In this document: positions 1 through 33,453 of the stretch, one piece after another
How the letters are laid out: each line of letters opens with the position of its first letter
Position numbering within the stretch: the stretch's first letter is position 1
Assembly: GCA_021846505.1 (NCBI GenBank)
Contig: JAJZWV010000041.1
Coordinates: 1-33,453 of the forward strand
Direction: 5' to 3'
DNA from: Bacillota bacterium
GTDB lineage: Bacteria; Bacillota; Sulfobacillia; Sulfobacillales; JAIMBI01
DNA length: 33,453 nucleotides
Translations under genes and position numbers: made by a program
The notes under the pieces: generated by a model
Database searches by the model: none
What the model saw: the letters and a program-made list of their open reading frames with translations, nothing else
What the model was told of the DNA's origin: nothing

Positions 1-913
1 TTCCGATCTCAGACAGGAAGCTCGACAGCACACCAAACGCATAGGCCCGAATGCGAAACAGCGCCAGCCGAAACATCGGATGTGCACTTTTGAGCTCCCA
101 GAGGCCGAACGCTCCCATCAGCAGCGCGCCGCCGCCCAGCTCGGTGTGCACCGCGGGGCTGCCCCAGCCCATGGCTGCGTGGCCGTAGGGCTGAATGCCG
201 CTGGTGAGGCCAATCATGACGAGGGTGAGTCCCACGGCAAAGGTGGCGTTGCCCCACCAGTCAATGGGCTCGCGGCGCCGAATGCCGCTGTCGCGGAGCT
301 TGGTGTAGGCCCAGACGGTGCCAAAGAGGCCAAACGGCACCGACACCAAAAACACCAGCCGCCAGTCGATGGGCGCCAGAATGCCGCCCAGCACCAAGCC
401 GATGAAGCTGCCGCTGATGGCGGCGATGTTGTTGATGCCCAGCGCCAGCCCGCGCTGGCTGGCCGGAAACGCATCGGTCAGGATGGCCACGGCGTTGGCC
501 ATGAGAAACGCTCCGCCGATCCCCTGCACGATGCGCATCACAATGAGCCAGTCCGCCCCCGCATCGCCGGTCATCCAGTCGATGGTGAGCAGCAGCGACG
601 CCGCAGTGTACACCACAAAGCCTAGGTTGTACATTTTGACCCGCCCAAACAGGTCCCCCAGCCGGCCCAAGCTCACCACCAGCACGCTGGACACCACCAA
701 GTAGCCTAGTATCATCCACAGCAAATAGAAGCTGTTGGACGGCACCAGCGGGTTCAGGCGAATGCCGCGAAAGATATCCGGCATGGCAATCAGCATGATG
801 GAGCTGTCGATGGTGGCCAGCAGCACCGCCACGGTCGTGTTGGACAGGGCCACCCACTTGTAGCGGTCGCGGGCCGCCTCCGGCGCTCCGGCCGCCGCGG
901 CGAGATTCGCCAT
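1..913 (-). CDS. MFS drug exporter, DHA2-like (3' end outside window)
   Basis: This open frame runs off the left edge, so about 304 N-terminal residues are present and the C-terminus is missing. The translation is strongly hydrophobic with successive membrane segments. It carries the MFS loop-2/3 signature (SLGRLGDLFGRVKMY, around residue 85) and a motif-C-like stretch (ALGINNIAAISGSFIGLVLG) typical of proton-driven antiporters. The N-terminal ATIDSSIMLIAMPDI resembles the 'D-x-T-I-V-N-V-A-L-P' start of DHA2 (14-helix) exporters such as EmrB. The ATG at 913 is chosen because AAGGAGGT lies 7 nt upstream. The role is probably efflux of small hydrophobic compounds at the cytoplasmic membrane; the substrate cannot be read from sequence. 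Upstream is a five-copy 9-bp tandem repeat overlapping the ribosome binding site, then an acetyltransferase pseudogene on the other strand. Confidence 0.9.
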   Translation of the reverse strand, partial: MANLAAAAGAPEAARDRYKWVALSNTTVAVLLATIDSSIMLIAMPDIFRGIRLNPLVPSNSFYLLWMILGYLVVSSVLVVSLGRLGDLFGRVKMYNLGFVVYTAASLLLTIDWMTGDAGADWLIVMRIVQGIGGAFLMANAVAILTDAFPASQRGLALGINNIAAISGSFIGLVLGGILAPIDWRLVFLVSVPFGLFGTVWAYTKLRDSGIRRREPIDWWGNATFAVGLTLVMIGLTSGIQPYGHAAMGWGSPAVHTELGGGALLMGAFGLWELKSAHPMFRLALFRIRAYAFGVLSSFLSEIG

Positions 914-923
914 CGCTGTCACC

Positions 924-968
924 TCCTTCGACTCCTTCGATTCCTTCGATTCCTTCGACTCCGTCGAC
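924..968. repeat. Five tandem 9-bp repeats in the 5' leader of the MFS gene
   Basis: On the plus strand the units are TCCTTCGAC, TCCTTCGAT, TCCTTCGAT, TCCTTCGAC and TCCGTCGAC. Read in the direction of the MFS gene, each unit contains a GAAGGA-like core. The copy nearest the gene supplies the 5' half of its Shine-Dalgarno sequence (AAGGAGGT at 928-921). A change in copy number would lengthen the leader and shift upstream pseudo-SD motifs without touching the coding frame. Confidence 0.8.
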
Positions 969-1056
969 TCGCTCGGCTGCTGGCAGCGGCTTGGCGCCCA
1001 CAGCTGACGGACACCAACCCGAGCCACACCTTCCACAGAAGGGACCGAGCGGCCGG

Positions 1057-1440
1057 ATGGACACGGGATCACTGGCCATTCACGCCATGCCGCGCGAGGA
1101 CTGGCCGGCCGCCGCCGCGATTTGCACCGAGAGCCTTGGCCCCCGGGAGGCCACGGCTGAAGCCGCCACGCCCCCGTGGTCCGCCGGGGATGCCGCGCGC
1201 CGGCCGTACTGGCGCCTCGCGGCCCGGTCGGCCGGGGAAAAGGCGTAGGCCCACTGGGGGCGGCCTTGGCGGCCGGCGCGTGGGCGCTTCAGGCCATCAC
1301 TTTCCCGAAATCGCGGCCAGCGTGGCGCTGCATCCGCCGTGCGGCCTTCGCATCGTGCACCCCGGAGAGCGTGTGGGGCCTCTGGGCAGCCGACTCGACC
1401 TGCTGCTCGAGCGGCACAGCGCGGTCGCCGGCATGGCCCC
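1057..1440 (+). pseudogene. Decayed phosphinothricin-acetyltransferase-like GNAT gene
   Basis: No single frame is intact, but three frames read in order resemble a PAT-type GNAT N-acetyltransferase. From ATG 1057 the first frame gives an N-terminus like MPREDWPAAAAICTES followed by EATAEAATPPWSA, the usual start of this family. It meets a stop at 1246-1248. The next frame, from about 1235, gives RGKGVGPLGAALAAG and WALQAITFPKS, matching the acetyl-CoA-binding motif (R-G-x-G-x-G) and the following helix. A further shift near 1305 gives ASVALHPPCGLRIV and LGSRLDLLLERHS, matching the conserved C-terminal block. The middle of the fold (about 45 residues, including the strand before the CoA motif) is absent. 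The copy therefore has two frameshifts and an internal deletion and should be inactive. Family assignment is from memory of PAT/Bar sequences. Confidence 0.72.
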
Positions 1441-1496
1441 GGCCACCCAAAAGCAGGGGGGCGCGCCGGCTCGCGGCCCCTCTGTCCTCGCACACG

Positions 1497-2237
1497 CTAG
1501 ACGCTGTCGCCCACGGGGCTCCACAGCGGCAGCACCTGAGCCGGCGATGCCCGCGCCGCTCGCTGCGGCGCGGGCAGGTGCCGGCGCCGCCCAATCACGT
1601 GACAGGTGTGCTCGGCAAACCAGTTCTGACTCATGACAAACCAGCCGTGGTGCCCGCGATCCGTGCGCCAGCTGTTTTCCACTTTCCAGCGGCTGGGCCA
1701 GCCTTCCACTAAGTTGACCCCGTGATGCGCATGGCGTGGGTGGGCCGGCTTTCCCCGGACAGCAGGCGGTTCGCCTTGCTCATGGCCAGCGGCACCCCCA
1801 GCGCGGCCTCGCAGTCGTACAGGGCCGTGTCCATTACCCCGGACTCGCAGACAAGCCACTGCCTCGCTGTCCACCGGCTCTTCGGCCGTGGCCAGCACGT
1901 TGCTCAAGAAGTAGTTGGCTTTCTCGAGTTTGTCCCAGAACATCTGGTGCGCCTGCGAGAACTCAAACGCCTTCAGCGCGTCCAGCAAGTTGAAGCCCGC
2001 AAGCGCCCAGCACCGGCCGCTCTGTTTCTGGTTGGTGATGAGACCGGTCGCCCGCTCCAGGGAAAACGTGTGCCGGGTCTTGGCGGCCACGGCTTGGTCC
2101 ATCGCCACCGCGCGAATGCCACTGGCCCGCACCGCGTTCATGACTGACCGGTGCTCGCGCTCCCACCGAAACGCGTCGGCCTGCGACGCGGCCCGCTCGG
2201 GAGATAGGGTTAGGGACTGTTCCGGGCGCACGCCCAT
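1497..2237 (-). pseudogene. Degenerate duplicate of aminopeptidase C (pepC-like)
   Basis: This is a broken paralogue of the intact pepC immediately upstream on the same strand. It keeps a good ribosome binding site (AGGAGG before ATG 2237) and the N-terminal block with the catalytic cysteine (QKQSGRCWALAG). It also keeps the C-terminal block around the catalytic asparagine (RWKVENSW) and the ending LWSPVGDSV. Compared with the intact copy, about 200 residues (roughly 133-334) are missing at a junction near 1848. After the junction the homologous frame changes: GVMDTALYD and PTHAMRITG (the histidine block) read in a different frame from the start, and the frame returns near GVNLVEG. The open frame of the track-length ORF therefore reads through two compensating shifts. 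It is very unlikely to be an active peptidase. Confidence 0.82.
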
Positions 2238-2357
2238 GCGAAATCCTCCTTGCCGGTCTTCGAGGCCCTGACGCGGCCCAAGATGCACTAGTGGATCTGC
2301 GCCGCGTGCTGACGCCCGATCCCGCTGGGATCGCCATATGTTGCCGGAGTCCTTCGA

Positions 2358-2388
2358 GCGTGGGGGTGCGGTGGCCGCACCCCCACGC
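2358..2388 (-). terminator. Perfect 14-bp hairpin after pepC
   Basis: The arms 2358-2371 and 2375-2388 are perfect reverse complements with a TGG loop and are mostly G/C. The hairpin begins about 40 nt past the pepC stop codon, in the 191-bp gap before the decayed pepC copy. There is no clear U-tract on either side. It could be a terminator or an mRNA-stabilising 3' hairpin. Confidence 0.6.
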
Positions 2389-2428
2389 GGAAAGGTCCCG
2401 TGAACGACCCGGTGCAGGAGCAGCCGCG

Positions 2429-3781
2429 CTACGCCAAGGAGCCCATAGGGTCCCACGGCTTCAGCACGATTGGCTCCGCCTTTAAGGCATCCTGCAGCGG
2501 GGTGGAAAGATACTTCCGCTGCACCACCACCTGGTACATGTGCTCATCGAACCAGCTGTCGCTCATCACAAAGAAGCCTTTTTGGCCGGGCTCCGTGCCC
2601 CAGCTGTTTTCCACCTTCCAGCGGTTGGGGCGGCCGTCGACGATGTTTACGCCGGTAAACACCATGGCATGGGTCATTTGGCTCTCGCCATAGTCCAGGC
2701 GCTCGGCCTTGGTCAGGTGGAACGGCACGCCGAGCGCGGTCTCGTAGTCATAGAGCCGGGTGTCCATCACGCCCGACGTCCGATCCGAGTCCTTCCCGAC
2801 GTCGCAGCCGAACCAAACCACCTCGCCATCCTGGAGCTGGGCCAGTGCCACTTGCCGGAGCGTCTCGCTCTCCACGTTCAGGTACAGCACGTCCCGGCCC
2901 CCTTTGACATTGCCCAGGTACTGGACGGTGTAGGTGCGGCCGTAGGGCTTGTCGGCCGTCGGCGCGTTGATCAGGCTGACGTAGTCATCCAAGTTGACGC
3001 CGACGTGCTTTTGGAAAAACGCCTGGGGAGTAAGGCCCCGGTCCGCGTGAAACACGTTGTCCTTGTCGCGGTACTCGAAGTCGAACTGCTGGGGCGGCTC
3101 GCCCAAGAAGTGCACCAAGAGCCGATAAATCTCGGCCAGCATCTCCTCCTTGTGGCTCCGCAGCACGTCGAGCGAACGTTCGCCGTCCTGATGCCGGCGG
3201 CGCAGCGCCGCGGCATCTTCCCGCAGCTTGGCGGTGATGAGGCTGTTCATGCCGCGCGACTGGCTGGAGTGGAACGTCTCGGGCATCACGGTCTTGGGCA
3301 CGACGCCGTACTTCTCCACCAGGTTGACGAACATCTCCCACTGGCCGCCGTCGTTGACTGGCGCCTGCAGCAGCCAGGCAATGACCCGGCCATCGGTGGG
3401 CTCCTGCAGCGTGTCCAAGATGTTCTCCAGGAAGTAATTGGCCTTCTCAAACTTGTCCCAGAACATTTGGTATGTCTGCGACAGCTCGAACTCCTTCAGG
3501 TTGTGGGTTTTGCACACCGCCACCTTCATCGTGTTCAGCCCAGCAAACAGCCAGCAGCGGCCGCTGGCTTTCTGGCTGGTGATGGGGTCCGATGGCAGGT
3601 CAATCGAAAACGTGTAGGGGGTGGTGGTCGCCACCGCCTGATCCATCGCCACCGCCTGAATGCCGTTCTTCTTCACGGCATTCATCAGGGCTTTGTGCTC
3701 TCGCGCTTCGGAAAATTCCTGGGCCAGTTTCTTCACCAAATCCGGCGAGATCGCGGCCGAATAATCGAGGCGTATACTCAT
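2429..3781 (-). CDS. pepC: Aminopeptidase C / bleomycin hydrolase family (peptidase C1B)
   Basis: The 450-residue product has the normal length for PepC/bleomycin hydrolase, a cytoplasmic, usually hexameric thiol aminopeptidase that trims peptides from the N-terminus. The papain-type catalytic set is visible: Gln70 (oxyanion hole) and Cys76 in SQKASGRCWLFAG, His371 in MTHAMVFTG, and Asn392 in WKVENSWG. The protein ends in KPWDPMGSLA, the conserved C-terminal tail that in this family sits in the active-site cleft and sets exopeptidase specificity. ATG 3781 has only a G-rich stretch upstream as a possible ribosome binding site, but it fits family N-termini. A decayed tandem copy follows downstream at 1497-2237. 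Together these indicate a past duplication in which only this copy stayed functional. Confidence 0.95.
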   Translation of the reverse strand: MSIRLDYSAAISPDLVKKLAQEFSEAREHKALMNAVKKNGIQAVAMDQAVATTTPYTFSIDLPSDPITSQKASGRCWLFAGLNTMKVAVCKTHNLKEFELSQTYQMFWDKFEKANYFLENILDTLQEPTDGRVIAWLLQAPVNDGGQWEMFVNLVEKYGVVPKTVMPETFHSSQSRGMNSLITAKLREDAAALRRRHQDGERSLDVLRSHKEEMLAEIYRLLVHFLGEPPQQFDFEYRDKDNVFHADRGLTPQAFFQKHVGVNLDDYVSLINAPTADKPYGRTYTVQYLGNVKGGRDVLYLNVESETLRQVALAQLQDGEVVWFGCDVGKDSDRTSGVMDTRLYDYETALGVPFHLTKAERLDYGESQMTHAMVFTGVNIVDGRPNRWKVENSWGTEPGQKGFFVMSDSWFDEHMYQVVVQRKYLSTPLQDALKAEPIVLKPWDPMGSLA

Positions 3782-3919
3782 CGTGGACAGCCCCCCGGCT
3801 TCTCTCGCACCGGCGTCCGGCGCCGGCGGAGGTCATTGGTCATTAATCAGGTCAACGACCTCATCATACACCACCGGCACGGGCTTCGCGCCTGCGACTT
3901 TAGGCGGAGGGGCTCAGGC

Positions 3920-4495
3920 TCAGCCGCCCGCCAGCAGCATCCACACGCCCACCGCCGCCATCGCCACCGCCCCAATGCGAGTCAGCGCCTGCAGTGACAG
4001 CACCCGGTGCAGCAGCACCCCGGCGGTGGCACTCACGTAGGCCGCGGCCAGCAGCGCCGCCGAGGAGACCGCCCACACCCAGCCGGCAACCGGCAGCCGG
4101 GTGCTCCACGACAAAATCGCCACCTGCGTGAGGTCCCCAAACTCGGCCACAAAGACGGCCAGAAACGCCGACAGCAACAGCTGGCGGCGGCGGACCGCCC
4201 GCGCCGCCGCCGCCTCCTCGTCCTCGTCGTCCTCGTCGGGAGGCCGAAACCACAGCCAGGCGGCAAAGCCCAGCAGCAGCAACACCTCCGCCACGTGAAC
4301 CCAGGGGCTGGCCCACGCCGCTAAAAGCCGGCCCGCCGCCACGGCCAAGGCCGCCTGAAGAGACAGCGCGGCGCTGGCAGCCAGCCACACGAGCCGCTTT
4401 TGCCGCGGGGCCAAGGTCATGACCAAAATCGACGTCTTATCCGGCAGCTCCGCCAGGAAAATCGACAAGAAACAAACCCCATATGCCCACGTCAT
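3920..4495 (-). CDS. TMEM165/GDT1 (UPF0016) family cation transporter
   Basis: This is a small membrane protein with two homologous halves of three helices each, as in the GDT1/TMEM165 family of Mn2+/Ca2+ transporters (bacterial MneA/Mnx-type manganese exporters). Each half carries the E-x-G-D-K/R-T/S-type motif: ELPDKTS near residue 16, with Pro in place of the usual Gly, and EFGDLTQ near residue 118. An acidic linker (DEDDEDEE) separates the halves. ATG 4495 is used; a GTG nine bases upstream (4504) is in frame and equally possible, since neither has a strong ribosome binding site. It follows the HesB-like gene by about 40 bp on the same strand, so the two may be co-transcribed. The most likely role is manganese or calcium efflux at the cytoplasmic membrane, inferred from the family. 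Confidence 0.85.
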   Translation of the reverse strand: MTWAYGVCFLSIFLAELPDKTSILVMTLAPRQKRLVWLAASAALSLQAALAVAAGRLLAAWASPWVHVAEVLLLLGFAAWLWFRPPDEDDEDEEAAAARAVRRRQLLLSAFLAVFVAEFGDLTQVAILSWSTRLPVAGWVWAVSSAALLAAAYVSATAGVLLHRVLSLQALTRIGAVAMAAVGVWMLLAGG

Positions 4496-4535
4496 GGGAC
4501 CCACTTCGCCATCAGGCGCCCGAGTCCCTGCTCAC

Positions 4536-4868
4536 TTATTGGGGCGCTCGCCCGCACCAGGTTTGCACGCGCGGGTTGTCCACCACGAACCCGGTGTGCA
4601 TCAAGTCGTCGCTGAAGTCGACCGTGCTGCCGTCCACATACGGGCGGGAGGCCGGCGACACCAACAGGCCCACGGGGCGCTCGCCCGCCACCCGCACCAC
4701 CTCGTCGCCGCCGCCGGGGGCCTCCGCCAGCTCCACGCGAAACCCAATCTTGCCGCACTCGCAGTCCTGCGCGCCGTGCACCCGAAACCACTCGGTTCCC
4801 TCCCGCTCCGCCAAGCGCACCAAGCGGCGCGCCGCCGCAGGCGTTACCGTCAGCTCAACCGCCATCAT
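4536..4868 (-). CDS. HesB/IscA-like (Fe-S biosynthesis fold) protein
   Basis: The 110-residue protein resembles the A-type iron-sulfur carrier fold: an N-terminal TPAAARRLVRLAE helix, then strands, and a C-terminal segment like DFSDDLMHTGFVVDNP. Canonical IscA/ErpA/SufA proteins bind their cluster with one mid-protein Cys and a C-terminal Cys-x-Cys. Here the cysteines are Cys36 and Cys38 (DCECGK) plus a single Cys105 near the end (TWCGRAPQ), so the metal site is non-canonical. This looks closer to the HesB/YneR-like branch, whose function is poorly defined. Two consecutive ATGs (4868 and 4865) are possible starts, with AAGGGGTGG just upstream. It is probably cytoplasmic. The downstream TMEM165-type gene lies on the same strand about 40 bp away. 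Confidence 0.7.
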   Translation of the reverse strand: MMAVELTVTPAAARRLVRLAEREGTEWFRVHGAQDCECGKIGFRVELAEAPGGGDEVVRVAGERPVGLLVSPASRPYVDGSTVDFSDDLMHTGFVVDNPRVQTWCGRAPQ

Positions 4869-5029
4869 GCCACCCCTTTCTCCCCCACTTGGCCTCCCCT
4901 CATTGTGGCCGAAATGCCGGCCGGATGGTAGGGGCGGATACAGCCCAGGCCCAGGGGGATTGGCGGCCGCACCGCCAATCCCTATGCTGTCGCCCAGGCC
5001 CTCGGAAGAAAGCGCCAGGAGGCGACGTC

Positions 5030-6037
5030 ATGCGACCCACTCTCCAACAGCTTGGCATGGCATGGGGGCGCCTGCCGCCCGGGCCCACCGACTCCATCGT
5101 GGACGTGCCCGGGGTGCGGGTGGGGCACGTCACCCTGTGGTGGGGCGACGGGGCCCTGGACGTCGGGTGGGGCCCCGTGCGCACGGGCGTCACCGCCGCG
5201 GTGCCGCCGGGAGCGCCCGGGCCCTGGACCGCAGCGGTCCACGTCATCAACGGCTATGGCAAGTCGGTCGGCCTGCTGCAGGTGGCAGAGTTGGGCCAGC
5301 TGGAAAGCCCGATTTTTCTCACCAACACGCTGTCGGTTGCGGCGGTGCTGCAAGGGTACCTGCGGCACCTGCGCGATGGGGGCCAGTTTCATCCCGGGCA
5401 GAGCCGCAACGTGGTGGTGGCGGAATGCAATGACGGCTACTTAAATGACCTGTGGGGCTTCGCTGTCCAGCCCCACCACGCAGAGGCGGCGCTGGCGGCC
5501 GCCTCCGCCAGCCCGCCCGCGCAGGGGTCGGTAGGCGCCGGCACCGGCATGGCCGGCTTCGGCCACAAAGGCGGCGTCGGCACCGCCTCCCGCCGGCTGC
5601 CCGGCGGCCGCACGGTGGGCGTGCTGGTGCTGCTGAACTGCGGCGAGGCCAAGGATCTCATTACCCACCCCGCGCGGGCGGCAGCACGACCGGCGCCGGG
5701 CGACGGATCCATCATCATCGTGGTGGCCACCGACGCGGGGCTGGACCGGTGGGACCTGGCCCGCGCCGCACGGCGGGCCAGCCACGGCTTGGGGCGCGTC
5801 GGCGCCTACTCGGCCCCCGGGAGCGGCGACGTGGTGGTGGCAGTGGATGTGGCCGATCCCGACGGATCGACCGCACGCGACCTGGAGCCGCTGTTTCTGG
5901 CCACCGCCGAAGCCACCAGCGCAGCCATATGGAATGCCCTCCTGACCGCGGAAACCGTCGTGGGCCGCGATGGCCACGTGCTGTATGCCCTGCCTCCGGA
6001 ACTGGCCCCCCAGAACGCCACAAGGCGGCCGGACTAA
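5030..6037 (+). CDS. P1 family (S58, DmpA-like) self-processing aminopeptidase
   Basis: The 335-residue product belongs to the DmpA/BapA family, N-terminal-nucleophile hydrolases that cleave their own chain at a Gly-Ser bond and then act on N-terminal L-/D-amino acids, beta-peptides or esters. Visible family blocks are SIVDVPGVRVGHVTLW near the start, GAGTGMAGFGHKGGVGTASR (around 170-190), and PGDGSIIIVVATDAGL. In the last of these Gly226-Ser227 is the expected autocleavage point, making Ser227 the nucleophile. The closing block is HGLGRVGAYSAPGSGDVVVA. ATG 5030 is chosen because AGGAGG lies 7 nt upstream; the open frame extends further 5' but without a better start. No signal peptide is seen, so it is probably cytoplasmic. 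It stands alone, divergent from the HesB-like gene and convergent with the beta-helix gene. Confidence 0.9.
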   Translation: MRPTLQQLGMAWGRLPPGPTDSIVDVPGVRVGHVTLWWGDGALDVGWGPVRTGVTAAVPPGAPGPWTAAVHVINGYGKSVGLLQVAELGQLESPIFLTNTLSVAAVLQGYLRHLRDGGQFHPGQSRNVVVAECNDGYLNDLWGFAVQPHHAEAALAAASASPPAQGSVGAGTGMAGFGHKGGVGTASRRLPGGRTVGVLVLLNCGEAKDLITHPARAAARPAPGDGSIIIVVATDAGLDRWDLARAARRASHGLGRVGAYSAPGSGDVVVAVDVADPDGSTARDLEPLFLATAEATSAAIWNALLTAETVVGRDGHVLYALPPELAPQNATRRPD

Positions 6038-6064
6038 GCCGGCTGCCCGCGCTGGCCGGTTCGG

Positions 6065-7273
6065 TTACCGCCCGTGCCAGTGGCCAAACTGGGACTGCCC
6101 CTGGCCGACCGGGTGGTTCAGGAACGGCGTCGCAGACACCGCGCCCACGATGTCCCCGGCTGTCGGGCCCATCCGGCTTCCCCACCAGTTGTCCCGCGCA
6201 TTCAATGTGCCGCTGACGGCGTTGTCCACCACGTCGCCCCTGGGATTGCCCACCAAGTTGTTGTCGGCGATGCGGATCCCGGTGCCGACGGCGCCGAGTG
6301 ACGGCGCGTAGCTGATTGGCCCGAGCTCCACCCCCTGATAGTTGCCGTACAGCGTGTTGTGGGCCACCCAGACGTTGCTTTGGCTGGTGTTGAACAGCGA
6401 CACGGCCGCGTCCATGGACGCGCCGGCGTTGGTGAACCCGTCCAGACCCGCTTGGGTGACGCGGTTGTACACCACATGGACGTCGCGGCCATAAGCCACC
6501 TGGATTCCTTCATGCGGCACCTGACTCACGCGGTTGCCCGCAATCAGGAGGTGCGCGACATCGCCCGGCCCCGTTCCTGTGACAATCATCCCGGCCCAAC
6601 CCGTGGTGCGCACCGTGTTGCCCACCACCATGCTGTGCTGGAGATTGCCCAGAAACATCCCCGATTGGCCGGCGGTGGTCACATCGGTGATGCGGTTGCC
6701 GGCAATGGTCCAGTGGGTGCCCAGGGGCGCCGCCAGACCGGGATTGCCGTGATAGCCTATCGCCTGGGTGGCCGTGTTGCGGAAGCTGTTGCCCAAAATG
6801 GCGACATCGCCGGCGCCGTACCCCGGCGTGGTGATTACGCCGTTCGCCCCGGCGTTGGAAATGTTATCAAACGCGAGCCCTTCGATCGTGACCCCCGTCA
6901 CCCCGCCACTGCTGTCGCCCAGCACGAAGATGGGCGCAGCCCCGGTGATCACCGAGCGGCCGGCCCCGCGCGCCGCGGCAATGGTGACCGGCTGGGTCAA
7001 GACAATGGGCGCGGCCACGTCGTAGGTGCCCTGCATGACGCGGATGGTCGCGCCCGGCGGCGCGGCGGCTACCGCCTCCGCAATCGTCTGAAACGGCGCG
7101 CGCACCGTGCCCGGCCCCGCGGCCGAGCCGTGCACCGAGACATACAGCACCATCGGCGGCACCGCAGCCACCGCGGGTGCCGCCATCGCTGCCACCAGCG
7201 CGGCCGCCCCCACCAGCGCCCCGATCCCCTGCTTGGCCCGCCGTCCCGCTGGACTTTCCGAAAACGCCCTCAA
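6065..7273 (-). CDS. Secreted right-handed parallel beta-helix repeat protein
   Basis: The 402-residue protein starts with a basic segment and a hydrophobic stretch (IGALVGAAALVAAMAAPAVA, residues 17-36) that looks like a Sec signal peptide with cleavage after AVA. The mature part opens with VSVHGSAAGPGTVRAPFQTI and AVAAAPPGATIRVMQGTYDV, the usual beginning of pectate-lyase-fold/NosD-like proteins (G-x-x-x-x-P-F-x-T-I, then G-T-Y). Repeated short strands of the type 'I-x-G-N-x-F/R/T' follow (ILGNSFRN, IAGNRITDV, VVGNTVRTTG, IAGNRVSQV, IADNNLVGN), the rungs of a parallel beta-helix. It may bind or cleave a polysaccharide, but no catalytic set could be assigned. The start is a TTG at 7273 preceded by AAAGGGGAC; it keeps the complete signal peptide. 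Confidence 0.82.
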   Translation of the reverse strand: MRAFSESPAGRRAKQGIGALVGAAALVAAMAAPAVAAVPPMVLYVSVHGSAAGPGTVRAPFQTIAEAVAAAPPGATIRVMQGTYDVAAPIVLTQPVTIAAARGAGRSVITGAAPIFVLGDSSGGVTGVTIEGLAFDNISNAGANGVITTPGYGAGDVAILGNSFRNTATQAIGYHGNPGLAAPLGTHWTIAGNRITDVTTAGQSGMFLGNLQHSMVVGNTVRTTGWAGMIVTGTGPGDVAHLLIAGNRVSQVPHEGIQVAYGRDVHVVYNRVTQAGLDGFTNAGASMDAAVSLFNTSQSNVWVAHNTLYGNYQGVELGPISYAPSLGAVGTGIRIADNNLVGNPRGDVVDNAVSGTLNARDNWWGSRMGPTAGDIVGAVSATPFLNHPVGQGQSQFGHWHGR

Positions 7274-7654
7274 GGTCGTCCCCTTTCACAAGTCGCTGAG
7301 ACACCCTTTGACAGCCCTCTTGACAGCCTTCTGGCACCCATACGTGCGCCTGGCGGGTGCTTTCGCTTCCGAAGACGCCCGGACGATACCAAAAACCCGG
7401 AATCTCTACCATGTCCTACTATCCTTGTTTCTGGCCGCTGGCGCATGCCCCTTTTTTCGCGAGACATCCTTCTGGATCGGCACGGCCCCTGAATCCATCC
7501 GGCTTGTCCAACGAAAAGCGCCGGTGGCCCCACGCTCGGGGCCAAAGTGCCAAGGCGGCTCTCCTCCAATCGGCAGGCATGCCCCGCGATTCACGGTAAA
7601 ATAGGCCCTGCACGCCATGCGCCGCAGGCAGGCGTCGAAGGGAGGGCGACCCGC
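7274..7654. other. Divergent intergenic region, 381 bp
   Basis: This lies between the divergently transcribed beta-helix and SDR genes, and no coding signal was found. It contains a direct repeat of TTGACAGCC, 13 bp apart (about 7308-7329), which includes two consensus-like -35 hexamers, but no convincing -10 at 17 bp follows either of them. A TAAAAT about 55 bp before the SDR start (near 7598) could be its -10, although its -35 is weak. Confidence 0.4.
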
Positions 7655-8470
7655 ATGCCAGCAGTCGAGGGAGGAGCCGCACTGCCTCCCGAGAGCTTTG
7701 ATGCCGCCCGGGTCCGGCTGGACGGTGTCCGCGCCTTGGTCACAGGAGCCTCCAGCGGACTGGGCCTGGCCATGGCTCGGGCCCTGCTGGACGCCGGAGC
7801 CACCGTGGCGCTGGCGTCCCGCCCCGGCCCCCGCCTCGCCGCAGCCGCCAGCGGCCTCCGCGCGTCTCTCCCGCGAGCGCACACCCTCGCCGTCGATGTG
7901 CGCGACGCAGCGTCGGTGGCGGCGGCGCGCCGCTGGGTGGAGCGCCGCTGGGGCGGGCTGGACGTGCTGGTGAACAATGCCGGGCTCGGAATGCGCACCG
8001 TCAATCCGCGGTTCATGGTGGATCCCGCGCCGTTTTACACCGTGTCGCCCGACGGCTTCCGGGCTGTCGTCGACACCAACCTGACCGGGTATTTTCTCGT
8101 GGCGCGCGCCTTGGCGCCGGTCATGGTGCAGGCGGGCCGCGGCAAGATTGTCAACATCTCCACGAGCCACAGCACGATGCGCCAGCGCGGGTTCGTGCCC
8201 TACGGCCCGTCGCGGGCGGGCGCCGAGTCCCTCTCGCTCATCATGGCGGCCGATTTGGCGGACTCCGGGGTGACAGTCAATATGCTGCTGCCCGGCGGTG
8301 CCGTCGATACCGGCATGATTCCGGAGGAGTTGAAGGACGAGCTGGAGCATCCCCTACTCGCCCCCGACATCATGGGGGCCCCGATTAAGTACTTGGCGTC
8401 GCCGGCGTCCGATGGGATAACCGGGCAGCGGTTTGTGGCCACCGACTTCATCAAGGCGGCGCCGCCTTGA
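7655..8470 (+). CDS. Short-chain dehydrogenase/reductase (SDR)
   Basis: This is a 271-residue classical SDR with a Rossmann fold. The cofactor motif TGASSGLG lies at residues 30-37 (the residues after beta-2 suggest NADP(H), but this is not certain). NNAG is at 107-110. The catalytic region has serines near 169-173 followed by PYGPSRAGAE. The expected Tyr-x-x-x-Lys is Tyr183-Gly-Pro-Ser-Arg187, so the usual Lys is an Arg. The C-terminal PGGAVDTGMIP matches the 'P-G-x-x-x-T' block. ATG 7655 is supported by GGGAGG upstream. The substrate is unknown. A hairpin at 8475-8500 follows the stop and may separate it from the selenoprotein gene on the same strand. Confidence 0.9.
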   Translation: MPAVEGGAALPPESFDAARVRLDGVRALVTGASSGLGLAMARALLDAGATVALASRPGPRLAAAASGLRASLPRAHTLAVDVRDAASVAAARRWVERRWGGLDVLVNNAGLGMRTVNPRFMVDPAPFYTVSPDGFRAVVDTNLTGYFLVARALAPVMVQAGRGKIVNISTSHSTMRQRGFVPYGPSRAGAESLSLIMAADLADSGVTVNMLLPGGAVDTGMIPEELKDELEHPLLAPDIMGAPIKYLASPASDGITGQRFVATDFIKAAPP

Positions 8471-8474
8471 GAGC

Positions 8475-8500
8475 CGGGAGGTCGCTTCGCCGCCCTCCCG
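8475..8500 (+). terminator. Hairpin downstream of the SDR gene
   Basis: CGGGAGG (8475-8481) pairs with CCTCCCG (8494-8500) around a 12-nt loop, starting 5 nt after the SDR stop. No T-tract follows, so it is a weak intrinsic terminator candidate or a 3' stabiliser. It leaves room for a separate promoter before the selenoprotein gene (a TATAGA lies at 8525-8530). Confidence 0.35.
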
Positions 8501-8567
8501 CATCCTGGGCATCCTGGCGGCACGTATAGATGGTCTGAGCAAACAGAATCGCAAGGAGGCAGGCAGC

Positions 8568-8804
8568 ATGAAGATTCAGGTGCGCTACTGCACGGCGTGA
8601 GGGTATCTCGAGCATGCCACCCGGGTGGTGGCGGAAGTTTTAGGGGCCAAGGCTTCCCTGGTGTCGTCCGCCGAGGTGATTCCCGGAAAGGACGGGGTCT
8701 TTTTGGTGTCCGCCGGCGGCAACATCATTTTCTCCAAGGAGCAGGAGCAGCGCTTTCCGCACCCGGGCGAGGTGGTCAAGCGGCTCGAGGCCCTCGGGTC
8801 CTGA
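8568..8804 (+). CDS. SelW/SelT-like (Rdx family) selenoprotein, UGA = Sec11
   Basis: ATG 8568 is preceded by AAGGAGG at 8 nt spacing. It opens a 79-codon frame containing one internal TGA (8598-8600, codon 11) and ending at TGA 8802-8804. With UGA read as selenocysteine, the N-terminus is MKIQVRYCTAUGYLEHA: a beta strand followed by Cys8-x-x-Sec11. This is the thioredoxin-like redox motif of SelW/SelT/SelH-type Rdx proteins (CxxU or CxxC), with the UGA exactly at the family's Sec/Cys position. After the UGA the same frame continues with conserved Rdx features: GKDGVFLVSAGGNIIFSKEQ, then RFPHPGEVVKRLEALG, the usual 'G-x-F-x-V-x-x-x-G-x-x-I-F-S-K' and 'R-F-P-x-P-x-E' blocks. A SECIS-like hairpin follows the UGA. 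The role is probably a small cytoplasmic thiol/selenol oxidoreductase. The CPBP protease gene starts 4 nt after the stop, suggesting co-translation. The alternative, a nonsense mutant of a Cys form, is less likely given the downstream frame conservation. Confidence 0.88.
8601..8634 (+). promoter_or_regulatory. Putative bacterial SECIS element
   Basis: Immediately after the UGA codon the mRNA can fold GCCACC (8616-8621) with GGTGGC (8627-8632) around a five-base loop CGGGU. The loop begins 21 nt after the UGA, within the 16-37 nt range reported for bacterial SECIS elements, and has G as its second base, meeting the rule that one of the first two loop bases is G. SelB would bind this structure to deliver Sec-tRNA. 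The structure lies inside the coding region, as is normal in bacteria. Confidence 0.7.
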
Positions 8805-8808
8805 CCGC

Positions 8809-9393
8809 ATGACGCTGGCACCAGGTCCAGCGGCGGCCGCCGGCTTAGGCGCCGGCAGTGTGCTATTCCTGACCACCTGGGGCGTCCTGGCGGCCGCGGG
8901 CGCCGTGGCTCCGGCGGAGCCCACACGGGGTTCCCGCCGCTTTTGGCTGACGGTGCTGGCGCTGCTGGCGCTCTCCGCCGTCGAAGAAGTGGTGTTTCGG
9001 GGAGCCGTTTTAGGATGGGGCCAGCGCCTTCTCGGCACGCCCGCGGCGCTGGCGCTCTCCTCCGTCGGGTTTGCCGCCAGCCACGCCTTTCCCACTCGCC
9101 TGACCATCACCACGTGGATCAACCTCACCCTCTATGGGGTGCTGTTTGGGCTCGCCTATCTGGCGGGCGGGCTGCCCGCGTCCATCGCGCTTCATGGCAG
9201 CTGGAATGCCTGGGAGTGGGGCAGCGGCTTTGCCGTCAGCGGCCCCACCACCACCCGCATGCTGCCCGCTCCCCCGGCACGCCGCCTGATGCCACGGGTG
9301 CCCTACGGGCCGGAGGGCCACTGGGCCGCTACCGTGTGCTGCCTGGCCGCCACGGCGGCGATGCTGGCGGCCGCGCCCCCGCTCGGCCGGTAA
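8809..9393 (+). CDS. CPBP family intramembrane metalloprotease (Abi/CAAX-like)
   Basis: This 194-residue membrane protein carries the CPBP (PF02517-type) motifs: AVEEVVFRGAVLG (Glu59-Glu60 and Arg64, motif 1), SHAFPT (His92, motif 2) and SIALHGSWNAWEWG (His129 and Asn133, motif 3). These residues form the intramembrane zinc site in Rce1-like proteases. Bacterial relatives act in bacteriocin self-immunity, protein processing or unknown roles. Hydrophobic segments occupy most of the chain. The start is 4 nt past the selenoprotein stop, so translation is probably coupled and the two genes form an operon. The functional link between the two is not known. A convergent glycosyltransferase gene ends 19 bp downstream. 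Confidence 0.88.
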   Translation: MTLAPGPAAAAGLGAGSVLFLTTWGVLAAAGAVAPAEPTRGSRRFWLTVLALLALSAVEEVVFRGAVLGWGQRLLGTPAALALSSVGFAASHAFPTRLTITTWINLTLYGVLFGLAYLAGGLPASIALHGSWNAWEWGSGFAVSGPTTTRMLPAPPARRLMPRVPYGPEGHWAATVCCLAATAAMLAAAPPLGR

Positions 9394-9412
9394 GGCCGGC
9401 GGCCACCCCCAG

Positions 9413-10621
9413 CTATCCGGCCATGCCAGCGGCCCCCTTGAAGGCAAACACCTCATCTGCGGCGCGCGTGGCACCTCCCGCCGCCCGCAGTGACTCTCCA
9501 ATCTCCTGGGAGGCCTCCCTCACCGAGTCATCGGCCAGCAGGCGGTCGATGTGGCGGCGGAACTCGGTCGGAGAAAGGTCCCGCTGGCTCAGCGACAGGC
9601 CCGCCCCCATCTCCGCCACGCGATCTGCCACATCAAACTGATCGGCACCCTGGGGAAAGACGATTAGCGGGACCCCGTTCAGCAGCCCTTCACTGACACT
9701 GTTCATCCCGCCGTGGGTAACGAACAGTTGCGCGTGCTCCAGCACCTGCAGCTGGGGGACATAGCTCTTGACCACGAAATTCGGCGGGATCGACCCCAAG
9801 TCCGCCAGCGTCGTTTTGGCCCCGGCCGAGAGGATGACGCGATAGGAGCGGTCCCCGAGCGCATCGAAGCAGAACCGATAAAACGCCGGCGCCTGGCTAA
9901 ACACCGTGCCCAGCGAAATATAAATGAGCCGGTCGCCTGGGACCTCCCCAAGATCCATCGGATCTGCGGCGGGAGCCGACCCTCCCGTGGGGCCAACAAA
10001 CTTGAACGAATCATCAACGCGATCGGCGTCGGGCTGAAAGCGCCGAGAGGTGTAGACGAGCGTACGCAGCGCCGGGTTGCAGTAGGCGTCATACACCGAG
10101 TCCACCTGCACCCCATATTCCTGACGCACTGCGTCGCATGCCTCGCCAAATTGCTCAATCAGGCGCGTGTACTCCGCTTCGGACGTCTCGGCCGCCAAAC
10201 GGCGGAGCATCCGGCCCACGACCGCCGGCGGCCTGGCAAAGGTCGTGCAGGAGGCGACCGCGGGCACATTGAGCAGCTGGGCCGCGATGCGCCCGCTGCC
10301 CAGGATGGTGTCATGGATGACGTAGTCGAACCGCTCTCCCTGGGCTGCCTCCAGCACCCGGGGGACAACCACCTCGGCGCAGCGCAAAAGTCCGGTGGCC
10401 ACGCCCACGAAGTTGCGGACATCTGCCGTCCGCATGATTTCCGCGAGCCGATGGGCATCAACAGTGCGCACCGCGGCGCCAGCGGCTTCCACCCGGCGGC
10501 GCATCGGCTCCGTGGTCAGATACACGACGTCCTCTCCGCGGCGGGTTAGCTCGCGCACGAGCTCGAGGGTGGGGTTCACATGCCCCTCCAGCCCTCCATT
10601 CACAAATAACACACGGGCCAT
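9413..10621 (-). CDS. UGT/MGT-type (GT1) glycosyltransferase
   Basis: The 402-residue protein has the GT-B fold of macrolide-type glycosyltransferases (YjiC/MGT, GT family 1). The N-terminal acceptor domain begins MARVLFVNGGLEGHVNPTLE, with the G-x-H-x-x-P nucleotide-sugar GT hallmark. The C-terminal donor domain has LIYISLGTVF, the signature VTHGGMNSVSEGLLNGVPL and FPQGADQFDVADRV, where the D-Q pair contacts the donor sugar. These enzymes transfer a sugar from UDP- or dTDP-sugar to small hydrophobic acceptors, often antibiotics, flavonoids or carotenoids; the acceptor here is unknown. ATG 10621 is preceded by GGGAGG at suitable spacing. The gene is monocistronic and diverges from the next glycosyltransferase locus across about 320 bp. 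Confidence 0.9.
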   Translation of the reverse strand: MARVLFVNGGLEGHVNPTLELVRELTRRGEDVVYLTTEPMRRRVEAAGAAVRTVDAHRLAEIMRTADVRNFVGVATGLLRCAEVVVPRVLEAAQGERFDYVIHDTILGSGRIAAQLLNVPAVASCTTFARPPAVVGRMLRRLAAETSEAEYTRLIEQFGEACDAVRQEYGVQVDSVYDAYCNPALRTLVYTSRRFQPDADRVDDSFKFVGPTGGSAPAADPMDLGEVPGDRLIYISLGTVFSQAPAFYRFCFDALGDRSYRVILSAGAKTTLADLGSIPPNFVVKSYVPQLQVLEHAQLFVTHGGMNSVSEGLLNGVPLIVFPQGADQFDVADRVAEMGAGLSLSQRDLSPTEFRRHIDRLLADDSVREASQEIGESLRAAGGATRAADEVFAFKGAAGMAG

Positions 10622-10944
10622 AGAGCGTCCTCCCTCTCAACGCCGCGCACAGTGATACGCCACAGCTCAGACGGCGCTGGCGACCCGGGATGCCCTCTCG
10701 GGCACCTGTATCGCATCACGACTGGGCAACGGGCCCCGCGCACGGCTTGGCGCTGACAGCATTTCGCTCCCGCTGGGTCTTTTCCTTCCCATCCTCTCGT
10801 CGTCCGCCCCGTTCCTCCCGCGCCTCCGGGCGCCGGGAGTATCCCACCGCACCCGCCTGCGAGCAGGACACCGGGCGGGCGCGGCGAATGCCGCATCCAT
10901 CAGTGCCATCCCCGTGACTGACGCTAGGAGGAAGGGTGGTCACC
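10622..10944. other. Divergent intergenic region, 323 bp
   Basis: No gene was recognised here. It should hold the promoters of the two divergently transcribed glycosyltransferase loci. A small hairpin TGCCC-TCTC-GGGCA lies near 10690. No consensus promoter could be assigned with confidence. Confidence 0.4.
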
Positions 10945-11007
10945 ATGACAAGTCTCACCGCACCGTGCCCAACTCCTCTCCGGGGCAGGCAGGGCGTCTG
11001 GCCATGA
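10945..11007 (+). CDS. 20-codon leader ORF coupled to the GT-B gene
   Basis: ATG 10945 follows a strong purine-rich ribosome binding site (AGGAGGAAGGGTGG, 10926-10939). It encodes a 20-residue peptide, MTSLTAPCPTPLRGRQGVWP, whose TGA (11005-11007) overlaps the ATG of the following glycosyltransferase as ATGA. The glycosyltransferase start itself has only a weak ribosome binding site, so ribosomes terminating on the leader could re-initiate there. The peptide has no recognised domain. An alternative is that a GTG at 10914, in the glycosyltransferase frame, is the real start, but it has no ribosome binding site. A third option is an undetected frameshift in the assembly. Confidence 0.5.
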   Translation: MTSLTAPCPTPLRGRQGVWP

Positions 11008-12107
11008 CGGCCTGGCTGCTGTGCGGCTTGTTTGCGTGGGAAGCCCCGGGCCTGACCGGCTCACCTCGCCTCATGGCCCGCACGCTGGCGCACCTGCACC
11101 CGGACACCCCGATATTTTACTTAGATCCCCTGCATCTGACGGCGGTCAGCCAAGCGCTGCTCTACCGGGCGCACAAGCGCGGCCCACTGTGGCGGGTAGT
11201 GCGGGCCGACGGCCCCTGGGGCGCTGCCGGCCATCCTGCCTCTGCGGCAGACTGGCGTCATCTGTCGCAGGCGCACCCGCTGGTGTGGTACTCCACCTCT
11301 TATCACCTGGGGGAGCACTCGTGGATGCAGCATCTCGCGCCGGAGGTGTGGGTCTATAGCGTGCTGGAAAACGCCGTGGCGCTGATGGGCCCAGAGCGCC
11401 AGGTCCATGAGCGCGCGCTGGCCCGGGCCGATGTGGTGGTGTCCAATTCACCTCCCGTCACTCAGAGCTTGGCCGGCCTCGTCAATCCGGCCAAGCTTTT
11501 AGAGTGGGGGATGGCCGTCCACCCTGACTTTTGGGAGCGCACGGCCATCCCGCCCTGCTGGACCTTCGGCTTCTTCGGCCACCTCATGCCGTGGATCGAC
11601 TTTGACGCGCTGGAAGAGCTGGCCGCCCAACATCCCCGGGAATCCATCGCGCTGGTGGGCCCCCTGCACAAGGATTCCGCCAGCCTCGTCACCGCTCTGT
11701 GCCAGCGCCGACCCAGCATCCATTGGCTCGGCCCCCGGCCCTACGAGGATTTGCCCGACTTTGCCGCCGCGTGCGAGGTGATGCTGCTGCCGCGCCGGCG
11801 CTCGCCCGTGTCCGACGCCTGTGATCCCGTCAAGCTTTATGAGTACCTGGCCGCGGCCAAGCCGGTGGCCACCAACTTCCCGGTCTCCCCGGCCCTGGGC
11901 CGGTTTGTGTACAGCGGCGCCACGCCCATTCAGTTCGCGGCCGCTGCCGCGGCGGCGCTTGCCGACGCGCGAAGCCATTTGGGCCGGCACCGCGACCCCG
12001 CACTGCCGGCGCTGCTTGCCGATCGCTCCTGGACCGCCCGGGCGGGGGCCATTTGGGACCGCACGGCGGGCCCTTGGATCCTTGACCCAGCCGCTGAGCG
12101 CTCCTAG
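11004..12107 (+). CDS. GT-B fold glycosyltransferase (family 4-like)
   Basis: The 367-residue protein begins MTAWLLCGLFAWEAPGLTGS, the glycine-rich first strand-loop of a GT-B enzyme. The second domain starts at about WTFGFFGHLMPWIDFDALEE. It continues with IALVGPLHKDS, IHWLGPRPYEDLPDFAAACE, and SDACDPVKLYEYLAAAKPVA. The last is an acidic-x-x-K-x-x-E-Y-L-A-x-G-K-P-V-like donor-binding motif as in GT4 enzymes. It probably transfers a sugar in cell-envelope or exopolysaccharide synthesis; donor and acceptor are unknown. The ATG at 11004 overlaps the stop of a 20-codon leader ORF, implying translational coupling. A TPR-like gene follows 65 bp downstream on the same strand. Confidence 0.8.
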   Translation: MTAWLLCGLFAWEAPGLTGSPRLMARTLAHLHPDTPIFYLDPLHLTAVSQALLYRAHKRGPLWRVVRADGPWGAAGHPASAADWRHLSQAHPLVWYSTSYHLGEHSWMQHLAPEVWVYSVLENAVALMGPERQVHERALARADVVVSNSPPVTQSLAGLVNPAKLLEWGMAVHPDFWERTAIPPCWTFGFFGHLMPWIDFDALEELAAQHPRESIALVGPLHKDSASLVTALCQRRPSIHWLGPRPYEDLPDFAAACEVMLLPRRRSPVSDACDPVKLYEYLAAAKPVATNFPVSPALGRFVYSGATPIQFAAAAAAALADARSHLGRHRDPALPALLADRSWTARAGAIWDRTAGPWILDPAAERS

Positions 12108-12172
12108 GATGGCAAGACAGCGCGCAGGGACCGGCGCCGTCCCACTGGCTGGTTAGGATGGAGGAACCGCCG

Positions 12173-13483
12173 ATGAGCTTTCCAAGGTCGCACGCCTTAT
12201 CGAGCGAGGAGCAGACCTGGGTGCGGCAAAATGTGCTGCGCCTGCGCATGGCCCGGCCGCGCGACGCTGCGGCTGTCCCCGTGCCTCCCGCCAGCGAGCG
12301 GCTGGACGAGCTGTCGCTGGCCAAAATTGCCTTGGCACTGGGCGTCTCGCCACGTGACTTGGCCACCAATCCGGACCACCTCGCCAAGCGGCTCCGCCAC
12401 ACATTGGCCCGGGTCACCCAGGCGTCCCAAAGTGGCGGCGAAGCGTCCCGACTGGCTTTAGCCGCATGGCAGGAGGCGCAGCACTGGGCCTTTCCCGTTT
12501 ACGCGGGCCAAGCCGCCGACTGGCTGGGTCGGCAGGCGCTCGCCGAGCACCGCCCGCTGGATGCCGTCACCTGGCTCCTGCGCGCCCTGGGCACGCCGCT
12601 GGGCACAGAGGCCGCGAGCCGCCGCGACCTCGTAGCCCAACTGGGGGAGGCGCTGATGCTTGCCGAGCACTACGATATTGCCCAAGCCGCCCTGTCCAGC
12701 GTAGAGCCGGGCGCGGGGGGCGGCGCGCAAGGGGATGTGCAGGCGGCCACGGCCTACGCCGCCAGCCTACTGCTGCAGGGCCGCTCTGCGGAGGCCGTCG
12801 CCGCGTACCGCCAGGTGCTCGGTGGGTCGGGAAACATCCCACTGCGGGTGGAGGTCCAGGCGTGGCTGGGACTGGGAGCGGCGGTGGCGCTCACGGGTGA
12901 CATTGGCGGGGCCCAGGCCGCTTCCGCTGCCGCCAGTGACTTGCTGGATCGGGAGTCCATGCCAGACCTCCACACATCACTCTATGCCAACGACTTGTGG
13001 TGTGCGGCGGTGGCCGCGCCGTGGCAGGAGGCCCGCCGGTTGCTGCAGGCCGCCATTTCTGAGGCGGTGCTGCCGTTTGTCCGCGCCAACTTGCATGACA
13101 CCTTGGCGTACGTGCTGTGCCGGAGCGAGCAGTGGGAGGCCGCGTGGGATGCTTGCACCCAGGGACTCCTCGAACTGCGCCAGGCGAGTGGCGGATCGCA
13201 CTTGCTGAAGGCGCGGCTCTTGTGGGCGCGGGCCGTCGCGGCCCAGCATTTGGGCCGCGGCGGCGCGCTCACGGATCGCGAGTGGGCGGAGGACCTCTTT
13301 GACTTAGTGGGCGCCTGGGGCCACTGGGCGGCGCTGCCGCCCTGGCCGGATGACCCGCCTTCAGCCGGCGGTGCGCACCGCCTCCTGGATCGCGCCGACG
13401 GCGCGGTGCACTTCGGCGAGCGTGTTGTAAGGCGCCAGTCCCAGCCGCACGGCCCCGGTACCCCCTTGGGCTTCGAGCCGTAA
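12173..13483 (+). CDS. TPR-like helical repeat protein, function unknown
   Basis: This 436-residue, alanine- and leucine-rich protein is predicted to be almost all alpha-helical. From about residue 95 on, paired helices resemble tetratricopeptide repeats (for example EAQHWAFPVYAGQAADWLG, QGDVQAATAYAASLLLQG, RSAEAVAAYRQVLG, NLHDTLAYVLCRSEQWEAAW). The N-terminal part (SLAKIALALGVSPRDLA) could be a small HTH-like bundle. No enzyme motif is seen, so a scaffold or regulator role is the best guess. GGAGG at 12161 supports ATG 12173 rather than the in-frame ATG 12158. The last 40 or so codons lie antisense to the 3' end of the convergent aminotransferase gene, and that C-terminus is unlike the repeats, so the original stop may have been lost. 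Confidence 0.65.
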   Translation: MSFPRSHALSSEEQTWVRQNVLRLRMARPRDAAAVPVPPASERLDELSLAKIALALGVSPRDLATNPDHLAKRLRHTLARVTQASQSGGEASRLALAAWQEAQHWAFPVYAGQAADWLGRQALAEHRPLDAVTWLLRALGTPLGTEAASRRDLVAQLGEALMLAEHYDIAQAALSSVEPGAGGGAQGDVQAATAYAASLLLQGRSAEAVAAYRQVLGGSGNIPLRVEVQAWLGLGAAVALTGDIGGAQAASAAASDLLDRESMPDLHTSLYANDLWCAAVAAPWQEARRLLQAAISEAVLPFVRANLHDTLAYVLCRSEQWEAAWDACTQGLLELRQASGGSHLLKARLLWARAVAAQHLGRGGALTDREWAEDLFDLVGAWGHWAALPPWPDDPPSAGGAHRLLDRADGAVHFGERVVRRQSQPHGPGTPLGFEP

Positions 13484-14623
13484 GTCCCAGTTGTGGGCAT
13501 AAAACGTGCCTGCCGACACAAAGATGCCTTGGTCCCCCAAAATGCGGCCCAAGGTGGGCGTGGGCAGCCCCGCCACGGCAAATGACACCGTGGGTGCGCG
13601 CGGCCCGCCATCGGGTGCACGTCCGTACCGCGTCAGTCCTGGCACGCCTCCCAGCCCCTCCCACAGCACGCCAAACAGCTCGGCCTCGTAGGCCCCCATG
13701 CGCTCCATGGCGGCGGTCAGGGCCTCGCGCCGGCTCCCAGGTTCCCCGGGAGCCCAGCCGGCGATGAAGTCAATGGCTGCCACCAGTCCCGCCAAGCCTT
13801 CATGGTTCTTGGTCCCGGTTTCGATGCACTCCGGCGGCGTGTCCACCTGCGGGCGCACGCGGGCGGGCGCCAGCCCCCGGAACGCACCGGGCGCGGCGTA
13901 CAACATTCCCACGCCGTGCGGGCCAAAAAACTTGTAGGCGGAGCACAGGAGAAAGTCTGGCTCCACCGCCGCCGTGTCGATCGGCAAGTGGGGGGCCCAG
14001 TGCACCGCATCCACCACCAGCCGGGCGCCCACGTCGCGGGTGCGGGCCCGAATGGGCGCCAGCGGCGTGACGGACCCGGTGGCGTTCGAGGCCCCCACCA
14101 CCGCCACCAGCTTAGTGTGCGGGCCAATCAGCCCCAAGAGCCGCTCTAGGTCCAGCGTGCCGCCCTCGGGCAGCATCGGCGCCCAGCGCACCACTAGTCC
14201 CAGCCGCTGGGCGAGGCGAAGCCACGGCGCCACGTTGCCGTCATGGTCCAAATCGGTCAGCACCAGCTCATCCCCCGGCTGCAGCACGCCGCTCATCGCT
14301 TCCGCCAGCGCAAACGACAGGGTGGTCATGTTGGCCCCAAACGAAATGGTGGCCCCTGCTGGCGCATGCAGAAAGTCGGCCGCCGCCGCCCGCGCGTCCT
14401 CGATGAGTCGGTCGGTCAGCTGGCTGGTGATATAGGCGCCATGGGTGTTGGCACTGCCCTGCCGCCAGTAGTTGGCCAAGGCGTCAATCACCACCGACGG
14501 CATCTGAGAGCCGCCCGGGCCGTCCAAATACACGACCGGCTGGCCCGCGACCGTGCGCTCGAGCGCCGGAAACTCGCGGCGGACCTCCTCGATGGGCCAT
14601 GACACGCCTAACGCTCTGGTCAT
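13361..14623 (-). CDS. Class V aminotransferase, cysteine-desulfurase-like (VC1184-type)
   Basis: This is a 420-residue fold-type I PLP enzyme. The N-terminal VVYLDGPGGSQMPSVVIDAL is typical of the VC1184 subfamily of cysteine-desulfurase-like proteins. SANTHGAYITSQ and SFGANMTTLSFALA contribute to the PLP pocket. Asp205 and His208 (VVDAVHWAPH) contact the cofactor, and Lys231 in CSAYKFFGPHGVGMLY is the Schiff-base lysine. The loop that in SufS/NifS carries the persulfide cysteine reads SAGTFYAHNW here and has no Cys, so sulfur transfer by the standard route is doubtful; an aminotransferase or lyase on another substrate is possible. ATG 14623 has GGAGGAG upstream. The 3' end overlaps the convergent TPR-like gene by 123 bp. 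Confidence 0.88.
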   Translation of the reverse strand: MTRALGVSWPIEEVRREFPALERTVAGQPVVYLDGPGGSQMPSVVIDALANYWRQGSANTHGAYITSQLTDRLIEDARAAAADFLHAPAGATISFGANMTTLSFALAEAMSGVLQPGDELVLTDLDHDGNVAPWLRLAQRLGLVVRWAPMLPEGGTLDLERLLGLIGPHTKLVAVVGASNATGSVTPLAPIRARTRDVGARLVVDAVHWAPHLPIDTAAVEPDFLLCSAYKFFGPHGVGMLYAAPGAFRGLAPARVRPQVDTPPECIETGTKNHEGLAGLVAAIDFIAGWAPGEPGSRREALTAAMERMGAYEAELFGVLWEGLGGVPGLTRYGRAPDGGPRAPTVSFAVAGLPTPTLGRILGDQGIFVSAGTFYAHNWDLRLEAQGGTGAVRLGLAPYNTLAEVHRAVGAIQEAVRTAG

Positions 14624-14763
14624 TGGTTCTCCTCCGTTCTTCGGGCTCGGGCGCCGCCCCGCGCGGGGCGGCGGGCGCAGAAAAACTTGGCCGCCCGTGC
14701 TACATTAACACCATGCAGCACCATACGCGCCATGCGTTGGCGTGAGTTTCGAGGAGGTGGGCG

Positions 14764-15363
14764 ATGCCTCACACCGCTCTGGTCGTCGTGGACGTGCAGA
14801 ATGACTTTTGCCCGGGCGGTGCACTGGCAGTGCCGGATGGCCACCAGGTGGTCCCCGCCGCCAACACCTGGATTGCCCGCGCGGCTGAGTCTGGCTGGGC
14901 GTTGGCCTTCACCCAGGACTGGCACCCCCCTCACCACGTGTCGTTTCAGGAGCGCCACGGCCCCTGGCCACCCCACTGCGTCCAGGCGACTGACGGAGCG
15001 GCACTGCACCCGGACCTCGCGGTGCCGCCTGCCAGTGCTCGCTTTTTCAAAGGCTACGATCCAGACGTGGACGCCTACAGCGGCTTCGCCGGCCGATTGG
15101 CCGTGGGCGGCGCTCCCATCGGGGAGAGCCTCGGGGAGTGGCTGGTCGGCCAAGGCGTGCATCGCCTCGTGGTGCTGGGGCTGGCCACAGACTACTGCGT
15201 GGCAGCCACGGCTCAGGATGGCCTCGCCCGCGGATTCCAAGTGGTGGTGGATCCCGCCGCCTGCCGCGCCGTCAATGTCCAGCCACACAACGGCGCGCGC
15301 GCGCTGTCCCAGCTGGCCGCCGCCGGGGCCGAGATTTTGCCGATGCCTGACGCACAGCCGTGA
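14764..15363 (+). CDS. pncA: Nicotinamidase / pyrazinamidase
   Basis: This 199-residue isochorismatase-fold hydrolase converts nicotinamide to nicotinate in the NAD salvage pathway. The catalytic triad of the family is visible: Asp10 (ALVVVDVQNDFCPGGAL), Lys96 (RFFKGYDPD) and Cys145 (GLATDYCVAATA). The metal site is represented by Asp52-x-His54 (TQDWHPP) and His71 (PPHCVQ). The cis-peptide region around GLATD is also typical. ATG 14764 has GAGGAGGTGGGCG just upstream. Its TGA overlaps the GTG start of the next gene (GTGA), so it heads an operon with two EamA transporters and udgB. Whether a transporter carries an NAD precursor is speculation. Confidence 0.93.
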   Translation: MPHTALVVVDVQNDFCPGGALAVPDGHQVVPAANTWIARAAESGWALAFTQDWHPPHHVSFQERHGPWPPHCVQATDGAALHPDLAVPPASARFFKGYDPDVDAYSGFAGRLAVGGAPIGESLGEWLVGQGVHRLVVLGLATDYCVAATAQDGLARGFQVVVDPAACRAVNVQPHNGARALSQLAAAGAEILPMPDAQP

Positions 15364-16193
15364 CCGCTCTCGCGGCGGGGCTGGCCCTGGCGTCGGCGCT
15401 GCTGCATGTGCTGTGGAACGCGCTGGTGCGATCATCGGAAGGGTCTCTGGCCTTCGTAGCGCTGCAGCTGGCGGCGGGGGCCGCGGCGGCCGTGATGTTT
15501 GCTGCCGCGACGGGGCCCTGGGCCGTGCCAGCCGGCGCGTGGCCCCTCGTCGCCGCAACGGTGGCCGTGCATGGTGTGTACTTTCGCGCGCTGGCCGCTG
15601 CCTATCGGCACGGGACCCTTGCCTCCGTGTATCCCGCAGCGCGCGGCCTCGGCCTCCTCATCACCGCGCCGCTGGCCGCCTGGCTATTTGGACAGCAGCT
15701 GCCCCTGGCCACCTGGATGGGGGTAGCCCTGGTGGCGGCGGGCGTCACGGCCCCCGCCGCCAGTGGTGCGCTCGATGTGCGCGCCGGCCGCGGAGTGCTG
15801 GCCGTCGGCGGGGCCGTCGGGTTGTACTCCCTGGTGGACAGTCATGCCGTGAGCCTCGTGTCACCGGGTGTGTACATCAGCTTGCAGTTTGCAGGCGCGG
15901 CCCTGCTGCTGCTGCCCGGCTCGGGCGCCATAGCCTGGGTGCGAGGCGCGGGCCTTCGGCGCGTCGCCGCTGCGGCGGCGGCGGGCGTGGGCACATGGGC
16001 CTCGTACCTTCTGCTGCTGTACGCGTTCCAGCTGGCGCCGGCGGGGCCCGTGCTGGCGCTCCGGCAGGTGGCGCCAGCGCTCGCGCCCGCTGTCGGCGCG
16101 CGCTGGCTGGCGGAATCGGCCGCCCGCCGCCGCTGGCTGTGGTGCGGCGCTCTGCTGGTCGCCGCCGGGGGAGCGGCAGCCGCATGGCGCTGA
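15360..16193 (+). CDS. EamA/DMT superfamily transporter (first of a pair)
   Basis: The 277-residue protein consists of about ten hydrophobic helices in two EamA repeats, the layout of drug/metabolite transporters. It begins with a GTG inside the pncA stop (GTGA overlap). Family features include ALLHVLWNALVRSS in helix 1, a basic loop after AAAYRHGTLASVYP, GLLITAPLAAWLFGQQLP at the end of the first half, and PVLALRQVAPALAPAVG in the second half. It lies in the cytoplasmic membrane; the substrate (amino acid, metabolite or drug) cannot be inferred. The next gene, a second EamA protein, starts 10 bp before this one ends, so the two may form a heterodimeric pair or be an old duplication. Confidence 0.85.
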   Translation: MTALAAGLALASALLHVLWNALVRSSEGSLAFVALQLAAGAAAAVMFAAATGPWAVPAGAWPLVAATVAVHGVYFRALAAAYRHGTLASVYPAARGLGLLITAPLAAWLFGQQLPLATWMGVALVAAGVTAPAASGALDVRAGRGVLAVGGAVGLYSLVDSHAVSLVSPGVYISLQFAGAALLLLPGSGAIAWVRGAGLRRVAAAAAAGVGTWASYLLLLYAFQLAPAGPVLALRQVAPALAPAVGARWLAESAARRRWLWCGALLVAAGGAAAAWR

Positions 16194-17062
16194 TACCCCG
16201 TTGGGTGGGGGTCGCGTACTTGGCGGCGGCGGCCGCCCTGTGGGGCGGCATGTACGTGGTCAGCAGCTGGGCCCTCACTCAAGTGCCGCTGCTCGCACTG
16301 CTTTGGCTCCGCTATGCCGTGGCACTCTGCTCGCTCGGCATTTATGGCCTGGCCGCCCGACGCTCCTTCGCGCTTAGGCGCTCCCAGCTGCGCCTAGCCA
16401 CCATCATGGGGGTGGTGGGATTAGGCATCGCCGCCATTGCCCAGCTGGGGGGCACGGTGCTGGCCGGGGCCGCCTGGGCCAGCGTGGCCACCGCGGCCGC
16501 CCCGGGCGCCATGGTGCTGCTGGCCGCCCGGCGGGCGGCGACTTTTCGCTGGCCAGGCCTGATGGTGGGCCTCCTGGCGATTGGGGTGGTGCTGGCCGGA
16601 GCCCCGGCCGGGGCCGCCGTGATTCTGCTCGCCGCCGCGGGCGGCTGGGCCTGGGCTTCGGTCGCCGCCAGCCGCATTCCCGCGCGGGATCAGGTGTTTC
16701 CCGTCACGTGGGCCGCCTTGGTCATCGCCACCTTGCTTCTTGCCCCGGTGGCCGCCGTCACCTGGCATCCCAGCGCCACGACTTGGTCTTGGGGCTTGGT
16801 GTGGGCGGTGCTGTACTCGGGCCTCGCCGGCACCGCGGCGGCGCTCTGGCTGTGGAGCCGCGGGGTCATGCTGGCCGGTCCGGCGGGCGGCGCCACGGCA
16901 TTTTTTGCGCAGCCGCTGGTTGGGATCGTGCTGGGAGCCTGGCTGCTGGGGGAGCCCATCTCGATCGCTCTGTTGGCGGCGGCGGCGATTCTGCTGGCGG
17001 CCACCCGGCTGTTGGCCCGGTCAGGCCCCAGCGCTGCCCGGCCGACGATCATGTTGGAGTAG
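16184..17062 (+). CDS. EamA/DMT superfamily transporter (second of a pair)
   Basis: The 292-residue membrane protein has ten predicted helices in two EamA repeats. It starts YLAAAAALWGGMYVVSSWAL with 'LLALLWLRYAVAL' following, the classical DMT helix-1/helix-2 pattern. The second repeat ends ATAFFAQPLVGIVLGAWLLG and EPISIALLAAAAILLA, matching the 'P-v-x-a-x-l-x-g-x-l-x-L-g-E' block. ATG 16184 lies inside the end of the preceding EamA gene and has GGGGGAG upstream; the long open frame that continues 5' of it is only the shadow of the two genes before. udgB begins 4 bp after the stop. Function is probably export of a small metabolite, otherwise undefined. Confidence 0.87.
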   Translation: MALIPRWVGVAYLAAAAALWGGMYVVSSWALTQVPLLALLWLRYAVALCSLGIYGLAARRSFALRRSQLRLATIMGVVGLGIAAIAQLGGTVLAGAAWASVATAAAPGAMVLLAARRAATFRWPGLMVGLLAIGVVLAGAPAGAAVILLAAAGGWAWASVAASRIPARDQVFPVTWAALVIATLLLAPVAAVTWHPSATTWSWGLVWAVLYSGLAGTAAALWLWSRGVMLAGPAGGATAFFAQPLVGIVLGAWLLGEPISIALLAAAAILLAATRLLARSGPSAARPTIMLE

Positions 17063-17065
17063 CCC

Positions 17066-17773
17066 ATGTCAGCCGACGAGCGCTGGCGCGCGCTGGAATT
17101 AGCGGTGACCGGGTGTCGTCGCTGCCCTCGGCTCGTGAGCCACCGAGAGCAGGCGGCCGGCACCCGCCGCCAGTACCGCGGCCAGCAGTACTGGGCGCGC
17201 CCGGTGCCGGGATTCGGCGACCGCGGGGCCCGCATCCTGGTGGTGGGGCTCGCGCCGGCGGCTCATGGGGCCAACCGCACGGGCCGCATGTTTACCGGCG
17301 ATCGGTCCGGCGACTTTCTGTTTGCCTCACTGGCCCGCACGGGTCTCGCCAGCCAGCCCGAAAGTATAGCGCTCGGCGATGGCCTCGCTCTGGCGGACGT
17401 TTTCATCACCGCCGCCGTGCGCTGCGCCCCGCCCGACAACCGCCCCCTGCCGGACGAAGTGCGGGCGTGTGCGCCATTTCTCCTCGGCGAAGCCCAGCTG
17501 CTGGCGGAGGCCCGGGTGTACGTGTGCTTGGGCGGCCTCGCCTGGGCCAGCGTGCACCGCCTGCTGAAGGCAGCAGGAGCCCCCGTGCCCTCGCCCCGCC
17601 CGCCATTTGGGCATCTGGCGGAGTGGCAGGTGGCCGGCCCGTGGCCCGCCGTGCTGGGCAGCTATCACCCTAGCCAGCAAAACACATTCACCGGTCGGCT
17701 GACCCCCGCCATGATGGACCAGGTGTGGGTCCGAGCCCAAGCGCTTGCCGGCCGGTCGGTCCGCCGTCCCTGA
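17066..17773 (+). CDS. udgB: Type-5 uracil-DNA glycosylase (UdgB)
   Basis: The 235-residue protein fits family 5 uracil-DNA glycosylases, Fe-S enzymes that remove uracil and some other deaminated bases from DNA; they are found in many thermophiles and high-GC bacteria. Four cysteines for the [4Fe-4S] cluster are visible: Cys17 and Cys20 (GCRRCPRL), Cys120 (VRCAPP) and Cys135 (RACAPF). Motif A GLAPAAHGANRTGRMFTGD (residues 61-79) has the Ala-rich form of UdgB rather than the GEAPG form of type-4 enzymes. Motif 3 GSYHPSQQNTFTGRL is also characteristic. ATG 17066 is 4 bp after the EamA stop, making this the last gene of the pncA operon. It is convergent with rho. Confidence 0.93.
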   Translation: MSADERWRALELAVTGCRRCPRLVSHREQAAGTRRQYRGQQYWARPVPGFGDRGARILVVGLAPAAHGANRTGRMFTGDRSGDFLFASLARTGLASQPESIALGDGLALADVFITAAVRCAPPDNRPLPDEVRACAPFLLGEAQLLAEARVYVCLGGLAWASVHRLLKAAGAPVPSPRPPFGHLAEWQVAGPWPAVLGSYHPSQQNTFTGRLTPAMMDQVWVRAQALAGRSVRRP

Positions 17774-17788
17774 GCCCGACCGCCCCGA

Positions 17789-17804
17789 GGCCCGCCGCCG
17801 GGCC
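17789..17804. terminator. Small GC hairpin between udgB and rho
   Basis: GGCCCG (17789-17794) pairs with CGGGCC (17799-17804) around CCGC, in the 77-bp gap between the convergent udgB and rho genes. No T-tract is present on either side, so it is only a weak candidate for a bidirectional terminator. Confidence 0.3.
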
Positions 17805-17850
17805 GCCCCTGCCTGGCGCCCGCGCTCCGCTGCGGGGCCTCTCACGGCCG

Positions 17851-19854
17851 CTAGCCGCCGCCGTTTTCCACCATGGCCGCAAACCCGCGGAAGAAATCGG
17901 CGTTGGAGCGGGTGCGCTTCAAGTTTTTCATCAGCAACTCGGTGGCTTCGTTGGTTTCCAGCTTGTGAACCGCCTTACGAATCACCCACATGGACTCCAG
18001 CTCCTCCGGCGACAGCAGCAGCTCTTCCTTGCGGGTGCCCGAGCGCTTGATGTCAATCGCGGGGAACAGGCGCCGCTCGGCCAGCTTGCGGTCCAGATGC
18101 AGCTCCATGTTGCCGGTGCCTTTGAACTCCTCGTAAATGAGATCGTCCATCCGCGATCCGGTTTCAATCAGCGCCGTGGCCAAAATCGTGAGGCTGCCGC
18201 CGCCTTCGATGTTGCGCGCCGCGCCAAAGAAGCGCTTGGGCTTGTGCAGGGCGGCGGGGTCCATGCCGCCCGAGAGCGTTCGGCCCGACGGGGGAATCGT
18301 CAGGTTGTAGGCGCGCGCCAGCCGGGTGATGGAGTCCAGCATAATCACGACGTCGGTGCCCGTCTCCACCAGGCGCTTCGCACGCTCCAGCACCATTTCG
18401 GCCACGCGGATGTGGTCTTCCGGGGTTTCGTCAAAGGTGGACGATGCGACTTCGCCGCGCACCGAGCGCTGCATGTCCGTGACTTCTTCGGGCCGCTCAT
18501 CCACCAGGAGCACGATGAGGTGCACATCGGGGTGATTCGCGACGATGGCATTGGCCAGCTTTTTCAGGAGCACGGTCTTCCCGGCCTTCGGGGGGGACAC
18601 CAATAAGCCCCGCTGGCCCATGCCAATTGGTGCGACCACATCCACCAGCCGCGTTGCGAGCTCGTCGCGGGCCGTCTCCAAGCGAAAGCGCCGATTGGGA
18701 AAAATCGGTGTCAGGGCATCAAAGTCCACCCGCTCGCTGGCCTTTTCCGGGAGCTGCCCATTGACCGCCTCGACGCGCAGCAGCGCAAAGTAGCGCTCGC
18801 CCTCTTTCGGCGGCCGCGCCTGCCCGGACACCAGGTCGCCCGGCCGCAGGTCAAAGCGCCGAATCTGCGAGCCGGAGACGTACACATCCTCACGGCTCCG
18901 CGCGAAGTCGGACGGCCGAAGAAAGCCAAACTCCCCCACCACGTCCAGGAGGCCCTGCGCGAAAATTAGCCCGTCGCGCTTCGTCCGCGCCCGCAGTATC
19001 TCCCAAATCAGCTCGGGCTTGTTGAGGGCGCGGTAGTTTTCCAGCTCGAAGGACTTGGCCAGCGTGTGCAAGTCCATGAGGGTCATGGCTTCGAGTTCTT
19101 TGAGGGTCAGCGGTGGCTCCTTCGGCGCCGGCATGGGCCGGCGCTCCTCGGCCGGCGCCCGCCGCTCCTCGGGGTACACTCCATTGGACGTACTGGCGGG
19201 AGTCGGGTACGCGCGGCGCTCGTCTGGACCGCCAGGCCGTCGGTCCGCCCTCCCCGGCACGCCGGGACGGCCTCCCCGCCGGCTGTCGAAGCGGCCATCC
19301 GGCCGCGCGGGCCCACGGCCGTCGGGCCGCCCGCGCCCGGGGCGCGGGCCAGGTCCCGGGCTGTGCAGCGGGCGGGGAGGCGCCGGGCTCCGGAAGGCGG
19401 TCTCCACGACATTCGACGAGGGGGCTAGGGCGGCGGTGGGGGCTTCAGTGACCGGCGAGGCCACGGCGGCGCGTCCTTCGGGCTCCGCCGCTGGCGGCGC
19501 GGTGGATGCGGCGGGCAGAGCCTCCGGCTCTGGCGCCTTGGCGGCGGGAGGAGCCGGCACAAACAGCCGCTCCACCTCGGGTGGCGGAGCCTCCACCGGT
19601 TCGGCAGCAGCCAGTCGAGAATTCTTGCGGGACTTTTTGGGCGGGGACGCTCCGGCGGCGTCTGCGGCGGCCGCCTTGGGTCGCGATGAGCGGCGGGCTG
19701 GAGTCTTGGGCGCTGCGCCCTCTTCAGCGGGGGTATCGGCCGCGTCGGCCTTCTTAGCGCGGGGGCGCCGCTTCTTCGGAGCCTCTTCACTCACCGGAGT
19801 GGCAGCGGGGGCTCCCCCCGGAGTGTTGGTCAGCGGCTGTTCGTCATTGGTCAT
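17851..19854 (-). CDS. rho: Transcription termination factor Rho with long N-terminal extension
   Basis: The C-terminal 420 or so residues are a standard Rho helicase. They show an N-terminal helical domain ([20 protein letters not shown]), a cold-shock-like RNA-binding region ([20 protein letters not shown]), and a Walker A P-loop ([17 protein letters not shown]). Further blocks are [16 protein letters not shown], the Q-loop/R-loop region ([24 protein letters not shown]) and the closing '[11 protein letters not shown]'. Rho is a hexameric RNA-dependent ATPase that releases transcripts. Unusually, about 245 residues precede the core: Lys/Arg/Ala/Pro-rich low-complexity sequence with a Gly-Arg-Pro region ([18 protein letters not shown]), probably disordered and RNA-binding, as in actinobacterial Rho. 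ATG 19854 lies 13 nt from GGAGGT, a long spacing. glpX is 124 bp upstream on the same strand, a common Firmicutes order; rpmE, often next, is absent. Confidence 0.96.
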
Positions 19855-19978
19855 GATGCGTCATGGGACCTCCTCGATAATTGTGGTGGTGCGCCTGAGA
19901 CTCAGCCGGGCGCCGGATGCCTTCAGTCAAGTGCGAAAACTTGAGGGTGCGCGGCGAGGGGAGGGCTGCCGCCGGCTG

Positions 19979-20959
19979 TCACCGGCCCAGGGAGGCCCGT
20001 TTGCCAAACTGCGCCTTCTGGTCCAGCCGGTGCTCCGCTTCGACAAACCGCACGGTGCCGGTCAGCGACCGCATCACCACGGAATGGGTGGTGACCGCAT
20101 CCGCTCGGTACCGCACCCCTTTCAAAATTTCTCCATCGGTAATGCCGGTGGCTACAAACAGCGCGTCGTTGCCATGCACCAGGTCGTCCAAAGCCAGCAG
20201 CCGGTCCACGGGATCAATGCCCATCGCGGCCGCCCGCTCCACTTCGGCTCGGTCCTCCGGATGCAGGCGCGCCACCATGGACCCACCCAAGCACCGGACC
20301 GCTGCGGCGGCCAGCACACCCTCCGGCGCGCCGCCGATGCCCGCCAGCAGGTCGACGCCCGCATCCGGCAGGCACGCGGCCACGGCCGGAGACACGTCGC
20401 CGTCCGAAATGAGCTGGATGCGGGCTCCGGCGCGCCGCACTCCTTGGATCAGGTCGGCGTGGCGCGGCCGATCCAGCACCACCACCGTCAAATCCTCCAC
20501 CGGCCGGTCCTGGGCTTTTGCAAGGGCCAACACATTTTCCTCGATCGGGGCATCCAGGTCCAGCACCCCGCGCCCGGCCGGCCCCGCCACCAATTTATCC
20601 ATGTACATGTCGGGTGCATGCAGCAGATGCCCCGAGGGAGCCAGCGCCATGACCGCAATCGCGCCGGGCAGTCCTTTGGCCACGAGGTTGGTGCCTTCCA
20701 GCGGATCTACCGCCACGTCGACCGGGTCGCCCTGGCCGCTGCCCACCCGCTCGCCGATATACAGCATCGGCGCCTCATCCATCTCCCCTTCGCCAATGAC
20801 CACGGTGCCCGCGATGGAGACCGTGTCCAGCATGCGCCGCATGGCATCCACCGCAGCCTGGTCGGCGGCAATTTTGTCGCCGCGCCCCATCCAGCGGCCC
20901 GCCAAAATGGCAGCCGCCTCGGTGACGCGCACCATTTCTAGTGCAAGCTCTCGATCCAC
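19979..20959 (-). CDS. glpX: Class II fructose-1,6-bisphosphatase
   Basis: The 326-residue protein is a GlpX-type FBPase that hydrolyses fructose-1,6-bisphosphate to fructose-6-phosphate in gluconeogenesis (cytoplasmic, Mn2+/Mg2+ dependent). Signature metal and phosphate sites are visible: DKIAADQAAVDAMR near residue 28, VIGEGEMDEAPMLYIGE with Glu57, and VDPLEGTNLVAKG (Asp85 to Asn91). ISDGDVSPAVAA and GIGGAPEGVLAAAAVRCLGG follow. The start is GTG 20959 with GGGAG upstream; it gives the canonical N-terminus MDRELALEMVRVTEAAA. It precedes rho by 124 bp, consistent with the glpX-rho order seen in many Bacillota, and the two are likely co-transcribed. Confidence 0.96.
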   Translation of the reverse strand: MDRELALEMVRVTEAAAILAGRWMGRGDKIAADQAAVDAMRRMLDTVSIAGTVVIGEGEMDEAPMLYIGERVGSGQGDPVDVAVDPLEGTNLVAKGLPGAIAVMALAPSGHLLHAPDMYMDKLVAGPAGRGVLDLDAPIEENVLALAKAQDRPVEDLTVVVLDRPRHADLIQGVRRAGARIQLISDGDVSPAVAACLPDAGVDLLAGIGGAPEGVLAAAAVRCLGGSMVARLHPEDRAEVERAAAMGIDPVDRLLALDDLVHGNDALFVATGITDGEILKGVRYRADAVTTHSVVMRSLTGTVRFVEAEHRLDQKAQFGKRASLGR

Positions 20960-21429
20960 ATGTCACGCTCCCTCGGTGCGGTAGGGACGGAGAATTAGCT
21001 CACTGGGCAGGCGTTTAGCGCAGGTAAGCGGAATCCGTGGACAGCTGTCTCCTCTGGGTTCATGAACGCCTCTGTCTCATCTTAGGACGCCGAGCCACCC
21101 GCTCGCTGGAGAGCGCGTCGGGATCCCACCGCACCCTCGCTGCCGAGCCGCTGCCTCTGCGCCTAGGCGAAAGCCACTGTGAAAATCCCGCGGGCGCTGC
21201 GGCCGGCTAAGTCCTGGGGGACTCCACGCCCAACCCCATCATAGCACCTCTCAGTGAAAAATCCGCGGCTCAATGCGGCTCGCAGGGGCTTCGCCCCACT
21301 GCACCCGATTGCCTTCTCGGCTTGCCCAAACCGAGCGCAGCCACACTGGCTTTCCCACGCCATTTTACTCCTTTTTCCCAGCGGCCGCCCAATCATGCAC
21401 GGCCGAGTCTGGAGGGGGACCGGGGGCAG
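20960..21429. other. Intergenic region between glpX and the IS relic, 470 bp
   Basis: No gene was recognised. It should contain the glpX-rho promoter, reading leftwards. A perfect 10-bp palindrome GTTCATGAAC lies at 21058-21067, about 100 bp before glpX, and could be an operator. A small hairpin GGGGC-TTC-GCCCC lies near 21285. No confident promoter elements were found. Confidence 0.4.
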
Positions 21430-22790
21430 CCCCTTTACTATGCCACGCTGGGCGGCCCCCGTCCATGGGGCGGCTCTGCGTCAATCACTGTGGGATCGCG
21501 GTCTCCGGGAGGAAGCCGAGCCGCATCTTCCGTCGATAGCGATCGCGGTTTCGGAACCCGTAGCGCAGGCGATCGGGCACCTTGATTTTGGTGTGGCCCC
21601 CTCAATGAACCCGTGGGGGAACTCCCGACCCAGCTCCCACCGCGCCAAGATCGCGGGCCGCCAGCGCTGAATCGTTTGCGCCCACGCATACCCCTCGGCG
21701 TGGTCACCGGCCTCGGCGTTGAGGAGCCACCGCGACAGCTGGGCCCCCGCGGTCGCGCGGTCCGGGGCCTGCAGGAGCTGTCGCCCGTCTTCTTTCAGGC
21801 GATGCAGCGCCCCCAGCCCGGATAGGTCGCCGGAATGGTGGCCAGCGCCGCCGCTGGGTGGGGCCGCAGATGCTCCCCCCCTTAATGAGCGGCCCCCGTC
21901 GAAGGGTCGTGTGGGTGACCGTTTGCTCGTCACGCCGGGCCTCATCCCGCCAGGGGGTGCCATCTGTGACGACGGGAAAGGGGTCCACCAGCACCTGGAC
22001 CCGGGGACAGGCGCGCTGCCAGGCTTGGCGATACGCCGCCTTCATATCGATGCAGCCGCCGCGAATCCGAGCCCGCCCATCCGGGGGATGCGGGCGAACC
22101 ATGCGTCCCGCGTGGCGATCCGGTCGTCGGCCAAAATGGTCAACGCGGGCGCTCGAGAGCCAGGAGCGCGATCGTCATGCACAGGTCCGTCCCCCGAAAG
22201 GACGCTTCATCAATGGACAGCACCCGGTCCCCCGGATGCGCCCCCCACGTGTCATCGTCCAGGGGCCCCTGCGTGTCCACCAACCGGCGCAACCGGCCCT
22301 CCCCCACCGCGAGCACCGTGGCCACGTCCCGGACGCTATCCCGCGTCAGGCGCTGGAGGGCCGCCCGCTGGGCGGCCGGGCTCCACCGCGGCCAGGGCGC
22401 CCGCCCGACCGGCCGCGCCGGTGCCGTGGGGGGGCACGCCACACCCCGGTAGCGAACGGGCGTCCAGGCCACCGGGACCGGCGCATCGGCCACCCACGTG
22501 TGGGCCACCACCCGCGGATCGAGTCGGGCATGCCGATGCCAGCGCGTCCCCTCGCACACGGGACACGACGCCGGCTGAGGGCTCTCGACCGGGACTCGCC
22601 ACCCCGTCGCCGTCTCCCCCACCGCCGTCACCCGTTCGTGCGCCCACCCCCGCACCGTCGTCCACTCTGCGGTACACTCTTCCATAGCGGGAGCACCCTC
22701 CTTCGTCGATGTCGCGATCAACGAATGGGACGTGCTGCCGCTTCTCTCCTGCTTGCCCGTCCCACAGGTTTCATCATACGGCCTGGGGCG
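21430..22790 (-). mobile_element. Relic of an ISL3-family insertion sequence
   Basis: The extent is estimated from the transposase relic plus two partly matching flanks. Reading inward from the right end (minus strand, about 22783 to 22761) the sequence is GGCCGTATGATGAAACCTGTGGG. Reading inward from the left (about 21430) it is CCCTTTACTATGCCACGCTGGG. Both contain a TA-T-ATG-A/C-x-x-C-x-x-TGGG pattern that could be degenerate terminal inverted repeats, but the match is imperfect. No target-site duplication could be confirmed. The element lies between the glpX-rho upstream region and murJ, whose start is 70 bp past the right end. Confidence 0.5.
21485..22685 (-). pseudogene. ISL3-family transposase, frameshifted
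   Basis: Pieces in successive frames reconstruct an ISL3 (DDE, PF01610-type) transposase of about 400 residues. ATG 22685 has GGAGGG upstream. The first frame gives an N-terminal zinc-finger-like CPVCEGTRWHRHARLD and ends after LSIDEASFRGTDLCMTIALL, with the first catalytic Asp, at the stop near 22140. A second frame supplies TILADDRIATRDAWFARIP. A third (to about 21960) supplies CIDMKAAYRQAWQRACPRV and VLVDPFPVV (second Asp). A fourth gives LLQAPDRATAGAQLSRWLL, RWRPAILARWELG and FIEGATPK (catalytic Glu). A further shift reads RLRYGFRNRDRYRRKMRLGF and stops at 21485. At least four frame changes make it inactive. Autonomous transposition from this copy should not occur. Confidence 0.8.
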
Positions 22791-22859
22791 GCCCGCTCCG
22801 AGGCTTGGCCTCAGCGCAATATGGAATAATGGGGCGGGTTCAGCGCAGGGGGTGGCAGA

Positions 22860-24452
22860 ATGGCGGCGGAGTCGGGCGACTGGCGTGCCCGCGATTTGAT
22901 GTGGGCCGCCACCCTCATCAGCACCGCCACAATCCTGTCCCGCCTGCTGGGGTTTTTTCGGAACTCCCTGATTGCGGCTTTCTATGGGCAAACGGCCACG
23001 GTCGACCAGTACAATGCAGCCTACGTGGTGCCGGATACGATCTATCTCCTCCTGATCGGGGGTGCCATCAGCTCGGCATTTGTCCCGGTGCTGTCGGCGT
23101 ATCTGACCCGCCATCAGCATGAAGAGGCCGCCCTCATCGTCAACAGCGCGCTGTCCCTGGTGCTGGTCGTGTTTGTGCCGCTCTTAGTGGTGGGTGAGCT
23201 CCTGGCGCCGGTGCTGGTGCGGGTGGTGGCGGTGGGGTTTATCGGCCACCCCGCCGCCATCGCCGCCACGGCCTACCTGACGCGCATCATGCTGGCAGCG
23301 GTGCTGTTCCACGCGCTGAACGGCGTGCTGGTCGGCCAGCAGTATGCCAAGAAGACGTTTTGGGCCACGGCGATCGGCCCGCTGGGCTACAACGTGGCGA
23401 TTATCGCCTGCGGCTGGCTTTGGGGCCATCAGATTGGGATTGCCGCGTTTGCCTGGGGCGTTCTGGCGGGCGCGTTCGTTAACTTTGTGGTCCAGGTGGT
23501 GGGGGTGTCCGCCTACGGCCACCGGTTTCACTGGGTGCGCGACTGGGCCCACCCGGGCTTGAAGCGCGTGGGCAAGCTCATGATTCCCGTCACCGTGGGG
23601 GTGGGGCTCGGCCAAATCAACCTGGTCCTCAACCAAACCGCGCTGGCGTCGCTGCTGCCAGTCGGCAGCATCAACGCGCTGCAGCTGGCCAGCCGCATCA
23701 TGATGACGCCGGAGAGCCTGGCGGCCTCGCTGGCGATTGCGCTCCTGCCCAGCTTGTCGGAGGTGGTCCAGCAGCGCGACTTTCAAAGCTTTCGGCGATA
23801 CTTGTCGCGCGGATTCCGCGTGGTCATGGCGCTCACCGTACCGGCCTCCGTGCTGCTCATGCTCGTGGCCTATCCCCTAGTGGCCCTGCTGTTTCTGCAC
23901 GGCCGCTTTGACCTCCACAACGCGGCCGTCACCTCCGGGGCGCTCGTGTTTTACTCGATCGGGATTGTGGCGTGGGGCGGCATCGAGGTCGTGTCCCGAG
24001 GATTTTATGCTCTGCACGACACCACCAGCCCCGTGCTGGTGTCCGCCGCCACCATCGTGGTCGGGTTTGCGCTGGACTGGTGGCTCTTGCACACGATGCA
24101 GCAGGATGGGCTGGCGCTGGCCTACTCCCTGACGGGGTTCGTGAACTTGGCGCTCTTATTTTGGGTGCTGCACTTCAAGGTGCACTATCTGGGTGGCCGC
24201 CAAATGGCGCGCACGGCCGTGCGCACGGGCATCATCACGGCCATGATGGCCGGCGGCGTACTGGTGGCCAGAATGCCGCTCTCCACCTGGCTCTTTGCGC
24301 CGAAGGTGCCGCTGGCCGAGCGCGCCGCCGCACTGCTGCTGGTCACCGCCGTGGCAGGTGCCCTGTATCTGTGGGCGGCGCGGCGGTTTCATCTGGAGGA
24401 GTGGCACTGGATCGCCAACCGCCTGTGGGGGCGCCGGCGGATGGCGTCGTAG
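22860..24452 (+). CDS. murJ: Lipid II flippase MurJ (MviN)
   Basis: The 530-residue integral membrane protein has about 14 hydrophobic helices, as expected for MurJ of the MOP superfamily, which flips the peptidoglycan precursor lipid II to the outer face of the membrane. Family hallmarks are TILSRLLGFFRNSLIAAFYG near residue 24 (with the conserved Arg of helix 1-2), AYVVPDTIYLLLIGGAISSA and FVPVLSAYLTR (the 'a-f-x-P-x-x-x-x' block). VVSRGFYALHDTTSPVLVS later in the protein matches the R-x-f-y-A-x-x-d-t-x-t-P motif. ATG 22860 is preceded by AGGGGGTGG. The gene follows the ISL3 relic closely, so its promoter may lie in the last 100 bp before it or be affected by the element. It seems to be a single-gene unit. 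Confidence 0.93.
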   Translation: MAAESGDWRARDLMWAATLISTATILSRLLGFFRNSLIAAFYGQTATVDQYNAAYVVPDTIYLLLIGGAISSAFVPVLSAYLTRHQHEEAALIVNSALSLVLVVFVPLLVVGELLAPVLVRVVAVGFIGHPAAIAATAYLTRIMLAAVLFHALNGVLVGQQYAKKTFWATAIGPLGYNVAIIACGWLWGHQIGIAAFAWGVLAGAFVNFVVQVVGVSAYGHRFHWVRDWAHPGLKRVGKLMIPVTVGVGLGQINLVLNQTALASLLPVGSINALQLASRIMMTPESLAASLAIALLPSLSEVVQQRDFQSFRRYLSRGFRVVMALTVPASVLLMLVAYPLVALLFLHGRFDLHNAAVTSGALVFYSIGIVAWGGIEVVSRGFYALHDTTSPVLVSAATIVVGFALDWWLLHTMQQDGLALAYSLTGFVNLALLFWVLHFKVHYLGGRQMARTAVRTGIITAMMAGGVLVARMPLSTWLFAPKVPLAERAAALLLVTAVAGALYLWAARRFHLEEWHWIANRLWGRRRMAS

Positions 24453-24485
24453 CGTCCCTGAGGGCTCTGGCGCGCCGGCCCCCTG

Positions 24486-24959
24486 CTACACGGACCGCTC
24501 CATCTCGTAGCGCACCGTCCGATAGCCCAGCCGCTCATACAAGTCCACCGCTTGGCGGTTGGCTGCGGTCACATACAGGCGGGCATAAGGCACCGCCGCC
24601 TCTTCCAGGTAGTCATGGGCCGCCCTCATCAGCAGCGCCCCCACCCCCTGGCCCCGATACGGCTCCGCCACGTACACTTGATCGACCGACCCAAACAATC
24701 CCTGCAGGTCCATTCGCAGCGCCACCCAAATAAACCCCACCGCGCCCTGCCCGCTGTCGGCCACCATGATGCGGTGCTCGTAGGGGCGGCGCGCCGCCTG
24801 CCGGATGCGCACGGCCTGCTCCGCCCGAAACTCCGCCGACGACTGGAAGCGTGGGAAGTTCAGCTCGTACAAGTCACCCTGACTGTCCAGCACCATGCGA
24901 AAATCGGTGCTCGCGCGATAGGGGCGCACCACCACCCCCGGTGACAACGCCTCGGCCAT
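24486..24959 (-). CDS. GNAT family N-acetyltransferase
   Basis: The 157-residue protein has the GNAT fold that transfers an acetyl group from acetyl-CoA to an amine. The core is VDQVYVAEPYRGQGVGALLM (residues about 91-110): strand beta-4 and the CoA pyrophosphate-binding motif R-G-Q-G-V-G. A later LYVTAANRQAVDLYERLGYR is motif B ('N-x-x-A-x-x-L-Y-x-x-x-G-F/Y'). VGFIWVALR precedes these as the central strand. The substrate is unknown; it could be a protein N-terminus, an antibiotic or a small amine. ATG 24959 is preceded by GGGGGTGG. It is convergent with murJ, 33 bp apart. Upstream lies the terminator of the NCS1 permease, so it is probably transcribed from its own short promoter. Confidence 0.88.
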   Translation of the reverse strand: MAEALSPGVVVRPYRASTDFRMVLDSQGDLYELNFPRFQSSAEFRAEQAVRIRQAARRPYEHRIMVADSGQGAVGFIWVALRMDLQGLFGSVDQVYVAEPYRGQGVGALLMRAAHDYLEEAAVPYARLYVTAANRQAVDLYERLGYRTVRYEMERSV

Positions 24960-25007
24960 CTGTCCACCCCCGCATCAATCCCCATTCGCTCGTGCCCCAA
25001 AACACAA

Positions 25008-25053
25008 CACAATGGAAGAGCCGGAGCGCTCGGCGCTCGGCTCTTCCATTGTG
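25008..25053 (-). terminator. Strong intrinsic terminator after the NCS1 permease
   Basis: A long inverted repeat has arms at 25008-25029 and 25033-25053: about 21 bp with one bulged base and a 3-nt loop. On the minus strand it is followed by TTGTGTTTTGG, a T-rich tail, so it fits a Rho-independent terminator for the permease gene that ends about 50 bp upstream. The arms are unusually long and keep an A/T-rich base (CACAATGGAAGAG). Confidence 0.8.
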
Positions 25054-25103
25054 CTACAGGCGGTGCCGAGGCTCCAGCCCCTGGGGACACAATCCCGCCA
25101 GGC

Positions 25104-26492
25104 TTAGCCTGCGGCGGGGATTTCCGCGGCCGCCGCGCGGCGGCCCCAGATCCAGTACACCGCACCCGCCACGATGAAGCTCACATAGTAGGACAAGTCA
25201 CCCAGCTGGGGATTGTGCAGGGCAATCACGCCCGTGTAGAGGCTTTGGTTGAAAAACGGCACGGAGGCCGCCACCCCAATGAGCCACGCCCACAGTCCCG
25301 GCTTCAGCACGCGCCGCGGGTCATACAGGTGATCGACCTCATAGCGCCCGCGGTGCAGGGCGAAGTAGTCGACCAGCACGACGGCCACCCAAGGCGCAAT
25401 CCAATACGCCAGGAGAAACAGGAAGTTTTCGTAGTTGAGATAGTAGGCGGTGTGCCCCAGCCATGCCACCACCGCGCCCGCCAGGCCCACCAGCACGGCC
25501 GCCATCCACCGCTTGAGGGGCACCTTCACCACCAGCGACGACAGGGAGCTCGAGTAGATGTTCAGCACGTTGGCGGTGATGGTCCCCAGTGCCACCGCGA
25601 TCAGGGCCACCACCACCAGCCAGTGCGGAGACATCCCGTTCAGGATGCCCACCGGATTGGCGCCCGCAGCGGCTTTGGGAAACTCAGACGCCAGTGCCAC
25701 GCCCACCAGCTCCAGCCACAGCGAGGCGATGAAGTTGGCGCTGCCCGCCAAGCCGGCTACCCGGCGCGGGCGCGTGCTGCGGGGCAGGTACCGCGTGTAG
25801 TCCGACGCAAACGCGGTCCACCCCAAGATGTAGGAAAACGCCAGGCCCACGGCCTCAATCAGGCCGCCACTGACCCCCTCAAAACCCAGCGGCGCCTTCG
25901 CGTTGAACGCTGCCGCGTAGGGCGCGTGGGCAAACGCGAACAGCGATACGCCCAAAAACACCACCGTCAGGACGCCCACCAGCCACCGCTCCAGCGCATG
26001 AATCATGTTGTGGCCGTAGACGGCCACCACCACTTGGATGGCCACCATGACCCCCAGCCCCAGCAAAAACGTCATGCCGGTGAGCTCCACCAAAGCAAAC
26101 ACACCCAGCACCGTGTTGACGGCAAACCACATGACCCCGGCAATGGTGTTGAGCCCGCCGGGCACAAAGTTGCCGAAAAAGCCAAACGCCGAGCGTGACT
26201 GCACCATCTGCGGCACGCCCAGGCGCGGGCCATACGTGGACATCGCCCCAATCACCAGCGCTCCCAGCAAGTTGCCAATGACCAGCCCGATGGCCGCCTC
26301 CGTGAAGTTCAGCCCAAACAGGACCACCGCCGCCGCTCCGGTCGACAGGGTGGCCAGCTCCACATTGGCACCGAACCACAGGCTGAACACCGACCCCGGG
26401 TGCCCATGGCGCTCCGCATCTTGCACCCGCTCGATGCCCTTGGGCTCCACCTTGACCACTTCGTCGCGATACTCCAACTGCTCCGTCGCCAC
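25104..26492 (-). CDS. NCS1-family nucleobase/allantoin-type permease
   Basis: The product is a 12-helix nucleobase:cation symporter-1 (PurR-transporter, PF02133-type) permease importing purines, pyrimidines, allantoin, hydantoin or thiamine-like compounds with H+ or Na+. Hallmarks are SVFSLWFGANVELATLSTGA in helix 1, GPRLGVPQMVQSRSAFGFFG (the conserved loop before helix 3), GVMWFAVNTVLGV and ASDYTRYLPR in the middle, and FLLAYWIAPWVAVVLVDYFA near the end. The start is taken as GTG 26492 because AAAGGAGGAGG lies just upstream, giving 462 residues. The frame is open further 5' (to 26582), but that sequence is Arg/Ser-rich and unlike the family. A strong terminator follows. No purine riboswitch was recognised in the leader. 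Confidence 0.9.
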   Translation of the reverse strand: MATEQLEYRDEVVKVEPKGIERVQDAERHGHPGSVFSLWFGANVELATLSTGAAAVVLFGLNFTEAAIGLVIGNLLGALVIGAMSTYGPRLGVPQMVQSRSAFGFFGNFVPGGLNTIAGVMWFAVNTVLGVFALVELTGMTFLLGLGVMVAIQVVVAVYGHNMIHALERWLVGVLTVVFLGVSLFAFAHAPYAAAFNAKAPLGFEGVSGGLIEAVGLAFSYILGWTAFASDYTRYLPRSTRPRRVAGLAGSANFIASLWLELVGVALASEFPKAAAGANPVGILNGMSPHWLVVVALIAVALGTITANVLNIYSSSLSSLVVKVPLKRWMAAVLVGLAGAVVAWLGHTAYYLNYENFLFLLAYWIAPWVAVVLVDYFALHRGRYEVDHLYDPRRVLKPGLWAWLIGVAASVPFFNQSLYTGVIALHNPQLGDLSYYVSFIVAGAVYWIWGRRAAAAEIPAAG

Positions 26493-27844
26493 CGGCCGCC
26501 TCCTCCTTTGGCTCTGCGTCGTATTGCTGCGATGACTAATGGGGCTCCGCGTGGGCGAATCACAATCTCCAGGCATCAGCACGATGTCAGATGGATGTCG
26601 AACAATCCAAGGACATGATGCCGTTTTTGTTCGGATCCGTCAATCGGAAGAAGTCCGTTTTCGTCCGAGTTTCCTCTGCCGGCAGGCGGTGCTCACCAGA
26701 TCCAGGCCCGAGCCCGGCGCTCCCGTTGCAGAGGAATCCGTCGCTCCGCCACGCATCTTCCTGTCGCCAAGCAGCGAAGGGTCCCGCGGCCGCATCCGCC
26801 ACAGCGGGAAGACCAACATGACAAGGCGTGTCGGCCCGTTTCAGCTGCCTACCCCACCGGCCCGCGGGCCGGTGCGTTCAGCCTCGCCATCGCGTGGGTG
26901 CCGCCAAACCTCGCGGGCGGCTTCCGGCACTGCCCATGTCCACGCGACTCGGTGTACCTGGGCCCTTTCCATCCGCCATGGGCTGTGCGGCTATCGGCCG
27001 GGGTCGCTCCTCGCTAATGCGGAAGGGTGGTCGCGGCGTTGGCCCCGCACCATCATCCCCCGAGCGGCGCTCATGGGACTCAGGCTGGTGGTCCGCACCA
27101 CTGGGCAAGGGTTTTGGCTGGGCGCCGCCATCATGCTGCCGTGGCCTGGCGCCGTGGAAGGGCAATACTGGGTTTCTGCCGCGTCGGGCAGTGTGCTGAG
27201 CCTCTCCTGGGCTGTGGCGCCGGCTGCTCGGGGGCCTAGGTGGCGCTGGCCCAAAACGGCAAGCATCCCGTGGCGTCCTGGGCCGCTTTTTACACCGAGG
27301 CGGCGATCGTCATCCAACGGGGGGCGAAGCTGTGGGGCCACGTGGTGTGGCAGGGTTTCGGCCAGTCGCTGTCGCATGCCGGGATGGGGCCGCGCGGTGG
27401 GTCGCCGTGGGGACCGCCAGGTGCCGCGCCTCATCCTGGACGCCCTGCGCGCTCATCACATTGACCGGGGCGTCCTGCCGCTGCTCACCTCGGTGCTGAG
27501 CTGGGTGCCCACGATTCCCTGCGGGGACCGCCTGCACTCCCCGGCCTCGTTCGGCCCCGCGCTCTCGGTCATGCGGGACGGCGGGCCCCCATCAGCGCCA
27601 GCGTCATCGCCGCTAATCCTATTGTCTCCCAGGCGATTGGGACCAGCGGGGCGCGTCCCCCTATGGCCCGATTCCTATCTGGTCGAGGTCCGCGGGGTGC
27701 CGCGCTTGATGCGGTCCGCACCACCCGAGTACGACGCGAACAGATTGTGGCATTATCTCGCGCCCCGGCGGCCCGGACGAAGCTGCCCGGCCTCAGGAAA
27801 ATCGAGTACACTTCTTCCATCATGAGTGAGAGGGTGGCCGCCCG
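26493..27844. other. 1.35-kb stretch without a recognised intact gene
   Basis: Between the permease start and the mutase start several frames stay open (the longest, plus strand 26539-27825, is 428 codons), but none reads like a real protein throughout. The composition is rich in Arg, Ser, Trp and Pro, and protein-like segments switch frame. Examples are WLGAAIMLPWPGAVEGQYWV near 27120, SWAAFYTEAAIVIQRGAKLW near 27270 in another frame, and LILDALRAHHIDRGVLPLLT near 27430. This suggests a decayed gene or genes, possibly membrane-associated, that could not be assigned to a family. Promoters of the divergent permease and mutase genes must lie at its two ends. Confidence 0.45.
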
Positions 27845-29227
27845 ATGAACCCCAGTGTGTTTCGCGAGTATGACATCCGCGGAGTCGCCGGGACCGACAT
27901 GACCCCGGCCGATGCCCGGCGATTGGCGCAGGCGTTTGCGACGTACGTCCGCCAGCAGAATGCCACCCACAAGGAGTGCGTGCTGGGCTATGACACCCGC
28001 GCCTCGTCCCCGGCGTTCCGCGATGCCGTAGCCGAGGGGTTGATGGCCAGCGGCTTCAACGTGATTGACATCGGGCAGGTGGTCACCCCCATTTTCTATT
28101 GGGCGCGCCTGCACTACTCCTGCGACGCCGGCATCATGATTACCGCCAGCCACAACCCAGCGGAGTACAACGGCTTCAAGCTGGCCCTGGGCCCCTCCAC
28201 GCTGTACGGCGAAGACATCCAGCGGGTGCGCCGGGTAATGGACCAGGGCCAGTTTCAATCCGGCGCCGGCCGGCTGGTCAAGCAAGATCCCGTGCCGGCC
28301 TATCTCGCGATGCTGCGCGAGAAAATCAAGCTGGGCTCGCGCCCCCTCAAAGTGGTGGTGGACGCGGGCAACGGCACCGCCGCCCTGTTTGCCGAAGATG
28401 TGATGCGGGGCTTTGGGGTCGAGACGGTGCCGCTGTTTTGCACGCCGGACCCGACGTTTCCCCACCACCACCCGGACCCGGTGGTGGCCAAGAACCTGCA
28501 GGATCTCATTCGCACCGTGAAGGCGGAGCAGGCTGACATAGGGATTGCCTTTGACGGCGACGGCGACCGCATCGGCGTTGTGGACGAGGCGGGCCGCATC
28601 GTGTGGGGCGATCGCCTCATGATCCTCTACTGGCGGGAAATCATGCAGCGCCACCCCGGTGCGCGCGCCATCGTGGAGGTCAAGTGCTCCGAAAGCTTGG
28701 TCGACGAGCTGAAGCGGCTGGGCGCGCGGCCGGAGTTTTACAAAACCGGCCACTCCCTCATCAAGGCCCGCATGCGGGAGCTGGGGGCCGTGTTCACCGG
28801 CGAGATGTCCGGCCACATGTTTTTCGCCGACGAATACTACGGATTTGACGACGCCTTTTATGCCGCCGGCCGCATCCTGCGCATTTTGTCCAGCGCCGAG
28901 GGCCCGCTGTCCGCTATGTGGGACGGGGTGCCTGAGCGGCCCAGCACCCCCGAGGTGCGCGTGGATTGCCCCGACGACAAGAAGTTTCAGGTCGTGGCGG
29001 CCCTCACGGACGCGTTCCGCCAGCGCTATCCGGTCATCGATGTGGACGGGGTGCGCATTCAGCACCCTCACGGCTGGGGGCTGGTGCGTGCCTCCAACAC
29101 CCAGCCGGCGCTGGTGGTGCGCGCCGAGGCTGACACCGCCGACCATCTGGCCGCGCTGACCCGCGAGATGGATGAAGCGCTGGCGCGCTTCCCCTACCTG
29201 CCCGCCGCCGATTGGAGCGGTGGATAG
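27845..29227 (+). CDS. Phosphomannomutase/phosphoglucomutase (alpha-D-phosphohexomutase)
   Basis: The 460-residue protein is an AlgC/ManB-type bifunctional mutase that interconverts hexose-6-phosphate and hexose-1-phosphate and feeds nucleotide sugars to cell-envelope and exopolysaccharide synthesis. Four family sites are present. FREYDIRGVAG is at the N-terminus. The phosphoserine loop GIMITASHNPAEYNGFK has catalytic Ser102, and the Mg2+ loop FDGDGDRIG spans residues 236-244. The sugar-binding loop GEMSGHMFF covers 319-327, and the phosphate-binding RASNTQPAL lies near the C-terminus. ATG 27845 has a GAGAGGGTGG ribosome binding site. It is an isolated gene between two apparently decayed stretches. 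It could serve the glycosyltransferases elsewhere in the window; that link is only inferred from function. Confidence 0.94.
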   Translation: MNPSVFREYDIRGVAGTDMTPADARRLAQAFATYVRQQNATHKECVLGYDTRASSPAFRDAVAEGLMASGFNVIDIGQVVTPIFYWARLHYSCDAGIMITASHNPAEYNGFKLALGPSTLYGEDIQRVRRVMDQGQFQSGAGRLVKQDPVPAYLAMLREKIKLGSRPLKVVVDAGNGTAALFAEDVMRGFGVETVPLFCTPDPTFPHHHPDPVVAKNLQDLIRTVKAEQADIGIAFDGDGDRIGVVDEAGRIVWGDRLMILYWREIMQRHPGARAIVEVKCSESLVDELKRLGARPEFYKTGHSLIKARMRELGAVFTGEMSGHMFFADEYYGFDDAFYAAGRILRILSSAEGPLSAMWDGVPERPSTPEVRVDCPDDKKFQVVAALTDAFRQRYPVIDVDGVRIQHPHGWGLVRASNTQPALVVRAEADTADHLAALTREMDEALARFPYLPAADWSGG

Positions 29228-30770
29228 CCGCGCTGCCCCACAGCGGCTGGCCGCAGAGGCCGGGTTCTCCCGGCTGCTTGGGCTGTCGGGCGGGTTCGAA
29301 GCCACGAAGCTCCTGTGACTTGTGGGCGGGCCGCTTTGGATGTACCAGGTGTCCCACCCGGCAGCCGATGTTGCCCTGGTTCCGCGCGCCGCCATGGGCG
29401 CGGCGGCCATTCTCGCCTGGACCTGTTTGCTGTGCAGTGACTTTCGCCCCGCGTCGCTCGCCCGCAGCGCTCTGACCAACCGGCTCTGTCAGCATCGGCA
29501 GGGGGATATCGACAGTTGGCCGCTATGGCCCTCAGGCTGGCGAGCGACCCATGTGGCACCCACTCGCACGCGCACCACGGAGCCCTCCGCGTGTGGCTTA
29601 TCTGCGGCGCCCCTGTCTCCTATAGCCGGCATCGGCTGCTGCACCCTGCGGATGCTGTCGGCGGGCGTCCACGCCCGCGTGTTCTCTGGGTGTTTGCTGC
29701 GAGTGCGCACGCCAGCGCGCCCACCTACCCCTTCTTCATGGCGCTGCCTGGTGCCGGCAACCTCACGGCCGCGAGTGGGGTGCCCGCGCTGAACCGCCGA
29801 TGGAGCTCCTCGACGGGCTGGCCGTCCTGCTGGCCGGCGCCGGCCACTTCCTGTGGCCCCGCCGGCCGCTCATTCTCATCCTGAACCCGAAGGTGGGGGC
29901 TGCCACCCAAGTGGGTCAGCGTGTGGACCGCGTTTCAGCGGGGGCCGACAGCCGCTGGGTGGGCTGCCCCTGGGGATGCGGGCATCGGGCGGCCAATCTG
30001 GTGGCCATGGCCACACAAATTCCATATCGACTGCTGCCAGGGGGGTCCTATTGAGGGCAAACAATCGCGATGTCGGCAAGCGCTCATGAGCTGGCGGATG
30101 TCGATCCCTGCTTCTCGTGGGTCGGGGCGGATTCGCCACGGATGTTCGTGATGGAGGGAGAGGCGCGGCGATTACTGCGCAGCGGCTGTGGCGGTGGGCC
30201 CGAGCCACCACCTGGCACCGCATCGCGGCCAGCGCGGCGGCGCTGGCGGAGCGACCGCCCTCCTGGCGTGCGGCTGACGGCCGTCATCTTGCCGGTGAGG
30301 CACCATGGGTATGGGGAAAGCCTGATGGTGCGGCCCGGCCCGCTTCACCGCCTGCCTCTGCCGCTGGTGCTTCTGCCCGGCAGCCGCAACAGTACGTGGC
30401 GGGGCTGGAGATGCAGATGACGCGGCCCGAGGATGGGGCGATATGGGGCCTGGACATCACCTGCTGGTGGCGCGGAGTGCTGTCTCACGAGTTCCTGCCT
30501 CGCTCTCGGGTTGACTGCGTGCGGCAAGATGCTTGGGGCACGGCGATGGAGCGTGCCTGGGTGCCCTTGACCTGGCCCGCCCCATCGCCGATGCCCACGA
30601 TGCACCGGGTCAAATCAGGGAGCTAGCCCACCGGGACCCGGCACGGTCCGCGCGAGGGGAACTGACTCTTTCTTCGGATCCGTGCGCCCGCCAGACGCCT
30701 CGCACCCGCCGAGTCGCTCTCCCAATATTGGCAAAGCAGGATCCGCTTGAGGCATGGCGAATAGCGCGGC
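29228..30770. other. 1.54-kb stretch with decayed coding fragments
   Basis: No intact gene was recognised. Protein-like fragments switch frame on the plus strand. LLDGLAVLLAGAGHFLWPRR followed by PLILILNPKVGA lies near 29800. ANLVAMATQIPYRLLPGGSY ends near 30054. Around 30410-30590 come YVAGLEMQMTRPEDGAIWGL and DITCWWRGVLSHEF. Their order just upstream of a VirD4/TraG-like gene suggests remains of conjugation genes (for example a VirB-like membrane protein and ATPase), but no family could be confirmed. A hairpin near 29259-29274 belongs to the upstream mutase. Confidence 0.45.
29259..29274 (+). terminator. Hairpin downstream of the phosphohexomutase
   Basis: GCCGGG (29259-29264) pairs with CCCGGC (29269-29274) around TTCT, about 30 nt past the stop codon. 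The tail TGCTTGGGCTG is only mildly T-rich, so it is a possible weak terminator. Confidence 0.4.
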
Positions 30771-32285
30771 ATGAGCACGAATAGCCAAGAGCGGCGCCCC
30801 GGCGCCGCGGGCAGTCCGCTGGCTGGCCGCTGGCGCTGGCTGCTGCATCCCGGATGGCGCGCGGTGAGTGTGGGGTTGGGCGCCTTTGCCGGTTTGGTGT
30901 CTCTGGCCGCAGGGGGCTGGCAGGTGTTTCACCCCGCCGTACCCGCCCCGTGGCACTGGGGCACCGCGCTGGCGCTGACGCTGCTGGTGGCGGCGCTGGC
31001 CCGGGGCTCCCCCTATGCCCTGCCGGTGCTGTTGGTGTGGTGGCCACTGTGGCCGCCCGGCGGGCTCATCGTGCTGGCGGCCGCCGGCTTGCTGGTCGGG
31101 CGCGCTCGGGTGCCGCGGTCGGGGCGCGGCGTGGTGCTGGGGAGCACGGTATGGGGGCGAGCCCTTTGGCTGGGGGAGGCCGACCGCCTCATGCACCTCC
31201 ACGTGCTGGGACCTACGGGCAGCGGCAAGTCGACCACCGTCTTGGCTCCCTTAATGCGCCAGGACGCGGTGGCGGGCGTGTCCTTCACCCTGATTGAGCC
31301 GAAAGGCGACTTGGCCGATGCCGTGCGCCGCCAGCTGCTGCAGGCGCGGCGTGCGGTCATTCCCTTTAACCCCACCGATGCCGCCGTGCCCCATTTGAAC
31401 CCCCTGGCTGGCCCGCCGGCGGCGGCCGCCGAGGGGCTGGCGCTGGCGCTGGATCAGCTGGAGCCCGGCACGCCCTCCTTCTACCGGACGGTGTCGCGAG
31501 TGCTGCTGGTTCAGGCCGTGCAGGCGGTCACCACGGCGCTGGGCGCCGATGCCGACTTGCCCGCCGTGCTGCGCTTTCTCCGCAGCGACGGCTTTCGCAC
31601 CGAAGTGCTGTCACAGCACCAGGACCCAGAAGTGGCGGCCTATTTTCGGCAGGAGTGGGGTGGCGTGGGCCGCGGCCGCCAGCAGGAGTGGCAGATGGGC
31701 TTGGTCAACCGCCTCCGCAGCTTCCTGCTGCATCCGGGGGTGCGCCGTGCCCTCACCCCGCCCTATGACTTCACCATCGATGACGTGTGGCAGGGCCAGT
31801 CGCTGGTGGCCGCCTTGCCGCTGGGGGAACTTGGCCTCGGCGCGCGCGCCACCGGGGCGCTCCTGTGGCATCTGCTGGTGCAAAGCGCCCTTCGCCATGG
31901 CCCCCAGCCTCGGCTCTGCCACGCCCTGTACCTGGACGAATTTCACCAGTACGTGGCGCCCGACCTGTCGGATGTGCTGGCCATGGTGCGCGGCTATGGC
32001 CTAGCGGTGGTGCTGGCCCACCAGGATATGGGGCAGCTGACCCCCACGCTGCAGCAGGCGGTGGAAGCCAATGCCCGCACGCGCATTCTCTTGGCGGGCA
32101 CAGCGGCCGAGGATATCGCCCGCTTCAGCCGCGCCGCCGCCCCCCATCCCCTGGCCAGCCCTCGCTATGCGGTGCGCGGCCGGGCCACGGTGCTGCTGAC
32201 CCGCCGGGGCCGCCTCCTGCGGCCCGCTGCGGCGCGCCTCCCCGCTCCCCGCGCCGCCGCCCCTCTGCCGCTGTGGACGCCATGA
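30771..32285 (+). CDS. VirD4/TraG-like type IV coupling ATPase
   Basis: The 504-residue protein has two or three N-terminal membrane helices (residues about 30-110) and a cytoplasmic RecA-like ATPase domain. The Walker A motif GPTGSGKST is at 147-155, then FTLIEPKGDLADAVRRQLLQ and IPFNPTDAAVPHLNPLAG. The Walker B motif is LYLDEFHQYV with Asp389-Glu390. MVRGYGLAVVLAHQDMGQL and ARTRILLAGTAAEDIARFSR complete the TraG/TraD/VirD4 C-terminal core. These proteins couple relaxase-DNA complexes to a type IV secretion channel during conjugation. The protein is shorter than many VirD4 proteins, as in Gram-positive TcpA/TraG variants. ATG 30771 has a weak ribosome binding site (GAGG). The stop overlaps the next start (ATGA), indicating coupled expression with a replication-relaxation-like gene. 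Confidence 0.82.
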   Translation: MSTNSQERRPGAAGSPLAGRWRWLLHPGWRAVSVGLGAFAGLVSLAAGGWQVFHPAVPAPWHWGTALALTLLVAALARGSPYALPVLLVWWPLWPPGGLIVLAAAGLLVGRARVPRSGRGVVLGSTVWGRALWLGEADRLMHLHVLGPTGSGKSTTVLAPLMRQDAVAGVSFTLIEPKGDLADAVRRQLLQARRAVIPFNPTDAAVPHLNPLAGPPAAAAEGLALALDQLEPGTPSFYRTVSRVLLVQAVQAVTTALGADADLPAVLRFLRSDGFRTEVLSQHQDPEVAAYFRQEWGGVGRGRQQEWQMGLVNRLRSFLLHPGVRRALTPPYDFTIDDVWQGQSLVAALPLGELGLGARATGALLWHLLVQSALRHGPQPRLCHALYLDEFHQYVAPDLSDVLAMVRGYGLAVVLAHQDMGQLTPTLQQAVEANARTRILLAGTAAEDIARFSRAAAPHPLASPRYAVRGRATVLLTRRGRLLRPAAARLPAPRAAAPLPLWTP

Positions 32286-33115
32286 CGGCACCCTCCGCCA
32301 CTTCGGCCGCCACCGCCCAAGCCACGGTGCTCGCCGTGCTGGCGGCGGTCGGCCGCCTGACCCCCAACCAGGCCGCGCGTGCCGCCGCCGTGACTCCCGC
32401 GCAGGCTGGCCGGCTGCTCGAGGCGGCTGTGCAGTCCGGCGGCGCCATCAAGTTTCAGGGCGCCTACTGGCACCCCGCATGCCCGCGCCGCCAAGCCCGC
32501 CACCGCGGGCTGACCGCTGACGCCTACCTCGCCCTCGCGGGGTGGCCCGAAGCGCTCGAGGTGGTGCCCAATCCGCCGGGGCTGGCCCAGCCCGACCTCA
32601 CCCTGCGCGTGGGCGGCGCCCACCTCTTGGCACTGGAGGCCGACACCGGCACGGAATCCTCGCGCCAGTGGCGCGAGAAGGCGGCGCGCTACAGCGCCGG
32701 CGGCCAAGGCTTTGACCTGGTGGCGGCCGTGGCGGAAAGTCCCGCCCGCGCGGCCCACATTCTGAAGTGGTGGCAGGGTGAGCCGCTGGCGCCCCCAGCC
32801 ATGGCCTGGGCGCTCGCGGACATTCCCGCCGCCGCACCGATCTTTATCCCCGCCGCCGCGGTCGACCCCGCCGCGCCTGCGCTGCCGCTGGCGCCCACGG
32901 CCGCAGATTGGGCGCGCTGGGCGGGTGGGCGCCCGTGGTTTCACGCTTACGATGGGGTGCTGTACCTGCCCACCACAGGCGACCCCCTGATCCAGCAGCT
33001 CCACCTCACTCCGCTGGGCCGTGAGCGGCGCCAGGCCTTTGACATTTGGTACTGGGAGATACCAAGCGGGAGCGCCACTGCCATCGTGTTCCCGTGGCGG
33101 AAGCAGCCCCGATGA
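32282..33115 (+). CDS. Replication-relaxation-like protein of a conjugative element
   Basis: The 277-residue protein resembles the replication-relaxation family (PF13814-type) found beside TraG-like ATPases on plasmids and ICEs of high-GC Gram-positives. The N-terminal 70 residues form a winged-helix-like domain (VLAVLAAVGRLTPNQAARAA, then VTPAQAGRLLEAAVQ and IKFQGAYW). The middle has DLTLRVGGAHLLALEADTGT followed by RQWREKAARYSAGG, like the nuclease-like core strand (E-x-D-x-G-T-E) and helix of that family. This supports a DNA-processing role, perhaps nicking or relaxation of the element's DNA, but catalysis is unproven. ATG 32282 overlaps the preceding stop, so it is translationally coupled to the coupling ATPase. 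Confidence 0.72.
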   Translation: MTAPSATSAATAQATVLAVLAAVGRLTPNQAARAAAVTPAQAGRLLEAAVQSGGAIKFQGAYWHPACPRRQARHRGLTADAYLALAGWPEALEVVPNPPGLAQPDLTLRVGGAHLLALEADTGTESSRQWREKAARYSAGGQGFDLVAAVAESPARAAHILKWWQGEPLAPPAMAWALADIPAAAPIFIPAAAVDPAAPALPLAPTAADWARWAGGRPWFHAYDGVLYLPTTGDPLIQQLHLTPLGRERRQAFDIWYWEIPSGSATAIVFPWRKQPR

Positions 33116-33193
33116 CCCTTAATCGCCTGTTGGTGTCTGCGGCCTGCGGGCCCCGGCAAGCCTCAGGGGACTACACTTGAGCGGGGTGATGGC

Positions 33194-33406
33194 ATGAGGG
33201 ACCGACGTGGCGGTTCGGCGCCGCCCATCAACAAGAACAAGCCGCCTGACGTGGCGCAGGGGGTTGTACCCGGGATCAAACGCAAGCCGGCCCAGATTCC
33301 CCTGCCGAACCCCGACAACCGCTCTTATCAGGTGGGGCGTAAAACCCCCGGCTTGAGCGCTGGGGATATGACCCGCGGTGGCCCTTGGAAACACCCGAAG
33401 GGCTGA
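33194..33406 (+). CDS. Small basic, proline-rich 70-residue ORF, unknown
   Basis: The ORF starts at ATG 33194 (weak GGGGTGATGG ribosome binding site), 78 bp after the replication-relaxation-like gene. The peptide is rich in Lys, Arg, Pro and Gly (for example NKNKPPDVAQ and IKRKPAQIPLPNPDN) with no known domain and no membrane segment. Its stop codon sits at the left arm of a strong nested hairpin. Position and charge suggest a small nucleic-acid-binding protein of the mobile element. It may instead be non-coding sequence belonging to the structured RNA at the window's end. Confidence 0.4.
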   Translation: MRDRRGGSAPPINKNKPPDVAQGVVPGIKRKPAQIPLPNPDNRSYQVGRKTPGLSAGDMTRGGPWKHPKG

Positions 33407-33434
33407 AAGCCCCGCAGGGGGGAAGCCCTTCGGG
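33394..33434 (+). repeat. Nested hairpin at the right window edge
   Basis: CCCGAAGGGCT (33394-33404) is perfectly complementary to AGCCCTTCGGG (33424-33434), and the interior holds a second hairpin CCCC-GCA-GGGG (33410-33420). There is no T-tract, so a simple intrinsic terminator is unlikely. It could be part of a structured RNA, the end of a mobile element, or a terminator-like hairpin used as an insertion site. The window ends 19 bp later. Confidence 0.6.
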
Positions 33435-33453
33435 CCCGTGAGGGCGAGCAGGT

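Follow-up and report, generated by a model that had tools for sequence, protein, structure and literature searches.

An in-frame UGA predicted to encode selenocysteine in a SelW-like (Rdx) gene of an uncultured Bacillota bacterium

In a window of 33,453 nucleotides (the whole stretch of DNA that was analysed, from a Bacillota bacterium of the order Sulfobacillales) we identified a reading frame interrupted by a TGA codon, together with the following features. The basis of each is given in brackets.

8553 to 8559, forward strand: Shine-Dalgarno sequence AAGGAGG, 8 nt upstream of the ATG at 8568 (sequence)
8568 to 8804, forward strand: predicted SelW-like (Rdx) selenoprotein gene, 78 aa (Pfam Rdx, TIGR02174, homologues, predicted fold)
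8598 to 8600, forward strand: in-frame TGA at codon 11, predicted selenocysteine (conservation in the class set; Sec machinery of the genome)
8615 to 8633, forward strand: predicted bacterial SECIS hairpin (folding, covariation)
8809 to 9393, forward strand: gene for a CPBP/Rce1-like membrane protease, starting 4 nt past the Rdx gene (Pfam PF02517)

The frame runs from the ATG at 8568 to the stop codon TGA at 8802-8804, which is separated by 4 nt from the next ATG (8809). Codon 11 has the context C-T-A-TGA-G-Y-L, and residues 8-11 (C8-T-A-U11) make up the CxxU motif. The initial annotation had described a strong ribosome binding site opening the frame, a TGA at codon 11 within Cys-Thr-Ala-UGA and a second TGA followed after 4 nt by the next gene, and each of these elements was found in the sequence as described. 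In the three genomes of the same genus AAGGAGG is similarly placed.

A short-chain dehydrogenase gene lies upstream, and the Rdx gene is possibly in one operon with the CPBP/Rce1-like gene downstream. The latter was also found directly behind the Rdx gene in two same-genus contigs (L063, L065) and approximately 2 kb behind it in two contigs from another genus of the same family (L077, L079); the remaining relatives have a different neighbourhood. As the two genes are adjacent only within the genus and are separated by about 2 kb in L077 and L079, we do not claim a general functional link. It seems rather unlikely that the SelW-like selenoprotein and the CPBP/Rce1-like membrane protein form a two-gene redox unit in this bacterial family, but if they did, bacterial SelW would have a genetically linked partner. 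A scan for promoters and terminators gave nothing useful. Elsewhere in the window a shorter, apparently degraded copy of a Peptidase C1-like gene (bleomycin hydrolase type; 1497-2456, reverse strand) adjoins an intact one at 2429-3781 (reverse strand).

With the TGA taken as a residue, the product matched the Pfam family Rdx (PF10262) with 55.2 bits (E 8e-15; cut-off 22.6 bits) over residues 2-74, and the homology extends across the UGA. The model TIGR02174 (CXXU_selWTH) gave 46.2 bits, also above its cut-off of 34.2, and the search of the 78-residue translation against Rdx/SelW profiles that had been proposed earlier was therefore positive for both curated cut-offs. The score against NF041051 (SelTWH_Campy, an equivalog) was 70.9 bits and below the cut-off of 88; the product is related to this Campylobacter equivalog but was not filed under it. 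By sequence, the solved relatives were SelW-related proteins, with an E value of 7.7e-10 for 2fa8. An AlphaFold2 model built from four sequences (pLDDT 84) has a first strand at residues 2-8 and a helix at residues 14-26, with the CxxU pair following the first strand. The best PDB matches of the model were all SelW-family proteins, with TM scores up to 0.91, and included 2fa8 (0.89-0.90), 3dex, 2p0g, 2ojl and 2obk; mouse SelW (2npb) gave a TM score of 0.71. The product combines a full-length profile match above the cut-off, the CxxU motif and a predicted SelW-type thioredoxin-like fold, by which we assign it to the SelW-like family. The original label 'SelW/SelT-like' agrees with these best matches in its Rdx/SelW part, and the term 'SelT' is loose.

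To follow the UGA in relatives, a class set of 61 genomes and a phylum set of 398 Bacillota genomes were used. The Rdx gene was present in 20 of the 61 class genomes and all 20 genes had a single TGA, located at the CxxU codon; the frame is thus shared, with its TGA in the equivalent place, by 19 other genomes and is not a product of chance. The phylum set contained 31 Rdx matches, 28 of which had one in-frame TGA, and this codon was at the CxxU position in every match read. The three matches without TGA comprised one Cys form (L092), one gene with CGA (L105) and one partial match in which the codon is not covered. The look for Cys homologues suggested by the initial annotation accordingly yielded none among the 20 Rdx genes of the 61 class genomes and one in the phylum set, and TGA at the CxxU codon is kept across genera and families. 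The annotation had also considered that homologues in close relatives might end at codon 11; this was not observed, and the relatives keep the frame past this codon. Within the genus, dN for codons 12-75 was 0.07-0.27 and dS 0.37-1.64 (dN/dS about 0.11-0.24), and the variable sites were mostly at third positions (21/12/44 by codon position). The low dN relative to dS indicates that the codons behind the UGA are translated and that selection acts on the resulting protein.

Among the class genomes selA was present in 18 of the 20 with the Rdx gene and in 29 of the 41 without it, a weak trend with no clear tracking that was kept out of the evidence. Two of these genomes, G004 (L036) and G028 (L035), have a UGA-containing Rdx gene and no selA match at a completeness of 96-97%, perhaps due to assembly gaps.

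Additionally, five Bacillota loci (L104, L106, L107, L108 and L109, from genomes G220, G269, G071, G245 and G157) encode a longer protein with an N-terminal Rdx domain, in which the motif is CVEU with an in-frame TGA, and a C-terminal DUF2703 domain (PF10865, E 6.8e-38, for L107 only). This protein looks like an Rdx-DUF2703 selenoprotein fusion, and L103 is possibly similar. No report was found in a literature search for selenoprotein W together with DUF2703. A gene of the same fusion type in G207 (L105, 1645-1683, reverse strand) has CGA (CVER) where its relatives have TGA, and retains a strong SECIS-like hairpin (-8.0 kcal/mol) despite the CGA; it may represent either a recent loss of Sec or a sequencing error.

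The bacterial SECIS element has been described as a stem with a small loop holding a G, directly downstream of the UGA (PMC1088965). In the window, a core stem of five pairs (8617-8621/8627-8631), extended to 8615-8633, encloses the 5-nt loop CGGGU (8622-8626), which has G at its second position and starts 21 nt past the UGA. This hairpin by itself is unexceptional in GC-rich sequence (z -1.4; codon-shuffle fraction 0.04), and the region of the terminal UGA folds too, so that hairpin energy alone cannot separate Sec from stop codons. The case for a SECIS therefore rests on comparison, and covariation was used in place of the unimpressive folding of the single sequence. In the 20 class sequences 96% of the stem cells were paired, with 5 double-change cells (0/500 shuffles). 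Across 42 distinct Bacillota sequences 95.2% of the cells were paired, 36 double-change cells were counted compared to a shuffled mean of 8.9, and the covariation score was 0.486 compared to at most 0.180 in slid controls. The stem occurs as CCACC/GGTGG, CCGCC/GGCGG, CGGCC/GGCCG, CCGCG/CGCGG, CTGCT/AGCAG and CTGTC/GACAG, and the second position of the loop stays G while the stem varies. In the Cys homologue L092 there was no comparable hairpin. We consider this covarying hairpin as strong comparative evidence for the predicted Sec insertion by the bacterial mechanism (PMC1088965).

The source genome (3.58 Mb in 119 contigs, 96% complete) was searched for the Sec machinery, as the initial annotation had proposed, and selA, selB, selC and selD were all present. 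SelA (507.8 bits), SelB (319.7 bits) and SelD (354 bits) scored above the curated cut-offs, and the tRNA-Sec (67.8 bits) above the Rfam gathering score, with the anticodon TCA according to ARAGORN. SelA and SelB have no internal TGA. The selD gene itself has an in-frame TGA within SGUGCKLGP, which we take to be the classical Sec position, and the genome is thus predicted to recode UGA in no fewer than two genes. The gene studied here hence has the conserved UGA aligned with the Cys/Sec of the family, the SECIS downstream of it and the complete set of sel genes that are expected of a bacterial selenoprotein.

As TGA differs from TGC and TGT by one base, the frame could in principle be a Cys-type Rdx gene whose TGA is an artefact of sequencing, or one that a nonsense mutation has recently turned into a pseudogene. 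However, the same TGA is found in all 20 class genes and in nearly the whole phylum set, and purifying selection downstream of the UGA, the covarying SECIS and the Sec machinery also speak against this, so that its probability is negligible; both the pseudogene and the sequencing-error readings were rejected on conservation. Readthrough at UGA is known in many bacteria, and the codon might be read as Trp or another residue by near-cognate readthrough or by a genome-wide reassignment. Yet UGA terminates the Rdx gene itself (8802) as well as its same-genus homologues, SelA and SelB lack internal TGA codons, codon 11 aligns with the redox Cys/Sec, and the hairpin occurs along with the complete Sec machinery, which makes such a reading very improbable.

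The conserved hairpin right after the UGA would also suit a gene that yields only a 10-residue peptide, with the downstream frame mattering only as RNA structure. This is scarcely credible, as conservation of the Rdx protein sequence extends through the entire frame, well past the hairpin, and the variation in codons 12-75 is mostly third-position. We consider it very probable that 8568-8804 is a functional gene for a SelW-like (Rdx) selenoprotein with Sec inserted at the UGA, and codon 11 is, judged from the sequence comparisons, almost certainly read as selenocysteine; the presence of the sel genes, the conserved frame and the covarying SECIS support the original selenoprotein reading. Ribosomes would start at the ATG at 8568, SelB with Sec-tRNA(Sec) would bind the hairpin at 8615-8633 downstream of codon 11, and selenocysteine would be put in at this codon in place of termination. 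The predicted product is a 78-residue thioredoxin-like protein with a Cys-x-x-Sec redox pair after the first strand; the most likely role of this pair would be thiol/selenol-disulfide exchange, with either a protein or a small thiol as partner.

Bacterial SelW-like selenoproteins have been described since 2005, with 48 genes and the CXXU motif (PMC1088965), and Firmicutes are among the bacteria with published members (PMC1088965, PMC1794560). A survey from 2006 reported them in Alkaliphilus, Desulfotomaculum and Symbiobacterium and noted how scarce Cys homologues are among bacteria that use Sec (PMC1794560); in the GOS survey they ranked with the most abundant selenoproteins (PMC2398784). One report describes a formate dehydrogenase with Sec from Sulfobacillus (PMC4378227). 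The expectation that gene finders would call no gene or a truncated one holds in part: some SelW genes reportedly escaped annotation altogether in older genomes (PMC4607533), but NCBI models exist under the name 'SelT/SelW/SelH family (seleno)protein'. The gene is genuine and adds a member to a selenoprotein family that is already well known, and SelW-like selenoproteins are confirmed in this group of uncultured Bacillota. The phylum-wide picture of SECIS covariation helps to annotate genes that standard gene prediction truncates at the UGA, and the conserved CPBP/Rce1-like neighbour is a modest lead on the role of bacterial SelW.

The gene resembles the bacterial SelW-like selenoproteins (PF10262; TIGR02174) in size, CxxU motif, thioredoxin-like fold, a SECIS directly after the UGA and the scarcity of Cys forms among bacteria that use Sec. 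Nothing is different in kind; it differs in lineage (Bacillota MAGs) and in the CPBP/Rce1-like neighbour gene of the close relatives. The bacterial Rdx structures 2fa8, 3dex, 2p0g, 2ojl and 2obk, presumably Cys-type proteins, share its fold (TM 0.8-0.9) and sequence family, whereas in the window gene the second position of the CxxC/U pair is occupied by UGA. Mammalian SelW (2npb) and MIEN1/C17orf37 (2ljk, TM 0.67) are alike in fold and type of redox motif; eukaryotic SECIS elements are located in the 3' UTR, whereas the predicted SECIS of the window gene lies inside the coding region.
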